NCBI RefSeq assembly: GCF_016598535.1
Contig: NZ_CP066779.1
Coordinates: 4,834,053-4,898,052, forward strand
Source of the DNA: Rhodococcus sp. P-2
GTDB lineage: Bacteria; Actinomycetota; Actinomycetes; Mycobacteriales; Mycobacteriaceae
Reading direction: 5' to 3'
DNA length: 64,000 nt
The translations under genes were made by a program, and so were the position numbers. Numbering within the stretch: the first letter of the stretch is position 1; each line of letters opens with the position of its first letter. The notes under the pieces were generated by a model. It saw only the letters and a list, made by a program, of their open reading frames with translations. It was not told where the DNA came from and searched no databases. Below are positions 1 to 64,000 of the stretch, piece by piece.

Positions 1-758
1 TCGCTGGCGAGCATCGCGATGACCGTTGCGATCTCCCAGACCTCCGCGGCGCGGCCGTAGGCCTCACCGGAGGCCAACTGGTCGAGCAGTTCCTCGCTGG
101 TGACCTTCGCCAGAAACGCATGACGCGCAATGGAGGGCGAGACCGCGTTGATCCGGACTCCGTACTCCGCTGCTTCGATGGCGCTGCACCGAGTCAGTGC
201 CATGACGCCGGCCTTGGCTGCGGCGTAGTGCGCCTGTGAATGCTGCGCGCGCCAACCGAGAACGGATGCGTTGTTCACCAGAACACCGCCGTGCGGAACG
301 CTCTTGAAGTACCGCAGCGCGGCGCGCGTCGAACGGAAGGTGCTGTTGAGGGTGATGTCGAGAACGCGATCCCACTGATCGTCCGTCATGTCGACGACGG
401 GAGTCTCACCGCCCAGGCCTGCGTTGTTGACGACGATGTCGATACGCCCCAGCTTCTCGGCCGCGCCGACGAACAGCGCGTCGACCTGCTCGGTGCTGGA
501 CACGTCGCAGATGATCGACTCGACCTGCTGACCGGGGAATTCGGCCTTCAGCTTCTCCACCGTCTCCCCGAGCCGACGCTCGTGGAAGTCGGAGACGAGA
601 ACGTCGCCGCCCTCGAGAAGCACCCGGCGTGCAGTTGAGAAGCCGATGCCGGTTCCGGCTGCGGCGGTGATGATCGCCTTCTTGCCCGCGAGCAGTCCGT
701 GGCCCGGGGTTTCCTCCGGCGCAACGGAAAGCGGGGACGCGGCTTTGGTGTCAGACAT
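1..758 (-). CDS. ipdF: IpdF-type short-chain dehydrogenase, last residues cut by window edge
   Basis: NAD(P)-dependent SDR oxidoreductase, assigned to steroid C/D-ring (HIP) catabolism. It starts at ATG 758-756 and runs off the left edge with about 252 codons visible; the mycobacterial homologue Rv3559c is about 260 aa, so little is missing. The Rossmann motif TAAAGTGIG lies at residues 31-39, with Ala in place of the usual first Gly; NNAG follows, and Tyr178-x3-Lys182 (YAAAK) is the catalytic pair. The start codon overlaps the fadE30 stop by one base (TAATG), so both should share a message driven from the KstR2-type operator at 2004-2017. In that regulon IpdF interconverts hydroxy and keto forms of HIP-derived intermediates. 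The substrate is inferred from gene order and was not tested. Confidence 0.85.
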   Translation of the reverse strand, partial: MSDTKAASPLSVAPEETPGHGLLAGKKAIITAAAGTGIGFSTARRVLLEGGDVLVSDFHERRLGETVEKLKAEFPGQQVESIICDVSSTEQVDALFVGAAEKLGRIDIVVNNAGLGGETPVVDMTDDQWDRVLDITLNSTFRSTRAALRYFKSVPHGGVLVNNASVLGWRAQHSQAHYAAAKAGVMALTRCSAIEAAEYGVRINAVSPSIARHAFLAKVTSEELLDQLASGEAYGRAAEVWEIATVIAMLAS

Positions 759-1957
759 TAACGAGCCTCTCGGGGAAGACCGAGCACGCGCTCGGAAATG
801 ATGTTGCGCTGAATTTCGTTGGAGCCGCCGTAAATCGTGTCGGCGCGGGTGAAGAGGAAGAGGCGCTGCCACTCGTCGAGCTCGAGATGCTCGGGATCGG
901 TGATGTCCGAGGCATTGCCTTCGGAATCGGCCCACGGTGCAACCAACGACGACGCACCTTGCACGTCCATCGCCAGCTGCCCCAGATCACGATGCCAGTT
1001 GGCCCACAACAGTTTTGCGACGGACGCTTCTCCGCCACCGGTTCCGGCGTCGACCGCGTCGAGAGTACGCATCGCGTGGGCGCGCATCACGCGCAGTCCG
1101 ACCCACGCACGGGCGATCTTTTCACGGATGTGCGGATCCTGGTCACTGCCATTGGCTTTCGCCAGGTCGACGACGCCTTGGAGCTCGCGGGCAAATCCGA
1201 TCTGCTGTCCGAGCGTGGACACACCGCGCTCGAAGGTGAGCAGCCCCATCGCGATCTTCCAGCCCTCGCCGGGTTCCCCGACCACGAGATCGGCGTCGGT
1301 GACGGCGTCGTCGAAGAAGACCTCGTTGAACTCCGACGTGCCGGTGAGCTGCTGAATGGGCCGAACTGTCACACCGGGCTGATCCAACGGGACCAGCAGG
1401 AAGCTCAACCCCTGGTGACGCTTGGAGCCCACTTCGGTGCGGCAGACCACGAAGCACCACTGCGCGACGTGAGCGAGTGAGGTCCACACCTTCTGGCCGT
1501 TGATGATCCACTTGCCGTCTTCGAGGCGTGCGGTGGTGGAGACGTTCGCGAGGTCGGAACCGGCGCCGGGCTCGGAGTAGCCCTGCGACCACAGTTCGCT
1601 GACCGTGTTGATGCCAGGAAGGAATCGGTGCTTCTGCTCGTCGGTGCCGTACGCGATCAGCGTCGGGCCGAGCAGCTCTTCACCGATGTGGCTGACGCGA
1701 GCCGGCGCACCGGCCTTCGCGTACTCCTGATGGAAGATGACCTGCTGGGAGATGCTTGCTCCCCGCCCGCCGAACTCCTTCGGCCACCCGAGGCACGTCC
1801 ACCCCGACGCTGCGAGGTGCTTGTCCCACTCGAGTCGTTGCTCGAAGAACTCGTGCTCACTGCCGGGGCCGCCCTTACCCTTGAGCTGGGCGAATTTGCC
1901 CGTCAAGTTCTCGGCCAACCACTGCGCGACCGTGGCCGCAAACTCGTCGTCCGTCAT
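758..1957 (-). CDS. fadE30: Acyl-CoA dehydrogenase FadE30 (5-hydroxy-HIP-CoA dehydrogenase)
   Basis: FAD-dependent acyl-CoA dehydrogenase of 399 aa. The visible family signals are GYSEPGAGSDL and NGQKVWTS in the middle domain, LTFERGVSTLGQQ before the C-terminal helical domain, and the terminal IYGGSNEIQRNIISERVLGL. FadE30 of actinobacteria desaturates the propionyl-CoA side chain of 5-hydroxy-HIP-CoA after FadD3 has activated the acid. I chose ATG 1957-1955 (MTDDEF) because it matches the usual N-terminus; a GTG at 1987-1985 is in frame but would leave only 16 nt to the operator. It is divergent from fadD3 across the KstR2 site and overlaps ipdF by one base. Identity rests on motifs plus the ipdF-fadE30/fadD3 gene order. 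Confidence 0.9.
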   Translation of the reverse strand: MTDDEFAATVAQWLAENLTGKFAQLKGKGGPGSEHEFFEQRLEWDKHLAASGWTCLGWPKEFGGRGASISQQVIFHQEYAKAGAPARVSHIGEELLGPTLIAYGTDEQKHRFLPGINTVSELWSQGYSEPGAGSDLANVSTTARLEDGKWIINGQKVWTSLAHVAQWCFVVCRTEVGSKRHQGLSFLLVPLDQPGVTVRPIQQLTGTSEFNEVFFDDAVTDADLVVGEPGEGWKIAMGLLTFERGVSTLGQQIGFARELQGVVDLAKANGSDQDPHIREKIARAWVGLRVMRAHAMRTLDAVDAGTGGGEASVAKLLWANWHRDLGQLAMDVQGASSLVAPWADSEGNASDITDPEHLELDEWQRLFLFTRADTIYGGSNEIQRNIISERVLGLPREAR

Positions 1958-2003
1958 CTGCCCGTCCGGGCTCTCGCTCTGGTCCACATATGTAAGATAA
2001 CCT

Positions 2004-2017
2004 ACCAAGCACTTGCT
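2004..2017. promoter_or_regulatory. KstR2-type operator between fadE30 and fadD3
   Basis: ACCAAGCACTTGCT matches the known KstR2 consensus AnCAAGnnCTTGnT at every fixed position. It sits in a longer imperfect palindrome (CTACC...GGTAG arms, 2002-2023). It is centred between the divergent starts of fadE30 (1957) and fadD3 (2043), so one TetR-type repressor, relieved by HIP-CoA in studied species, could control both directions. kstR2 itself is not in the window. Confidence 0.88.
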
Positions 2018-2042
2018 AGGTAGCGTGTCAGGTAGGAGTCCA

Positions 2043-3584
2043 GTGACCGAACAACCGAGAACCATCCCATCAGCCCTCATCCGGGCCGCCGAGGAGTTCG
2101 GTGAGCGCGCGGCTATCGCCGATGGCGACACCCGACTGACCTTCGCACAGCTACATCAGCGCGTCCGCGATTTCGCCGGCGCACTGATCAACCGTGGGGT
2201 GAAGGCAGGCGACCGCGTCGTCATCTGGTCGCCCAACACGTACCACTGGGTGATCGCCCTGCTCGGCGCTCAGTACGCCGGAGCAGCCATCATCCCGATC
2301 AACACCCGATACACCGGCACGGAAGCGCTCGACATCATCGAGCGCGTCGACGCAGCTGCCCTGGTGGTCGTCGGCACGTTCCTCAAGGCCGATCGGTACC
2401 AGCAGTTGCTCGACGCCAACCCGGACCTGTCGATCCCTACCGTCATCCAGGTACCGATCGACGGGAACGACGACCGTGACGGCGTCATCGAGTTCGAGGA
2501 CTTCCTCGCGCTCGCCACCGACGCCGCTCGCACCGAAGCCGACGCGCGTGCTGCGAAGGTACAGCCCGACGACGTCAGCGACATTCTCTTCACCTCCGGC
2601 ACCACGGGACGTAGCAAGGGTGCGATCACCGCGCATCGTCAGTCCATCGCCGTCGCGAAGTCGTGGGGTGAATGCGCCGAGGTCACCGCCGACGACAACT
2701 TCCTCATCATCAGCCCGTTCTTCCACACCTTCGGCTACAAGGCCGGAATCCTGGTCTGCCTGCTGAACGGCGCGACGATCGTGCCGGTGTCCGTCTTCAA
2801 CATCGACGACACCCTCGCGCTGGTCAACAGCGAGAAGATCAGCATCCTGCCGGGCGCCCCGACGATCTACCAGACCATCCTCGATCACCCCCGCCGCAGC
2901 GAATACGACCTATCCTCGCTCCGCATCGCGATCACAGGCGCAGCACCCGTTCCGGTTGCCCTCGTCGAGCGCATGCAGGCAGAGCTTTTCGACGCCGTCC
3001 TCACGGCATACGGTCTGACCGAAGCCGTGGTTGCGACCATGTGCCGCACCGACGACGACCCGGTCACCGTCTCCACCAGTTCCGGCCGCGCGACAGCCGA
3101 TTTCGAGGTCAAGATCGGCGATCAGGGTGAGATCCTGCTTCGTGGACCGAACGTCATGCTCGGGTATCTCGACGACCCCGAATCCACCGCCAAGGCAATC
3201 GACGCCGACGGCTGGTTGCACACCGGAGACGTCGGAACCCTCGACGAGCGTGGGTATCTCGACATCACCGATCGTCTGAAAGACATGTACGTCAGCGGCG
3301 GATTCAACGTCTACCCCGCCGAGATCGAAGGCATGTTGGCTCGCCTGCCCGGCGTCCACGAGTCTGCCGCCATCGGCATCCCCGATCACCGGATGGGCGA
3401 GGTGGGCCGCGTCTACATCGCCCAACTCGACGGTGCCGGCCTCACCGAAGAGTCGGTGATCGCCTTCCTCAAGGAGAAGATCGCCGGCTTCAAGGTGCCC
3501 CGCGAAGTACGCTTCGTCGATCACCTGCCCCGTAACCCTTCGGGTAAGGTCCTCAAAACGGTTCTGCGCGGGGAACAGTCATGA
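2043..3584 (+). CDS. fadD3: HIP-CoA synthetase FadD3
   Basis: Adenylate-forming acyl-CoA ligase of 513 aa (mycobacterial FadD3 is about 507). It has the P-loop-like LFTSGTTGRSKG at about residues 181-192, YGLTEA near 322, WLHTGDVG near 390, and the C-terminal catalytic Lys in NPSGKVLK near 498. In the KstR2 regulon FadD3 activates 3-(7a-methylhexahydroindane-1,5-dione)-4-propanoate (HIP) to its CoA ester, the entry step to ring C/D breakdown. The start is GTG 2043, preceded by AGGAG at 2034-2038; upstream in-frame codons lie inside the operator. The stop overlaps the next start as ATGA, the first of four tight junctions that make 2043-7624 one operon. Confidence 0.92.
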   Translation: MTEQPRTIPSALIRAAEEFGERAAIADGDTRLTFAQLHQRVRDFAGALINRGVKAGDRVVIWSPNTYHWVIALLGAQYAGAAIIPINTRYTGTEALDIIERVDAAALVVVGTFLKADRYQQLLDANPDLSIPTVIQVPIDGNDDRDGVIEFEDFLALATDAARTEADARAAKVQPDDVSDILFTSGTTGRSKGAITAHRQSIAVAKSWGECAEVTADDNFLIISPFFHTFGYKAGILVCLLNGATIVPVSVFNIDDTLALVNSEKISILPGAPTIYQTILDHPRRSEYDLSSLRIAITGAAPVPVALVERMQAELFDAVLTAYGLTEAVVATMCRTDDDPVTVSTSSGRATADFEVKIGDQGEILLRGPNVMLGYLDDPESTAKAIDADGWLHTGDVGTLDERGYLDITDRLKDMYVSGGFNVYPAEIEGMLARLPGVHESAAIGIPDHRMGEVGRVYIAQLDGAGLTEESVIAFLKEKIAGFKVPREVRFVDHLPRNPSGKVLKTVLRGEQS

Positions 3585-4453
3585 CCGTTCCCTTCGAAGC
3601 CGACGTCGTGACCTACGAGGTTCGTGACTCGGTCGCCGTCGTGACGTTGAATCGCCCCGACTACCGCAACGCCCAGAACTCGGTCGTGACGTACGCACTC
3701 GACGCGGCTTTCCAGCGCGCCGTCGAGGACGACGACGTGAAAGTGATCGTCCTGGCAGGCAACGGACCTCACTTCAGCGCCGGACACGATCTGGGAACTC
3801 CGGGACGCGACCATCACGTCGAGTACGAGAACAAGGCCACCATGTGGTGGGATCACGTCGACAAGCCCGGCGGTGACCAGCGTTTCGCCCGCGAGATGGA
3901 GGTCTACCTGGGCATGTGCCGTCGCTGGCGGGAGATCCCCAAGCCCACCATCGCGATGGTGCAAGGCGCCTGCATTGCCGGTGGGCTCATGCTCGCCTGG
4001 GTCTGCGACATGATCGTCGCGGCCGACGACGCCTTCTTCTCCGATCCCGTTGTCCGCATGGGCATCCCCGGCGTCGAATACTTCGCGCACCCGTGGATGG
4101 TCGGGTCACGTTTCGCGAAGGAAATGCTCTTCACCGGCGATCGCTTCACCGCGCAACGCGCCTACGAAATCGGCATGGTCAATCGCGTCGTCGCCCGCAA
4201 GGATCTCGAGAAGGAGACGTTCGAGCTCGCCGGACGTATCGCCGAGATGCCGCGCTTCGGACTGGCTTTGACCAAGAAGGCCGTCAACCAGTGCGAGGAC
4301 CAGATGGGGATGCGCAACGGCATCGACTCCGTCTTCGGTCTGCATCACTTCGCTCACGCTCACAACGCCGAGGTCGGCAAAGACTCGCTTGGTGGTCTCG
4401 ACGCCAAAGCCATGGCTGCCAGTGCTCGCGCACCGCAGGAAGGAACAAACTAG
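3581..4453 (+). CDS. Crotonase-superfamily protein lacking both hydratase glutamates
   Basis: Enoyl-CoA hydratase/isomerase fold, 290 aa. The oxyanion-hole region (HFSAGHDLG, about residues 65-73) and the second Gly of the GACIAGG loop are present. Aligned by eye to rat/E. coli crotonase, however, the position of catalytic Glu144 is Met137 (AGGLMLAWVCD) and that of Glu164 is Val157 (FSDPVVRMGIPG). Simple syn-hydration is therefore doubtful; isomerase, hydrolase or retro-Claisen chemistry is possible, and Asp155 is a nearby acid. It overlaps fadD3 by 4 nt and fadE31 by 1 nt, so it belongs to the HIP operon; M. tuberculosis has no gene at this position between fadD3 and fadE31. The fold is certain, the reaction unknown. 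Confidence 0.85.
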   Translation: MTVPFEADVVTYEVRDSVAVVTLNRPDYRNAQNSVVTYALDAAFQRAVEDDDVKVIVLAGNGPHFSAGHDLGTPGRDHHVEYENKATMWWDHVDKPGGDQRFAREMEVYLGMCRRWREIPKPTIAMVQGACIAGGLMLAWVCDMIVAADDAFFSDPVVRMGIPGVEYFAHPWMVGSRFAKEMLFTGDRFTAQRAYEIGMVNRVVARKDLEKETFELAGRIAEMPRFGLALTKKAVNQCEDQMGMRNGIDSVFGLHHFAHAHNAEVGKDSLGGLDAKAMAASARAPQEGTN

Positions 4454-5613
4454 TGGATCTCGTATTCGACGACGCCACAACCGCATTCCGTGACGAGGTC
4501 CGCTCGTTCCTGGAAGCGAATGTGCCCGCGACTCCCCTGAAGTCGATGGATACCGCCGAAGGCTTCGAAGAGCACCGTCAGTGGGAGCACACTCTCGCCG
4601 ACGCCGGCTACGCCGTCGTCTCCTGGCCCAAGGAACTCGGCGGACGCGATGCGTCCCTGCTCGAATGGGTCATCTTCGAGGAGGAGTACTACCGCTCGGG
4701 CGCGCCCGGCCGCGTAAGCCAGAACGGCATCTTCTTGTTGGCTCCCACACTGTTCGAGCATGCAAATGCCGAGCAGTTGGCTCGCATCATGCCGCGCATG
4801 GCTCGTGCCGACGACATCTGGGCCCAGGCCTGGTCCGAGCCCGAATCGGGTTCCGACCTCGCCAGCCTGCGTTCGAGTGCGAAGAAGGTCGACGGGGGCT
4901 GGCTGCTCAACGGTCAGAAGACGTGGAGCTCACGCGCAAGCTACGCGGACTGGGGCTTCGGCTTGTTCCGCTCCGATCCGGATGCGCAGCGCCACAAGGG
5001 CATCACGTATTTCATGTTCGACCTCCGATCGAAGGGCGTCACCGTCCGCCCGATCGATCAGCTCGACGGCGAGCCCGGCTTCGCCGAGATCTTCCTCGAA
5101 GACGTCTTCGTTCCGGACGACCCGGCCAACCCCGGCGAGTCGGGTGTGATCGGCAACGTCAACGAAGGTTGGCGCGTCGCGATGAGCACCGCGAGCAATG
5201 AGCGCGGCCTCTCGCTGCGCAGCCCCGGCCGTTTCCTCGCCACCGTCGACCGCCTGCTCGAGCTGTACAAGTCCAGCGGACGAACCGATGACAACGCTCT
5301 ACGTAACCAGGTTGCCGACGCCTGGATCGGTGCTCGCGCATACCAGCTCAACACTTTCGGTACCGTCACCCGGCTCGCCGACGGTGGACAACTCGGCGCC
5401 GAGTCCTCGATCAACAAGGTCTTCTGGTCCGAGTGGGATATCGCCACCCACGAGACCGCTCTCGAACTGCAGGGCCCGGAAGCCGAGCTGGCCGACAACT
5501 GGATGGACGGATACCTGTTCTCCCTGTCCGGCCCGATCTACGCAGGCACCAACGAGATTCAGAAAAACGTCATCGCCGAGCGTCTGCTCGGCCTACCGAA
5601 GGCGGACCGATGA
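4453..5613 (+). CDS. fadE31: Acyl-CoA dehydrogenase FadE31
   Basis: Acyl-CoA dehydrogenase of 386 aa. Family landmarks are QAWSEPESGSDL, NGQKTWSS and the C-terminal IYAGTNEIQKNVIAERLLGLPK. The start is GTG 4453, which overlaps the preceding TAG by one base (TAGTG) and has AGGAA just upstream; longer readings enter the crotonase in the wrong frame. In mycobacteria FadE31 acts with FadE32/FadE33 in the late beta-oxidation of the methyl-oxo-octanedioyl-CoA-type fragments left after rings C and D are opened, and such neighbouring FadE proteins often pair as heterotetramers. The stop overlaps fadE32 (ATGA). The call rests on gene order and length. Confidence 0.88.
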   Translation: MDLVFDDATTAFRDEVRSFLEANVPATPLKSMDTAEGFEEHRQWEHTLADAGYAVVSWPKELGGRDASLLEWVIFEEEYYRSGAPGRVSQNGIFLLAPTLFEHANAEQLARIMPRMARADDIWAQAWSEPESGSDLASLRSSAKKVDGGWLLNGQKTWSSRASYADWGFGLFRSDPDAQRHKGITYFMFDLRSKGVTVRPIDQLDGEPGFAEIFLEDVFVPDDPANPGESGVIGNVNEGWRVAMSTASNERGLSLRSPGRFLATVDRLLELYKSSGRTDDNALRNQVADAWIGARAYQLNTFGTVTRLADGGQLGAESSINKVFWSEWDIATHETALELQGPEAELADNWMDGYLFSLSGPIYAGTNEIQKNVIAERLLGLPKADR

Positions 5614-6575
5614 GATTCGCGCTCGACTCCTCCCACCAGGACTTCGCTGCAAGCATCGATGCACTGCTGACCAAGTCCGACATGCCCTCCGTCATCCGCT
5701 CCTGGAACGACGGTGACACCGAGCCGGGCAAGAAGCTCTGGCAGCGCCTTGCCGAGACCGGTGTCAACGGCCTCGTCATCTCCGAAGAACACGACGGACT
5801 CGGCGCCGACGCCGTCGACCTGGTCGTTGCTCTCGAACAGCTCGGTCGGCACGCAGTACCCGGACCGGTTGTCGAAACGATCGCCGTGGCACCGACGCTC
5901 CTGGCTTCCGTTGCACCGGAACGTCTCTCTGCTCTCGCCGAGGGTTCGCTGGCAACCGTCGCCGCTCCCCCACACACACCGTTCGCACTCGATGCCGATG
6001 CGGTGGATCTGGTTCTGCTCGTGCAGGACGGCTCCGTCTCACTCGGCGTCCCTGGCGAAGCCAAGGTATCGGTAGATCTCTCCCGCAAGCTCTACGAGGT
6101 TTCTGCCGGCGAATCGCTGGGCTCCGCCGACTTTTCGGCCGCCTTCGACATGGGCGCGCTTGCCACTGCCGCGCAGTTGCAGGGTCTCGGCCAGACACTG
6201 CTCGAGGTCACCACCGAATACGCGAAGCAGCGCAAGCAGTTCGGCAAGGTCATAGGACAGTTCCAGGCAATGAAGCACCACCTGGCGGAAGTTGCCGTTT
6301 CGCTGGAAATGGCTCGTCCCCTGCTCCACGGTGCCGCTCTGTCGGTTCGCGATCAGTCGGCCGACGCTTCCCGTGACATCTCGGCGGCCAAGGTCGCGTG
6401 CGGGGATGCTGCGTACAAGGCCGCTCGCGTCGGACTCCAGGTTCACGGCGCCATCGGCTACACGATGGAACACGATCTCTCCTTGTGGCTCACCAAGGTA
6501 CGAGCACTGCTCACCGCGTGGGGCACACCGTCCGAGCACCGCGCACGCGTCGTCGAAGCTCTGGTTGCATCATGA
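5610..6575 (+). CDS. fadE32: Acyl-CoA dehydrogenase FadE32
   Basis: Short acyl-CoA dehydrogenase subunit, 321 aa (M. tuberculosis FadE32 is about 319). The C-terminal part is clear: YAKQRKQFGKVIGQFQAMKH followed by QVHGAIGYTMEHDLSLWLTK. The N-terminal and middle domains are more diverged than in FadE31, as expected for the partner subunit of a heteromeric dehydrogenase. The start ATG 5610 overlaps the FadE31 stop (ATGA), and the stop overlaps FadE33 in the same way, so the three are translationally coupled. The role in late steroid C/D-ring beta-oxidation is inferred from the KstR2 operon. Confidence 0.88.
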   Translation: MRFALDSSHQDFAASIDALLTKSDMPSVIRSWNDGDTEPGKKLWQRLAETGVNGLVISEEHDGLGADAVDLVVALEQLGRHAVPGPVVETIAVAPTLLASVAPERLSALAEGSLATVAAPPHTPFALDADAVDLVLLVQDGSVSLGVPGEAKVSVDLSRKLYEVSAGESLGSADFSAAFDMGALATAAQLQGLGQTLLEVTTEYAKQRKQFGKVIGQFQAMKHHLAEVAVSLEMARPLLHGAALSVRDQSADASRDISAAKVACGDAAYKAARVGLQVHGAIGYTMEHDLSLWLTKVRALLTAWGTPSEHRARVVEALVAS

Positions 6576-7624
6576 GCATCGACACCGAAGACCAGGCAGC
6601 ACTGCGCGCGTCGGTACGCGATCTCCTGAGCAAGCATTCCGACTCCGCTGCCGTCCGCGCTGCCATCACCACAGAGATCGGCTACGACGCCGCCCTGTGG
6701 AGCAAGCTGTGCGAGCAGATCGGCGTCGCCGCGCTGGCGATTCCCGAGGAGTTCGACGGCGTGGGAGCAGGTTTGGGTGAGGTACACGTGGTCCAGGAGG
6801 AACTGGGCCGCACACTGACCCCGTCACCGATGCTGGGTTCGGCGATTCTTGCCTCACAGGCACTGCTGCTTTCCGGTGACAACGACGCATGCTCGCGACT
6901 GTTGCCCGGTGTCGCATCCGGCGAGAGCACGCTGGCCCTGTGCTGGGCAGGTGCCACAGGTTGGAGCGCCTTCGGCGTCGAGGCAACCGAGGATGCGTTG
7001 ACCGGCACGGCGTCGTACGTCCTCGACGGCCACGTCGCAGACACCCTGCTCGTTCTGACAGCCGACGGGTTCTACGAAGTGGATCCCGCGGCCGAGGGCG
7101 TCTCCCGCCGACGCGTCCCCACCATGGATCCCACGCGAACGCTGGCAGAGGTCACGTTCTCCGGTGTTCGCGGTCGTCCACTGCAGTGGTCCGAAGATCT
7201 GGTCGATCGCATCCGAACCGTCGTTCTGATCGCGTTGTCCGCGGAACAGGTCGGAGCGGCCGCGGCGATCGTCGAACAGACCGTCGAATACACGAAGTCG
7301 CGCAAGCAGTTCGGCCGCGCGATCGGTTCCTTCCAGGCCCTCAAGCACCGGATGGCCGACATGTACACGTTGGTCGAGACGGCGCGCTCGATGACGTACG
7401 CCGCCGTGGCGACGCAGTCGGCGGACGACGCGGCGGTAGCGAAGGTGTACTGCTCGGAAGCGTTGCAGCAGATCACCTCCGAAGCGGTTCAGTTGCACGG
7501 CGGAATCGCGATCACCTGGGAGCACGACGCTCAGCTGTACTTCAAGCGTGCACACGGCAGCGCTCAGCTCTTCGGACAGCCGAGCACCTACCTGCCGAGC
7601 CTCGCGCAGGCAGCGGGTCTGTAG
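6572..7624 (+). CDS. fadE33: Acyl-CoA dehydrogenase FadE33
   Basis: Second short acyl-CoA dehydrogenase subunit, 350 aa. It is recognisable by YTKSRKQFGRAIGSFQALKH and the C-terminal QLHGGIAITWEHDAQLYFKR, with the same layout as FadE32 but about 30 residues longer than the mycobacterial protein. Start ATG 6572 overlaps the FadE32 stop (ATGA). It is the last gene of the fadD3 operon: a strong hairpin follows its stop at 7631-7672. It probably forms a complex with FadE31 and/or FadE32 for the terminal beta-oxidation steps; the partner choice cannot be read from sequence. Confidence 0.86.
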   Translation: MSIDTEDQAALRASVRDLLSKHSDSAAVRAAITTEIGYDAALWSKLCEQIGVAALAIPEEFDGVGAGLGEVHVVQEELGRTLTPSPMLGSAILASQALLLSGDNDACSRLLPGVASGESTLALCWAGATGWSAFGVEATEDALTGTASYVLDGHVADTLLVLTADGFYEVDPAAEGVSRRRVPTMDPTRTLAEVTFSGVRGRPLQWSEDLVDRIRTVVLIALSAEQVGAAAAIVEQTVEYTKSRKQFGRAIGSFQALKHRMADMYTLVETARSMTYAAVATQSADDAAVAKVYCSEALQQITSEAVQLHGGIAITWEHDAQLYFKRAHGSAQLFGQPSTYLPSLAQAAGL

Positions 7625-7630
7625 GACGCC

Positions 7631-7672
7631 TCGGTGCTTGTTCGCTCGGGATTTCGAGTGAACAAGCACCGA
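7631..7672 (+). terminator. Stem-loop after the HIP operon
   Basis: Inverted repeat with 18-nt arms: left TCGGTGCTTGTTCGCTCG (7631-7648), loop of 6 (GGATTT), right CGAGTGAACAAGCACCGA (7655-7672). One position is G.U, the rest is paired. It begins 6 nt after the fadE33 stop. No U-tract follows, as is common for actinobacterial intrinsic terminators, so it may also act as a 3' stabiliser. Confidence 0.6.
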
Positions 7673-7770
7673 CGCCGCCCAGTCAGTGGAATGATCCGCA
7701 GATTTATGCGGCTCGATCACGCAGAATCGGTCACCAGACAGCTGTCCATCTCACAGACCGGAGTTTTCTC

Positions 7771-8535
7771 GTGAATCGATTCGACGACAAGCGCGTCCTC
7801 ATCAGCGGCGCAGGATCCGGAATCGGCCAGGCCACCGTTGCCCGCATCCTGGCAGAAGGAGGCACCGTCGTCGCCGCCGACATTTCCGAGACCGGCCTCG
7901 AACAGACATTGAACGCTGCGAAGGACGCAGGCCATGCCGATCGCCTGACCACGGTGAAGGTCGACATCTCCAGCGAAGAGTCTGTTCGCGAACAGGTCGG
8001 CGCTGCGATCAAGGCTCTGGGCGGTCTCGACGTGTTGATCAACGCGGCGGGCATTCTGCGCTCCGCGCACACCCACGAGATGGCGCTCGATTTCTGGAAC
8101 ACCGTCATCGGGGTCAACCTCACCGGAACATTCCTCATGACGAGGGAGTCCCTGCTGGCACTGCTCGAAAGCGGAGCAGGCGTCGTGGTCAACTTCAGTT
8201 CCACGTCGGCCACGTTCGCCCACCCCTACATGACGGCGTACGCAGCGTCGAAGGGTGGAATCCAATCCTTCACGCACGCACTCGCTCTCGAGTACAGCAA
8301 GCAGGGCCTCCGCGCCGTGGCCGTCGCACCCGGCAGCATCGCTTCGGGCATGACGTCCGATCCCGGCTTCCCGGCCGACATCGACTTCACGCTGCTCGGC
8401 AAGCTGGCGCCGGCAATCGGCGAGGGCTTCGCTCCCCCGTCCGCGGTCGCCGGCGTGATCGCGATGCTCGCCTCCGAAGACGGCTCGTTTGTCACCGGAA
8501 CGGAAATCCGCATCGACGGCGGCACGCATATGTGA
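7771..8535 (+). CDS. Short-chain dehydrogenase/reductase
   Basis: Classical SDR of 254 aa. The cofactor motif SGAGSGIG is at residues 12-19, NAAG follows beta-4, the catalytic Ser is in NFSSTSA, and Tyr157-x3-Lys161 lies in YAASK; the end VTGTEIRIDGG is typical of the family. The start is GTG 7771 with GGAG about 8 nt upstream; longer readings overlap fadE33 out of frame. It stands between two strong hairpins (7631-7672 and 8541-8588), so it is a single-gene unit rather than part of the HIP operon. No KstR or KstR2 operator is visible upstream. The substrate is unknown; a hydroxyacyl or sterol alcohol is possible from location only. Confidence 0.85.
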   Translation: MNRFDDKRVLISGAGSGIGQATVARILAEGGTVVAADISETGLEQTLNAAKDAGHADRLTTVKVDISSEESVREQVGAAIKALGGLDVLINAAGILRSAHTHEMALDFWNTVIGVNLTGTFLMTRESLLALLESGAGVVVNFSSTSATFAHPYMTAYAASKGGIQSFTHALALEYSKQGLRAVAVAPGSIASGMTSDPGFPADIDFTLLGKLAPAIGEGFAPPSAVAGVIAMLASEDGSFVTGTEIRIDGGTHM

Positions 8536-8540
8536 CCACT

Positions 8541-8588
8541 TGCTGTGCGCCTTTATTAACCCCCGGCGGTTAATAAAGGCGCACAGCA
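8541..8588. terminator. 20-bp perfect stem-loop
   Basis: Left arm TGCTGTGCGCCTTTATTAAC (8541-8560) and an exactly complementary right arm (8569-8588) enclose an 8-nt loop CCCCGGCG. The arm contains an A/T-rich stretch, so the RNA ends in a stable hairpin with a UUUAUUAA segment. It starts 6 nt after the SDR stop and separates it from the next gene. Confidence 0.65.
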
Positions 8589-8657
8589 GCAAGGCGGCAT
8601 ACTTACCTGGTCGCGCGGAACCGGTCCGGCGGTACGGAGTGCGGTGGGGAGCCAGCA

Positions 8658-9323
8658 GTGAGCGAATCAACAGGCGGTACGAACCTCGAGCCTGTGCTGA
8701 TCAGTCCTGTTGTCGGCGGAATGATTCGCACGTGGTCCGAGGACGAGACCCGCTTGTGGAGCGTCGACGATCCCACCGCGCTCGGCGCACTGCTCGGACA
8801 GGGCCTCGTAGCTCGCACCGCCTTGCCGGACAACAAGTTCCGAGAAGTTGCGTTTCTGAATCCCCAGACCCAGACCCTCACTGTGCAGCCGCGCTTCGCC
8901 TCACAGGACAGCGCTGCCCTCGCCGCACCGTTCGAGCTCACCGCCGCGACTGCCCCGACCAGCGGCGCCTGGGAAGATCTCGAGGCGGTACTCGCCTCCA
9001 TCGCGATCTCCGCTGCCGGTCGCGGCGAATTCTGGCTCGCGGAACTCGGCGGGTGGGATTCTCCCCACGAGCCGAACTGCCTCTTCACGACCGTCGACGA
9101 ATCGGGCCTGGCCAATGCAGTCATGGAAGCCACCCCCGCTCCCGTGGGCACCGGCGTCTGGCCGGAGGTTCCGAACGGCCAAACCGGAGTTTCGGTCTCT
9201 GCACCAGCCTCGCAGGACACCATCGAGGCCGCCGGAATCTTCGCAGTATCAGCTATCGAGACGTGGGGCGTCACTCCGTGGGACATCAACCTCACCTTCG
9301 GCAAACTGGTAGATTTCGCCTGA
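8658..9323 (+). CDS. Hypothetical protein, 221 aa
   Basis: I do not recognise a family. The GTG start at 8658 has GGGGA about 10 nt upstream. The protein is soluble, acidic and Ala/Pro/Thr-rich, with no signal peptide or membrane segment; readable segments include FREVAFLNPQTQTLTVQPRF, GEFWLAELGGWDSPHEPNCL and the C-terminal WGVTPWDINLTFGKLVDFA. Its codon usage fits the neighbours and no competing frame is better, so I take it as real. It lies alone between a strong hairpin and an alpha/beta hydrolase 225 nt downstream. Confidence 0.6.
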   Translation: MSESTGGTNLEPVLISPVVGGMIRTWSEDETRLWSVDDPTALGALLGQGLVARTALPDNKFREVAFLNPQTQTLTVQPRFASQDSAALAAPFELTAATAPTSGAWEDLEAVLASIAISAAGRGEFWLAELGGWDSPHEPNCLFTTVDESGLANAVMEATPAPVGTGVWPEVPNGQTGVSVSAPASQDTIEAAGIFAVSAIETWGVTPWDINLTFGKLVDFA

Positions 9324-9548
9324 TCAACAGCCCCGACACGCGGCGGTGAGTTGTACGTCTCCCCTCAGCCGACGGCTCACGGTTCGTCACAACACGCCCA
9401 ATGGCGACGACATCGGGCCCCTCGATGGGCATACTGAGGGAACTGGGGTTACTCCCGGTCACAAATACCCATGGATCCGCGTCGGGGCGGGTGCGGTCCG
9501 ACAACACGCGAGCAGCCACAGACACTGGCAGCTCCGAAAGGTTCAATC

Positions 9549-10436
9549 ATGGCAACCGACCAATTACAGACGGTTGTATTGCACGGCGACCAGCTCAAAT
9601 ACGTCGACCAAGGCAGTGGCCCCGTTGTGGTGCTCATTCACGGCCTACTGGGCGCGCACTCCAACTGGGAGCCGCAGATCGAGACGCTCTCGCGCCACTA
9701 CCGCGTCATCGCTCCTGATCTATTCGGACACGGCGCGTCGGACAAGCCTGCCGGCGACTACTCACTCAGTGCTCACGCCGCCACCGTTCGTGACCTCCTC
9801 GAAGCCCTCGATATTCCGTCGGCCACCCTCGTCGGTCACTCCCTCGGTGGTGGGATCGCGATGCAGACGCTGTACCTGTTCCCCGACCGGGTGGAGCGGC
9901 TGTGCCTGGTGGCCAGCGGCGGACTCGGCCCCGAGGTAAGCCCACTCCTGCGCGCGGCGACTCTGCCCGGCAGCGAACTGGTACTTCCCGTTCTCGCGTC
10001 CAGGACGCTGACCGACGTGACGGACAAAGCGCTCGGACTTTTCAACAAGATCGGCCTGTTCAAGCTCGGTGCCAGCGCGAGTGAGGCCCGTAAGAGCTTT
10101 GCTTCGGTATCGGACGCGTCGACACGTCAGGCATTTCTGGCGACCGCGCGATCGGTCATCAACTACAACGGCCAAACCGTCAATGCCACTCCGCATTTCG
10201 CCAACTTCAAGAACCTGCAGGCACTACTGGTGTGGGGCGAGGAAGACACCATCATCCCCAACGCCCACACCGAGAACGCTCGCGCCGAACTACCGCTGGG
10301 GCGGGTGGAGATCTTCAAGCGCGCCGGGCATTTCCCGCACCTTGACTATCCGGATCGCTTCGACCGCGTCTTCTCCGAATTCATGACGGACTGCGGAGTC
10401 GGTATCGGCACCGGACCCAAGGCCGTCAGCAGCTGA
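9549..10436 (+). CDS. Alpha/beta hydrolase
   Basis: Alpha/beta hydrolase of 295 aa. The oxyanion region is VLIHGLLGAHSNW (about residues 29-41), with DLFGHGASDKP after it. The nucleophile elbow is GHSLGGG (Ser about 100), the acid is in WGEEDTIIP, and the catalytic His is in GHFPHLDYP. Start ATG 9549 is preceded by AAAGG; upstream in-frame codons lie in non-conserved sequence. Such proteins include esterases, C-C bond hydrolases and haloperoxidase-like enzymes; nothing in the sequence fixes the substrate. The 3' end almost touches the convergent HAD gene (1 nt gap). Confidence 0.82.
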   Translation: MATDQLQTVVLHGDQLKYVDQGSGPVVVLIHGLLGAHSNWEPQIETLSRHYRVIAPDLFGHGASDKPAGDYSLSAHAATVRDLLEALDIPSATLVGHSLGGGIAMQTLYLFPDRVERLCLVASGGLGPEVSPLLRAATLPGSELVLPVLASRTLTDVTDKALGLFNKIGLFKLGASASEARKSFASVSDASTRQAFLATARSVINYNGQTVNATPHFANFKNLQALLVWGEEDTIIPNAHTENARAELPLGRVEIFKRAGHFPHLDYPDRFDRVFSEFMTDCGVGIGTGPKAVSS

Positions 10437-10437
10437 A

Positions 10438-11256
10438 CTAGCTCCCCGCAACCAGCTCTTCGAGGTAGCTCGCCACCCCGTCCTCGTCGTTCGTGGGCAA
10501 AATTCGGTCGGCGAGCTCGATGACCTCAGCTCTGGCGTTGGCGGGCGCCAGAGCCGTTCCGGCCCAGGTCAGCATCGCAACGTCGTTGAAGGCGTCACCG
10601 GCCGCGGCCACTTCCGACGCGTCGATGCCGTCGATCGCGCACAACTGCGCGAGAGCGCTGGCCTTCGAGACGCCCGCCGCTGCCATTTCCATGTACGGGG
10701 CCCCGGAGTGGGTCAACTCCACACCCTCGATACCCGCAGCGACCGCAGTTCGGTACAGGTCGGCGCTGGGAACCTCGGCATGCCGGGCCACGATCTTGAC
10801 CATCGGCTCCACGTCCAGCGGCAGCGTATCGGCGAGCACCATCTCGTGCAGGTGCCGGTGATGGTCCGCGAACTCGCACAGAGCGGCATACTCCGGCTCG
10901 GCAAAGAACTGCGTGGGTCCGACGTTCGCGAACACGACGCCCGGAATCAGAGCGCGAACCTGCTCCATAGCCGTTGCAGCCAAAGATGTTTCGATCGAAA
11001 TGGTGTCGACGATCTCCGGAGTCCCGTCCGCCAGGTCGAGAATGACAGCTCCGTTGGCACACACAGCTTTACCGCGAAATCCGCACGAGCTCGCCAACGT
11101 GTGTACCGAATGCCTGGCCCGGGCCGTCGCCCACACAACTTCGATCCCCGCGAGCCGCGCGTTCTCCATGGCCTGCGCGGTGCGCGCCGAAATCGTTCGG
11201 TCGGAGCGCAGCAGGGTGCCGTCGAGGTCGGTTGCGAACATACGAATACGGGTCAC
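10438..11256 (-). CDS. HAD-superfamily (Cof/YidA-type) phosphatase
   Basis: HAD hydrolase of 272 aa with all four motifs: I DLDGTLL near the N-terminus (Asp nucleophile), II a Thr/Ser region, III Lys in GVSKASAL, and IV GDAFNDVAML. The large cap inserted after motif II marks the Cof/type IIB group, which dephosphorylates sugar phosphates, FMN, PLP and similar small molecules. It starts at GTG 11256-11254 (MTRIRMFATDLDG); an internal ATG five codons on is also possible. It is convergent with the alpha/beta hydrolase and follows a MarR gene on the same strand with a 62-nt gap. Confidence 0.85.
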   Translation of the reverse strand: MTRIRMFATDLDGTLLRSDRTISARTAQAMENARLAGIEVVWATARARHSVHTLASSCGFRGKAVCANGAVILDLADGTPEIVDTISIETSLAATAMEQVRALIPGVVFANVGPTQFFAEPEYAALCEFADHHRHLHEMVLADTLPLDVEPMVKIVARHAEVPSADLYRTAVAAGIEGVELTHSGAPYMEMAAAGVSKASALAQLCAIDGIDASEVAAAGDAFNDVAMLTWAGTALAPANARAEVIELADRILPTNDEDGVASYLEELVAGS

Positions 11257-11318
11257 CAGACAATGATGGCAGTCCGTTCGCAGCCCTCACCAACTACGTG
11301 GCATGGGCCGTTGCTCTG

Positions 11319-11789
11319 TCAATTACTTGCTTGGGCCTCGAGAAGGTGCCGACGCATCTCACCGAAGACCACACCCAGCCGCTCGACATCTCGCGGGCTC
11401 AGCAGGTCGAACATGCTCTCCCGTACAGCGGCCACGTGCGCCGGGCTTGCCGACGCCAGTTTCTCGGCACCCAAGTCGGTCAGCTCCGCATTAGCGCCCC
11501 TCTTGTCGTCGACACACTCGACCCGGCGCACCCACCCGGCACCGACCAGGCGATTGACGGCCCTGGTCACACCACTTCGTGTAGCCATAACAGCGTCGGC
11601 GAGCTCACTCATGCGCAGTTGCCGCCCGGGCGCTTCGGCGAGAGCGACCAGCAGTTCGAAATCAGTGAAGGAAATGTCGGAGTCTCGCACCAACTGCTGA
11701 TCGAGAACACGCTGGAGCAGTCGGGTCGAGTCCAGGTAAGCCCGCCAGGCCGTTTGCTCCGAGTCGCTCAACCACCGCGTCGATTCCAT
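11319..11789 (-). CDS. MarR-family regulator
   Basis: Winged-helix regulator of 156 aa. The recognition region reads MSELADAVMATRSGVTRAVN, followed by the wing RRVECVDDKRGANAELTD, the MarR hallmark DxRG being DKRG. It is divergent from the VOC-pirin-maleylacetate reductase operon, and a clean palindrome GTAGTTGA-N4-TCAACTAC lies between the two starts, with a half-site closer to its own start. It therefore probably represses both itself and the operon, and an aromatic ligand would be typical. Confidence 0.88.
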   Translation of the reverse strand: MESTRWLSDSEQTAWRAYLDSTRLLQRVLDQQLVRDSDISFTDFELLVALAEAPGRQLRMSELADAVMATRSGVTRAVNRLVGAGWVRRVECVDDKRGANAELTDLGAEKLASASPAHVAAVRESMFDLLSPRDVERLGVVFGEMRRHLLEAQASN

Positions 11790-11843
11790 AACGCCAGCAT
11801 AGCTGAAGTAGTTGATAACGAAATCAAATGATCTATTCTCAAT

Positions 11844-11863
11844 GTAGTTGATCAGTCAACTAC
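11844..11863. promoter_or_regulatory. Probable MarR operator
   Basis: GTAGTTGATCAGTCAACTAC has perfect 8-nt arms separated by TCAG. It lies 54 bp from the MarR start and 37 bp before the VOC gene. A further half-site, GTAGTTGAT, occurs at 11808-11816 next to the MarR start, 36 bp away. The size and symmetry fit MarR-family binding sites; that this particular MarR protein binds is inferred. Confidence 0.65.
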
Positions 11864-11900
11864 CTGTTCGAAGAGAAGGTTCAACCGGGAGGCGGGCGCC

Positions 11901-12452
11901 ATGAGCGACAACAACGCAGTGCAGTTCGACAACGCAATGCAGTTCGACAAAGCAGCGCAGTTCGACAAAGCAGCGCAGTTCGAGGAACGCCGTGCCGAGA
12001 TCAGAGATCGACATCTGATCCCCGCTGACAAACGACCATCATCGATGGCACGCGGGCTGCACCATACTGCCCTGATCAGCAGTGACGTCGAGCGAACCGT
12101 GAAGTTCTATCAAGATCTCCTCGGCTTCCCACTCACCGAATTGATCGAGAACCGTGACTACCCCGGGTCGTCGCACTTCTTCTTCGACATCGGTAACGGC
12201 AATCTCCTGGCCTTCTTCGACTTCCCGGGTCTCGACGTGGGCCCGTACCAAGAAGTACTCGGCGGCCTCCACCACGTCGCGATCAGCGTCGAACCTGCCA
12301 AGTGGGCAAAGCTGCGCACCCAACTGACCGAGGCCGGCGTCGAACTGATCGAGCACAGCGAGGTTTCGTTGTACTTCCGCGATCCCGACGGCGCTCGACT
12401 CGAGCTGATCGCCGACCCGCTCGGCGAGATGTACGGCAATCACGTCCTCTGA
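11901..12452 (+). CDS. VOC-family (glyoxalase/dioxygenase fold) protein with N-terminal hexapeptide repeat
   Basis: Protein of 183 aa. Residues about 52-175 form two beta-alpha-beta-beta-beta modules of the vicinal oxygen chelate fold: GLHHTALISSDVERTVKFY and, second, GLHHVAISVEP, ending in DPDGARLELIADP. His54 or His55, the second-module His and Glu of LELI are plausible metal ligands. Residues 6-28 are four copies of Ala-x-Gln-Phe-Asp/Glu-x encoded by an 18-bp tandem repeat. Next to pirin and maleylacetate reductase it may be a ring-cleaving or ring-processing enzyme in a hydroquinone/hydroxyquinol-type pathway, but it is shorter than known hydroquinone dioxygenases. ATG 11901 has GGGAGG upstream. 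Confidence 0.82.
   Translation: MSDNNAVQFDNAMQFDKAAQFDKAAQFEERRAEIRDRHLIPADKRPSSMARGLHHTALISSDVERTVKFYQDLLGFPLTELIENRDYPGSSHFFFDIGNGNLLAFFDFPGLDVGPYQEVLGGLHHVAISVEPAKWAKLRTQLTEAGVELIEHSEVSLYFRDPDGARLELIADPLGEMYGNHVL
11916..11984 (+). repeat. 18-bp tandem coding repeat, about 3.8 copies
   Basis: Units start at 11916, 11934, 11952 and 11970 (the last is 15 nt). Copies three and four are identical over their shared 15 nt except for the final codon base; copies one and two differ by a few substitutions. The repeat preserves the frame and encodes AVQFDN, AMQFDK, AAQFDK, AAQFE. Replication slippage could vary its length between strains. Confidence 0.9.
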
Positions 12453-12488
12453 AAACTTGCTCCCCCCAAACCATTCGGAAGGCACACC

Positions 12489-13277
12489 ATGACCTCCACT
12501 CTGTCGCAGCCGAACCTCGATATCCGTCGATCGGGCGATCGCTTCAAGTCCAATGCCGGCTGGCTGGACTCGAAGCACTCCTTCTCGTTCAGCAATCACT
12601 ACGACCCGAAGAACACTCACCACGGCCTTCTCCTGGTCAACAACGACGACATCGTCACGCCGGGAATGGGATTCGACACCCACCCGCACCAGGACATGGA
12701 GATCGTCACCTGGGTCCTGAGAGGTTCTCTCGTGCATCAGGATTCGATGGGTCATTCGGGTGTCATCTACCCCGGTCTCGCCCAACGGATGAGCGCCGGA
12801 ACTGGCATCCTGCATTCCGAGAAGAACGACTCGTGGCGACTCGGTGACGTGGCCGGCATGCATTCCGACAAGCACAGCGACCCGGTTCATTTCATCCAGA
12901 TGTGGGTTATCCCCGATGAAGCCGGAATCACCCCCGGCTACGAACAGTTGGAGATCGACGCCGAATTGCTCGCCGGTGGACTGGTTCCCGTCGCGTCTGG
13001 CATGGACGCGTACGCCGATCACTCGGCAATCCGGATCAAGAACAAGTACGCCGCTATGCACGTTGCGCGTCTGCAACCCGGACAACCTGTGACCCTGCCG
13101 GATGCACCGTTCCTGCATGTTTTTGTCGCCGACGGTCAGGCCGCCATGGAAGGCGTCGGCGTGCTCGAACAAGGTGACGCGGTACGCGTATCCGGCGGCG
13201 GAGGTCAGCAGGTCAGCTCCGATACCGGGGCTGAGGTTATCGTCTGGGAAATGCACGCCACCGTTTCGCAAGGATGA
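12489..13277 (+). CDS. Pirin-family cupin protein
   Basis: Bicupin of 262 aa. The N-terminal cupin carries the pirin metal set: His residues in FDTHPHQDMEIVTWVL and the His/Glu of GTGILHSEKN. The C-terminal cupin is more diverged. Some pirins are metal-dependent dioxygenases (quercetinase type), others are regulatory. It lies 36 nt after the VOC gene and 1 nt before maleylacetate reductase, so it is expressed with an aromatic lower pathway, which favours an enzymatic or redox-protective role. ATG 12489 is preceded by GGAAGG. Confidence 0.88.
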   Translation: MTSTLSQPNLDIRRSGDRFKSNAGWLDSKHSFSFSNHYDPKNTHHGLLLVNNDDIVTPGMGFDTHPHQDMEIVTWVLRGSLVHQDSMGHSGVIYPGLAQRMSAGTGILHSEKNDSWRLGDVAGMHSDKHSDPVHFIQMWVIPDEAGITPGYEQLEIDAELLAGGLVPVASGMDAYADHSAIRIKNKYAAMHVARLQPGQPVTLPDAPFLHVFVADGQAAMEGVGVLEQGDAVRVSGGGGQQVSSDTGAEVIVWEMHATVSQG

Positions 13278-13278
13278 C

Positions 13279-14343
13279 ATGAAGTCCTTCTCGTACGACG
13301 CTTCACCGGCTCGAATTGTCTTCGGTCAAGGGACGATCGACACGATCGCCGAAGAAGTGCGGCGGCTCGGCCGTAGTCGAGTGATGGTGCTGGCAAGTCG
13401 TCGGTTGAACGCGGTTGCCGCCGCCGTCACCGCATCCCTCGGCGACATGGTGGTGGCCCGCTTCGACGGCGCTGTGATGCATACTCCGATCGAAGTCACG
13501 ACAGCCGCGCTGAAACTTGCCGAGAGCCATCACGTCGACGTCGTCGTCGCGATCGGCGGCGGGTCGGCAACCGGGTTGTCCAAGGCACTCGCACTACGAG
13601 CGGGGTTCGATCAGATCATCGTTCCGACGACGTATGCGGGGTCAGAAGCCACTCCGGTGTTGGGTGAAACGGAGAACGGACGCAAGACAACTCGCTCGTC
13701 GCCCCACATCAGACCGGAAACCGTCATCTACGACGTCGACCTCACCCTCGATCTGCCGCTTGGCACCACCGTCACCAGCGCCGTCAACGCGATGGCGCAC
13801 GCGGTTGAAGCGTTGTATTCAGCCGAGTCCAATCCGATCACCGACTCGATGGCGATCGAAGTGATCTCCGGGATCGCCCGTGCGCTGCCGAGCATTGTCG
13901 ATGATCCGAAAAATCTGGAAGAGAGGGCCGAACTCCTGCAGTCGGCCTGGTTGGCCGGAACCTGCTTGGGCACAGTCGGTATGGGGATTCATCACAAGGT
14001 GTGCCACACCCTTGGCGGCAGCTTCGGTTTGCCGCACGCCCCTACCCACACCGTTGTCCTCCCCCACGCAATGGCGTTCAACGCGTCTGCCGTCCCGGAA
14101 GTGATGTCGCGAATAGCGACTGCCCTGGGTGTATCCGATGCCGCTACCGGCGTTTTCGACCTCGTCACCGCGTGCGGCGGACCGACGTCTCTGCGAGAAC
14201 TGGGAATGCGTCACGATCAAATCGAAAAGGCAGTCGAACTCGCGACCGCGGCCGCTTATCCGAACCCGCGTGAGATCACCGCGGCAGGCCTGAACGAACT
14301 CCTCGATAACGCCTGGTCCGGGCGTCGACCCGCCATCGGGTGA
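13279..14343 (+). CDS. macA: Maleylacetate reductase
   Basis: Iron-containing alcohol dehydrogenase fold, 354 aa, the usual length for maleylacetate reductase (NAD(P)H-dependent reduction of maleylacetate to 3-oxoadipate). The sequence shows the cofactor loop AIGGGSATGLSKALAL, the stretch IIVPTTYAGSEATPVLGETE diagnostic of this subfamily, and the His-rich GMGIHHKVCHTLGGSFGLPH. Start ATG 13279 lies one base after the pirin stop; longer readings are inside pirin. The usual partner, an intradiol hydroxyquinol 1,2-dioxygenase, is absent here; the VOC and pirin genes occupy its place. It is convergent with aldR, 7 nt between stops. Confidence 0.9.
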   Translation: MKSFSYDASPARIVFGQGTIDTIAEEVRRLGRSRVMVLASRRLNAVAAAVTASLGDMVVARFDGAVMHTPIEVTTAALKLAESHHVDVVVAIGGGSATGLSKALALRAGFDQIIVPTTYAGSEATPVLGETENGRKTTRSSPHIRPETVIYDVDLTLDLPLGTTVTSAVNAMAHAVEALYSAESNPITDSMAIEVISGIARALPSIVDDPKNLEERAELLQSAWLAGTCLGTVGMGIHHKVCHTLGGSFGLPHAPTHTVVLPHAMAFNASAVPEVMSRIATALGVSDAATGVFDLVTACGGPTSLRELGMRHDQIEKAVELATAAAYPNPREITAAGLNELLDNAWSGRRPAIG

Positions 14344-14350
14344 GAACAAA

Positions 14351-14872
14351 TCAGGCAGTACCGCCACGAGGCCTGACATGTTCGAAGATCAGAATCGTCT
14401 CGGTCGCAGCAACCGCCGGGTGTGCCGAGAGATTGTTGACGACGAAGTCACGCAACTGCGCCGAATCCGTCGTCGCGACGTGCAGCATGTAGTCGTCGAC
14501 ACCGGCAACGAAGTACACGTTGAGGACGGAGTCCAGCTTGGCGAAGTCGTCACCGAGCCGGTTGAGGTGCGACCGTGCGTTGGCCTGCAATCGAACAGCG
14601 ATCATCGCCTGCAGATCCATTCCGAGAGCGGCGGGGTCGATGTCCGCGTGAAATCCCCTGATCACACCGTTGTCCACCAAGGCGCGCACACGGCCGAGGC
14701 ATGTCGACGGTGCGATTCCCGCGATCGCGGCCAGCGCATTGTTCGGAATCCTCGCGTCTTTCGCCAGCTCTTCGAGCAGAACCCGGTCGACCTCGTCCAA
14801 CTTCACGGCAGCCCGAACATGCTTCGGCGAGGCGGCCGTCTGAATACCGATTTTTGAACTTTCGCGCACCAT
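14351..14872 (-). CDS. aldR: Lrp/AsnC-family regulator, AldR-like
   Basis: 173 aa. The N-terminal helix-turn-helix (DRVLLEELAKDARIPNNALA, then IAPSTCLGRVRALVDNGVIR) is followed by the alpha/beta effector domain with GVDDYMLHV and a C-terminal TETILIFEHV. It is divergent from alanine dehydrogenase, the arrangement of mycobacterial aldR/ald (Rv2779c/Rv2780), where AldR controls ald in response to amino acids such as alanine. ATG 14872-14870 starts the protein. Identity rests on family plus this pairing. Confidence 0.88.
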   Translation of the reverse strand: MVRESSKIGIQTAASPKHVRAAVKLDEVDRVLLEELAKDARIPNNALAAIAGIAPSTCLGRVRALVDNGVIRGFHADIDPAALGMDLQAMIAVRLQANARSHLNRLGDDFAKLDSVLNVYFVAGVDDYMLHVATTDSAQLRDFVVNNLSAHPAVAATETILIFEHVRPRGGTA

Positions 14873-14892
14873 GGATACAGCCTAGAGAATTA

Positions 14893-14910
14893 TCTTCACT
14901 TCTCTTCACT
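14893..14910. promoter_or_regulatory. Candidate AldR site: tandem TCTTCACT repeats
   Basis: TCTTCACT occurs at 14893-14900 and again at 14903-14910, exactly one helical turn (10 bp) apart, between the divergent aldR and ald starts. Lrp-type regulators often bind such phased repeats. No comparison to a measured AldR footprint was possible. Confidence 0.4.
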
Positions 14911-14981
14911 ATCTGGCGACGAAACTTCATGCTTGGCACCTGCCATTCGAAGAAACAACAGACTCAGTTCGGAGCCGTGTC

Positions 14982-16082
14982 ATGAAGGTCGGAATCCCCC
15001 GCGAGATCAAAAACCACGAGTACCGCGTGGCCATCAGCCCAGCAGGCGTCCACGAACTGGTCGGCCGAGGGCACGAGGTCGTCATCGAAACGGGCGCAGG
15101 CGTCGGCTCCTCGTTCAGTGACGAGGATTTCAAGGCCGCGGGCGCACAGATCCTCGGATCTGCCGATCAGGTCTGGACGGACGCAGATCTACTCCTGAAG
15201 GTCAAAGAACCTATTGCAGAAGAGTATTCGCGGCTCCGCAAGGATCAGGTGCTCTTCACCTACCTTCACCTGGCGGCGTCGAAGGAATGCACCGACGCAC
15301 TTCTGGCGTCTAAAACCACCTCCATCGCCTACGAAACCGTTGTCGGTTCCGACGGTTCACTGCCCCTCCTCGCCCCGATGAGCGAAGTAGCCGGACGCCT
15401 GGCACCGCAGGCCGGCGCCTACCACTTGATGCGTCACGGCGGCGGACGCGGAGTTCTGATGGGCGGCGTTCCCGGAGTGCGCCCCGCCAAGGTCGTGGTG
15501 ATCGGTGCGGGAGTCTCCGGTAAGAACGCCATCGCCGTGGCCTACGGCATGCAGGCCGACGTCACCGTTCTCGATCTGTCGATCGCGCGCCTGCGGGAAA
15601 TCGACGAGCTGTACCACGGCCAGGTCAAGACCATCACCTCCAACAGCCTCGAACTGGAACAGGCAGTACTCGACGCCGACCTTGTCATCGGCGCCGTGCT
15701 GGTCCCCGGGGCGAAGGCTCCCACCCTCGTGTCCAACAGCCTGGTCGCGCGCATGAAGCCGGGCTCTGTCCTGGTCGACATCGCCATCGATCAGGGCGGC
15801 TGCTTCGAGGATTCGCACGCGACCACGCACGCCGATCCGACGTACCAGGTACACGGTTCGGTCTTCTACTGCGTTGCCAACATGCCCGGAGCCGTACCCC
15901 GTACGTCCACCTACGCACTCACCAACGCGACACTTCCGTACGTCGTCGCATTGGCCGACAAGGGGTGGAAGGACGCGGTCGCGACAGTGCCCGGCCTGGG
16001 GTCAGGACTGAGCACACACGACGGTCTACTCCTGTCCGACAGTGTTGCAGCGGCGCACGGGTACTCGGCTACGACTCTCTGA
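14982..16082 (+). CDS. ald: Alanine dehydrogenase
   Basis: NAD-dependent L-alanine dehydrogenase of 366 aa interconverting alanine and pyruvate plus ammonia. The numbering agrees with the studied mycobacterial enzyme: Lys75 in LKVKEP, His96 in YLHLA and Asp270 in AIDQGG, with Arg15 in EYRVAI. The NAD-binding stretch is VVVIGAGVSGKNAIAVAYGM. ATG 14982 follows the divergent aldR promoter region. It serves alanine catabolism and, in relatives, redox balance under oxygen limitation. Confidence 0.96.
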   Translation: MKVGIPREIKNHEYRVAISPAGVHELVGRGHEVVIETGAGVGSSFSDEDFKAAGAQILGSADQVWTDADLLLKVKEPIAEEYSRLRKDQVLFTYLHLAASKECTDALLASKTTSIAYETVVGSDGSLPLLAPMSEVAGRLAPQAGAYHLMRHGGGRGVLMGGVPGVRPAKVVVIGAGVSGKNAIAVAYGMQADVTVLDLSIARLREIDELYHGQVKTITSNSLELEQAVLDADLVIGAVLVPGAKAPTLVSNSLVARMKPGSVLVDIAIDQGGCFEDSHATTHADPTYQVHGSVFYCVANMPGAVPRTSTYALTNATLPYVVALADKGWKDAVATVPGLGSGLSTHDGLLLSDSVAAAHGYSATTL

Positions 16083-16135
16083 CCCTGGCGACTCTGACCC
16101 AGGCGAGGAAAGCTCGAGATCGCTAGCCTTGATCC

Positions 16136-17011
16136 ATGAGCAATCCTGACATCACGCTGAATTCCGGAACCACGATCCCGCAACTCGGCCTCGGAGTCTG
16201 GCAGGCCACCAACGACGAAACCGAGCATGCAGTGCGGTTCGCACTCGACGAGGCCGGCTACCGGCACATCGACACTGCCGCCGCCTACGGAAACGAAGAG
16301 GGCGTCGGACGAGGTATCGCCAACTCGTCCGTCGCACGAGAGGACATCTTCCTCACCACGAAGCTGTGGAATGCAGATCAGGGCTACGAGCCGGCATTGA
16401 AGGCTTTCGACAGCAGTATCGACAAGCTCGGCGTCGACTACGTCGATCTCTACCTCATCCACTGGCCGCTGCAGGACAACGACCGACTCTCCCGCACGTG
16501 GGAAGCGCTCGAAAAGATCGCGGAATCGGGCCGTGCCAAGGCAATCGGGGTGTGCAACTTCGAGCCGCATCATCTGCAGCTCCTCGTCGATCGCGGCGGA
16601 ATGTTGCCCGCCGTCGATCAGGTGGAACTGCATCCGCACCTCACGCAGCACGCTATTCGCGACAAGGCCGCCGAGCACGGGATCAAGGTCGAATCGTGGA
16701 GCCCACTCGGCGGTACCAGCAACGCGGGTTGGGGTAAGGCGTCCAAGCCCAACACCCTGCTCACCGACCCGATCATCACTCGAATCGGTGATCGCCACAG
16801 CAAAACTGCCGCGCAGGTCCTGATCCGCTGGCACCTTCAGAACGGCCTGATCGTCATCCCGAAATCCGTACACGATGCTCGGATAGCTCAGAACATCGAC
16901 GTATTCGACTTCGAACTCACCGATCTCGATCTGAGCGAAATCGACACGCTCGACGACGGTACCCGCGTCGGAGCGCATCCCGATGAGCTCAACATCGGTG
17001 CGCCGAGCTGA
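16136..17011 (+). CDS. Aldo/keto reductase
   Basis: NADPH-dependent (beta/alpha)8 aldo/keto reductase of 291 aa. The catalytic tetrad is visible as Asp46 and Tyr51 in DTAAAYGNE, Lys76 in LTTKLWN and His109 in LIHWP; the cofactor-binding IPKSVHDARIAQNIDVF is near the C-terminus. It resembles 2,5-diketo-gluconate reductase-like AKR5 enzymes with broad carbonyl specificity. ATG 16136. Its TGA abuts the TCA complement of the convergent OYE stop, so the two genes meet at a shared TGATCA. Confidence 0.92.
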   Translation: MSNPDITLNSGTTIPQLGLGVWQATNDETEHAVRFALDEAGYRHIDTAAAYGNEEGVGRGIANSSVAREDIFLTTKLWNADQGYEPALKAFDSSIDKLGVDYVDLYLIHWPLQDNDRLSRTWEALEKIAESGRAKAIGVCNFEPHHLQLLVDRGGMLPAVDQVELHPHLTQHAIRDKAAEHGIKVESWSPLGGTSNAGWGKASKPNTLLTDPIITRIGDRHSKTAAQVLIRWHLQNGLIVIPKSVHDARIAQNIDVFDFELTDLDLSEIDTLDDGTRVGAHPDELNIGAPS

Positions 17012-18262
17012 TCAAGCCGCTCGTTTGGTGGGGCGAAGCGCATCGAATCCGTTTCGCCTCACCATCGTTCCGAGGGTCTTCCACCACGGCCGAGCCGGAT
17101 CCGGCTCGCTTCCGTCGCCCATTCGGTGCAATTGATCGGTGTGCCACTGCAGGTCGAGTGCACCGTCGAGCATCGAGATGTCGGCAACCTTCCCCAACAA
17201 CTTCCGCGCGCCGAACTCCACAGTCGGGACGTTCAATCGTTCCCGATCCGATTCCAGGAGAACGGTTGCCGCGTCCGGGATCGTGATCGTCGGCCGGCCG
17301 AGACCGATAACATCGCACGCGCCGGAAGCGAGTGCCTCGACCATCGCCGATCGCGAGCGGAAGCCGCCGGTGACCGCCAAGGGAATGTCGCCGGCAATCG
17401 CTCGGACTGTCTCGGCATACTCGAGGAAATATGCCTCTCGATCGCGAGTGCTCTGCTTCTGCGCTTTACCCATCATGGCCGGCGATTCATAACTGCCACC
17501 GCTGATCTCGATGAGATCGACGGATTCTTCGGTCAACGCGCGCACTACTTCTCGCGACTCGTCTTCCGAGAACCCGCCGCGCTGGAAATCAGCCGAGTTG
17601 AGTTTGACCGACACCGCGAATCCCGGCGCAACGGTAGAGCGTATGCGCCGAACGATCTCGATGAGAAAGCGTCGTCGACGCTCAGGATCTCCGCCCCACT
17701 CGTCCGTCCGCTGATTGGACAACGGCGAAAGGAACTGCGCAACAAGATAACCGTGCGCTGCGTGTATCTGCACGCCACCAAATCCGGACGACTCGGCGAT
17801 GCGAGCAGTTTCCGCGAACTTGTCGATGATCTCGCCGATCTCGGCAGTCGAGAGTTCTCGCGGCGTCGCCATGCCCGGAATTTTCAGCGCGATCGCGCTG
17901 GGGGCGACCGGTCGACCTCTGCTGGCAATCGGGTTGGATTGTCGCCCTGGGTGGTTCAGCTGCATCCAGATCTCGGCGCCGCCGTTCTTGGCAGTCTTGG
18001 CCCAGGAAGTCAGCGCTTCGGCATCTCGATCGTCGTCGACGACGACGTTGCCCGGTTCGGCGATCTGCGTTCGATCGACCATGACATTGCCGGTGATCAG
18101 CAACCCGAACCCGCCACTGCCCCAACGCCCGTACAACGTTTCCAAGCGGGTGGACGGTCCGTGTGCCCGGTCACCCAGGGCCTCGCTGAGCGCCGCTTTC
18201 ATGGTCCGATTCCGCAGGATCTGCCCGCAGGGCAAAGTCAACGATTCTCCGAGCGTGGTCAT
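17012..18262 (-). CDS. Old-yellow-enzyme-type NADH:flavin oxidoreductase
   Basis: FMN-dependent TIM-barrel oxidoreductase of 416 aa, without the iron-sulfur/FAD extension of dienoyl-CoA reductases. MQLNHPGRQ and QIHAAHGYLVAQFLSPLSNQ are family signatures, the latter with the substrate-binding His pair; GGFRSRSAMVEAL and IGLGRP bind FMN phosphate. The typical reaction is reduction of activated C=C bonds (enones, nitro-olefins). I chose ATG 18262 (MTTLGESLTLP), with GAGAGG upstream; a longer in-frame reading enters the SRPBCC gene. It is last in a TetR-SRPBCC-OYE set on this strand. Confidence 0.9.
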   Translation of the reverse strand: MTTLGESLTLPCGQILRNRTMKAALSEALGDRAHGPSTRLETLYGRWGSGGFGLLITGNVMVDRTQIAEPGNVVVDDDRDAEALTSWAKTAKNGGAEIWMQLNHPGRQSNPIASRGRPVAPSAIALKIPGMATPRELSTAEIGEIIDKFAETARIAESSGFGGVQIHAAHGYLVAQFLSPLSNQRTDEWGGDPERRRRFLIEIVRRIRSTVAPGFAVSVKLNSADFQRGGFSEDESREVVRALTEESVDLIEISGGSYESPAMMGKAQKQSTRDREAYFLEYAETVRAIAGDIPLAVTGGFRSRSAMVEALASGACDVIGLGRPTITIPDAATVLLESDRERLNVPTVEFGARKLLGKVADISMLDGALDLQWHTDQLHRMGDGSEPDPARPWWKTLGTMVRRNGFDALRPTKRAA

Positions 18263-18294
18263 GGATGCCTCTCGCAACGAATAGGGAAAGAAGG

Positions 18295-18798
18295 TCAATG
18301 GCGGGGCGCAGAACCGAAGTGCCGCTTGGTGTCGCGCACGAAGCTCGAGAAGATCAGTGAGTTGACCGGTAGGCCACCGCGTACCGCGAGCGACAGCTTC
18401 GGACGCGGCGAGAATGCAAAGGTCCACTGCAGTCTCGAGCCGACTGCGAGTTCATCGACGCGATAGTCCTCGGCAAAGGATTGGAACAGCGGCACATTCG
18501 ATTGTTCGACGTAAAACGAGTGCCGACGCGTTTCGTCGTCCCAGGTGATGAACTTTTCGCGCATCTGCATTGCACCGCCGCCCACCTCCGCGATTCGTCG
18601 CGTGCCGACACCGTACGGGCGAGGCGAGGTGTAGTGAACTTTGGTGAGCAGCCGGCACCACGACAACGGTTCGTCCGCGGTCAGACCAGCCCAGACGTCA
18701 TCCGGTTGGGCGGTGAGGTCGATCGAATACGTGAAGATATGCGGTGCCGTGTCGAAAAAATCGGCACCGACCGGTTCGAGGTCGAACCAATGTGTCAT
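18295..18798 (-). CDS. SRPBCC (START-like/polyketide cyclase) protein
   Basis: 167 aa with the helix-grip pattern of SRPBCC proteins: an N-terminal strand with FTYSIDLTAQPDDVWAGLTA, then central strands, then the C-terminal amphipathic helix SLIFSSFVRDTKRHFG. Such proteins bind hydrophobic ligands or act as cyclases/hydrolases. It lies 32 nt upstream of the OYE gene and is likely co-transcribed; a carrier or helper for the OYE substrate is a reasonable guess, not shown. An imperfect palindrome CCGTTACATGAAGTTACGG (about 18822-18840) precedes it. Confidence 0.75.
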   Translation of the reverse strand: MTHWFDLEPVGADFFDTAPHIFTYSIDLTAQPDDVWAGLTADEPLSWCRLLTKVHYTSPRPYGVGTRRIAEVGGGAMQMREKFITWDDETRRHSFYVEQSNVPLFQSFAEDYRVDELAVGSRLQWTFAFSPRPKLSLAVRGGLPVNSLIFSSFVRDTKRHFGSAPRH

Positions 18799-18870
18799 CG
18801 CCTACTCCTGCCCAATTAGCCGTTACATGAAGTTACGGATACTTGACGACCGAAGTCAACCCCCGAAGGC

Positions 18871-19446
18871 TCAGTTGGACCGAGCTTCAGAGCGCGAGAG
18901 CCCCTGCAGCGAAGCGATGACCTGTTCGAGCGGCTCGATACTTCGAGTCGTCTGACACACCGCCACTGCACCTTCGACCGACGTGATCGTCAGGTTTGCC
19001 ATCGATTTTGCCTGCGCTGCAGGATAACCCGCAGTTTCGAGTTGCGATTCGATCAACTTCTGCCAACCCAGCATGACCTCAGCCGACACTTCCGCGACTT
19101 CGGGTTCACTGGCACGCGCCAACCCGCCGGCAATCACCGGGCAGCCGATCGCAAAGTCCGAGCGCGTGAGATTGAGCCGCCAGATGTCTCCGACCGCTTC
19201 GATCACGTCGGCTGTGGAACCGGTAGCCGCGGCCGAGCTGATTCGCCTGGTGATGATCGCACCGGCCGCGCGTACGGCTTCGACCATCAGCTCGGTCTTA
19301 CCGCCTGGAAAGTGATGGTAGATCGACCCTCGGGGCGCGCCACTGTGCTTGATGACGTCACTGAAGGACGTCGCATCGACACCGTTGCGACTGATCAATT
19401 CGACCGCACTGCGAATCATGCGATCACGTGAGCTCAGCTCTGCCAT
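18871..19446 (-). CDS. TetR-family regulator (YxaF/LmrA-like)
   Basis: 191 aa. N-terminal TetR helix-turn-helix: SRDRMIRSAVELISRNGVDA, then TSFSDVIKHSGAPRGSIYHH and FPGGKTEL, followed by the C-terminal YxaF-like ligand domain containing AIGCPVIAGGLA. The GCPV motif is shared with LmrA/YxaF regulators. It is divergent from a PaaI thioesterase and upstream of SRPBCC-OYE, so it may control both sides. Confidence 0.86.
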   Translation of the reverse strand: MAELSSRDRMIRSAVELISRNGVDATSFSDVIKHSGAPRGSIYHHFPGGKTELMVEAVRAAGAIITRRISSAAATGSTADVIEAVGDIWRLNLTRSDFAIGCPVIAGGLARASEPEVAEVSAEVMLGWQKLIESQLETAGYPAAQAKSMANLTITSVEGAVAVCQTTRSIEPLEQVIASLQGLSRSEARSN

Positions 19447-19495
19447 GTCACTGATCCTTCGGCCGTCGGTACACCTGTCGACTCATACGCTACGT

Positions 19496-19515
19496 TATGT
19501 ATGACGACCTACATA
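19496..19515. promoter_or_regulatory. Inverted repeat between TetR and thioesterase
   Basis: TATGTA-N8-TACATA lies 50 bp upstream of the TetR start and 17 bp before the thioesterase start. It is symmetrical and well placed for a TetR dimer, but the arms are only 6 nt, so chance is possible. Confidence 0.4.
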
Positions 19516-19531
19516 GTGATGGGATGAAACA

Positions 19532-19990
19532 ATGAGTGACGAGACAACCGCGACCGTCGACCCGGCGCAGATGACAGGCCTCGAACTTCTCCGCTGGATG
19601 GGGACACAGGTCAACGACCGGCCCAGCATCGGACGCCTCCTCGGCATGGAGATGCGCGAGGTCAACGAAGGATCCGTGAGCTTCGCCCTGACCCCGCGCG
19701 CCGATTTCAGCAACCCCCTCGGCACTGTCCACGGCGGCATTTGCGCAACGCTGCTCGATTCGGTCATGGGCTGCGCGGTACACACGATGCTTCCGGCGGG
19801 CGTCGGATACACGACCCTCGCACTCAAGCTCAACTACATCCGCACGGTGCCTCTCGACGGTGACGAACTGACAGCCCACGGCAGTGTCATTCATGTGGGT
19901 GGGCGTACCGCGACCGCAGAGGGCAAGGTGCTGGACAAGAACGGCAAGTTGGTGGCACACGGAACTACGACGTGCATGATTTTTCGCTGA
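19532..19990 (+). CDS. PaaI-type hotdog thioesterase
   Basis: 152 aa hotdog-fold acyl-CoA thioesterase. The signature is the central helix region GTVHGGICATLLDSVMGCAV, where HGG and the following Asp/Ser form the active site, and the strands ALKLNYIRTVP and RTATAEGKVLDKNGKLVAHG. These enzymes hydrolyse phenylacetyl-CoA-type or other aryl/acyl-CoA thioesters, often to relieve CoA sequestration. Start ATG 19532; the ribosome site is weak. Divergent from TetR. Confidence 0.88.
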   Translation: MSDETTATVDPAQMTGLELLRWMGTQVNDRPSIGRLLGMEMREVNEGSVSFALTPRADFSNPLGTVHGGICATLLDSVMGCAVHTMLPAGVGYTTLALKLNYIRTVPLDGDELTAHGSVIHVGGRTATAEGKVLDKNGKLVAHGTTTCMIFR

Positions 19991-20051
19991 GCCGACGGAG
20001 GATGGCGAAAATGTAGCCGCGCCCGACGTGAGCAGGGGGCGAGTGTCGATG

Positions 20052-20057
20052 TACGAT
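20052..20057 (+). promoter_or_regulatory. Candidate -10 box of a leaderless Trp leader
   Basis: TACGAT fits the actinobacterial TAnnnT -10 consensus and ends 6 nt before GTG 20064. A transcript starting there would be leaderless. GTGAGC at 20028-20033, 18 nt upstream, is a fair -35. Promoter assignment is inference from spacing. Confidence 0.45.
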
Positions 20058-20063
20058 CGGCTC

Positions 20064-20105
20064 GTGACCCTGCTCACTGCGCACCTCTGGTGGCCCGACC
20101 GCTGA
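20064..20105 (+). CDS. trpL: Trp leader peptide upstream of trpB2
   Basis: Thirteen codons starting at GTG encode MTLLTAHLWWPDR and stop at TGA 20103. Two consecutive Trp codons (20088-20093) in so short an ORF, 143 nt before a tryptophan-synthase gene, are the hallmark of ribosome-mediated attenuation. If an in-frame ATG at 20049 with a G-rich ribosome site is used instead, the peptide is MYDRLVTLLTAHLWWPDR; the TACGAT -10 box favours the leaderless GTG. Stalling at the Trp codons would couple trpB2 expression to charged tRNA-Trp. Confidence 0.7.
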   Translation: MTLLTAHLWWPDR

Positions 20106-20165
20106 CGGTCAGCCGCAACTGCGTGCTGCCCGGACCGATATCGGGTGGTCCAGCAGGCTCCTCTC
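20101..20165 (+). promoter_or_regulatory. Attenuator RNA region of trpB2
   Basis: A small hairpin GCTGA-CGG-TCAGC (20101-20113) spans the leader stop. A larger one pairs CTG..GGACC (20126-20136) with GGTCC..CAG (20147-20156). It is followed by CTCCT (20158-20162), complementary to AGGAG (20237-20241) of the trpB2 ribosome site. GGGTGGT (20143-20149) is complementary to ACCACCC (20254-20260) just inside trpB2, and the Trp codons TGGTGG are complementary to CCACCA (20252-20257). No U-tract is seen, so control may act on translation rather than termination. The pairings were found by eye and no folding was run. Confidence 0.5.
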
Positions 20166-20247
20166 AGGATCCCCGATCCGGCAAATGCCGTACGCGTCGT
20201 CGCTACGACCGCCAAGATCAGGTACCGAATCCACGAAGGAGAGTTAG

Positions 20248-21549
20248 TTGACCACCACCCCACTCAACCGTTCGCTCGAGCCTTTGGGCGTCTCCATCCC
20301 GTCGAAAGTGCCGACGCACTGGTACAACCTGGCGGCTGACCTCCCCGAGCCTGTTCCCCCGCACCTGCATCCGGGCACGCGTGAGCCGCTCGGCCCCGAG
20401 GACTTGGCGCCGCTGTTCCCGATGAACCTCATTGCGCAGGAAGTCGCAACCGAGCGCTACATCGAGATCCCGGAGACGGTTCGCGAGATCTACGGCATGT
20501 GGAGGCCCTCTCCGCTGTTCCGTGCGCATCGACTCGAGCGTGCTCTGGGCACACCTGCTCGCATCTATTACAAGTACGAAGGCGTCAGCCCGGTCGGTTC
20601 ACACAAGCCGAATACTGCTGTCGCGCAGGCGTACTACAACGCAATCGAAGGAACCACCAAGCTGACCACCGAAACCGGTGCGGGCCAGTGGGGTGCGTCG
20701 CTGTCGTTCGCGGGTGCGCTGCTCGGACTCGACGTAGAGGTGTGGCAGGTTCGCTCCTCCTTCGATTCGAAGCCGTACCGACGCATCCAGATGGAGGCGT
20801 ACGGCGGAGTCTGTCACCCGTCGCCTTCCGACCTGACGGAAGCCGGACGCGCACTGCTGAAATCGCATCCCGACACCACAGGCTCGCTTGGTATGGCGAT
20901 CAGTGAGGCCGTCGAGGTCGCTGCGCAGGATCCGAACACGCACTACTCACTCGGCAGCGTGCTGAACCACGTCATGCTGCACCAGACCGTGATCGGTCAG
21001 GAAGCAATGGTTCAGCTCGAAGAAGCCGGCGACGCCGTCCCCGGCACCGTGTTCGGTTGCGCCGGCGGCGGTTCCAACCTCGCGGGACTCACCTTCCCGT
21101 TCCTGGGACGAAACCTTCGCGAAGGCACCAAGACTCGTCTGGTCGCCTGCGAGCCATCGGCATGCCCGTCCCTCACCCAGGGCGAGTACCGCTACGACTT
21201 CGGTGACGTCGCCGGTCTGACGCCGCTGCTCAAGATGCACACTCTTGGCAAGGACTTCGTTCCCCCGGCCATCCACGCCGGTGGCCTCCGCTACCACGGT
21301 ATGTCGCCGATGGTCTCGCATGCGGTCAACCTCGGCCTCATGGACGCGATTGCCGTCGATCAGGACGACGCACTCCAGGCCGGTCTGATTTTCGCCCGCG
21401 CCGAAGGAATCATCCCGGCTCCGGAATCAACCCACGCGGTTGCCGGCGCCATCGCTCACGCCCGTGCCGTCACAGAACCCGAGGTGATCGTGATCGGACT
21501 GTCCGGCAACGGTCAGTTGGATCTGCCGGCGTACTCGCCTTACGTCTGA
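20248..21549 (+). CDS. trpB2: Tryptophan synthase beta chain, TrpB2 type
   Basis: PLP-dependent TrpB-like protein of 433 aa; TrpB2 is longer than TrpB1 (about 400) and has the N-terminal extension seen here ([20 protein letters not shown]). PLP Lys120 is in GSHKPNTA, the loop ETGAGQWG follows, and the phosphate-binding GCAGGGSN is intact. It joins indole and serine to tryptophan; TrpB2 enzymes often work without TrpA and may salvage indole. TTG 20248 is the start, with AAGGAGAG 5 nt upstream. It is a single gene: no trpA is adjacent and a terminator-like hairpin follows. The Trp-Trp leader argues that it truly serves tryptophan supply. Confidence 0.93.
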
Positions 21550-21558
21550 CACTGTCGG

Positions 21559-21590
21559 TGTGGTGGTCTCGTGTGTACGAGGCCACCACA
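21559..21590 (+). terminator. Stem-loop after trpB2
   Basis: TGTGGTGGTCTCGT (21559-21572), loop GTGT, and ACGAGGCCACCACA (21577-21590) form a 14-bp stem with one G.U pair. It lies 9 nt after the trpB2 stop and is followed by CTTCGTC. It is a likely intrinsic terminator. Confidence 0.65.
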
Positions 21591-21764
21591 CTTCGTCACA
21601 CCGATCACGATCCCTGGTCGGATCCCAATTCGTCGACCGAACCGACAGAAATCGAACTTGCCCGGCCCTGACGCGACAGGCAGTGGCTCGATCTCGAGGC
21701 ACGGATCAAGTCAGCCACCTCCGAAACGAACCGATCAGTTTGCTCGATCGGTTACGGTCTTTCG

Positions 21765-23183
21765 ATGCAGCTTCGGTTGAAGGAACACTGGAAACTGATC
21801 GCCCTCGGACTCGCGTTGATCGTGGCAATCGCTTTCATCGTCGTATCGGCACTCTCAGACTCGAACGAGGTTGCATCGCCGAAGACAGGCGGTCCGATCG
21901 TCGAACAGGGTGTTGTCGACGTGGACCTCTCCGATCCTCCGCAGCAAGCCTGGGAACTCGATGTCCGAGCGCTCACGGACAACCCGGGTGACGTGCTGCT
22001 GTCGATGCCTTCCACGCTCGATAGCTACTACGGCTACGGCAACACGTACCAAGTCGGTGATGTGCTGGTGGCCGCGACTGCTTATCCGCTTCCCAAGACC
22101 GACGAGTCTTCGTCGAGTCAGGGAGTCGGTGCCGTCACACTCGTCGGGGTGAATCCCGACGACGGAAATCCGCTGTGGAAAACGCGAATCGGCGGAGTCA
22201 TCGGCCAGTGCAGTCAGCAGAACGAATCCACGATCATCGCGTGCTGGGGCGATCGACGGATGATCTTTGTCGATACCGCGACCGGAACTCTGATGTCCGA
22301 CCTCGGTACCGACTTCGATCTCAATGGCGCCACCATCACAGGAGACACCGTGTACACGTCCGGCGAAAGGACGGACGGAACCGTTCGAACGCGAATTCTT
22401 GCCAGCGGCACCACAACCAATTTGACGGCCAACTTCGTGCGTACCTTCGAACCAAGTGAGAAGTTCGGAGCCGTCTACCCGGTCCCTCACACCGACACTG
22501 TCATTGCCATGGAACAGGGCGACGGCGGGGACCCACAGTACCGCTATCGAATCTACGATCTGCAGTCCGGCGCAGAACGATTCCGATTCGAGGGTGATTC
22601 GCTTGCTCCGGCCGGGAACGGATTGTTCCTCACCAGTGTCGGCGGCAGGTCGGGATATGCAGGAACCCAAAACCTCTTGGCTTCCGACGGATCCACGATT
22701 CGTGCGATACCGATTCCCTCGTACTCATCGTCGTCCTACCCGAGCAAGCCCTCGACGGCGATGCCGATGTTTCTCGGCGACGGCGCCTACGACCCGAACT
22801 CCGGTGACGAACTTTGGCGCAGTTCACAAATCGTCAACACCGCGATGGCCGGGACGGGAAGCGCCATCGCCGCAGTAGTAGGAAAAACAATCCTCGTCAC
22901 GTCTCCCGAGACCCGCACAATCTCCGGTCTCGACATCGAGAGTGGTCGACAGTTGTGGCAGACACCCTGGCAAGACGCGTACTGGGTTCGCAGCGGGGTA
23001 ACCGATGGCGACCACTTCGTCTTCAGCGACTACACCGGAATGCATTCGATCAGGGCTCGCGACGGAAAGATGATGTGGTCGGTTCCCCTTCCGCCAGAGG
23101 TCGATCCGCGCGGAGTCGTCGTCTCGAATGCCGGCAAAAACGTGTCGTTCTCCTGGCAAAACCATTTCACCATTTGGCGATAG
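21765..23183 (+). CDS. Membrane-anchored PQQ-like beta-propeller protein
   Basis: 472 aa. One N-terminal transmembrane anchor (about residues 10-30, LIALGLALIVAIAFIVVSAL) is followed by an extracellular domain of repeated strands typical of PQQ/quinoprotein-like propellers: VNPDDGNPLWKTRIGG, IYDLQSGAERFRFEGD, GLDIESGRQLWQTPWQ and IRARDGKMMWSVPLPP, each with the (A/D)xxG-xxxW repeat. No PQQ-enzyme catalytic residues are evident, so a scaffold or binding role outside the membrane is likely. ATG 21765. It stands alone between the trpB2 hairpin and a 255-nt gap. Confidence 0.8.
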   Translation: MQLRLKEHWKLIALGLALIVAIAFIVVSALSDSNEVASPKTGGPIVEQGVVDVDLSDPPQQAWELDVRALTDNPGDVLLSMPSTLDSYYGYGNTYQVGDVLVAATAYPLPKTDESSSSQGVGAVTLVGVNPDDGNPLWKTRIGGVIGQCSQQNESTIIACWGDRRMIFVDTATGTLMSDLGTDFDLNGATITGDTVYTSGERTDGTVRTRILASGTTTNLTANFVRTFEPSEKFGAVYPVPHTDTVIAMEQGDGGDPQYRYRIYDLQSGAERFRFEGDSLAPAGNGLFLTSVGGRSGYAGTQNLLASDGSTIRAIPIPSYSSSSYPSKPSTAMPMFLGDGAYDPNSGDELWRSSQIVNTAMAGTGSAIAAVVGKTILVTSPETRTISGLDIESGRQLWQTPWQDAYWVRSGVTDGDHFVFSDYTGMHSIRARDGKMMWSVPLPPEVDPRGVVVSNAGKNVSFSWQNHFTIWR

Positions 23184-23438
23184 GTCGGCAACATCGCCGA
23201 TACCGTGTCGTACTGACGAGCCAGCTCAGCAACAAGTAAGCGGATCGACGAGCAGCCATCAATGGCCACAATCCAGTCTTCCGCATTTGTTCAATTTCGG
23301 AAGAACGATCTCGAACAACTACACATATCTCCGCGCCTCCAATTTCGGAAAGATCAGACCAGACCTGCAGTGAAGAGGTGCGTAAAAATCGCGACTCACG
23401 TATCTGATCCAATCCAACCGTAAAGGGAGCCAACGGGA

Positions 23439-23756
23439 ATGGACGCGAATTCCTCTGTTTGCAGTCAGCAACAAATAGTCCAGTTTGCGCGTAACCATCT
23501 ACGTACCGGGGGACCGAGCTCAGACCAAATTCGTCGTCATTTCGGTTTGCACAAACGCGCGTTCTTCACGCAGCTCGACACCCATCTGGACGATTCTGCA
23601 CTTTCAATGCCCGAAAAAGTTGCACTCCGCCGCATCTGCCGACAGGAAGACAGAAGATGCCCGATCACACGTATGAACGTCTCAGCAGGTCAAGTTGGCC
23701 CACCCCGGCCGATGTGCGACGCGCTTCCTTTCCCACCCCAGAACCATCCCGCTTGA
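23439..23756 (+). CDS. Small DUF3263-like helix-turn-helix protein
   Basis: 105 aa starting at ATG 23439, with AAAGGGAG 9 nt upstream. Residues 12-50 (IVQFARNHLRTGGPSSDQIR, then RHFGLHKRAFFTQLDTHLDD) resemble the short actinobacterial DUF3263 family, in which an Arg/Gly-rich turn precedes a helix with Phe-Phe. The C-terminal 40 residues look disordered. The flanks (23184-23438 and 23757-23822) show nothing else I can support. Codon usage is acceptable and the ribosome site is good, but the family match is by eye only. Confidence 0.5.
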   Translation: MDANSSVCSQQQIVQFARNHLRTGGPSSDQIRRHFGLHKRAFFTQLDTHLDDSALSMPEKVALRRICRQEDRRCPITRMNVSAGQVGPPRPMCDALPFPPQNHPA

Positions 23757-23822
23757 CGATCGAAAGCCGCGAACTACGTTGAGCCGCTGAATTCTTCCGC
23801 AGTCCCCTCTTCTTGGTTGGGA

Positions 23823-25142
23823 TCATCGGAGATCTAACAACCGCGCGACTTTCAGACTCAAATGCAATGCCAACCGGTCGTCGCCGTTTGCCAAGTCTGC
23901 GCGTGTAATCTCCTGAATTCGCCGCAAACGATAGTACAAGCTCCCTCGATGCACACAGAGCGCCTCGGACGTTCGCTTTACGTCACCGGCATTGTCCAAA
24001 AAGCTCTCCAGCGTCGCGAGAAGAGCCTCGCTTTTTGAGTCCTCATGGCTGAGCAAGGACTGCAAACCTGAGTGAATACTGTTCTCGAGTCGATCCTCCG
24101 ACAGTTCGGCCAGAAGTCCGTAGACGCCGAGATCCCGATAACGCACAACATTTCCGAGCACCTTGACGACCTGGGCTACGTCTGCAGAACGTCTGGACTC
24201 TTCGTAGGATTCGCGCACGTCTGCAACCGAGGTTCGCGGTTCACCGATACCAACCCAACATTCGATGTTCTGGCGCCCACTTTCAGACAAGACTCGTTCC
24301 CGGGCTGCCACGATCAGCGAGTCCAGATGGGTTTGAGTCGAGCGTTCGGCCACCGATACGATCAACAGACTGTGGTCGGGGCGGTCGAGTTGGATTGCAC
24401 TGTTCCGCGGGAGCCTCCGCCGAAGCTGATCGACGCCGACGGCAACACTCAGACGATCTCTTTCGGTCAATGTCGACCGGTCCACGGGGCGGAGCAACAT
24501 CGTCACCGCGACTGCTGGACCCGCAACCATCAAGCCCTCATCAGCCAATCTGCTTGACGCGTCCTCGCGCAGCGACCGCTCGCCCGACAGCACGTCTCGA
24601 GTGAGTTCCCGCTCCCGACTTCGGGACAACTCGTCCAGCAACTGTTCGCGATGAAGGATCATCGCCGCCGCATCAGCCGTGTGCCTCAAGACCTCGGCCT
24701 GATCCTCGTCAACTTCGCCCTCTGAAATCAACAGCCAGACGAAGCCCAGCAGCGCATTGCGGTATCGGATCGGCATCCCGACCCGGCCAAGGGTCAGCCC
24801 TAGTTCTTCGTTGACGGGAACAGTGAAGAGATCGAGGGCCTTGCGGCCTCCACTCGCGTAGATGAAGTCCACAATCTCGCGTGAAACATTCCGCTGTAGA
24901 ACCGAATTCATTCTGACTGAATCGACAGCGCTGTCGTGCGAGTTGTACGCGAGTAGACGGATCTGGGCGTCATCGATTGCAACGGAACGGTCCAGTCGAC
25001 GCCCGGTAGTATCCACCAGATGCTGTAGTTCTCCAGCCATGGTCGAACTGTACGAGTCAAACTCTCCGCTTTGCAACATATGACCAAATTCGTCCGCGAC
25101 AATTTGAACAAATGACAGTGATGCAACTAACTTTCGCGCCAT
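23823..25142 (-). CDS. PucR/CdaR-family transcriptional regulator
   Basis: 439 aa. The C-terminal PucR helix-turn-helix is clear: LLATLESFLDNAGDVKRTSE, then ALCVHRGSLYYRLRRIQEIT. The N-terminal half contains a GAF-like or sensory segment (SREIVDFIYASGGRKALDLF, VNEELGLTLGRVGMPIRYRN) and a middle GGDEF-like CdaR domain. ATG 25142 (MARKLVASLSF) gives the normal N-terminus; longer readings are Arg/Cys-rich and unlike the family. It is divergent from the MHS transporter with a 318-nt gap, so it probably activates the transporter and the FAD oxidase beyond it in response to their substrate. Confidence 0.85.
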   Translation of the reverse strand: MARKLVASLSFVQIVADEFGHMLQSGEFDSYSSTMAGELQHLVDTTGRRLDRSVAIDDAQIRLLAYNSHDSAVDSVRMNSVLQRNVSREIVDFIYASGGRKALDLFTVPVNEELGLTLGRVGMPIRYRNALLGFVWLLISEGEVDEDQAEVLRHTADAAAMILHREQLLDELSRSRERELTRDVLSGERSLREDASSRLADEGLMVAGPAVAVTMLLRPVDRSTLTERDRLSVAVGVDQLRRRLPRNSAIQLDRPDHSLLIVSVAERSTQTHLDSLIVAARERVLSESGRQNIECWVGIGEPRTSVADVRESYEESRRSADVAQVVKVLGNVVRYRDLGVYGLLAELSEDRLENSIHSGLQSLLSHEDSKSEALLATLESFLDNAGDVKRTSEALCVHRGSLYYRLRRIQEITRADLANGDDRLALHLSLKVARLLDLR

Positions 25143-25460
25143 AAGCTCGCTACATGCCGAAGCACATGAGAACCGGAACGTGTTCGTTCGGCCAGCGACC
25201 AGGCATACCCAGCACCGACTGGTTGCACGACAGCGACGAGATTCGTTGCAGCCGTGCGATTTGCATTGAGGACCGAAGCCAGCCGACGCGCTCTCGCGCG
25301 AGAAAACGTCGTCCCTGATCCGGAATCGATCGCAACCTCCGGTTCGCCAGATCAACGTGGGTCCGGTCGGCCTCTTCGATTTCGCATGCCCCCCGAACGA
25401 CATCGACCACCTTGACGTCGCAAAACCGTTGCCATTCAGCATATCCCGAGAGGAATCATC
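25143..25460. other. 318-nt intergenic region, PucR / MHS transporter
   Basis: No convincing gene on either strand; short open frames here are Arg/Cys-rich and lack ribosome sites. It should hold divergent promoters for the PucR gene and the transporter. I see no strong palindrome. GAGAGGAA at the right end is the transporter ribosome site. Confidence 0.6.
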
Positions 25461-26795
25461 ATGACCGGCACAGCAAATGCTCCTGTAGAGCATCAAATCG
25501 AGACTTCACCTGGACGTCGATCGGCGCGCCGTAGAGCCCTGATTGCCGGCGCGACAGGCAACATCGTCGAATGGTTCGATTTCACAATCTACGGTTTCAC
25601 TGCCGCAGTTCTCGCGACAGTGTTCTTCCCTCCGGAGTTCGGCAGTGGCGCACTGCTTGCCACCTTCGCTCTTTACGGAGTCGCATTCTTGGCCAGACCT
25701 GCCGGCGGCATATTCTTCGGAAGACTGGGTGACCGCCTCGGCCGACGGAGGTCACTGTCCCTGGCAATTACGCTCATGGGCTGCTCGACAGCGGCTATCG
25801 GCCTCCTACCGACATATGCTTCGATCGGTGTCGCCGCACCGCTGTTGCTGCTGCTCTGTCGCTTGGTTCAAGGATTCTCAGCCGGTGGCGAATACACCGG
25901 AGCGGCAACCTTCGTCGTCGAGCATGCGCCGTCCCACCGCCGAGGCTTGTACGCAGGGATAATCAGCTCTTCGTCATTCGTCGGCAGCATCTTGGCCACG
26001 GTCACAGTCTTGTCATTCAGCTTGGTCGGCGCTGAGCACTTCGCCGACGGAGGATGGCGCTGGCCGTTCATCATCGGAGGCGTTGTCGCCATGGTGGGTC
26101 TGTTCATGAGGCTTGCCGTCGAGGAGACTCCGGCGTTCAAGGAAATGCAAGAAAACGATTCCCTTCCCACTCGCCCACTCGCAGATCTGTTCCGCAATCA
26201 CTGGCGGACTCTGCTCACGTCCTTCGTGTACTTCGCCTCGCTCGGTGTCGTTACTCATATGCTGCTCGGTTACATGCCGACATTCCTGGTTATTTCAGCC
26301 GATGTTCCGAGCACGGTTGCCCTGCTGATGACAACCGGCGCTTTGGTTCTCGCAGTCCCGCTGTTCATCTTCTTCGGCGCCACAGTCGACCGAATCGGCC
26401 GGAGACCTCTCGTCAGAATCGGCATGGTGATGTCAGTTTTCGTATCGGTACCCAGCTACCTGCTCATCGGCACCGGGAATGCTTTCGCGATTGCCGTTGC
26501 CCTGGCCGCTCTGGTCGTCGCGCTCTCCCTACTTGCTTCCGCTTTGCTGGTAATTCTCGAAATGATGCCGACGCGCGCGAGATTCACCGGCACGGCAATC
26601 CCTTATAACGTTGCGTATGCACTCTTTGCAGGAACTGCGCCTCTGGTGTGCGCGTCGTTGGTCAATGCCACAGGAAGCAATCTGTCCCCGGCCTTCTACG
26701 CAACCGCCATCGCTTTGATCGCACTTCCCATTCTGTGGCGAGGGATTCCGGAAACGAAAGACTGGTCAGCCACGCAGGGCAGTGCGACGAAGTAA
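25461..26795 (+). CDS. MFS transporter, metabolite:H+ symporter (MHS) family
   Basis: 444 aa with twelve predicted membrane segments. The N-terminus ALIAGATGNIVEWFDFTIYG is the MHS signature (shikimate, alpha-ketoglutarate, proline/betaine and dicarboxylate transporters), and FFGRLGDRLGRRRSL is the MFS loop 2-3 motif; GATVDRIGRRPLV is its repeat in the second half. It likely imports an organic acid, amino acid or betaine for the FAD oxidase 258 nt downstream. ATG 25461 has GAGAGGAA. The gap 26796-27053 shows no gene or clear terminator, so co-transcription is possible. Confidence 0.9.
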   Translation: MTGTANAPVEHQIETSPGRRSARRRALIAGATGNIVEWFDFTIYGFTAAVLATVFFPPEFGSGALLATFALYGVAFLARPAGGIFFGRLGDRLGRRRSLSLAITLMGCSTAAIGLLPTYASIGVAAPLLLLLCRLVQGFSAGGEYTGAATFVVEHAPSHRRGLYAGIISSSSFVGSILATVTVLSFSLVGAEHFADGGWRWPFIIGGVVAMVGLFMRLAVEETPAFKEMQENDSLPTRPLADLFRNHWRTLLTSFVYFASLGVVTHMLLGYMPTFLVISADVPSTVALLMTTGALVLAVPLFIFFGATVDRIGRRPLVRIGMVMSVFVSVPSYLLIGTGNAFAIAVALAALVVALSLLASALLVILEMMPTRARFTGTAIPYNVAYALFAGTAPLVCASLVNATGSNLSPAFYATAIALIALPILWRGIPETKDWSATQGSATK

Positions 26796-27053
26796 TTCTG
26801 ACAATGGGCGCGCCATGGGTGCGATTCTTTGCGCAGCTGTCGATAGCGTTCCGACGGCCGCCGAGCGAAAGTTGAGGATGACGATCTTCTGGGCCTCCAG
26901 GTGCGAAATCAAGCAAGGCAGAGCCCATTCCGAGAAGTTGGGGTACGGCTCTCCGGAGGAGGTCGAAGTCGTCAGGCTTACCAAGAACCCAAGCTCGCCA
27001 GTCGAAGAGATGCGCTTTCGATCTGGCGCAGTCACAAGAAGGAGGGGCCGAAA

Positions 27054-28364
27054 GTGCCTACCAACAAGACCGACGCAGTTGTGGTCGGAGCTGGAGTAAT
27101 CGGCAGCTCCATCGCCTACGAATTGGCCGCTAGAGGCTACGAAGTCCTGGTCATCGACAAGTCTGGTGGTCCGGGCTACGGCTCGACCAGTGCATCCAGT
27201 GCGGTTATCCGGTTCAACTACTCCACATTCGACGGTATGGCTGCGGCTTGGGAGTCGCTGCATTGCTGGCAGAACTGGAACGCGCATCTCAACGCGAGAG
27301 TCGACGGTGCGCTTGCGAAGTTTCGGCAATGCGGGATGGCGCTGCTCGATGTCGACGTCGCACCTCACGCGCGCACGATTGGACTATTCGAAAAGATCGG
27401 AATCGACTACCAGCTCTGGGATGCAACGACACTCGTCGAAAAGATTCCCGGCATCGACTCCGGCAAATACTATCCGCCGAAGCCCGTCGACTCGGAGTCG
27501 TTCTTCGCAGATACGACAACCACGCTCGGTGCGTTGTACACACCTCAGGCGGGGTTTGTCGACGACCCGCAACTGGCCGCCGCGAATCTTGCTGCGGCAG
27601 CTCGTTCGCATGGTGCGGTTTTCACTTACAACACGCGTGTAGTGGCAGTCGAGCAGTTGGCTGACGACAGCTGGCAGCTAGGGCTCGACGACGGGGAAAT
27701 TGTGAAATCCAAGATTGTCGTCAACGCTGCCGGCCCCTGGTCGGGAGCATTCAACAATCTGTCGAATGTCGGGTCCGACTTCAAGGTTTCGGTTCGGCCC
27801 TTGCGTCAGGAAGTCCATCACGTCACCGCACCCACTGGGTACAACGACGGCGAGATCCTCGGCCCGATGATCGCCGATTTGGATCTCGGAACCTACATGC
27901 GAGCCGAACCCGGAAACGGCTTCCTTGTCGGCGGAACCGAACCGGAGTGCGATCCGCTCGAGTGGATCGACGATCCTGACACCGCGAACCCGAATCGCAC
28001 TGTTGCCCGGTTCGAAGCGCAAGTTTTCCGCGCCGCCAGACGTTTCCCCAGCTTGGAAGTCCCGTCACAACCGAAAGGTATTGCCGGCGTGTACGACGCA
28101 GCATCTGACTGGACCCCGATCTACGACAAGACAGACAGACGAGGGTTCTACGTCGCCATGGGCACCAGCGGAAACCAATTCAAGAATGCGCCCATCGCTG
28201 GACGCCTCATGTCGAGGATCATCGACCAGGTGGAAGCCGGACACGATCACGACGCTGATCCCGTGACCTACATCGGAATGCACACCGGGCTCGAAATCAA
28301 CCTCGGCGCATTCTCCCGGCTTCGGGCACCCAATGCCGAGTCGACCGGGACAGTAATGGGTTAG
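27054..28364 (+). CDS. FAD-dependent oxidase of the DAO (glycine/sarcosine oxidase-like) family
   Basis: 436 aa. The N-terminal dinucleotide fold AVVVGAGVIGSSIAYELAAR binds FAD, with the acidic end of beta-2 at VLVIDKSGG. The C-terminal part has GIAGVYDAASDWTPIYDK and GFYVAMGTSGNQFKNAPIAG, characteristic of sarcosine/dimethylglycine oxidase-type proteins. It would oxidise a secondary or primary amine to imine with H2O2. Start GTG 27054 follows GGAGGGG (27041-27047); longer readings are not conserved. It is the last gene before a bidirectional palindrome at 28418-28449. Confidence 0.88.
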   Translation: MPTNKTDAVVVGAGVIGSSIAYELAARGYEVLVIDKSGGPGYGSTSASSAVIRFNYSTFDGMAAAWESLHCWQNWNAHLNARVDGALAKFRQCGMALLDVDVAPHARTIGLFEKIGIDYQLWDATTLVEKIPGIDSGKYYPPKPVDSESFFADTTTTLGALYTPQAGFVDDPQLAAANLAAAARSHGAVFTYNTRVVAVEQLADDSWQLGLDDGEIVKSKIVVNAAGPWSGAFNNLSNVGSDFKVSVRPLRQEVHHVTAPTGYNDGEILGPMIADLDLGTYMRAEPGNGFLVGGTEPECDPLEWIDDPDTANPNRTVARFEAQVFRAARRFPSLEVPSQPKGIAGVYDAASDWTPIYDKTDRRGFYVAMGTSGNQFKNAPIAGRLMSRIIDQVEAGHDHDADPVTYIGMHTGLEINLGAFSRLRAPNAESTGTVMG

Positions 28365-28417
28365 AAGTGTTGTCCGGCTTGGAGAATCGATAGCCGCGAC
28401 AACTGAATAGACACGGT

Positions 28418-28449
28418 TGTGGGTGTCCACCACGTGGTGGACACCCACA
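28418..28449. terminator. 32-bp perfect palindrome between convergent genes
   Basis: TGTGGGTGTCCACCAC at 28418-28433 is followed immediately by its exact complement (28434-28449), a zero-spacer palindrome. It lies between the FAD oxidase stop (28364) and the convergent esterase stop (28530). In RNA either strand folds to a GC-rich hairpin with a tight loop, fitting a bidirectional terminator. Confidence 0.6.
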
Positions 28450-28529
28450 GCCGACTTCTTCTTCCACGGAATCGACGGAAAATCGACGATCGAACGTGTC
28501 AGCGTGGACATCGTCTCCGGGACGAGCAG

Positions 28530-29402
28530 CTACCGTGCATGGCATTTCTTCAAGTAGCTCAGGAACGATGCCTGCAGCCCGGTGACGTGCGTCTCGTGCA
28601 ACAACGCGGTCGAAACATCCTGCGACCGCCCCTTGCCGTGCAGCTCCTCCACGACAGCGAGAACGTTTCGTGCCAGTCCGCGGTAGATCGGAATGGGCCC
28701 CGTCAGTTCGGCTTCGTTCAGCGTGACGTGCAATTGCGGTACAACTGAGCCCACGCCACGCGTTGGCAGGGTCTCGACCATTGTGTGGATCTGGCTGTCG
28801 GCGTTCACAACTCCGGGGCTACCCGCACCGAAGGTCGCGAATGGAGTCGCGTCACGTAGCCATGAGTAGAGCGCGAAAAGACCTCCGTAGGAGTAACCGA
28901 AAAGGCCGTGCCCGGACTCGCTGACGCGCAGCTTCGACGAGCACAGGTGAGGGTGGAGTTCGTTGGTCAGGAAGGCGAGGAAGACGTCCGCATGGGTGTC
29001 TGCGAGCTCCTCGAGATATGCGTCTACGTATTCCTGGGTCATTGCACCGGAGTCGCGAGCCGCGGCAAGAGTAGCCACCATCTCGGCGCCTACCGGTTCC
29101 CCCGGCGGCACGAGATCGCGGTTGCGTAGCCGTGCCCAGTTGGCGGCTTCCTCACCGGCATAACCGACACTGACCTGAATGTACGGTGCGATTGTCAGAT
29201 ACGGGTCTTCCTGCGTGACGATGAGTGGGGCGGTCAGACCCACAGCCCAGTTGCCGTCCATCACGTAGATCAGCGGTAAGGGATCCGTGGAGTCCGCGTA
29301 GCCGGGTGGTGTGGTCACCCAGACGCCGTAGCGGTGCCCCGATTTCGCCGTTATTTCGAAATACTCCGTGTCTGCAAAACATCCGTGCAGCATTGCGCTC
29401 AT
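28530..29402 (-). CDS. Putative esterase (alpha/beta hydrolase, esterase-D/IroE-like)
   Basis: 290 aa alpha/beta hydrolase. The strand PLIYVMDGNWAV precedes the oxyanion region; the nucleophile elbow is GYSYGG (GHGLFGYSYGGLFALYSWL), and the terminal HETHVTG supplies a His candidate. This pattern is that of the putative-esterase family (feruloyl/siderophore esterases, S-formylglutathione hydrolase relatives). Start ATG 29402 overlaps the amidohydrolase stop (ATGA); a much longer in-frame reading runs antisense-like through the amidohydrolase gene and is Arg-rich, so I reject it. Coupled translation suggests one pathway: an ester and an amide/imide cleaved in sequence. Confidence 0.82.
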   Translation of the reverse strand: MSAMLHGCFADTEYFEITAKSGHRYGVWVTTPPGYADSTDPLPLIYVMDGNWAVGLTAPLIVTQEDPYLTIAPYIQVSVGYAGEEAANWARLRNRDLVPPGEPVGAEMVATLAAARDSGAMTQEYVDAYLEELADTHADVFLAFLTNELHPHLCSSKLRVSESGHGLFGYSYGGLFALYSWLRDATPFATFGAGSPGVVNADSQIHTMVETLPTRGVGSVVPQLHVTLNEAELTGPIPIYRGLARNVLAVVEELHGKGRSQDVSTALLHETHVTGLQASFLSYLKKCHAR

Positions 29403-30625
29403 CGAACCTCTCCCTTCACTACCTGGCCGGATTTCACGACGAGTACAGCCATGTCCGGATCGGCGAACACCTTGGCGTCGCAGAGCGGATCTCGTCGCCA
29501 GGCGACCATGTCCGCCTGCATTCCGACGCGGATAGTCCCGACGGTCTCGCCGATACCGAGGATGTCGGCGTTGACGCTGGTGGCCGACACGAGTGCGTGC
29601 ATCGGCGACTCCAACTCGGCGCGCAAGCGCAACTCCTCGCCTCGGCGCTGCTGGTGCGGCCCGATGAGGTCCGAGCCCAGGCCGATCCTCAGGCCTGCTG
29701 CGCGAGAGACCTCGAGTGCCGAGGCCATGCGCTGACGTACTCCGGCGGCGCGGTCTCGTATTGCAGGGTCCAGGTCCATGCTCGCGGTGTCCGTCAACTG
29801 CTCCACCACGGCGAAGGTGGGGACCAGAGCCACGTCGTGCTCGCGCATCAGCTGGGCGGTCTCCGCGTCGATGTCGGTGCCGTGTTCCACGCACCGGACT
29901 CCCGCCCGCACTGCGTTGCGAATGCCCGCATTGTTGTGCGCGTGCACCGTGACGTAGGTGCCGCGCGACGCTGCCTCTTCCACTGCCACGGAGATTTCCT
30001 CGACGGTGAACTGTGTGTCGGTGAGGCGGTCGTGGCCTCCGACGACACCGCCGGTGACGCACAGCTTCAGGAATGTTGCGCCTCGGCGGAACGACTCGCG
30101 CACGTTGCGTCGTAGCTCGTCGGCGTTGCCGGACATCAAAGACAAGGCGCAGAGCCCGGGGAGGTGATGCATGTTCCACAGCTCAGTCGGTTCCCACGAA
30201 GCCCCGTAGTAGCCGTGCCCGCCGGTCTGGCACTGCACCGGACCACACGAGAGGACACGCGGACCACGAACCTTGCCGCTGGCGATGACGTCGACGACTC
30301 CGCCGTCGATGCCACCGACGTCTCGCACCGTGGTGAAGCCTGCGTCGAGGGCCTGGCCGGCAGCGCCGAAGATGTCCGCAGCGAGTTCGGCCGCCGAGAG
30401 CTCAAACCCGAATTGCCGTCGTATCGGGCTCGAAAGGCCCAGGTGGACATGGGCATCGATGAGCCCCGGAGTCAGAAGCATGCCGTCGAGGTCGACTGTC
30501 CTCGCACCCGACGGCGCCTGTCCGATCGCGGTGACAATGCCGTCGCTCACGCACACGTCGACTTCGACCGGGTCGGTGCCCGATCCATCCGCGACCTTGC
30601 CGCCGGCAAACCATACGTCAGTCAA
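29399..30625 (-). CDS. Metal-dependent amidohydrolase (prolidase/imidazolonepropionase-like)
   Basis: 408 aa amidohydrolase. The metal site is readable: HVH in GLIDAHVHLGL (about residues 58-62), a Lys likely carboxylated in ATFLKLCVTGG, His in TVHAHNN and CVEHGTDID, and Asp in IGLGSDLIGPH. The small beta-sandwich domain is split over both ends (WFAGGKVADGSGTDP, then IRVGMQADMVAW). Members cleave Xaa-Pro dipeptides, N-acyl amino acids, or amide mycotoxins and pesticides. TTG 30625-30623 is the start, with GGGAGG upstream. It forms an operon with the esterase and is divergent from a TetR gene. Confidence 0.87.
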   Translation of the reverse strand: MTDVWFAGGKVADGSGTDPVEVDVCVSDGIVTAIGQAPSGARTVDLDGMLLTPGLIDAHVHLGLSSPIRRQFGFELSAAELAADIFGAAGQALDAGFTTVRDVGGIDGGVVDVIASGKVRGPRVLSCGPVQCQTGGHGYYGASWEPTELWNMHHLPGLCALSLMSGNADELRRNVRESFRRGATFLKLCVTGGVVGGHDRLTDTQFTVEEISVAVEEAASRGTYVTVHAHNNAGIRNAVRAGVRCVEHGTDIDAETAQLMREHDVALVPTFAVVEQLTDTASMDLDPAIRDRAAGVRQRMASALEVSRAAGLRIGLGSDLIGPHQQRRGEELRLRAELESPMHALVSATSVNADILGIGETVGTIRVGMQADMVAWRRDPLCDAKVFADPDMAVLVVKSGQVVKGEVR

Positions 30626-30661
30626 AGGGACCTCCCGAGCATGAGAAAACCTCTTTCCTAA

Positions 30662-30706
30662 ACACTGGTGAATTCGATATGCGGTACCGTACTCAACAGT
30701 GGTGAA
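30662..30706. promoter_or_regulatory. Direct repeats between amidohydrolase and TetR
   Basis: ACACTGGTGAA (30662-30672) and ACAGTGGTGAA (30696-30706) are near-identical and 34 bp apart, in the 99-nt region between divergent starts. They are plausible TetR binding elements controlling both directions. Confidence 0.45.
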
Positions 30707-30724
30707 CCCGTCAATGGAGGTAAC

Positions 30725-31288
30725 GTGAGATCGCCGGTTGGGGAGGGTCGAGAGCGACTGTTACAGGCACTGTTCGACGAGTTCGGTGAAACCGGCCCAA
30801 GTCCGAAGCTGTCGATGCGCCAAGTAGCGGAGCGACTCGGAGTGCACCACACGCTGCTGACTTATCACTTCGGATCACGACCGGGTCTCCTCAGCGCCGT
30901 GCTGTCGGAAGCGCGCCGCCGTGACAACCTCGTCATCGCCGCGATGGGCAAAGATCTCGGATTCGCGGCCCTGTGCAGGGCGATCTGGAGCTTTTACTCG
31001 AACGCCGAGCACGAAGACCGAAGCCGCACCTTTTTTCACCTGGCCGGACTTGCGGTCTACGAGCACAACGCATTTCAAGATTTCGCCGCCGACCTCGACG
31101 AATTGGCCCACCTCCTCGAAGCAGCAGCCCTTCGCGACGGATTCACCGTGGTGGATGCACAGCAGCAGAGCGTCATTGCAACCGCATGTCTGCGAGGACT
31201 GTTGCTGCAGAGGTTGCTCACCCCTGATGCCGAGGTCGACGCCGCAGCCGAGCGCTTCATCACCTCGTTGACCACGACCATTACCTGA
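30725..31288 (+). CDS. TetR-family regulator
   Basis: 187 aa. Helix-turn-helix: LSMRQVAERLGVHHTLLTYH followed by FGSRPGLLSAVL. The C-terminal ligand domain is all-helical, ending QRLLTPDAEVDAAAERFITS. I chose GTG 30725 because GGAGG lies 4 nt before it at 30716-30720; an upstream ATG at 30668 lacks a ribosome site and would overlap the repeats. Divergent from the amidohydrolase-esterase operon, which it probably represses. Confidence 0.82.
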   Translation: MRSPVGEGRERLLQALFDEFGETGPSPKLSMRQVAERLGVHHTLLTYHFGSRPGLLSAVLSEARRRDNLVIAAMGKDLGFAALCRAIWSFYSNAEHEDRSRTFFHLAGLAVYEHNAFQDFAADLDELAHLLEAAALRDGFTVVDAQQQSVIATACLRGLLLQRLLTPDAEVDAAAERFITSLTTTIT

Positions 31289-31533
31289 GGCCCCACAACC
31301 GATCACCCTCGTTCGAAATCACCGACGCGGGGCCGTTTACCATGGGCTCGCTCATGTTTCGGCGCGAGCCGGGTCTCTGATCCCCGGTTGAGTGGTGGCC
31401 GATCGCCCTTTCGACATCTGTACGAGCGAACTGCCGAAAGATGCGACAAGTGAACCTATCTCGGCGCAGTAGACACACGACATCATCGACAAGTCCGATG
31501 ATTCACGCGAGATACGAAAGTCAGGATCAGATT

Positions 31534-31902
31534 GTGACCATTACCTTCCGCGCCGCAGAGTTGGACAGCGCAAACGGGATCTTTCAACAAGCACTGCTTG
31601 GCCAACCCAGCGCCGAACCACTCAGCGGAGACATCATCACGCGCGCTGACGTCGAGTTCACCAGCGACGACGGGCGCATTCAATCCGGAGTCTGGGAGAG
31701 CGAACCAGGAAAGTCGCGGTGGGAGTTCCTCACCCGCGGCGAGATCATCACCATCGTCTCCGGCGCCATGACCGTGGAGGAGGACGACGGCGATCCCGTA
31801 CATCTCGTTGCCGGTACGAGTGCAATCTTCCCAATCGGATGGAAGGGTATGTGGACGGTCACCGAGACCGTACGCAAGGTGTTCGTCGTATACAACGTAT
31901 GA
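31534..31902 (+). CDS. Cupin protein (EutQ/DUF861-like)
   Basis: 122 aa single cupin. The double-stranded beta-helix core contains SGVWESEPGKSRWEF (motif 1 without the usual His pair), GEIITIVSGAMTVEEDDGDP and the motif-2 region GTSAIFPIGWKGMWTV. This is the cupin-3/EutQ pattern, typical of small ethanolamine- or ureidoglycolate-related proteins of unknown catalysis. GTG 31534 has AGGA 7 nt upstream; ATG 31498 is an alternative. It stands alone 245 nt after the TetR gene, in a stretch with no other support, and 26 nt before the convergent recD. Confidence 0.7.
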   Translation: MTITFRAAELDSANGIFQQALLGQPSAEPLSGDIITRADVEFTSDDGRIQSGVWESEPGKSRWEFLTRGEIITIVSGAMTVEEDDGDPVHLVAGTSAIFPIGWKGMWTVTETVRKVFVVYNV

Positions 31903-31928
31903 CCAAGGGAAACCGCAACATCCGACGT

Positions 31929-33797
31929 TCACGGCCCGTCGTACGGTCGGATCTCACGACGCAGCCCACTTGCCCTGAGTACTTGACGCTGCACTCCCGC
32001 CCGCACGGAATCCTCGGTGCCGATTACTCTCACATGGTTTCTGGCGCGAGTGATCGCCGTGTACAACAACTCCCGAGTCAGCAGTGACGACGCCTCGGCC
32101 GGCAGCATCACCGATACCGTGTCGTACTGGCTACCCTGGCTCCGGTGAATCGTCATCGCGTAGACGGTCTGCACCGACGAGAGTTGGCTCGGGTGGATCA
32201 GAAACGCATCACTCCCCCGCTGGAACGCGGCAATGGGAACGCCATCCTCACGCTGCACGATCACACCGGCATCCCCGTTGTAGATCTTTGCCTCGTAGTC
32301 GTTGGCCGTCACCAACAGGGGTTGGCCCGGATACCACCTCGTCGGGTCCAGGAATTGCCCTGATGCCGTGCCGACCCACTCCATCGCCTGCTGCGCCCAC
32401 CTCCCGACACCGTACGGTCCGTCACGGTGGGCGCACAGAAGGCGGTGCGATTCCAAGCCTTTCAGCGCGCCGATCGCATCACCCACTTCCGCCGACGCCG
32501 TCACCACCTCTGAACTCGCAACGATGTCGGCGCGCAATGCGTCGACGTCCTCGGGAGAATGGAAGGAGACGGCGGGATCACCGCTGCGCAGGATACGCAG
32601 AACCTCAGCGGAATCTCCCGCTCGAACTGCCCTGGCCAACGACGCGATGGTTCCGTCGAAGCGGCGCCCGCGTGAGAGTTGAATGATCCCGCCCCGCAGA
32701 CGATCCTGCTCGTCCACACTCAGTGCCTCTTCGGCCCCGGTTGCCGCGAGATCGTCACCCACCAACTGTGACAGCGCCGGATTTCCACTGACTTCTACCG
32801 GGCGGGCGACAAGATCAGCAAGAACAGCGCCGGCGTCGACGGAGGTCAACTGATCGGGATCGCCGACGAGCAGTAGCCGGGCATCGGGGCGAACGGCTTC
32901 GAGCAGGCGCGCCATCAAGGTGAGGGAGACCATCGACGTCTCGTCGACGACGACCACGTCGTAGGGAAGTCTGTTGGTCGCATTGTATTTGAAACGACTC
33001 GAACTCCCCCGCTGCCAACCGAGTAGCCGGTGCAAGGTCATGGCCGCGAGTTCTTCGGGAAGGCCAAGGCTCGCGGTCTGCTCACGTACGGACTCTTGTA
33101 GACGTGCTGCGGCCTTGCCCGTCGGCGCTGCCAACCCGATGCGAGCATTCGAACCCAGTTCCTCCGACAGGAGAGCGAGAATACGTGCGACCGTATGGGT
33201 TTTGCCGGTTCCGGGCCCACCGGCGATGACCGTCGTCCACTGTGTCGCGGCGAGAGCAGCGGCTATTCGTTGACGATCAGGGGCGGAGGTCGGCCCGTGC
33301 TCGTCGACGAACAACGAATCCAGGCGCGTTCGGACCGCTTTCAGGTCGGCGGGCGGCCACGTGGACGCACGCTCGTCGAGCACTCGCCGAATCGTCTGCT
33401 CCTGCAGAAAGTACCGATCGAGGTAGAGAAGCTCACCGTCGTCGGTGTCGACCAACCGGAGCGGTCTGAGAGGTCCGGCGTTGCCGCCGATCACCAGAGG
33501 GCTCAGCCGAAGGGCGGCAACGATCTCCGACGGTTCGGGCCACGGCAACGACGCAAGTTCGTCTTCCGTCGCATTGTCGACGCTCACATCACGCATCCGT
33601 CGGAGATCGAGGCACACCGAACCTGATCGCACGGCCCGAACTGCCAACGCCGCGGCCAGCATCACTTTCTCGGAAGTTTCACCGCCCAGGCTGCACACCC
33701 GCGTCGCGACATGGACGTCAGCGGCAAGCAGAACCCCAGCTTCGTTGAAGATTCGCACGATCCCTTTGGCGCGCTGCGCCAATTGCGCCTCGGTCAT
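31929..33797 (-). CDS. recD: RecD subunit of exodeoxyribonuclease V
   Basis: SF1B 5'-to-3' helicase, 622 aa. Walker A GGPGTGKTHTV is near residues 191-201, Walker B VVDETSMV near 284, and a C-terminal UvrD-like motif QTVYAMTIHRSQGSQYDTVS (motif V) and LLTRELLYTAITRARNHVRV (motif VI). The start ATG 33797 overlaps the recB stop (ATGA). RecD drives the fast strand of the RecBCD machine that resects double-strand breaks; in mycobacteria RecBCD serves single-strand annealing. It is the last gene of the three-gene operon. Confidence 0.96.
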   Translation of the reverse strand: MTEAQLAQRAKGIVRIFNEAGVLLAADVHVATRVCSLGGETSEKVMLAAALAVRAVRSGSVCLDLRRMRDVSVDNATEDELASLPWPEPSEIVAALRLSPLVIGGNAGPLRPLRLVDTDDGELLYLDRYFLQEQTIRRVLDERASTWPPADLKAVRTRLDSLFVDEHGPTSAPDRQRIAAALAATQWTTVIAGGPGTGKTHTVARILALLSEELGSNARIGLAAPTGKAAARLQESVREQTASLGLPEELAAMTLHRLLGWQRGSSSRFKYNATNRLPYDVVVVDETSMVSLTLMARLLEAVRPDARLLLVGDPDQLTSVDAGAVLADLVARPVEVSGNPALSQLVGDDLAATGAEEALSVDEQDRLRGGIIQLSRGRRFDGTIASLARAVRAGDSAEVLRILRSGDPAVSFHSPEDVDALRADIVASSEVVTASAEVGDAIGALKGLESHRLLCAHRDGPYGVGRWAQQAMEWVGTASGQFLDPTRWYPGQPLLVTANDYEAKIYNGDAGVIVQREDGVPIAAFQRGSDAFLIHPSQLSSVQTVYAMTIHRSQGSQYDTVSVMLPAEASSLLTRELLYTAITRARNHVRVIGTEDSVRAGVQRQVLRASGLRREIRPYDGP

Positions 33798-36700
33798 CGG
33801 GTCTTCTCCCCTGCCGTGTTGGATGCATCGAGACCGGCCAGCAGATCCGATAGTTCAACCGTCAGCTGAGCAGGCGGTTTCCATTCGAATACACCACATT
33901 CCGGCGGACTGTCCGGGCCGAGCATCCCACGCACGAATTGATACTGCGCTCCTCCGAGATGGAGATGCGGATCGTAGTCGGGCAGTCGCCACCGCAGATA
34001 CCGATGCAGCGCAACCGAATACAGCAAAGCCTGCAAGGGATAGTGCGAGCGCATCATCTCCGTCGCCATGAGTTCACGCGTGTAGTTGGCAGCCGTCAGA
34101 TCGCCGCGTCCGAGCCGGTTGGTCTTGTAGTCGACGATCACGAACGACGGGCCCGGGATCCGGAGGACGGCGTCGATACTGCCCGTCAGGAACCCACGCA
34201 TCGGTGACGTCTCGACGCGGTCGAGATGGTCGGCGTAGGACGCGAGGATGTCGTCGGAGGGAAGGTGGCGCCTCAACAGTTCCGACACTCCGCGAAGTGT
34301 GACACTCATCGACACCGGATCGTCGCCTCCGGCCAGTGGGAGTTCGAAATCGAGTTCGGGAAGGCGATCTTTCGGCGCGATCGTTGCCAAGGTTCCGAAT
34401 CCCAGTGGAGTCTGCATCACCAGTAACAACGCATCCGCGAGTGCTTCGGAGTCGACCTCGGCCGCCCGGACCGAGACCGCCTCCGCGCAGCGCATACCGA
34501 GTTCCGCTCTCAGGTCTGAAGCAGCCGTGTCCACCACCTCGAGCACCTCGTGCACCAGCGTGCCGAATGCGGCGCCCGCCGGAAGGCCGTTCATCGGTGA
34601 AGCCAGCGCCTCCAGGGGCGAAGGGGTGACAGTCCCGATGTCTACGGAATCCTCTGGCTCGTCGTCCTTTTCGGGATCCTCCACCTCACTGTCGGTGCTC
34701 GTGATCGCGTGGTGCGCTCCGGCGGTCAGTGCCGAGTACGACGTACGACGCCACAGAGTGTCCAGGTCGCGATCGAAACGCGCCGCGGCCAGTTCGGTCA
34801 CTTCCGCGGCCGCACCGGACCACAGGACAGGCGACGGTGGATGTGGACCTACCGGTTCCACCGAGATCACGTCGGACGCTGCTGCCGGCCACGTCGCGAG
34901 TCGTGCTGCGGTCGTACCGTCGTCGAGCACCTTCACTACCCGAGCAGGTTCGGCGATGCCGGGCGTACGTCCGAGCATCAACCGGTGCAGTGGCGAGCGG
35001 GAGGTCCCGTAGCTGGGTGCCCACCAGAGCACGAGTTGGCACTGTGCTCGGGTCAGCGCCACGTACAGCAATCGTAGTTCTTCGCCTGCTTCCTCAGCCT
35101 CCGCAACAGTCTTTCTGGCGTTGTACCCCGGACCTTCCTGTCCACCGACGTCGAGGATGCGGCGCCCATCCGGGTCGTGTAGCAGCTGCGTCGGCGAGTT
35201 GAAGCCTCCCACGCTCTCCCAACTGAACGGGACGTAGACGATCGGGAACTCGAGCCCTTTGGTGGCGTGCACGGTTGCGATTTGCACTGCGGCAGCGTCA
35301 CTGTCGAGGCGACGGCTTCTGTCGGTCGCACTCCCGGACGTCGGATCCTTGATCCGGTCGGAAAGCCAGCGAACCAGTGCGCTCAACCCGAACGCTTCCT
35401 CGGTGGCGACGCGACCGAGGAGTTGTGCGACGTGCCGCAGATCGGTGAAATCTCGTTCGCCGGACGGGGCCGCGAGTACCCGCTTCTCCAGATTCGTTTC
35501 GGCGGAGATCCTTTCGAACACGGCCGCGAACCCGACGCGTGCGAACAACCCGGAATACGAGCGCAGTTGACCCGCCAGTTCCGCGACGACGTTGTCGCCG
35601 TCAGCGTCCAGTTCTTCGGAGGTGCGTCCGAAAATCGGCGAGAGCGCGGTCAACCGGACGCGATCCGACCGGTGCGGCTGCTCGATCGCCTGCAGCAGCC
35701 ACAGCCACTGCGTCGCACTGGGTGTTGCGAAAACACTGGACCCGCCGGTCAATACGGAAGGTACACCTACGGCATCGAGGGCATCACGGATCATCGCCAC
35801 CTGCTTGTGGGTGCGCACCAACACCGCGACGTCCCCCGGCTCGACCGGGCGAGGATCACCGTCGACGGCCAAGCGGGCATCGCTGCCCAGGAGCCCGACC
35901 ACGTCTGCTGCGACGTCGTCCGCGACGCGACTGCGCAGTCTGCCTACAGCCGGAAATCCTGAACGATTGAGCGGTCCGGCTCCGGTTCGCGGCAGATGGC
36001 GTACACGCATCGGCACCGGGCCGAACAACCGAGACTTCTTGTGCGAAGCCTCCACTGGATGCGCGACGATGCCTTCGTTGCCGAGTGCGGCACCGCCGTA
36101 GAGGTGTTCGAGTGCCGCCAACAACCCTGGATCGCTACGCCAATTGGTGGTCAACTCCTGGTGCGCATCAGCCTGATCGACCGCATCGAGATAGCTCAGA
36201 ACTTCTGCCCCGCGGAACGCATAGATAGCTTGCTTGGGATCACCGACCAGGACCAGTGTGGTGTGTCCGTGGAAGGCCAACCTCAGGATGTCCCACTGCA
36301 GTGGATCGGTGTCCTGGAACTCGTCGATGAGCACGACTTCGAATTTTTCGCGCACCCGACGGCACGCGACGGGACCGTATTCCGGATCGGTCAATACGCC
36401 GTGCAACAGCGTCAGGAGATCGTTGAAGTCGCGAATTCCTTTGGTTCGCTTACGTCGCTCGACCTCGAGACGAGCAGCATCCGCGAAGAGGACTCGCTGA
36501 CCAGGCGCGGTCTCCTCCTCGCCGTCGGGTTCGAGGATTGCCTGACCATCGCCGACTGCGCTTCGGGCAATAGCCAGCGCGTCCTTCATGGAGAACGGTG
36601 GAGACGAGTCCGTTCGGCTGTAGCGGCTGAGGTACAAATCCGAAACGACTTCACTGATCAGGTCGTCGACCGATTCCACGAAAGTCGTGTCCGGCTCACG

Positions 36701-37111
36701 TTCCCCGGCGATACCGAGGCCGTCGAGCATCCGCTGGCAGAAACTGTGGGTGGTCGTGATGGTTCCGGCGTCGAACTCCGCGAGAGCGCGCAGGAGTCGA
36801 CGACGCCGCACACCGATCTCCTCGTCGTCCGCCGTTGCGAGGTATGCCACCAGATCATCATCCGACCGCCGCGCAGTCTCCGGATCAACCAGTGCTGCAG
36901 ACACTCCGGCGAACCGTTCTCTTGCACGCTCACGAAGTTCCTGAGTGGCGGCCCTACTGAATGTCACCAGCAGAACTTGCGATATGTCGGCGAGACCTTC
37001 GGCAACACAACGAGTCGCGAGTCCGACGATCGCGTAGGTCTTGCCGGTTCCGGCGCTCGCTTCCAACACCGTAGTGCCGGTAGGCAGTGGCCCCAAGAGA
37101 TCGAAGTCCAC
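33794..37111 (-). CDS. recB: RecB subunit of exodeoxyribonuclease V
   Basis: UvrD-like helicase plus nuclease, 1105 aa (M. tuberculosis RecB about 1094). Walker A EASAGTGKTYAIV is at residues 17-29, the DEFQD box of motif II near 262-266, and motif VI EELRLLYVALTRAQCQLVLW in the middle; the C-terminal nuclease is intact with FVIVDYKTNRLG near residue 990. Start GTG 37111-37109 lies 3 nt after the recC stop. Its product digests and unwinds DNA ends with RecC and RecD. Confidence 0.97.
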   Translation of the reverse strand: MDFDLLGPLPTGTTVLEASAGTGKTYAIVGLATRCVAEGLADISQVLLVTFSRAATQELRERARERFAGVSAALVDPETARRSDDDLVAYLATADDEEIGVRRRRLLRALAEFDAGTITTTHSFCQRMLDGLGIAGEREPDTTFVESVDDLISEVVSDLYLSRYSRTDSSPPFSMKDALAIARSAVGDGQAILEPDGEEETAPGQRVLFADAARLEVERRKRTKGIRDFNDLLTLLHGVLTDPEYGPVACRRVREKFEVVLIDEFQDTDPLQWDILRLAFHGHTTLVLVGDPKQAIYAFRGAEVLSYLDAVDQADAHQELTTNWRSDPGLLAALEHLYGGAALGNEGIVAHPVEASHKKSRLFGPVPMRVRHLPRTGAGPLNRSGFPAVGRLRSRVADDVAADVVGLLGSDARLAVDGDPRPVEPGDVAVLVRTHKQVAMIRDALDAVGVPSVLTGGSSVFATPSATQWLWLLQAIEQPHRSDRVRLTALSPIFGRTSEELDADGDNVVAELAGQLRSYSGLFARVGFAAVFERISAETNLEKRVLAAPSGERDFTDLRHVAQLLGRVATEEAFGLSALVRWLSDRIKDPTSGSATDRSRRLDSDAAAVQIATVHATKGLEFPIVYVPFSWESVGGFNSPTQLLHDPDGRRILDVGGQEGPGYNARKTVAEAEEAGEELRLLYVALTRAQCQLVLWWAPSYGTSRSPLHRLMLGRTPGIAEPARVVKVLDDGTTAARLATWPAAASDVISVEPVGPHPPSPVLWSGAAAEVTELAAARFDRDLDTLWRRTSYSALTAGAHHAITSTDSEVEDPEKDDEPEDSVDIGTVTPSPLEALASPMNGLPAGAAFGTLVHEVLEVVDTAASDLRAELGMRCAEAVSVRAAEVDSEALADALLLVMQTPLGFGTLATIAPKDRLPELDFELPLAGGDDPVSMSVTLRGVSELLRRHLPSDDILASYADHLDRVETSPMRGFLTGSIDAVLRIPGPSFVIVDYKTNRLGRGDLTAANYTRELMATEMMRSHYPLQALLYSVALHRYLRWRLPDYDPHLHLGGAQYQFVRGMLGPDSPPECGVFEWKPPAQLTVELSDLLAGLDASNTAGEKTR

Positions 37112-37114
37112 GGG

Positions 37115-40100
37115 TTACTCCGCTCTTTCGTTGGTCAGCAACGGATCCCACAGCCGTCGGGCGAGAACTCCGAACCGAGTCGGTTCCTCGGCCCAGACGA
37201 ACTCGTCGTCCGACGGCGGGTCCGCGGAAAGCTCCGCAAGTGTTCGAGCTTCTCCGAAAACATAAGCGTTGCTTGGATCGATCATCTCGCCGTACTGCCC
37301 GGTCCACTGGGTGTCCGCACCGTTTGTCGCATCGTCGACCGATTCACCGCCAAAACGTCGGCGCGCGTATTCGGCTGAGGTAGCGGCCCACATCGGCAGC
37401 GGGCGATGCAGTCCCCGCTCCCGTAGGTCCACCAATTGCTGCAGGATCTCGATCGCATTGACTGGCGCATCGAGCACCGACCGTGCCGCTGCGATCTTTC
37501 CCCGACCCCGTCCGATGGAGACTGCATCGAGCGCTCCGGGTCGTCCGTGCGCTTTCAGAGCGAGCAGGTTGATCCAGGCCGTCATCCGATGTTTAGGCGC
37601 CAGTGAGGAATACGACGCCCGCACCACTGAGTTTCCGTGCACCCCGGTTACCGTTCCGGTGAGACGATGCCCGTCACCGAGGTCGATGTCGACGTCGACG
37701 GCTTCGGAGTCGCCGTCGAAGTGCGGCAAGGCAAGTCCGGCAATCTGATCTACCACCCATTCGACGTTCCCCAGAACCGTGGCGCCCAGGTTGTAGGGCG
37801 GCAAAGTACCGCGGCGCCACTCCGCTGCACGGAAATCTGCAGAGCTCCGACCAGCCAAGCGCGAGAGAAGCATTCGATCACCCAGAGCCCAGGTGGACAG
37901 TGGATCGAGCTCGGTTGCCAGCGAATCAGCGATGTCGTCGTCGAGTTCCGGTACCCGGACACCGAGGCGTTGGCGCAGAAAACCACGCGCGGGATGTACG
38001 AGGAAGCTCACCAGGTCGGCGAGGTTCACTTCCTTCGGATGCACCTCGGGTAGCTCGGCCGACAGAACTGTCGGCAATTCGACCGGTGTTCCGGAGGCAG
38101 CCCTCGCACCGGCCAGCGCTGCCGTGTCGAAGCTGAACGGCTGATCCGGCGAGAAGTTTCGATTGTCGAACGACTGCAACGGATGTCGTGTCAGCACTCC
38201 GTTGATCGCTTCCGGACCCACCGTCGCACTGAGTACGTCGAGGAGGCCACTGAGGGGGATCGCCGGCGGTCTGACGACACCGGTGACCGGATCGGCACCG
38301 GTATACAACAGAACCAGATGCTCACCCGCAGACATCACGGCGTCGAGAAGCAGTTGCCGGTCTTCACTGCGCAGATCACGCTCCCCCACAACGGGATCAC
38401 GGGACAAGATGTCGTCGCCGTCGACTCCACCGGTTCGAGGGAACACCTCGTCGTCGAGCCCGATCAGCACGACCACGCGATGCGGCACCGAACGCATCGG
38501 AACCATCGTGCACACCGTCAGTTCGCCGGTTCGGAAGTTGGCGCGCGTAGGTCTGCCCGCGAGGCTTCGCGAGAGCATCGCGCGAACATCAGCCAGACGT
38601 AACACCGTCTCTCCGCCGAATTCGACAGCAGCTGCCAGTTCGCGGTGAGCCCCTGCGCTCTGCCACGAATCAGCGGGCGCTGTGTCGGTCAGCAGATCCA
38701 GGGCCCGCATCAGCACACGAAGCCATTCGGCCGGCGAATGTGGGCCGGCGAGATCGCGAAGCGAGACGGCCAGGCGATCGACGAACTCTGCAAAACGTCC
38801 ACTCAAGTCGATGTCGGTGCCGTCCACGTCATCGAGTGGCAGCGCGAGATCCAGCCAGGCATTTTCCGATTCGTCCGCGCTGACCCCCAACAAGATTCGG
38901 TCCATGGCGGTGTTGAAGGTGTTCTGCGGAAATGCGTCGAGACCGAATGTTGCACGCTGCCGACTACCGATTCCCCAGCGAGCACCCGCTTCTGTCGTCC
39001 ATTCCCGCAGTCTTTCCAACTCGTCGTCGCCCCACGAAAAACGTGTGCGGACAGGCTCGGTCGCGGCAAGGTCGAGAACCTCACTGGCTGTGGCCCGGCC
39101 GTCGGCCAGGTCGAGGAGAGAGCCGAGAACGGCCAGGACAGGATTGGTCTGACGTAATCCGCGGTCTGCCAGCCTTACTCGAAGAAGATGCCCGGGGTGG
39201 CCATGGACGCCTTGCCCGAACGCTGCACGAACCAAGGGTGCATACGTTTCGACGTCCGGGCACATCACGAGTACGTCGCGCGGCTGCAATGTCGGGTCGT
39301 CCTCGAACAATCGGAGCAGACATTCGCGGAGCACCTCGACCTGCCGTGCCGGCCCGTGGCACGCGTGGACCTGAACTGTCCCATCGGGTTCCGCTGCAAC
39401 GCTGGGAGCACGATCGGCGATGACATCGGCTTTGACCGTCGCCAGGAGGGATTTCGGGCCGGCTGGTTCGGGAAGATGCACCGTCTCGAACTCGACGGCA
39501 CCGAGGCTGATCTGAAGTTCACGAACGTCGCGAGCGAGGCTCGACAGCAACGGATTGGCGGATATCAGCGCCGACCCGTCTTCCGAACGTCGGATCGTGC
39601 TCTCACTTCGAGGTTGCATGCGCGAGCTCATCGTGGCCCACAGCGCAGGGCTGGGGTGCGGAAGCCAGATGTGCACGTCCCGATTCGCGCTGAGTGCGCT
39701 CAAGATCATTCGCTGATCGACCGGCAGCCGTGTCGGCCCGAAGACCGACAGACGTTCCGGCAGGTCGACCAAGGCCGGGTCCTCGACCAGCGCGCTGCTC
39801 ACGAGCCCCAGTCGCTCTGCCGGCCCCGGAACGTCGATCTTGTCCGCGACGATGCACCACAGGCGTGCCTGCCATTCGAAATCCTCCGACAGTGCCGATC
39901 CGTGTCCGTCGGTCAACCGCCCGGCGGCCCAGTCGATCAGCATCTGCGGGCGTTGCGCGGCGTAACTGCGGAAGAGTTCGGTGACGTGCGTAGCGGAGGC
40001 AAACCGTCGACCTTCACGATGGCCTTCGAGATGCTTCGCCAGGACTCCGCACCAGGGCTCGCCGAGGGACTCGTCGATCACATCGAGAACCGTCCACACC

Positions 40101-40396
40101 AATCGCGTCGGCGACCATGGGTCGTCGTCAGCCGTGATTCCACTGACCGCGGCGACGGACTCCGCGACCAAGCGCGCGGGTGAAGGAAACGCGATGTTCG
40201 CAGAAATTCCGTCCACTGCTGACGGCCCGGACGTGCCTAGCTGGGAGGACAGCCGCTGATTGAGCCAACGCTCAACGCCCTTAGCCGGAACCGCAACAGT
40301 TTCTCGGGCGAAGGGATCCGACAGCGGTGTACGGAGGAGCGTGGCCAACGCCGAGACCAAGGTGTCCGAACGCTCGGCCCGGTACAACTTCAGCAA
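37115..40396 (-). CDS. recC: RecC subunit of exodeoxyribonuclease V
   Basis: 1093 aa, inactivated helicase-like subunit that splits the strands and, in E. coli, reads Chi. The N-terminus LYRAERSDTLVSALATLL and the segment DVLVMCPDVETYAPLVRAAF are typical, as is VLIGLDDEVFPR. Start TTG 40396-40394, with GGGGAG upstream. It is the first gene of recC-recB-recD and divergent from an ABC importer across 97 nt, where I see no clear operator. Confidence 0.96.
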   Translation of the reverse strand: MLKLYRAERSDTLVSALATLLRTPLSDPFARETVAVPAKGVERWLNQRLSSQLGTSGPSAVDGISANIAFPSPARLVAESVAAVSGITADDDPWSPTRLVWTVLDVIDESLGEPWCGVLAKHLEGHREGRRFASATHVTELFRSYAAQRPQMLIDWAAGRLTDGHGSALSEDFEWQARLWCIVADKIDVPGPAERLGLVSSALVEDPALVDLPERLSVFGPTRLPVDQRMILSALSANRDVHIWLPHPSPALWATMSSRMQPRSESTIRRSEDGSALISANPLLSSLARDVRELQISLGAVEFETVHLPEPAGPKSLLATVKADVIADRAPSVAAEPDGTVQVHACHGPARQVEVLRECLLRLFEDDPTLQPRDVLVMCPDVETYAPLVRAAFGQGVHGHPGHLLRVRLADRGLRQTNPVLAVLGSLLDLADGRATASEVLDLAATEPVRTRFSWGDDELERLREWTTEAGARWGIGSRQRATFGLDAFPQNTFNTAMDRILLGVSADESENAWLDLALPLDDVDGTDIDLSGRFAEFVDRLAVSLRDLAGPHSPAEWLRVLMRALDLLTDTAPADSWQSAGAHRELAAAVEFGGETVLRLADVRAMLSRSLAGRPTRANFRTGELTVCTMVPMRSVPHRVVVLIGLDDEVFPRTGGVDGDDILSRDPVVGERDLRSEDRQLLLDAVMSAGEHLVLLYTGADPVTGVVRPPAIPLSGLLDVLSATVGPEAINGVLTRHPLQSFDNRNFSPDQPFSFDTAALAGARAASGTPVELPTVLSAELPEVHPKEVNLADLVSFLVHPARGFLRQRLGVRVPELDDDIADSLATELDPLSTWALGDRMLLSRLAGRSSADFRAAEWRRGTLPPYNLGATVLGNVEWVVDQIAGLALPHFDGDSEAVDVDIDLGDGHRLTGTVTGVHGNSVVRASYSSLAPKHRMTAWINLLALKAHGRPGALDAVSIGRGRGKIAAARSVLDAPVNAIEILQQLVDLRERGLHRPLPMWAATSAEYARRRFGGESVDDATNGADTQWTGQYGEMIDPSNAYVFGEARTLAELSADPPSDDEFVWAEEPTRFGVLARRLWDPLLTNERAE

Positions 40397-40493
40397 TCTT
40401 CGCTCCCCTCACTCCGTCCAGACGTCCATCTCACCACGGCGATGTGACATGCCACGCCGAACCAGCCTCACGCAGCGGTGACGCGCAGGCAAC

Positions 40494-41327
40494 ATGACCG
40501 CAACCGGACGTTCGTACTGTGCGGGAATGACCAGTCCCGTCGCCACACCTCGCCCCGCTGGAACCGGTCTCGACATCTCCGGCCTCGGCAAGACCTTCGA
40601 GATGGGTCGTCGGTCGGTGACCGCGCTGACCGACGTGTCCCTTCAAACCAGCGAAGGCTCCTTTCTGTCTCTGCTCGGGCCCTCCGGATGCGGGAAGTCC
40701 ACCGTTCTCCGCATCCTTGCCGGCCTCGATACTCCGACGTCGGGAACAGCACTTGTCAACGGACAGTCGCCCGCCGAGTTACGCAAGCGCCGCGAACTCG
40801 GAATCGCCTTCCAGGATTCGGCTTTGCTGCCGTGGCGAACAGTGGCCTCCAACATCAAACTGCCGCTGCAGGTTGCCGGCATCGATCCCGACCCCGAGCT
40901 GATAGCCGATCTGATCGCGCTCGTCGGCCTCGAAGGATTCGAGAAAGCCAAGCCCGCCCAATTGTCCGGCGGTATGCGTCAGCGTGTGTCGATCGCACGA
41001 TCGCTCGTGGTCAAGCCGAGTGTCCTGCTACTCGACGAGCCTTTCGGCGCACTGGACGATATGACCAGGCAACGGCTCAACATCGAATTGCTCAGAATCT
41101 GGACCGAGAAACCGGCGACCACATTGATGGTGACGCACGGAATCGCCGAGGCTGTGTTCCTCTCCGACGTCGTCGCCGTCATGACGCCGCGGCCCGGACG
41201 CGTCCTCGAAGTCGTGCCGATCGACCTGCCGCGCCCACGGACACCCGAGATGATGCGGACACCTGAGTTCCACGAGATCCACGACTACCTCTCCGGCCTG
41301 CTCTTCGGAAAAGCAGGCGTCGCATGA
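40494..41327 (+). CDS. ABC transporter ATPase (NitT/TauT type)
   Basis: 277 aa. Walker [10 protein letters not shown] is at residues 62-70, the Q-loop in [12 protein letters not shown], signature LSGGMRQR near 157, Walker [14 protein letters not shown] near 179, and the switch His in MVTHGIAEA. The NitT/TauT (SsuB/TauB) subfamily imports sulfonates, nitrate, thiamine precursors or similar solutes. ATG 40494 has AGGC upstream; ATG 40527 is an alternative. The stop overlaps the first permease (ATGA); the four genes 40494-44109 form one importer. Confidence 0.93.
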
Positions 41328-42154
41328 CCATTACCGATATCGAGAACGTCGCGACCGCGGCGGCGCAGCCATCAGCGCCGCGCCGGATCCGATTGAAGCG
41401 TCCGACGTGGTTCGGGGGTGCAGTCGGTATCTGCGGACTGATCGCACTCTGGTGGATTCTCGCGGCGGCCGGTGTTGCGGGAGGCACGATTCCGACGCCG
41501 TGGGTGGTTGTGTCGACGATGTTCGACGACGGCTGGTCGCTGTACGGACCCAATTTCACCGTCACGGCTTCCGGTGCGCTGCAGGGCTTTATCTGGGGAA
41601 ATCTGCTGGCGATCACGCTTGCCGTGCTGGTCGTTCTCATTCCGCCTATCGAGGGATTGGCCACACAATTGGCGATCCTGAGTTACTGCACACCGCTGTT
41701 GGCGCTCGGCCCGATCATCCTGGTCGTCTTCGGCGGCCGGACCCCCACAATCTTCCTCGCCGCGATGTACTGCTTCTTCACCACGATGGTCGGCACACTC
41801 GCAGGCCTGAGATCGGCAGACAAGACGAGCCTCGATCTCGTCGCCGCCTACGGCGGTGGGCGTTGGCAGAAGTTCACCAAAGTTCAACTGGTGAGCGCAC
41901 TTCCGAGTACCTTTGCCGCTCTCAAGATTGCCGCACCTTCCGCTGTACTCGGCGCTATCCTCGGTGAGTATCTCGGCGGGGTGGACAGCGGGATCGGCGT
42001 CGCACTCACAGCCGCTCAGACGTCGTACAACGTCCCGCGAACGTGGGGAATGGCCATCGCCGCCGCCTTGCTCGCCGGCCTGGGATATGCCGTCGTCGCA
42101 GCGATCGCCCGGCTCGTCACCCCGTGGACGAGCGCTCCGGGAGCACGGAAATGA
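41324..42154 (+). CDS. ABC transporter permease (first)
   Basis: 276 aa, about six membrane segments. The EAA-like loop that contacts the ATPase reads [20 protein letters not shown] followed by [15 protein letters not shown] overlaps the ATPase stop, and its own stop overlaps the second permease. Distinct from the second permease in sequence, so the pore is probably a heterodimer. Confidence 0.92.
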
Positions 42155-42948
42155 CCGCGGTCCGAGGAACATTGAGATTCCTCGCTCCGATTGCCATCGC
42201 CTCGGCCCTGTTGCTTGTCATCTGGGTGGTCTTCCTCAATGCCTTCCCCCAGGTGGGTCCGCGTGTGGGAAAGACGCCGGCCGACGTCTGGGAGTATTTG
42301 TTCTCCGGCCCTAAATCTGCTGACGCTCGTTCGGGCATCATCGACAATCTGTTCATCACTCTGCGCGACGCCGGTGTCGGCTTTGCCGTCGGAATGACTG
42401 CCGCGCTCGTGGTGGCATCGATCTTCGTCGTTTCCCGCACTGTCGAACAGACTTTCATGCCCGTTGCAATGCTTCTACGATCTGTTCCTCTCGTTGCGAT
42501 GACCCCGATCATCGTCCTGATATTCGGCCGCGGAATCGTGGGTGTGACGGTCATGGTTGCGATAGTGGTGTTCTTCCCGGCGCTGGTCATGATCATGGTC
42601 GGTCTACGTGCCGCTCCAGTTCAGGCGCAAGATCTCATAGCTGCGTACGGCGGGAGTCGTTGGACCGCATTGCGAATGGTGTCCGTACCGTCCGCACTTC
42701 CGGCGGTGTTCGCCGCCGCTAGGGTGTCAGTGCCCGGCGCTTTGATCGGAGCACTGATCGGCGAATGGCTCGGTAGCGGTCAAGGCTTGGGTTCGAGCAT
42801 GATCAAAGCCATTCCGCGCTATCAGTACAACGAACTGTGGGCATCTATCGTGGTGATCACCGTGGTGTCGATCATCCTCTACGCCGTGGTCGGAATCTTC
42901 GAAAACATCGCCCTGTCTCGTTTCGGGCCTTCTGCCGGCAAGTCGTGA
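42151..42948 (+). CDS. ABC transporter permease (second)
   Basis: 265 aa, about six membrane segments. EAA-like loop: DLIAAYGGSRWTALRMVSVP followed by SALPAVFAAARVS. Start ATG 42151 overlaps the preceding stop; longer readings are out of frame within the first permease. Two separate permease genes are usual for thiamine-precursor or riboflavin-type importers and less so for sulfonates, a weak hint to the substrate. Confidence 0.92.
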   Translation: MTAVRGTLRFLAPIAIASALLLVIWVVFLNAFPQVGPRVGKTPADVWEYLFSGPKSADARSGIIDNLFITLRDAGVGFAVGMTAALVVASIFVVSRTVEQTFMPVAMLLRSVPLVAMTPIIVLIFGRGIVGVTVMVAIVVFFPALVMIMVGLRAAPVQAQDLIAAYGGSRWTALRMVSVPSALPAVFAAARVSVPGALIGALIGEWLGSGQGLGSSMIKAIPRYQYNELWASIVVITVVSIILYAVVGIFENIALSRFGPSAGKS

Positions 42949-43014
42949 CATCTGTTAACACGACCTCAACAAACTCTGTCTCCCAAGCAAACTGAACGAA
43001 ACCGACTGGCCCTA

Positions 43015-44109
43015 GTGTTCCGATTCATGACGCCATTCAAGCCCGTCCGCCAGCTGGACCGCAGGGCCTTCTTCCGATACTCCGCGCTGACCGGCATCGC
43101 AGTCGCCGGTAGCGCGTCATTGCTCGCGTGTAGCAGTGACTCCAGCAGTTCGAGTGGCGGAACCACGGACGACGGTTCCGAATTCGGAACAGTTGCAGTG
43201 CAGTTGTCCTGGATCAAGAACATCGAGTTCGCCGGCGAGTACTTCGCTCTGGACAAGGGGTACTACAAGAATGCCGGGTTCGGGAATGTCGACCTGGTGG
43301 CAGGTGGCGCAGCCGGTACCGGCGTCGAAGCCGGCTTGGACACCGGCAAGGTCTGGATCGGAATGTCCGCACCGCAGCTCACAGCCCCCGCTGTACTCGA
43401 CGGGCTGGACGCAAAGATCGTCGGTGCGACATTCCAGAAGAACCCGTTTGCAATTGTCAGTTCTGCTGCGGCACCGATCAACTCGCCGCAGGACATGATC
43501 AGCAAGAAGATCGGCGTCCAGGATTCCAATCAGCTCGTCTTCGGAGCTCTCCTGGCAGCAAACGGCCTGACCGAAAGCCAGATGACGATCGTGCCCGCGC
43601 AGTTCGATCCGAGCCCCTTGGCGAACGGCGAGGTGGACGGTTGGGTCTCCTACGTCACCAACGAGCCGATCACGCTGGCCGCCAAAGGTTTCCCCAACGC
43701 CCACTTCCTCTTCGCGGACTACAACCTGCCGTTGGTCGCCGAATCGTTCACGGTTCTCCAGTCCACCATCGACAACGAGAGGGACAAGCTCAAGGCATTT
43801 CTGAAGGCCGAGATCCAAGGCTGGAAGGACGCGGTCGCCGATCCGGCAGAGTCGGCACGGCTCGCCGTCGAGGTCTACGGCAAGGACCAGAACCTGGAAC
43901 TCGACGAACAGATCAAGGAGGCCACCGCACAGAACGATCTTGTGGTGTCGGCGGATACCAAAGCGAACGGGTTGTTCACGATGACACCCCAACTGATCGA
44001 ACAGAACATCGCAGCGCTGTCGAAAGCGGGACTGGAGATCACGGCGGACCAACTGTTCGACATGTCGATCCTCGAAGAGGTGTACGCCGAGAATCCAGAT
44101 CTCATCTGA
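43015..44109 (+). CDS. Tat-exported lipoprotein, NMT1/SsuA-like substrate-binding protein
   Basis: 364 aa. The N-terminus has a twin-arginine motif DRRAFFRYSAL (Arg16-Arg17), a hydrophobic stretch and the lipobox LLAC with Cys39, then a Ser/Gly linker. The mature part is a periplasmic-binding fold: AVQLSWIKNIEFAGEYFALD, then KGYYKNAGFGNVDLVAGG, typical of the NMT1/THI5-like group. The Cys-rich THI5 motif is absent. It follows the permeases by 66 nt. GTG 43015 and ATG 43027 are both possible starts. A weak GCGGG-TGCG-CCCGC hairpin lies at 44152-44165. Substrate unknown. Confidence 0.9.
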   Translation: MFRFMTPFKPVRQLDRRAFFRYSALTGIAVAGSASLLACSSDSSSSSGGTTDDGSEFGTVAVQLSWIKNIEFAGEYFALDKGYYKNAGFGNVDLVAGGAAGTGVEAGLDTGKVWIGMSAPQLTAPAVLDGLDAKIVGATFQKNPFAIVSSAAAPINSPQDMISKKIGVQDSNQLVFGALLAANGLTESQMTIVPAQFDPSPLANGEVDGWVSYVTNEPITLAAKGFPNAHFLFADYNLPLVAESFTVLQSTIDNERDKLKAFLKAEIQGWKDAVADPAESARLAVEVYGKDQNLELDEQIKEATAQNDLVVSADTKANGLFTMTPQLIEQNIAALSKAGLEITADQLFDMSILEEVYAENPDLI

Positions 44110-44208
44110 CGGTGCCGGTCAGTTCAGATGCGTGTCCGAGGGAGTCGGCCTGCGGGTGCGCCCGCTCCCGTCGGTGTCGAGGTCGAACCGTGACGGAGAC
44201 CTCGCGTT

Positions 44209-44958
44209 TCATCCGGAGGCATGCTGCCACCGGAGATGCCCGATGATGACGGTGGCGGCAGTGAGCATTGCCGCGAGGTAGACCGGGATGGCGATGTGTG
44301 TCTTCATCAACAGAGCCCCCGTGACAGCGCCGGCGAAGATCAAAAGGACTGCCCACAACCTGCGGTTGACCAGACGGGCAAATCCTTTGTGGAGGAATGA
44401 TTCGCCCGCCAGCGCAGTGATCGTCGAGGTGACGACGACGGTGGTCATGTCCTTGACCGCCAGGAATCGCGCGGTGCAGGCTTGAGCCCCCATTTGCACG
44501 GCGATGATGCAAGCAATGGCGACTCCGAGTGTCGAGTTGCCCTCGACCGGGAAGACGAGCAGGGCGGTGCCGGCCGCCACCAACACCACAACGCCGACAC
44601 TGAGCACCATGGTGACCGGCGAACTCCACCCCGGTGAGCATCGACGCAGAACAAGGCCGCTGAGCGCAGCCCCCAGCATGAAAGCAGCCAACGCCAACAG
44701 TGGACCCACGACTGGCAGGCTGTCCTCGCCCGCGACGCCCATTCCGAGGATCACGATGTTGCCGGTCATATTGCCGGTGAAAATCCGGTCCAACCCGAGG
44801 TAGCCGACTGCGTCGAGCAGCCCGGTCACGAACGTCAGCACCATCATGAGCCACAGCTGCAAATACTGATGTGAGACCGTCCAAGCAGTCCGGCCGATCG
44901 GGAGCGACGCCGAGTCGTTCGGATCGGTGCTGGAGGTGGTCGTATCGGTAATACTCAC
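44209..44958 (-). CDS. DUF1275 (YoaK-like) membrane protein
   Basis: 249 aa with about six hydrophobic segments. The family signature is FVTGLLDAVGYLGLDRIFTG, then NMTGNIVILG at the N-terminus, and QMGAQACTARFLAVKDMTTV followed by VVTSTITALAGE in the middle. DUF1275 proteins are of unknown function; many are annotated as YoaK. ATG 44958 overlaps the gamma-glutamyltransferase stop (ATGA), which makes it the third gene of that operon and suggests it helps move or retain the products of GGT. Confidence 0.88.
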   Translation of the reverse strand: MSITDTTTSSTDPNDSASLPIGRTAWTVSHQYLQLWLMMVLTFVTGLLDAVGYLGLDRIFTGNMTGNIVILGMGVAGEDSLPVVGPLLALAAFMLGAALSGLVLRRCSPGWSSPVTMVLSVGVVVLVAAGTALLVFPVEGNSTLGVAIACIIAVQMGAQACTARFLAVKDMTTVVVTSTITALAGESFLHKGFARLVNRRLWAVLLIFAGAVTGALLMKTHIAIPVYLAAMLTAATVIIGHLRWQHASG

Positions 44959-46544
44959 TCGAACACCAGCGCTGCCCCGTCGCTGCGCGGATCGGCCCCG
45001 GCGTCCAGGGCGCCGTCGGCGGTCACGCGGGCAACCATGGAGTGCCCGGCATTGCTGTCGAGTTTGTGCCCCGTGGTGACGGTGAGTGTGGACCGGTTGA
45101 TCTGTTCGACTGCAGTCTGTTCGAGAGTGGGCTCGACGAGCACCTTGTCGTTGGTTGTGCCTGCCTCTAGGCCGCCGACGATGAACCGAGGCGCCGACAC
45201 CGTTGCCTGTGCGCTCAGTCCACTCAACGCACGCAGAATCAGTTGGGTGTGGATCTGCGATTGCGCTTTCCCTCCCATGGTTCCGTGTGCGGCGACGGTG
45301 CCGTCGTCAAAGGTCGCTATGACCGGTACGAGGGTGTGCGCGGGTCGTTTACCCACCTCGACGTGATTGGGTGAGTTGGTGTCGAGAGTGAAGAATGCGG
45401 CGCGATTGTGCAGCACCAGCCCGGTATCAGGTTCGAGCAGTTGCGAGCCGAAAGAATGGAATACCGACTGGATCAGCGACACGGCGGTGCCATCGCGCGA
45501 GACAGCCGCGATTCCCACAGTGTCGCCGCCGGGGCGCGGAGTTGCCGCTGAGACCAAGCGGGGTGCCCCTGCAAGCCGTGCAGCGGCCTGGGCGAACGCC
45601 GCCGTGTCACTGCTCACGGTGAGCAGTTCGTCGATATCGACGTGTGCGTGGCGCGGGTCGGCCAGGTAAGTGTCTCGGTGTTCGTCGGAGTCGTAGAAGA
45701 TTTCGGCGAGCACTCCGGCATCGATCGAAGTCGGGCTCGGGCTGCCGACCAAGGCGGCACCGAGAGACCGCAGCAGGGTGTAGCCCTGCGAGTTCGGCGG
45801 CGCGGTGGACACGGAGAATCCCGCGAAGTCTCTAACCAAGGGTGGTTCGATGGTGGGGTGGTGCCGGTACAGGTCGTCGCGGGTAACGGGTACGCCCAGT
45901 TTCTGCAGCCCGGATGCCACGCGGGCGGCGGTGCGGCCGCGGTAAAACGAATCGAGCCCGTCCTGGGCCAGATCGCGCAGCGTGCGAGCCAGTTCGGGTT
46001 GCAACAGCAAGTGGCCTGCCGGGACAGGACGTCCATCGTCGAGGAAGAACTTCGCGCGCATTCCCGGATCGGCCCATAGACTTTCACGCTCGATCTCGAT
46101 GGACTCCGCGAGACCGGGACTGACCGGGACGCCCTCTTCTGCCAGCTTGATCGCCGGTGCCAACACCGTGGATGCGGGCAGAGAGCCACCCGTATCGAGA
46201 AGCGCCGTCCATCCGGATACCGCGCCCGGCACCGACACCGTCAGTGGACCGCTGATCGGCATCGATGTCATCGACTCGAACAATTCGGTGACCGGGGATC
46301 CGGAGCCGTATGCACCTGAGGCGTTGATGCAGATCTGTGTACCGTCCGGGCGGCGAAGGACCGCGATCACGTCACCGCCGACGCTGCACATGTGTGGGTA
46401 CACCACGGTCAGCGCGGCAGCGGCGGCCACCGCCGCGTCGACGGCGTTGCCACCCGCTTCGAGAACGGTGCGAGCAGCATCGATTGCGGCGCCGTGGGGT
46501 GCGGCGATTGCAACGTGGTGAGTACCACTTGGACGATCGGACAT
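44955..46544 (-). CDS. ggt: Gamma-glutamyltransferase/hydrolase
   Basis: Ntn-hydrolase proenzyme of 529 aa. It begins with AAPHGAAIDAARTVLEAGGN, then AVDAAVAAAAAL, the usual N-terminal block, and the autocleavage site precedes Thr342 in RPGGDTVGIAAVSRDG, which becomes the nucleophile of the small subunit. No secretion signal is evident, so it may act in the cytoplasm on imported gamma-glutamyl peptides. ATG 46544 is preceded by AGGAG; a longer reading is low-quality. It sits between a peptide transporter (92 nt upstream) and DUF1275 (4-nt overlap). Glutathione or gamma-glutamyl dipeptides are likely substrates. Confidence 0.93.
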   Translation of the reverse strand: MSDRPSGTHHVAIAAPHGAAIDAARTVLEAGGNAVDAAVAAAAALTVVYPHMCSVGGDVIAVLRRPDGTQICINASGAYGSGSPVTELFESMTSMPISGPLTVSVPGAVSGWTALLDTGGSLPASTVLAPAIKLAEEGVPVSPGLAESIEIERESLWADPGMRAKFFLDDGRPVPAGHLLLQPELARTLRDLAQDGLDSFYRGRTAARVASGLQKLGVPVTRDDLYRHHPTIEPPLVRDFAGFSVSTAPPNSQGYTLLRSLGAALVGSPSPTSIDAGVLAEIFYDSDEHRDTYLADPRHAHVDIDELLTVSSDTAAFAQAAARLAGAPRLVSAATPRPGGDTVGIAAVSRDGTAVSLIQSVFHSFGSQLLEPDTGLVLHNRAAFFTLDTNSPNHVEVGKRPAHTLVPVIATFDDGTVAAHGTMGGKAQSQIHTQLILRALSGLSAQATVSAPRFIVGGLEAGTTNDKVLVEPTLEQTAVEQINRSTLTVTTGHKLDSNAGHSMVARVTADGALDAGADPRSDGAALVFE

Positions 46545-46636
46545 TTTGTCATCTCCTGGTTTAGATCCCCGGCTCGGGCCGGGGTGGAACAGCAATTTAT
46601 GCGCGGTACTTGCCGACGGCAGGTGCGAGGGAAAGG

Positions 46637-48115
46637 TCAGTGCACCCGTGCAATCGCGATTCGATAACCGCCGTAGAGAGCAGCCGCGACGAGGACAGAT
46701 ACGAGCGCGGTCACACTGAAGAAGACGAATTCGGTTGCCGGGTCGTATGTTTGGGCGAGCAGGCCGGCGAGAGTCGATCCTCCGGCCATGGTGAGAAAGT
46801 ACAGCGCCGTCATCTCCGCCTTGTGCGCCCGCGGAGCCAGCTGCGCGGTGGCCGACAGTACCGAGGGAACGACCGCGATCTCTCCCGCTGCGAACAGGAA
46901 CATCGCAACGAGAACGACGATCACCGAGTTCGTCGCCCCGGTAGATCCGGCCAGCACGGCGAAAACTGCCATCGCGGCGGCAAGTAGGGCGATCCCCCCG
47001 AACACCTTTGCGCCGGGGTTGGGCTGCCGGTCACCGAGCTTGGTCCACGACAGCGCGTAGAGCGGCGCGAGTACGGTCGCGAACAAACCCTCGAGGGTGA
47101 TGATCAACGCAGCGGGCATCGTTACCGATCCCACAGTCAGGTCGACTCGAGTATCCACATACACGGCCAGCGTGGTGAACAGCTGAAACAGCAAAGTCCA
47201 GAACAGCAGACTGCTCAGAAACATCGGAATGTAGGCGACGATTCGTCCACGTTCCACGTCTTCGGTCTTCCGGGACGAAAGCAGCTTCGCGAAATAGGCG
47301 AGACTGGCGATGACGATGACGACCGTCAAGACTGTGCTGATGTTGTCCAGGTTCAGGGCCCCGCTGAACACGGCCACCGCGATCGCGGCCGCAGGAGCAA
47401 CTGCCAGTGCTACGGCCATCGCCCAGCGAGAGCGTGGCAGCGGGTTCGGAACCGTTCGCGTTGCGGCCGGCAACCTCCCGTAGCCGGCAAGGTACTGAGC
47501 CAGTCCGCACAACATGCCGACCGCCGCTGCACCGAAGGCGAGGTGGAAGCCTACGGAACTCTGCAACACCCCGGTCAGCACTGGCCCGAGGAACGCACCC
47601 AGCGAAATGCCCATGTAATAGAGCGAATACCCGGCGTCACGCCGTTGGTCGTCGTCCGCGTACAGCATGCCGACCATGGCGGTCACGTTTACTTTCAGCC
47701 CGCCGGTACCGGCCACGATGAGGATCAACCCCGCTGCCACCCCGGCGACCGCTGGAACCAGTGCCAGGACGAGGTGGCCGAGAAGGATCAAGACGGCCGA
47801 GTAGAGAACGACGGTCCGCGGGGCTACCACTCGGTCAGCGATCCAGGCACCCACCATCTGTGACACGTAGATCGCACCGCCGTAGGAACCGGCTACGCCG
47901 ACAGCCACATTGACATCGAGACCAAGCCCGCCGTCAGTGAGCGAGTAGTAGAGGTAATAGGCAAGAATCACCTGCAACCCGTAAAAACTGAATCTTTCCC
48001 ACAGCTCGGTTCCGGCCAGGGTGACCAAACTGCGGGGGTGGGACATAAGCGTCGATTTAGGAGCTGTCGAACTCTCCGGAGCGACTGGTATCTGGACTGC
48101 TTCGTCCATCGTCAT
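46637..48115 (-). CDS. POT/PTR2-family peptide transporter
   Basis: 492 aa, about 14 hydrophobic segments. POT signatures: GTELWERFSFYGLQVILAYY near the N-terminus (the ExxER proton motif is ELWER, with the conserved FYG), and GTGGLKVNVTAMVGMLYADD, matching the PTR2 GGIKPCVSAFxADQF region. It imports di- and tripeptides by proton symport. ATG 48115 (or ATG 48109). First gene of the POT-ggt-DUF1275 operon and divergent from a FadR-type regulator, with palindromic sites in the 236-nt gap. Confidence 0.9.
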   Translation of the reverse strand: MTMDEAVQIPVAPESSTAPKSTLMSHPRSLVTLAGTELWERFSFYGLQVILAYYLYYSLTDGGLGLDVNVAVGVAGSYGGAIYVSQMVGAWIADRVVAPRTVVLYSAVLILLGHLVLALVPAVAGVAAGLILIVAGTGGLKVNVTAMVGMLYADDDQRRDAGYSLYYMGISLGAFLGPVLTGVLQSSVGFHLAFGAAAVGMLCGLAQYLAGYGRLPAATRTVPNPLPRSRWAMAVALAVAPAAAIAVAVFSGALNLDNISTVLTVVIVIASLAYFAKLLSSRKTEDVERGRIVAYIPMFLSSLLFWTLLFQLFTTLAVYVDTRVDLTVGSVTMPAALIITLEGLFATVLAPLYALSWTKLGDRQPNPGAKVFGGIALLAAAMAVFAVLAGSTGATNSVIVVLVAMFLFAAGEIAVVPSVLSATAQLAPRAHKAEMTALYFLTMAGGSTLAGLLAQTYDPATEFVFFSVTALVSVLVAAALYGGYRIAIARVH

Positions 48116-48234
48116 CGTTGTCCCTTTCCATAACTATGTCCTGCCGCGCCGGCACTGCGATCGGGTGGCGGACTCAGCGGGGGCGATAGTTTGTAGGCAG
48201 CTCCGCCGCTCGCGAGTGATTCAGATCATAGGGA

Positions 48235-48247
48235 CTGGTAGGACCAG
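48235..48247. promoter_or_regulatory. FadR-subfamily GntR operator (site 1)
   Basis: CTGGTAGGACCAG is a perfect 5-nt-arm palindrome and, with flanks (ACTGGTAGGACCAGAT), fits the TGGTnnnACCA half-site pattern of FadR-type GntR regulators. It lies between the POT transporter start and the divergent GntR gene. Confidence 0.65.
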
Positions 48248-48320
48248 ATAGTCAAGGAGAATGAGGAAATTTATCGGCTCTATCATCAATAACCTGGAGA
48301 AATGCAGCAGCACTGGTATT

Positions 48321-48334
48321 TTGGTGGGACCAGA
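48321..48334. promoter_or_regulatory. FadR-subfamily GntR operator (site 2)
   Basis: TTGGTGGGACCAGA repeats the GGT-N3-ACC core of site 1, 86 bp away (core to core) and 18 bp before the GntR start, consistent with autoregulation plus control of the transporter promoter. Confidence 0.6.
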
Positions 48335-48351
48335 CGGAGAGGCGGGTCGAA

Positions 48352-49071
48352 GTGACAGCATGGTCCGAGATCGATATCACCGGCGCTTCGGTGCCCGAAC
48401 GCCTGAGCGGGCGTATCGCCCAACTGATCGACAGTGGCCGAGTTGGACCGGGATCTAAACTTCCCAGCGAACGGGAGCTGATGACTATGCTCGGCGCCTC
48501 ACGGAACTCGATACGCCACGCGCTACAAGACCTGGAGCTGCGTGGCTACGTAACGCGGAAGCCGCGGGCGGGGCGGATCGTCGCCCCCGTGGAAATGCGG
48601 GCGCTCGCCGAGGGCAGCATTTTCGGCGTGATGAGTAGCGATCAGAGAACGGTTCGCGAAGTAATGGATCTTCGGTCCGTCGTCGAGCCGCCGATCGCCG
48701 AACGCGCGGCGGTGCGCCATCGACCGTCCGAAATCGAAGTACTACGTGAGCCCCTGGAAACCTCCGAACGCGAACTCTCACGGACACCGCCCTCACTGCA
48801 GGTACTCCAGGTCTGCGACGTTCAGTTCCACCTCGCAATCGCCAGATTGGCCCACAACCCCATGCTCCGGAAGCTCGTGAACGAGACAAACGAATGGATG
48901 GCGCCGTCACGGCAAACCATGTTCCAAACCGAGCAACGCATGCAGCAATCAGTAAATGCGCATCGGAAAATTTTCCACGCCATCGCGGACCGAGATCCCG
49001 CACGCGCCAGAAAGGCCATGCAAGACCACCTTGTAGACGTCCTCCGGACGATCGAACCACTTGCAGGCTGA
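48352..49071 (+). CDS. GntR-family regulator, FadR/FCD subfamily
   Basis: 239 aa. N-terminal winged helix: LPSERELMTMLGASRNSIRH then ALQDLELRGYVTRKPRAGRI. The C-terminal FCD helical domain has the metal/acid-binding pattern VQFHLAIARLAHNPMLRKL and AHRKIFHAIADRDPARARKA. FCD regulators sense small organic or amino acids. Start GTG 48352, with GGAG about 14 nt upstream. Two sites that fit its subfamily lie in front of it. The 218 nt after its stop hold nothing I can support. Confidence 0.9.
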   Translation: MTAWSEIDITGASVPERLSGRIAQLIDSGRVGPGSKLPSERELMTMLGASRNSIRHALQDLELRGYVTRKPRAGRIVAPVEMRALAEGSIFGVMSSDQRTVREVMDLRSVVEPPIAERAAVRHRPSEIEVLREPLETSERELSRTPPSLQVLQVCDVQFHLAIARLAHNPMLRKLVNETNEWMAPSRQTMFQTEQRMQQSVNAHRKIFHAIADRDPARARKAMQDHLVDVLRTIEPLAG

Positions 49072-49289
49072 GCGACGCGCCCGTGAATCTCAGTTTCACT
49101 GCACTGGCCGTGCCTGTTCGGCATCTAGATCACACAGCGGACAGTGGGCGATGGCAGGGCGGTAGAAGCTGTTCCGTCGCTTGCGATTTGGCTGAATACG
49201 AACAGCCAACCGTCATCCACGTCTAATCCGACCCCATTGCTTTCGTCTCGAAACCGCTCCTGTTGGTCATACCGCCACAGCGCCTGGCG

Positions 49290-49646
49290 CTACTGGCCGA
49301 AAGTGAACCTGAGACTCGCATTTATCAAGGTGTTGAGCCGCTTTCGCATCCCGACAACCTCCGCCTCGGGCGGTATCGGATCGTCCAAGAAGAGCGTCCA
49401 ACGCAGCATCGTGCTGTTTCCAACCGCCTCGATGTCGAATCGGATGACGGCGTCGGGGCGGTCCGGCCAGATCGAGGACCAGATCACCAGCTCCGGTTCC
49501 TCAGCCCTGACGATCGCCGGTGCGATCTCGCTCTCGAGCAGTTCCAGCCAGTGCCGAGCGGGCTGGCGGTACGGATCGATCAATGCCTCGAACATGAAGC
49601 GCGCAGGCGGCGGCTGGCTCCGGCGCCTCGTCGCGACTTGCTGCAT
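49290..49646 (-). CDS. SRPBCC-like small protein
   Basis: 118 aa starting at ATG 49646 (MQQVATRRRSQPPPARFMFE). The pattern of an N-terminal strand, ALIDPYRQPARHWLELLESE, central strands VIWSSIWPDRPDAVIRFDIE, and a C-terminal helix KRLNTLINASLRFTFGQ is that of SRPBCC/Bet v1-like lipid- or ligand-binding proteins, though shorter than usual. An in-frame extension to 49727 is Gly/Arg-rich and lacks support. Monocistronic, divergent from the secreted cupin. Confidence 0.65.
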   Translation of the reverse strand: MQQVATRRRSQPPPARFMFEALIDPYRQPARHWLELLESEIAPAIVRAEEPELVIWSSIWPDRPDAVIRFDIEAVGNSTMLRWTLFLDDPIPPEAEVVGMRKRLNTLINASLRFTFGQ

Positions 49647-49771
49647 GGCTCGAGCGTAACCGCCCCTAGGAGATACACCTCTACCTTCACCGTGCTGGAT
49701 CCACGAAAACTGGGATAAACCGGGCACTGGCGGAGGACACTCAGGAGCACATCCGTCTGGGAGGGCCGCTC

Positions 49772-50206
49772 ATGCGTAAACGCCATCAAATCCTGCTTGC
49801 AGTGTCCGCAGCGATCGGGCTGTCGCTGACGCCGATCAATGCGTCGGCAACACCGAGTACAGGGGTACACGGTGAAATCCTCGGGCAGGTGACATTCGAC
49901 GGCAAGGACTACATCCTGCGCCAGATCACCATCGACCCCGGCGGTTCCACCGGTTGGCACTTCCACGACGGGACGCTCTACGCACTGATCGCGCAGGGCA
50001 CGCTGAGCCACTACCGATCCGATTGCTCCGTCGACGGGATATACAGCGCTGGAAATACATTGATCGAACCCAGCGGTTCTGATCATGTGCACATCGGAAA
50101 CAACTCTCAGACAACACCATTGGTACTCGAGGTCATTTACGTCAATCCGACGGGGAGCCCCCTGTCCGAGGATGCTGCGCCTCCCAACTGCCAACTACCC
50201 GGCTGA
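49772..50206 (+). CDS. Secreted cupin protein
   Basis: 144 aa. Residues 1-26 are a Sec signal peptide (KRHQ, hydrophobic core ILLAVSAAIGLSL, cleavage near INASA-TP). The mature domain is a single cupin with the His-rich metal motif STGWHFHDGTLYALIAQGTL (motif 1) and SGSDHVHIGNN (motif 2), plus two cysteines that could pair. Small exported cupins of this type are common in actinobacteria and uncharacterised. ATG 49772 follows GGGAGG. The gene overlaps the convergent CYP142 by 12 nt. Confidence 0.8.
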   Translation: MRKRHQILLAVSAAIGLSLTPINASATPSTGVHGEILGQVTFDGKDYILRQITIDPGGSTGWHFHDGTLYALIAQGTLSHYRSDCSVDGIYSAGNTLIEPSGSDHVHIGNNSQTTPLVLEVIYVNPTGSPLSEDAAPPNCQLPG

Positions 50207-51400
50207 CGGGGCAGAAGAGGTAAAGCGCACCGGCATCGATTCGAGTCCGGACACGAAGTTGGCGGCACGCCGCGGCAACGGCGCGTCGGTGGCAAGTTCC
50301 AGGTCCGGCAGCCTGGCGAACAGTTGCTCGAACATGATTCTTCCCTCGAGCCTGGCCAGCTGATTACCCAGACAGAAGTGAGTTCCGAAGCCGAAGGCCA
50401 CGTGCGGGTTCGGTGTGCGGCCGATATCGAACTGTTCGGCGTTGACGAACACGGATTCGTCGAAATTTGCAGATTCGAAGAGCAGAAGCATTTTCTCGCC
50501 TGCCTTCAGCTGCGCACCGAAGAAATCGGTATCACGTGTCAGGGTTCGAGCCATGTTCTTGATCGGCGACGACCACCGCAGCATCTCCTCCATCGCCAGA
50601 GGAATGGCATCGGGATCGTCGACCAGTTCCCGATGCTGGTCCGCATGGCGCAGCAGCTGTTCCATGCCACCGCTCAGGACGTGCCGTGTGGTCTCGTCAC
50701 CGCCGATGAGAATCAGTAGGGACTCGTTGACGATTTCCTGATCGGAGAGAGCCTCGCCGTCGACCTCACTGTGTATCAACGTGCTCACCAAATCGTCGGC
50801 CGGCTCGCTCCTCCGCTCGGCGATGGCTCGCATCATGTACGCGGTGAAGTCGACATACGCAGTCATCATGGCTTGCAGCTGCTCCTGGGAAGCGTTGCTT
50901 CCCAGTGCTTTCACCAGATCGTCCGACCACCGCAGAAACAAAGCGCGTTCTTCCGGACGGACACCCAACATGTCGCCGATGACCGCCATAGGCAGCGGTG
51001 CCGCCAAGTCTGCGACGAAGTCGGCTTCTCCTTTCTCACAGACGGCGTCGATCAGTTGATCGCAGATCTCCCGGATACGGACGGCCTTGGCTTCGACCTT
51101 CTTACGTGTGAAACCCGCGTTGACCAAGCGTCGACGCGTGAGGTGCTGCGGGTCGTCCATGTCGATCATCTGCGGCAACGGACCCGTTTCGGGGCGGATG
51201 CCACCGGCGTTGGAGAACAGTTCGGGATCCCGCTCGGCTGCGACGACGGCGTCGTAGCTCGCGGCCGCGGTGATTCCGTTGGCGTCGTCTCGGTACACGG
51301 GCTCGTGATCACGCATCCAGGCGTACGCGTCGCGCACATTCCCGAGGTCTCCGCTGTAGAAGCGTCCGTCGATCAAATCGAAGGTCGGTCTGGTAGCCAT
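50195..51400 (-). CDS. cyp142: Cytochrome P450 of the CYP142 family (steroid C26-monooxygenase)
   Basis: P450 of 401 aa. The heme-ligand loop is FGFGTHFCLGNQLA with Cys343, the I-helix oxygen-activating motif GGDETTRH near residue 235, and ExxR in EEMLRW. Long segments match mycobacterial CYP142 closely as I remember it: SNAGGIRPETGPLPQMIDMD, PLPMAVIGDMLGVRPEERAL and NFVSGLESMPV. CYP142 oxidises the C26 methyl of cholesterol/cholestenone to start side-chain breakdown. ATG 51400 has AGAGG 7 nt upstream; GTG 51403 is adjacent. A KstR operator lies 36-49 nt upstream. Confidence 0.92.
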   Translation of the reverse strand: MATRPTFDLIDGRFYSGDLGNVRDAYAWMRDHEPVYRDDANGITAAASYDAVVAAERDPELFSNAGGIRPETGPLPQMIDMDDPQHLTRRRLVNAGFTRKKVEAKAVRIREICDQLIDAVCEKGEADFVADLAAPLPMAVIGDMLGVRPEERALFLRWSDDLVKALGSNASQEQLQAMMTAYVDFTAYMMRAIAERRSEPADDLVSTLIHSEVDGEALSDQEIVNESLLILIGGDETTRHVLSGGMEQLLRHADQHRELVDDPDAIPLAMEEMLRWSSPIKNMARTLTRDTDFFGAQLKAGEKMLLLFESANFDESVFVNAEQFDIGRTPNPHVAFGFGTHFCLGNQLARLEGRIMFEQLFARLPDLELATDAPLPRRAANFVSGLESMPVRFTSSAPSAG

Positions 51401-51435
51401 CACTCCACCTCTCGCACAACCCTTGCCTCAATAAG

Positions 51436-51449
51436 TAGAACCTGTTCCT
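51436..51449. promoter_or_regulatory. KstR-type operator between cyp142 and SDR
   Basis: TAGAACCTGTTCCT matches TnnAACnnGTTnnA at all but the last fixed base, and the following A gives a 15-nt near-palindrome TAGAACCTGTTCCTA. It lies between the divergent cyp142 and SDR-ADC genes, so both belong to the KstR (cholesterol ring A/B and side chain) regulon by inference. Confidence 0.82.
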
Positions 51450-51539
51450 ATATAGCGTGGGGCGTTTTCACCGAAGCCGAACCGGAAAACCTCCAGAATC
51501 AGCACGCGAGCCCGCCGGAGCAACGACCAGGAGACACGC

Positions 51540-52400
51540 ATGGACGACGACACCGCCTCAGCGGGCATACCCACTTTCACCGGCAGATCGATACTGGTGA
51601 CCGGCGGCGGTAGTGGCATCGGCCTGGGCATCGCTCGTTCGCTGGTTGCGGCCGGCGCTCACGTGACGATCTGCGGACGCAACAAAGTGAAACTGGATGC
51701 TGCTGCCGAATCGATCCGGCAGTCGAATCCGGCAGGATCGGTCGGCGTCTCCTCCGCCGACGTCACGATCGAGGCAGACGTCGTCGCCGCTGTCGCCGCA
51801 GCGGTGTCCGTCACCGGAAAGCTCGACGGAGTGGTGGCCTGCGCCGGTGGGAACGAAACCATCGCCCCGGTCACGCAACTCGACGTCGACGCGTGGCGCC
51901 GCACCGTCGACCTCAACGTCACAGGGACCATGCTGACGATCAAGCACGGCGCCCGGGCACTGGTGGCAGGAGGCGGCGGATCCATCGTCGCGATCTCGTC
52001 GATCGCCAGCAGCAACACACATCGCTGGTTCGGCGCATACGGCGTCTCGAAGTCCGGCGTCGACCACCTGGTGCAGTTGGCGGCAGACGAACTGGGCGCC
52101 AGCAACATTCGTGTCAACGCGATTCGGCCGGGGTTGACCCGAACGGATCTGGTCGCGCTCATCACCGACGGTGGCCCCATCCTCGACGACTACCTGGCCA
52201 ACACTCCACTCGAACGCGTCGGTGAAGTCGAGGACGTCGCCGGACTCGCTTCCTTCCTCCTCGGACCGCAATCCACCTGGATCACCGGGCAGATCATCAA
52301 CGTGGACGGAGGCCAAATGCTGCGCCGCGGACCGGATTTCCGCTCGATGCTCGAACCCGTCTACGGCTCCGACGGACTCCGCGGGGTGGTCGCGCCATGA
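51540..52400 (+). CDS. Short-chain dehydrogenase in the KstR regulon
   Basis: SDR of 286 aa. TGGGSGIG at residues 21-28, CAGGN in place of NNAG, catalytic Ser in ISSIASS, and Tyr167-x3-Lys171 in YGVSKSG; the C-terminal VDGGQMLRRGPDF is that of the FabG-like sterol-associated SDRs. Divergent from cyp142 across the KstR site and overlapping the ADC-like gene (ATGA). It likely acts on a hydroxyl or 3-hydroxyacyl-CoA of the sterol side chain; the step is not known from sequence. Confidence 0.87.
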   Translation: MDDDTASAGIPTFTGRSILVTGGGSGIGLGIARSLVAAGAHVTICGRNKVKLDAAAESIRQSNPAGSVGVSSADVTIEADVVAAVAAAVSVTGKLDGVVACAGGNETIAPVTQLDVDAWRRTVDLNVTGTMLTIKHGARALVAGGGGSIVAISSIASSNTHRWFGAYGVSKSGVDHLVQLAADELGASNIRVNAIRPGLTRTDLVALITDGGPILDDYLANTPLERVGEVEDVAGLASFLLGPQSTWITGQIINVDGGQMLRRGPDFRSMLEPVYGSDGLRGVVAP

Positions 52401-53125
52401 GCTACACGATTCTGGGCAAGAAGGTCGAGATGCCGGTCGAAGTTCGCACCGCGTCGGCCTTCATGGCGCTGTACTCGGTACCCAGCGCAACCGCGCAGTC
52501 GATCATCGACTACACCGGCTTGACGGTGCTCCAGTACCGGCCCGGTCGGGCGCTGTGCGGGCTGGTTTTCGTCGACTACATCGACGGAGATCTGGGCCCG
52601 TACAACGAATTCGGAGTGACGTACATGGTGCGCAGCCACACTGCGCCTCCCGAAACCTCGGTGCTGGGAGATCTACGTTCACTCGCTGCGGGAACTGCGG
52701 GGGCGCTCATTCACGAGTTGCCGGTGGACGGCGAATTCACCAAGGCCGCCGGCCGGGAAATCTGGGGGTTCCCGAAGGTGCTTGCCGAATTCGACACCGA
52801 GCACGTCGGCTCGGTCAAGCGCGGATCCGTCTCGCGCGACGGCAAACTCATCACACAGTTGAGTGTGAAATCCGGCGTCAGCGTGCCGGGCGGTGGAGCC
52901 AACATGTCGTTGGCCGCGTACTCACATCTCGACGGCGTCACCAGGTGCACGTCGTGGGACATGGCGCCGACCGGCGTCAAATCGCGACCTGGTGGAGCCG
53001 AGGTGCAGCTGGGCAGTCACCCGATGGCGGCGGAGCTTCGGAAACTCGGACTCCCCCGCCGTGCCTTGATGACCACGACCATCAAGAACCTGGCGATGAC
53101 GTTCGGGGAGGCGACAGCGATCTGA
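52397..53125 (+). CDS. Acetoacetate decarboxylase-like protein (Rv3519-type)
   Basis: 242 aa. The family's Schiff-base Lys is present as Lys127 in GREIWGFPKVLAEF, with EFGVTYMVRSH upstream. Family members decarboxylate beta-keto acids or catalyse related enamine chemistry. ATG overlaps the SDR stop. I recall M. tuberculosis Rv3519, next to cyp142 (Rv3518c), as a protein of similar size and type, so the association appears conserved. A beta-keto acid from sterol side-chain or ring breakdown is a reasonable substrate, unproven. Confidence 0.82.
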   Translation: MSYTILGKKVEMPVEVRTASAFMALYSVPSATAQSIIDYTGLTVLQYRPGRALCGLVFVDYIDGDLGPYNEFGVTYMVRSHTAPPETSVLGDLRSLAAGTAGALIHELPVDGEFTKAAGREIWGFPKVLAEFDTEHVGSVKRGSVSRDGKLITQLSVKSGVSVPGGGANMSLAAYSHLDGVTRCTSWDMAPTGVKSRPGGAEVQLGSHPMAAELRKLGLPRRALMTTTIKNLAMTFGEATAI

Positions 53126-53220
53126 GTGTCAGCCGACGGCACCCCTTTCGGTCGCGTGTGACTCGGGCTACACTCCTGGACGGTTGACCAACTCGCGTCA
53201 GACCGCCCGAAAGGACACTC

Positions 53221-55278
53221 GTGCAGATCACCCGACGCACCGTACTGGCAGGCGCTGCCGCCGCACCTGCGCTCGCCGCTCTGTCGACGAACCAGGCCGT
53301 CGCAGCTTCGTCGGCACGCTCTGATTCACCCGCACGCACCGACAAGTCGTCGGCGTCACTGCAGGTGGGCGCCGGAATTTCCGATGTGACCGGACCGGTC
53401 GCCGAAGTCGGCATGATGGGCTACTCGAGCTTCGACCAACGCGCCGAAGGTCTGCACCAGCGAATGCGCGCACGCGCCTTCATCTTCGAGTCCGGCGGGT
53501 CGCGGGTCGTCTACGTCTGCGTCGACAACTGCATGATCTTCCAGTCCGTGCACGACGAGGTTCTGCGCCGGCTGGCCGGAAAATTCGGCGATATCTACAC
53601 CGAACGCAACGTCATGTTGACAGCCATCCATTCACACGCGGCATGTGGTGGGGCCTCGCACAACTACGCGTACAACCTCGCAGTTCTCGGCTTCGAATTG
53701 CAGGTGTTCGAAGCCGAGGTCAACGGCATGGTCGAGGCGATCAGCGCTGCCCACGAGAACCTGGCGCCCGGCACGGTACGTTTCGGCCGGTCCGATCTCA
53801 CCGACGCGAGCGTCAACCGATCACGAGTGGCGTTCGATCTCAATCCCGAAGAGGACAAGGCCTACTACCCCGGCGGCAACGATCACCACATGCGGGTCAT
53901 GCGAATCAGCCGGGGCAGCAAGGACATCGGGGCGATCAACTGGTTCGCCACCCACTGCGCCTCGCTCACGAACGAGAACCATCTCATCTCCGGGGACAAC
54001 AAAGGTGCCGCGGCGTACTTCTGGGAGCACGACGACCAGGGCGTGCGCTACCTCGACGGCGACACCAGCTTCATCGCCGCATTTCCGCAGACCAACAGCG
54101 GCGACATGTCACCCAACCTCTTCCTCGAACCCGGACGTGGACCGACCGACGACGAATTCGAGAACGCACGCATCATCGGACTGCGCCAGGTCGCGGCGGC
54201 TCAAACTGCCTTCCACGCGGCGTCCGAAACCGTCACCGGTGGCGTCGACAGTCGGATCATGTACCTGGACATGGCAAATCAGGTGGTGAGTGGGAGATTC
54301 ACTCCGGATGGGCGCGAGCATCGCACCGCGCCGGCTGCGATCGGCGCGGCGATGAGCGCCGGAAGCGTCGAGGACGGACCGGCAATTCCGATCTTCCCCG
54401 AGGGCACCAGGAACCCCATGATCGACGCACTGGGCGGCATGGATGCCCCTGTGCCTCAATGGCTTCAGGATGCACAGGCCCCCAAGCTCGTAGTCGTTCC
54501 GGTCGGCCTGTTGCCACCGGGCGGATGGGTACCGAACGTACTGAAGATCCAGATCCTGCGGATCGGCCAGTTCTACATCGTCGGTGGCCCTGCGGAATTC
54601 ACCATCGTCTCCGGATTACGGGTGCGTCGAACCGTCGCCGACGAGCTTGGGGTTCCCCTCGAGAACGTCATCTTCCAGGGATACGCGAACTCGTACTCGA
54701 GCTACTGCACCACGCCACAGGAATACGATTCGCAGCAGTACGAGGGCGGTTCGACGATGTTCGGCCGTTACACACTGCCTGCCTATCAGCAGGGGTACGC
54801 CGCTCTCGCAGCCGCGATGCGCGATGGCACCGAACCTCCTCGCGGCCCCGCGCCGGCCGACCTGTCCGGGTTCCAGCCCAGCTTCGGACCTGGCGTCGAC
54901 TTCGACGAACCTTTGCCGGGAACACAATTCGGCGATGCGACCGTCCAGCCAGGCGACAGCTCACCGGGCGGGCAAGTTGCCGTCGAGTTCGTCACCGGCC
55001 ACCCCAAGAACGACACTCACCGAAACGGGACCTTCTACGAGATCCAGCGAAATACCGGCGGATCCTGGACGCGCGTCGCCGACGACAACGACTGGTCCAC
55101 CAAACTGCACTGGCGCCGGGTCGGGAGCAACGGTTCCGTCGTTCGCATCACGTGGGATGTTCCGGCCGATACTCCGGCGGGTACGTATCGAGTCCAACAC
55201 TTCGGTGCGTCGAAGGCCCGGGGTACCGGCGCGATCACGCCCTTCTCCGGGGTGACCGCCGAATTCCGACTCACCTGA
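53221..55278 (+). CDS. Secreted neutral ceramidase
   Basis: 685 aa. The N-terminus TRRTVLAGAAAAPALAAL is a Tat-type signal. Neutral-ceramidase signatures are all visible: HSHAACGG (metal His), FATHCASLTNENHLISGDNK (metal His), catalytic Ser297 in NSGDMSPN, GGPAEFTIVSG (metal Glu) and YCTTPQEYDSQQYEGGSTMF (metal Tyr). The C-terminal about 150 residues form the usual Ig-like domain. It hydrolyses the amide of ceramide to sphingosine and fatty acid outside the cell. GTG 53221 follows GAAAGGA. It lies 95 nt after the ADC-like gene with no visible operator of its own. Confidence 0.92.
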   Translation: MQITRRTVLAGAAAAPALAALSTNQAVAASSARSDSPARTDKSSASLQVGAGISDVTGPVAEVGMMGYSSFDQRAEGLHQRMRARAFIFESGGSRVVYVCVDNCMIFQSVHDEVLRRLAGKFGDIYTERNVMLTAIHSHAACGGASHNYAYNLAVLGFELQVFEAEVNGMVEAISAAHENLAPGTVRFGRSDLTDASVNRSRVAFDLNPEEDKAYYPGGNDHHMRVMRISRGSKDIGAINWFATHCASLTNENHLISGDNKGAAAYFWEHDDQGVRYLDGDTSFIAAFPQTNSGDMSPNLFLEPGRGPTDDEFENARIIGLRQVAAAQTAFHAASETVTGGVDSRIMYLDMANQVVSGRFTPDGREHRTAPAAIGAAMSAGSVEDGPAIPIFPEGTRNPMIDALGGMDAPVPQWLQDAQAPKLVVVPVGLLPPGGWVPNVLKIQILRIGQFYIVGGPAEFTIVSGLRVRRTVADELGVPLENVIFQGYANSYSSYCTTPQEYDSQQYEGGSTMFGRYTLPAYQQGYAALAAAMRDGTEPPRGPAPADLSGFQPSFGPGVDFDEPLPGTQFGDATVQPGDSSPGGQVAVEFVTGHPKNDTHRNGTFYEIQRNTGGSWTRVADDNDWSTKLHWRRVGSNGSVVRITWDVPADTPAGTYRVQHFGASKARGTGAITPFSGVTAEFRLT

Positions 55279-55296
55279 CCCGCGCGGTGGCTGGGT

Positions 55297-56493
55297 TCAG
55301 GCTGCGGTCGGATGCAGCGAGGTGCTCGGCGCCGACTGCTCTGACGCTGCCGGGCGGTCGATCTTCGCCGCGACGATCAGAACCAGCAGACCGGCGACGG
55401 TGACTGCCGCTCCCATCCAGATCGGGGAGGTGAAGCCGAGCCCCGCAGCGATGGTGATTCCGCCCAGCCATGCCCCGAGTGCGTTGCCGACGTTGAAGGC
55501 GGCGATGTTGGCACCCGACGCCATGGTCGGTGCGGCCGACGCGTAGTTCATGATCCGCATCTGCAGGCCGGGAACCGTCGCAAAACCGAAGGCGCCCATG
55601 AAGAACAGCGAGATCACAGTCATGACCTTGCTCTCCGCGGTGGCGGCGAACACGATCAGAACGACGGTCAGGATCGCGAGAATCCAGACCAGCGCCTTCG
55701 TGAGCGAACGGTCGGCCGCCTTGGCGCCGAGGAAGTTACCGACGAACAGGCCCGAGCCGAAGAGGATGAGCAGCCACGGAACGCTGGACGTCGCGAAGCC
55801 GGTCACCTCGGTGAGGGTGAAGGCGATGTAGGTGAACGCTCCGAACATTCCGCCGTAGCCGAGGATGGTGATGACGATCGAGAGCCATACCTGCTTGTTG
55901 CGGAACGCCCCCAACTCTCCGCGCAATCCGCCGCCGGTCGTGCTGGCGGGTGTCGTCGGGACGAGTGCTGCAATTCCGATCAGGGCGATGACGCCGATGA
56001 CGGTGATGGCCCAGAACGTCGAGCGCCACCCGAGTTGCTGGCCCAGCAGCGTGCCGAACGGAACGCCGAGGACGTTGGCGATGGTCAGGCCCGCGAACAT
56101 CATCGCGATGGCGCCGGCGCGCTTGTTGGGCGCGACCATGTCGGCGGCAACCACCGAACCGATTCCGAAGAATGCACCGTGGCACAGCGCCGCGACGATG
56201 CGGCCGCCCATCATGACCTCGTACGACGGCGCGAGCGCGGACATCAGATTGCCGATGATGAACAGCACCATGAGCGAGAGAAGGACTTTCTTGCGCTCGA
56301 AGCGGGTGACGGCAGCGGTCAGGAGGATCGCACCGATCGCCACCGACAGTGCGTAGCCCGAGATCAGGTAGCCCGCGACGGACTCGGTGACCTCGAAGTC
56401 GGCTGAGACCTCGGGCAGGAGGCCCATGATGACAAATTCGGTGAGGCCGATTCCGAACCCGCCCATAGCGAGGGCAATGAGACCCAATGGCAT
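55297..56493 (-). CDS. MFS exporter, DHA1 (AraJ/YdhP-like)
   Basis: 398 aa, twelve membrane segments. The N-terminus ALAMGGFGIGLTEFVIMGLL, then PEVSADFEVTESVAGYLIS is the AraJ-type drug:H+ antiporter signature; GGRIVAALCHGAFFGIGSVV is the loop 4 motif. The role is likely efflux of a toxic small molecule. ATG 56493. Divergent from a MarR gene, with repeated operator-like sequence between, so expression is probably induced by the MarR ligand. Confidence 0.9.
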   Translation of the reverse strand: MPLGLIALAMGGFGIGLTEFVIMGLLPEVSADFEVTESVAGYLISGYALSVAIGAILLTAAVTRFERKKVLLSLMVLFIIGNLMSALAPSYEVMMGGRIVAALCHGAFFGIGSVVAADMVAPNKRAGAIAMMFAGLTIANVLGVPFGTLLGQQLGWRSTFWAITVIGVIALIGIAALVPTTPASTTGGGLRGELGAFRNKQVWLSIVITILGYGGMFGAFTYIAFTLTEVTGFATSSVPWLLILFGSGLFVGNFLGAKAADRSLTKALVWILAILTVVLIVFAATAESKVMTVISLFFMGAFGFATVPGLQMRIMNYASAAPTMASGANIAAFNVGNALGAWLGGITIAAGLGFTSPIWMGAAVTVAGLLVLIVAAKIDRPAASEQSAPSTSLHPTAA

Positions 56494-56545
56494 CTCGATG
56501 TTCCTTTCACAGATTTACGCGTAAGCCGTTAGCGGGCGTGTGCAG

Positions 56546-56585
56546 TAGTTGCAGGCGCGCTATAAATAGTTGCACGCGCGCGCTA
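56546..56585. promoter_or_regulatory. Direct repeats between MFS exporter and MarR
   Basis: TAGTTGCAGGCGCGCTA (56546-56562) and TAGTTGCACGCGCGCGCTA (56567-56585) are near-identical direct repeats 21 bp apart, two helical turns, in the 143-nt divergent region. Good candidates for MarR binding. Confidence 0.55.
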
Positions 56586-56636
56586 CATGCGCAAGCTGGT
56601 AACCTGGAGCCGCAGGAAACGGACAAGGAGAATCAC

Positions 56637-57083
56637 ATGGGGATCGCCGACGACGCCGTCGAAATCCGTTCGCAAGGGTGGCGCACGCTCGCAGCACTGC
56701 ACGGCGCCCTCGACACCGAACTGGAACGCGCGCTCCAGCGTGAGCACAAACTGTCCGTCGTCGAATACACCGTGCTCGACGCGCTGAGCCGCCAGGACGG
56801 CTGGCACATGCGCATGGCCCAGCTGGCCCGCGCTGCCGCACTGAGCAGCAGCGCCACGACGCGCTTGGTGAACCGACTCGAAGATCGAGGACTACTGACG
56901 CGCATCCTGTGCGCCGACGACCGTCGAGGCATCTACACCGAGTTGACGCCGGCCGGCCGCGAGCTTCTCGAAAGCGCACGGCCGACGCACGACGCCACCC
57001 TCGAGGCCGCGCTCGACGAGGCATGCAAAACGCCTGAACTCGCGCCACTGGTGCGCGCCCTGCACGAGTTACCCGTCGGCTAG
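56637..57083 (+). CDS. MarR-family regulator
   Basis: 148 aa winged-helix protein. The recognition region is MAQLARAAALSSSATTRLVN, then RLEDRGLLTRILCADDRRGI, with the MarR wing DDRRG. ATG 56637 follows AAGGAG (56624-56629 region). Divergent from the DHA1 exporter, which it likely represses. Its stop overlaps the convergent ThrRS stop by 3 nt (shared CTAG). Confidence 0.9.
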   Translation: MGIADDAVEIRSQGWRTLAALHGALDTELERALQREHKLSVVEYTVLDALSRQDGWHMRMAQLARAAALSSSATTRLVNRLEDRGLLTRILCADDRRGIYTELTPAGRELLESARPTHDATLEAALDEACKTPELAPLVRALHELPVG

Positions 57084-58300
57084 AAGTCTGCCGGAAGCAG
57101 GGCACGCTCCGCGATGCCCGAGACCACCTGAGCGACAAACACACCCGCGTCGACCTCCGCCCGCCCACCACGCGCGGGGACCAGAACGTCGACGGTGCCG
57201 CCGTGCACCTCGTTGTCCCCGATCACCGCGATGTACGGGTCACGGTGAGTGCGCGCCTCGCGGATGCGACGTCCCAACGATCCGTCAGCTGCGATCGCCA
57301 CTCGAACATCGTGAGCCTCGAGATCAGCCCGCAAACGCTCGGCCGCATCCCGATGTCGGTCGCCGACGGGCAGGATCGAGACTTGGTTGGGTGCCAGCCA
57401 CGGCGGCATCCGTCCTTCGAACCTTTCGATCAAGAGCGCAGTCATGCGTTCCATCGACCCGAGCAAGCCCCGATGGATCATGACGGGGCGAGCCTTGGAT
57501 CCGTCCTCAGCGGTGTACTCGAGGTCGAACCGCTCCGGTTGATTGAAGTCGAGTTGGACGGTGGAGAGTGTTTCCTCGCGGCCGTGCGCGTCTCGCACCT
57601 GGACGTCGATCTTGGGACCGTAGAACGCTGCCTCCCCCTTCGCTTCCACGTACTCGATCGAGCGTGCATTCAGCGCCCCGCGAAGGTGATCCTCGGCGTC
57701 CGCCCACTGCTCGTCGGTGCCGAGGTACTGCCCCTCTCCCCCTCTGATCGAGAGTCGGTACCCCCGTTCGGCAATCCCCAGAGTCGAGTAGCAGCGCTCG
57801 ATCGCGTCGAGCGCGACGATCACTTCCGCTTGCACTTGTTGACGACTACAGAAGACATGTGCGTCGTCGAGATTGATCTGTCTGACTCGACTCAATCCGC
57901 TGAGAACTCCGGAGAGTTCGCTACGAAACATCGAGCCGAGTTCACGAACGCGGAAAGGTAGCTCGCGATAACTACGACCGCGAGCGGCGAATACCTGAGC
58001 GTGATGAGGACAGTTAGCCGGACGAAGGAGAAATGCCTCTCCGCCTATTTTCATTTCGGGGAACATGTCGTCCGAGAACTTGGACCAATGACCAGATCTC
58101 TCGTACAACTCTTTCTTCGCCATAACGGGGGTATAGACACCCCGGCACCCGGAGCGCGCTGCTTGTTCGGCGGCGAACTTTTCGAGTTCGCTCCTGATGA
58201 TCGCGCCGTCCGGTAACCAGAGTGGGAGGCCTGCTCCGACAATGGGGGTGGTGGCGAATAACTCCAGCTCGCGCCCGAGTTCACGGTGGTCAACGCTCAT
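57080..58300 (-). CDS. Short threonyl-tRNA synthetase paralogue without TGS and editing domains
   Basis: 406 aa; canonical ThrRS is about 640-690 aa. Only the class II catalytic core and anticodon domain are present. Zinc ligands are conserved as Cys97 (ANCPHH), His148 (DDAHVFC) and His276 (MIHRG). Motif 2 is FRSELSGVLSGLSRVR, motif 3 GLLGSMERMTALLIERFEG. The C-terminal domain has VSILPVGDRHRDAAERLRAD and ARTHRDPYIAVIGDNE. The N-terminal TGS and N2 editing domains are missing without trace, so this is a designed short form, not a pseudogene. It should charge tRNA-Thr but not clear Ser-tRNA-Thr. ATG 58300 has GGAGAG. A threonine attenuator precedes it, implying induction under Thr-tRNA shortage or ThrRS inhibition. 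Confidence 0.92.
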   Translation of the reverse strand: MSVDHRELGRELELFATTPIVGAGLPLWLPDGAIIRSELEKFAAEQAARSGCRGVYTPVMAKKELYERSGHWSKFSDDMFPEMKIGGEAFLLRPANCPHHAQVFAARGRSYRELPFRVRELGSMFRSELSGVLSGLSRVRQINLDDAHVFCSRQQVQAEVIVALDAIERCYSTLGIAERGYRLSIRGGEGQYLGTDEQWADAEDHLRGALNARSIEYVEAKGEAAFYGPKIDVQVRDAHGREETLSTVQLDFNQPERFDLEYTAEDGSKARPVMIHRGLLGSMERMTALLIERFEGRMPPWLAPNQVSILPVGDRHRDAAERLRADLEAHDVRVAIAADGSLGRRIREARTHRDPYIAVIGDNEVHGGTVDVLVPARGGRAEVDAGVFVAQVVSGIAERALLPADF

Positions 58301-58342
58301 GAGAGCTCTCCAAATCGTTCAAGGGGAGACGCACACGGAGCG

Positions 58343-58379
58343 AAGAAACAAGAAAACCCCGGGGCGATAACTCCCGGGG
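58343..58379 (-). terminator. Attenuator terminator before the short thrS
   Basis: On the minus strand CCCCGGG (58379-58373) pairs with CCCGGGG (58363-58357) around a 9-nt loop, then TTTTCTTGTTTCTT follows, a classic intrinsic terminator. Its 5' half CCGGGAG (58377-58371) can instead pair with CTTCCGG (58422-58416), giving an antiterminator with one G.U. It lies 43 nt before the ThrRS ATG. Confidence 0.85.
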
Positions 58380-58403
58380 CTGAAAGGGTTCGGTCAGCAG
58401 TTG

Positions 58404-58460
58404 CTAAACGATGCGCCGGAAGAGAACCGGCGTCGTCGTGCTGTGCGCAATACTGACCAT
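58404..58460 (-). CDS. Thr leader peptide of the short thrS
   Basis: Eighteen codons from ATG 58460 to TAG 58404 encode MVSIAHSTTTPVLFRRIV, with three consecutive ACG Thr codons (58439-58431). The codons form part of a pause hairpin: ACGA-CGCCGG (58436-58427) pairs with CCGGCG-CA-TCGT (58419-58408). A ribosome stalled at Thr codons would free the antiterminator strand. No ribosome site is visible, but a TAnnnT -10 box ends 7 nt before the ATG, suggesting leaderless translation. Confidence 0.82.
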   Translation of the reverse strand: MVSIAHSTTTPVLFRRIV

Positions 58461-58467
58461 GTACGTG

Positions 58468-58473
58468 AGGTTA
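58468..58473 (-). promoter_or_regulatory. Candidate -10 box of the Thr leader
   Basis: Minus-strand TAACCT (TAnnnT) is followed by 7 nt and then the leader ATG at 58460, the spacing expected for a transcript that begins at the start codon. No strong -35 is seen. Confidence 0.45.
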
Positions 58474-58630
58474 CATCAACTTCCGACCCACCTACAGCCC
58501 GAATTGTCGGGCCTCTATGCTGACGCAACTGGGAAGGCGCAGCAGTAGCCAACGAAACACCCACGAAGAGCGAAGTTTCGGCAATCATGTCCGAACGTGA
58601 GGTTCTCGGATATGAGGAGGATGTGCGACG

Positions 58631-59905
58631 GTGCCGGACCACTTGCTCGAACAGTTGATCACCATTCCTTTGTTCACCGGAATCATCGGGTACATCACCA
58701 ATTGGTCGGGCGTCCTGATGCTTTTTGCGCCGATCAACTTCCACGGGATCAAAGTGCCCGGCCTCAAACTGCTCTTCCCGTTCCTTCCCCGGCGCGTCCA
58801 GGTGATCCCCGCGATCACGAGCGACGGCCGATTCGGTTGGCAAGGGATCGTCCCTTCGCGGGCGGAGAAGATGGCGTCGATCGCCGTCGACAAATCCCTC
58901 GCGAAGGTCGGCAGCATTGCCGACTTCTACCGCGTTCTGGACCCGGACAGCATCGCCGAGCACTTGGTGAACATCTCGCGCAGTGAAGTGCGCGGCGTGG
59001 TCACCAGAATCATGACGGCCGAGAATCCTCAGCTCTGGCACAACCTTCCGACGTCGGTGAAGGAAGCCGTCTTCCGCAAAGTGGAGGACGACTTGCCGGC
59101 CAGCGTGCGCATGATCACCGACCGCATCGAAGAGGACATCGACGAGTTCATCGACGCGAAGCTGATGGTGATCCGCTACCTCTCCTCGCATCCCAAACTG
59201 CTCAACGACATCTTCCGCACGATGGGCAACAAAGAGCTCCGGTTCATGCAGAACTTCGGCTTCTACTTCGGTTTCCCGATGGGCTTCGTGCTCGTCGGAA
59301 TCCTCCACCTGGTTCCGCAGTGGTGGGTGCTTCCCATCGGTGGCGTGATCATCGGATACATCGTGAACTACCTCGGCATCACGATGATCTTCGAGCCGAT
59401 CACCCCCAGCCGTTGGGTGCCGTGGCGACAGGGACTTTTCCTCAAACGACGCACCGAAATCATCGCCGGGTACGCAAAAACCCTGGCCGATCACGTCGTG
59501 ACGCTCGAGAACATCGGCACCGAACTCCTCGAAGGTCCCCGCTCGGACCGAACCCGACGGATGCTCGACCAGGTACTGCGCGAATCCGTCGACGACGCCG
59601 CCGGCTGGGCAAAGTCGGTCGTCAAGATGACCGTCGGTTCGCAGAGCTACAAGCGTCTGCCCGGCCTGGCCACCACCGAAGTGCTCGACCTGTACCCAAG
59701 GGTCTTCGAAGACGCAGAGTTCGCCGAGAGCCAGTCGGAGAAGATTCGTGTCTTCGTCACCGAACGCATGAGCATCCTTTCACCGGAAGATTTCAGCGAA
59801 CTACTACGCTCAGCCGTCAAGCAGGACGAGTGGCTGTTGTTCGTACACGGGGCCGTGCTGGGCTCGTTTGCCGGTTTCCTACACCTCGCAATATTCGGAG
59901 TATGA
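58631..59905 (+). CDS. DUF445-family membrane protein
   Basis: 424 aa. Hydrophobic segments near residues 10-35 (IPLFTGIIGYITNWSGVLML), about 218-255 (LVGILHLVPQWWVLPIGGVI, then IGYIVNYLGITMIF) and the very C-terminus (VLGSFAGFLHLAIFGV) frame amphipathic helices. GYITNW and GYIVNYLGI are the repeated DUF445 (YheB-like) signatures. Function unknown. GTG 58631 has AGGAGG (58615-58620). Its stop overlaps the next gene (ATGA), so the two form a pair. Confidence 0.85.
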   Translation: MPDHLLEQLITIPLFTGIIGYITNWSGVLMLFAPINFHGIKVPGLKLLFPFLPRRVQVIPAITSDGRFGWQGIVPSRAEKMASIAVDKSLAKVGSIADFYRVLDPDSIAEHLVNISRSEVRGVVTRIMTAENPQLWHNLPTSVKEAVFRKVEDDLPASVRMITDRIEEDIDEFIDAKLMVIRYLSSHPKLLNDIFRTMGNKELRFMQNFGFYFGFPMGFVLVGILHLVPQWWVLPIGGVIIGYIVNYLGITMIFEPITPSRWVPWRQGLFLKRRTEIIAGYAKTLADHVVTLENIGTELLEGPRSDRTRRMLDQVLRESVDDAAGWAKSVVKMTVGSQSYKRLPGLATTEVLDLYPRVFEDAEFAESQSEKIRVFVTERMSILSPEDFSELLRSAVKQDEWLLFVHGAVLGSFAGFLHLAIFGV

Positions 59906-60744
59906 GTCGGAGTATGAGTATGAGTGAGCACGACCACCGCCTGATCGTCGAAGCGGAATCGTACGACTGGGCTGCGGACATCACGCCGGTCGAATCCGTC
60001 GAAAAGCGTCTGATCCGTAGCCTTGTCGGGCTCACTGCCACGACGACGCTCACGTCGATCAAGCTGACGGGTTGGGCTTTCGGAACGGCGAAGGAGGCGA
60101 CGCGACAGATCGTTCAGGCTGCCGCCGAAGCCGCGGCAGAAGCTGCTGAATCCGCCAACGTGCAATCCGAACGTCGGGCCGAGAACTCCAACGGAGACGG
60201 CTCGCGGACGGAGAACCTGCGGGCTGCAATGGCGCCTCGTACCAACCGCAAACAGAGCGTCGAGGCCACTCTCGCGGCGCTGCGGGCACGCGGCGACAGG
60301 TTGCTGGACCGTTCCGCGGACGTGACCGATCGCGACGATCTGCACCCGGCCTACGACCGGATCCTCGACGAGATCGCGCCGGACGAAGCTCGAATTCTCC
60401 GGCTGTTGGCCACTTCAGGTGCGCAACCGAGCGTGGACGTACGCACGGCGCGTCCGTTCGGCGTCGGCTCGGAGATGATCGACGAGGGTTTGTCGATGAT
60501 CGGAGAACTGGCGGGATGCCGGCATCTGGATCGCATCAGCGCCTACCTGAACAACCTGCATCGGCTCGGTTTGGTGGCGTTCTCACGCGAGCCCGTCGAG
60601 GCCGACCGGTACCAGGTGGTCGAGGTGCAGCCGTCGGTGATCGAGGCCGTCAAGCGCGCGGGACGATCCAACAAGATCGTCCGTCGTAGCATCCTGCTGA
60701 CGCCGTTCGGTGACGACTTCTGTCATACCTGTTTTTCGCTGTAG
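59902..60744 (+). CDS. DUF4393/Abi-alpha-like protein
   Basis: 280 aa. The N-terminus is a Ser/Met repeat (MSRSMSMSEHDH), the middle an Ala-rich helix QIVQAAAEAAAEAAESANV, and the C-terminal half (LHPAYDRILDEIAPDEARIL, then LNNLHRLGLVAFSREPVE and NKIVRRSILLTPFGDDFCHT) resembles DUF4393, also named Abi-alpha. Whether any member here acts in phage defence is not known. ATG 59902 overlaps the DUF445 stop. Its stop codon is inside the large inverted repeat at 60739-60815. Confidence 0.75.
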   Translation: MSRSMSMSEHDHRLIVEAESYDWAADITPVESVEKRLIRSLVGLTATTTLTSIKLTGWAFGTAKEATRQIVQAAAEAAAEAAESANVQSERRAENSNGDGSRTENLRAAMAPRTNRKQSVEATLAALRARGDRLLDRSADVTDRDDLHPAYDRILDEIAPDEARILRLLATSGAQPSVDVRTARPFGVGSEMIDEGLSMIGELAGCRHLDRISAYLNNLHRLGLVAFSREPVEADRYQVVEVQPSVIEAVKRAGRSNKIVRRSILLTPFGDDFCHTCFSL

Positions 60745-60809
60745 GGCCTCCGGCCCCGTGAGTGGTCAAGGAGCCCCTGGACTCCTTAACCACTCACGGG
60801 GGCTTGCCC

Positions 60810-60815
<6 letters not shown>
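60739..60815. terminator. Bidirectional hairpin enclosing both stop codons
   Basis: Inner stem: CCCCGTGAGTGGTCAAGGAG (60754-60773) against 60782-60801, 19 of 20 paired, loop CCCCTGGA. Outer stem: CTGTAGGG (60739-60746) against 60808-60815. The TAG of the DUF4393-like gene (60742-60744) and that of hsaB (60812-60810) are the mirrored CTGTAG sequences in the outer arms. Confidence 0.75.

Positions 60816-64000
<3,185 letters not shown>

Follow-up and report, generated by a model that had tools for sequence, protein, structure and literature searches.

The locus raises the question of whether a second, short gene for threonyl-tRNA synthetase (ThrRS) in Rhodococcus sp. P-2 is controlled by a ribosome that reads threonine codons in a leader peptide, as proposed in an initial annotation of the window, here meaning the whole stretch of 64,000 nucleotides that was analyzed. 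As read from the sequence and its predicted fold, an 18-codon leader, a hairpin involving its Thr codons, and both an antiterminator and a terminator are located on the minus strand within positions 58460 to 58350 (Table 1). The 18-codon leader with its Thr-Thr-Thr run and the pause hairpin, in which ACGA pairs with TCGT and CGCCGG with CCGGCG, had both been described in that annotation; the former was read directly on the minus strand and the latter was present in the predicted fold of positions 58480 to 58301. This fold had an energy of -62.2 kcal/mol and a z-score of -2.87, with 1 of 200 shuffled sequences being equally stable, and it contained an outer stem (58458-58447 with 58404-58392) that was absent from the annotation. 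The z-score is moderate on its own, and it is the conservation in relatives that places the element far beyond chance. The promoter, a probable leaderless start, a box that may pair with the Shine-Dalgarno sequence and an altered pocket in the enzyme had been overlooked. The distance from the U-rich tract to the start of the short thrS gene was about 50 bases.

Table 1. Coordinates of the leader, RNA boxes, promoter and target gene in the window.
Feature	Position	Strand	Basis and remarks
Leader ORF	58404..58460	-	ATG at 58460, TAG ends at 58404, 18 codons, MVSIAHSTTTPVLFRRIV; leaderless transcription probable
Regulatory codons ACG ACG ACG (Thr-Thr-Thr), ACGACGACG	58431..58439	-	Direct reading
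Box 1, 5' arm of the Thr-codon hairpin	58427..58439	-	Fold and family comparison
3' arm of the Thr-codon hairpin, overlapping box 2	58408..58419	-	Fold and family comparison
Box 2, antiterminator 5' arm CTTCCGG	58416..58422	-	Pairing tests, folding
Box 3, antiterminator 3' arm CCGGGAG, overlapping the terminator 5' arm	58371..58377	-	Pairing tests, folding
Terminator hairpin (boxes 3 and 4), CCCCGGG 58379-58373 with CCCGGGG 58363-58357	58357..58379	-	Fold, terminator search
U-rich tract TTTTCTT	58350..58356	-	Direct reading
Box 5, GTCTCCCC, with complementarity to the Shine-Dalgarno sequence and the terminator 5' arm	58323..58330	-	Family comparison; putative second layer
Shine-Dalgarno sequence GGAGAG of the short thrS	58306..58311	-	Direct reading
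-10-like box TAACCT, 7 bases 5' of the leader start codon	58468..58473	-	TANNNT conserved in the family
GACAAT, tentative WblC/WhiB7 box (GAAAWY with one mismatch), 35 bases 5' of the -10 box	58503..58508	-	Motif from PMC7157823
Short threonyl-tRNA synthetase, 406 aa, without editing domain	57080..58300	-	Pfam, NCBIfam

A contig scan of genomes, from which the best 80 of 402 loci were taken (many of them full-length ThrRS genes of other phyla), and a search of the genus together yielded 59 loci with a short gene. Five duplicates were left out, as was L062, in which the match begins inside the gene and no leader was seen, resulting in 53 distinct elements. The leader, the core hairpin and the terminator were present in all 53, 5' of related short thrS genes. 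The terminator hairpin proposed for the window has counterparts throughout this set; the search always yields a best hairpin, and the arms were at least 8 bases long in all 53, with mismatches in L055. The U tracts 3' of the hairpins varied in quality and were poor in many members of the class. Three adjacent Thr codons were found in 50 of the 53 elements, while L053 contained 2 followed by CCG and L061 and L063 contained 2; the leaders of L053 and L063 were below the threshold of the leader search and were read directly from their sequences. Within the genus, the short gene was present in 10 of 28 genomes, including that of P-2 (E ≤ 1e-100).

The association of the element with the short gene was tight in both directions. 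A covariance model built from the 53 distinct elements, including that of the window, gave one strong match in the P-2 genome (E 9e-19), with the next best at E 0.02. In a survey of 394 genomes of the class, including that of P-2 and some others also represented in the model, 64 matches were obtained at E ≤ 1e-5, of which 60 were located before a short thrS (that of the window and 59 other loci), 3 before a lone full-length thrS (L123, L134 and L141) and 1 at the end of a contig (L103). At E ≤ 1e-4, 67 of the 394 genomes had a match; the additional 3 were the weakest (E ≥ 4e-5; L158-L160), with no ThrRS gene found in roughly 2.5 kb downstream, and one of them overlapped a tRNA-Tyr gene. In the reverse direction, a short ThrRS was identified at E ≤ 1e-95 in 61 genomes of the class, counting as short those rows with at least 48% identity, and the element was found in 59 of them. 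In the other 2 (G319 and G179) the contig stops no more than about 110 bases away from the gene. A further genome with a short ThrRS (L124 in G115) was absent from the set at E ≤ 1e-95, and more divergent short genes may lie below this E-value cut-off. Outside the class, all 4 of the matches to the covariance model among 296 genomes of the phylum preceded a short ThrRS gene. A leader parser that required a -10 box and 2 Thr codons accepted 62 of 66 loci, which is no independent test of either feature; the rejected loci were the 3 weak matches without a ThrRS gene and L148, which contained Thr-Thr-Thr-Pro before a short thrS and no start codon with a fitting -10 box.

A full-length ThrRS was likewise encoded in each of the 71 short-gene genomes that were checked, being split over 2 contig pieces in G023, and the label of backup synthetase given in the initial annotation fits this distribution. 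In G268, G404 and G381, the full-length thrS was the only thrS found and was itself preceded by the element.

The pairing between boxes 2 and 3 was examined in 107 of 115 elements, leaving out L055, L136, L140 and L153, in which no CCGG was found, and L048, L053, L149 and L152, which could not be parsed. Since the boxes were located via CCGG, pairs 1 to 4 are fixed by choice, and the counts include near-duplicates and ignore kinship. Pair 5 was C-G in 59, T-A in 29 and T-G in 13 elements (standard in 101 of 107), while for pair 6 a standard pair was present in 94 of 107, made up of 37 C-G, 43 T-G and 14 T-A; pairs 7 and 8 were standard in just 64 and 47 of the 107, respectively. When box 3 was permuted among the 39 distinct pairs, the observed level of pairing was reached in 0 of 500 permutations, with kinship ignored and with L024, L027, L030 and L034 being out of register. 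By contrast, five of the six pairs in the core of the hairpin between boxes 1 and 2 never varied and the sixth had a single G-U, which represents conservation with no compensatory change. Co-variation of the stems, suggested in the initial annotation as a check, was seen in the antiterminator; the nearly invariant core of the pause hairpin is supported by its conservation. In the relatives compared, thrS was kept together with the Thr codons and the compensatory changes.

The switching was modeled by folding RNA that ended before box 4 in three ribosome states, using 46 non-redundant elements. In the stalled state, the ribosome masked all of the RNA between its 5' end and a point 14 bases away from the first nucleotide of the second Thr codon. 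The mean number of pairs between boxes 2 and 3 was 8.5 with the ribosome stalled at the second Thr codon, 0.5 without a ribosome and 0.4 when the ribosome was positioned at the stop codon, and at least 3 such pairs were obtained in silico in 45, 3 and 1 of the 46 elements, respectively. The only failure in the stalled state was L140, the terminator of which was parsed wrongly. With box 4 present, the terminator was preferred at equilibrium in every state, even the stalled one (0.90 of pairs). Since the terminator wins once box 4 has been made, switching needs the kinetic order that is usual for attenuators.

We consider it very likely that the element works as a transcription attenuator of the classical, ribosome-mediated kind and that its target is an auxiliary, editing-less ThrRS, a reading of the initial annotation that is backed by the comparative evidence. 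Translation of the leader would start immediately upon its synthesis, and the 5' end is probably leaderless. When Thr-tRNA is ample, the ribosome would pass the three ACG codons and reach the stop codon, and box 2 would be either hidden or bound to box 1; box 3 would then pair with box 4, and transcription would end. With scarce Thr-tRNA (low threonine, or a main ThrRS that is poisoned or overloaded), the ribosome would wait on the ACG codons and cover box 1, box 2 would take box 3 before box 4 exists, and RNA polymerase would continue into thrS. The signal to which the cell responds would be the charging of Thr-tRNA, and the short enzyme would serve as a backup.

The regulatory codons were biased, with ACG at the first, second and third Thr positions in 95, 108 and 110 of 111 elements, respectively. 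Across five further genes of the window, ACC outnumbered ACG (76 versus 34), and none of the 11 Thr codons in the short thrS gene of the window was ACG. The third ACG is partly forced because of the pairing in the stem. It was also noted that in L095-L157 the tail of many terminators is TTCGTCGT or TTTGTCGT and not a U run, and that these sequences are complementary to the ACG codons. A TANNNT motif was located 6 to 8 bases 5' of a leader start codon in 53 of 53 elements, compared with a mean of 1.2 and a maximum of 4 of 53 in 200 shuffles. At WblC promoters in Streptomyces coelicolor, the start site is 7 or 8 bases downstream of the -10 box (PMC7157823), and the spacing of the -10 box taken together with this distance suggests that transcripts would start at or next to the leader start codon. 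The leader is thus probably transcribed leaderless, as reported for thrL in Streptomyces lividans (PMC8079986).

The promoters also bear on another reading, in which the leader senses slowed translation in general, like the uORF of whiB7/wblC, and not the charging of Thr-tRNA. An AT peak was seen 31 to 29 bases 5' of the -10 box across 111 distinct promoters, which contained 23 exact GAAAWY sites, 22 of them at -35 to -32, and a GAAANY site no more than 48 bases upstream was present in 37 of 115 elements (shuffled mean 2.8). A TTG at -35 was found in just 14 of 115 promoters. A gene to be considered here is thrS2 of S. coelicolor, which we take to be SCO3778. This gene is listed as WblC-activated in Table 1 of PMC7157823, and the AT peak and the placed GAAAWY sites fit the WblC box described in the same report. 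However, the placed GAAAWY is present in at most 22 of 111 promoters and has one mismatch in the window, so that the exact motif is missing at that place in about four in five. Moreover, the Thr codons are adjacent, occupy a constant place ahead of a ThrRS gene and are preferentially ACG although ACC is commoner, and promoter control can coexist with a Thr-specific leader. A general sensor of translation in place of a threonine-specific one is therefore improbable.

T-boxes govern many synthetase genes in Firmicutes, which lends some interest to a T-box or another tRNA- or ligand-binding riboswitch as the explanation. In Actinobacteria, T-box control has been described for ileS (PMC1262725). 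A search of positions 57900 to 58800 against Rfam up to E 1 gave RF02837 alone, at 16.5 bits against a cut-off of 49.5, and none of eight related loci had a match at the gathering score. To our knowledge, an ORF with Thr codons in its first stem is not a feature of T-boxes. We consider such a riboswitch highly improbable, and this reading was dropped since the window and the eight loci gave no Rfam support for it. It is just as hard to credit that the leader peptide is itself the product: the tail that follows TTTP is alike within clades (e.g. TTTPxxVPAR), but both the tail and the length of the peptide differ between clades, while the RNA core CGCCGG is constant even where the third Thr codon has changed to CCG (L053).

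Attenuation of the full-length thrS in the P-2 genome was considered and rejected. A short ORF with Thr-Thr-Pro is located upstream of this gene, but in Rhodococcus of greater distance Thr-Thr-Pro is either missing or no longer in frame, and since Thr-Thr-Pro is not kept and the genome has no second strong match to the covariance model, the ORF looks like chance. We noted that the full-length thrS genes of ten Rhodococcus genomes (L185-L194) contained GATAACATG about 80 bases before the start, and that the Thr-Thr-Pro ORF is intact in the genome of P-2.

The threonine attenuator may be extended by a second layer at the Shine-Dalgarno sequence. Box 5 would pair with the Shine-Dalgarno sequence by default, and in the absence of the terminator its loop would take box 5 and thereby free the Shine-Dalgarno sequence. 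In the 46 non-redundant elements, at least one of which (L140) was parsed wrongly, while 4 of the 115 elements remained unparsed, the mean pairing energy of the terminator arm and loop with the downstream stretch was -20.3 kcal/mol, versus -16.5 for swapped and -14.5 for shuffled sequences, with 0 of 200 swaps and 0 of 100 shuffles being equally strong. The corresponding means for the downstream stretch with the Shine-Dalgarno sequence were -14.5, -11.8 and -10.0, again with 0 of 200 swaps and 0 of 100 shuffles being equally strong. The swaps cross clades, so that shared descent inflates the contrast between own and swapped pairs, and the energies in the window were weaker than the family means (-11.3 and -9.9), with a short match. 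Complementary pairs of loop and box 5 were visible as GCGAGTG-CACTCGC in many members of the class, GCGGGTG-CACCCGC in L120 and CGAACG-CGTTCG in L149. With a stalled ribosome and RNA that ended before the Shine-Dalgarno sequence, at least 3 pairs between box 5 and the arm or loop formed in 27 of 46 elements when box 4 was masked and in 6 of 46 when it was not. On the other hand, boxes 3 and 5 were already paired in 9 of 46 elements without a ribosome and with box 4 present, and the pairings of box 3 with boxes 2 and 5 were held together in just 12 of 46 with box 4 masked. The Shine-Dalgarno sequence was mostly paired at equilibrium, its mean unpaired probability being 0.27 to 0.28 in all four states, and a state-dependent opening at equilibrium, as a candidate mechanism, was not found in the folding of the 46 elements. 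A double lock that operates kinetically is possible, although we hold to the second layer only tentatively and regard it as doubtful.

The gene behind the attenuator encodes a ThrRS that had been called editing-less, and the domain content agrees with this: the protein matched the catalytic core and the anticodon domain alone in Pfam and passed the NCBIfam cut-off for thrS, whereas the full-length ThrRS in the same genome (6.34 Mb in one contig), which is 43% identical to the short protein over the shared part, also contains the tRNA_SAD editing domain. Among the best 80 of 402 loci, the nearest named relative was Rhodococcus erythropolis NBRC 15567 (96%). In a phylogeny, 49 short ThrRS proteins were placed on one side of a branch with 100/99 support, and 29 full-length proteins, including three with the element, on the other. 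An Amycolatopsis metagenome-assembled genome (L016) contained a short ThrRS that grouped with those of Rhodococcus, which suggests either transfer or mis-binning.

To compare the active sites, 113 distinct short proteins (119 rows, L062 being unalignable) were aligned with 29 full-length rows, among which a single gene is represented by both L123 and L163. The residues that bind zinc, C334, H385 and H511, were kept in the 113 distinct short proteins. Met332 (E. coli numbering), which was Met in 29 of 29 full-length rows, was replaced in the short proteins by Ala (52), Ser (59) or Gly (2), and Gln381 was replaced by Leu in 113 of 113, a residue seen among the full-length rows in four from Bacillaceae alone. 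As judged from these residues, the short protein probably has ThrRS activity, with its pocket altered and an editing domain in cis missing. Replacement of Gly463 by Ala or Ser lowers the sensitivity of the E. coli ThrRS to borrelidin, and the second ThrRS of the obafluorin producer has Ser and Met at the places of 463 and 489 (PMC11252418). Resistance through these known sites, Gly463 or Leu489, was rejected for the short proteins: Gly463 was unchanged in 113 of 113, and the Gln found at 489 in 111 of 113 also occurred in 9 of 29 full-length rows and is therefore not discriminating. The attenuator-bearing full-length ThrRS of G268 (L163) had Ala at 463 and Met at 489. It was also observed that G383 encodes a third, divergent full-length ThrRS (L183; 51% identity to the full-length protein of P-2) with a long branch and unusual pocket residues.

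In the gene neighborhood, the region downstream at 55297-57083 contains a gene for a MarR regulator, which lies tail to tail with that for the short ThrRS, and a divergent gene for an MFS efflux protein. The efflux protein is near the Cmx/CmrA family (334.7 bits against a cut-off of 400). These 2 genes and an upstream DUF445 gene were all located beside thrS in L013, L014, L015 and L023, and neither the MarR nor the DUF445 gene was found in any of the other loci among the 48 compared. Nine Promicromonospora loci had a weaker MFS match (33% to 39%) within the stretch compared.

These observations can be combined in a broader picture of a triple-gated emergency ThrRS. In such a scheme, a promoter of the WblC/WhiB7 type would answer translation stress, the leaderless Thr leader would answer the charging of the ACG-reading tRNA, and box 5 would repeat the decision at the Shine-Dalgarno sequence, while the remodeled pocket (Met332 to Ala, Ser or Gly, and Gln381 to Leu) would keep the enzyme active under natural ThrRS inhibitors at the price of editing. 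We regard the full combination as speculative and rather unlikely.

An auxiliary tryptophanyl-tRNA synthetase of the trpS1 type is reportedly also a second synthetase copy under ribosome-mediated attenuation, responding to Trp and not Thr, and the title of that work names inhibitor resistance. The parts of the attenuator described in the initial annotation were confirmed and its reading as attenuation of a second, short thrS is supported, but such an arrangement has precedents, the closest cases being thrL-thrS in S. lividans (PMC8079986) and the trpS and leuS attenuators of Streptomyces (PMC1262725). In S. lividans TK24, a leaderless Thr leader of 18 residues precedes a thrS gene (SLIV_19412/19410; PMC8079986). 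Its sequence, MKRVRPFLETTPGFVPAR, has 13 of 18 residues in common, as counted by eye, with the leader MKRAQPFLTTTPDSVPAR of L112, which precedes a short thrS; this likeness concerns the leaders alone. Unlike most elements described here, thrL has two Thr codons only, and the passages on thrL in that report mention one hairpin with no U-rich tract or clear terminator, and describe neither an antiterminator nor relatives (PMC8079986). Like the present element, the trpS and leuS attenuators combine a leader peptide with an antiterminator and a terminator ahead of a gene for a synthetase, but they serve other amino acids (Seliverstov 2005, PMC1262725). No conserved RNA structure 5' of threonine operons is reported in that study, and neither thrS nor threonyl occurs as a word in its main text (PMC1262725). 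Anabaena likewise makes under stress a second ThrRS, T2, with impaired editing beside an editing ThrRS, T1, but the editing domain of T2 is degenerate rather than missing, as it is in the short ThrRS, and T2 is under Zur (zinc) control (PMC4787780). In the literature searched, which was mostly open access, neither a complete thrS attenuator nor its tie to a short ThrRS was found, and the element had no Rfam family match reaching the cut-off in the window and the eight loci. The thrS attenuator is accordingly a well-supported addition to the known synthetase attenuators of Actinobacteria.

The report of thrL from a single strain of S. lividans is thereby extended to a switch that is defined in its structure, clear in its output and present in several classes of one phylum. 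As a probable tie between the charging of threonine and a spare ThrRS without an editing domain, the element makes a trade of accuracy for survival in actinobacteria under inhibition of ThrRS testable, as well as the protection that the short thrS may give against borrelidin, obafluorin or other inhibitors of this enzyme.
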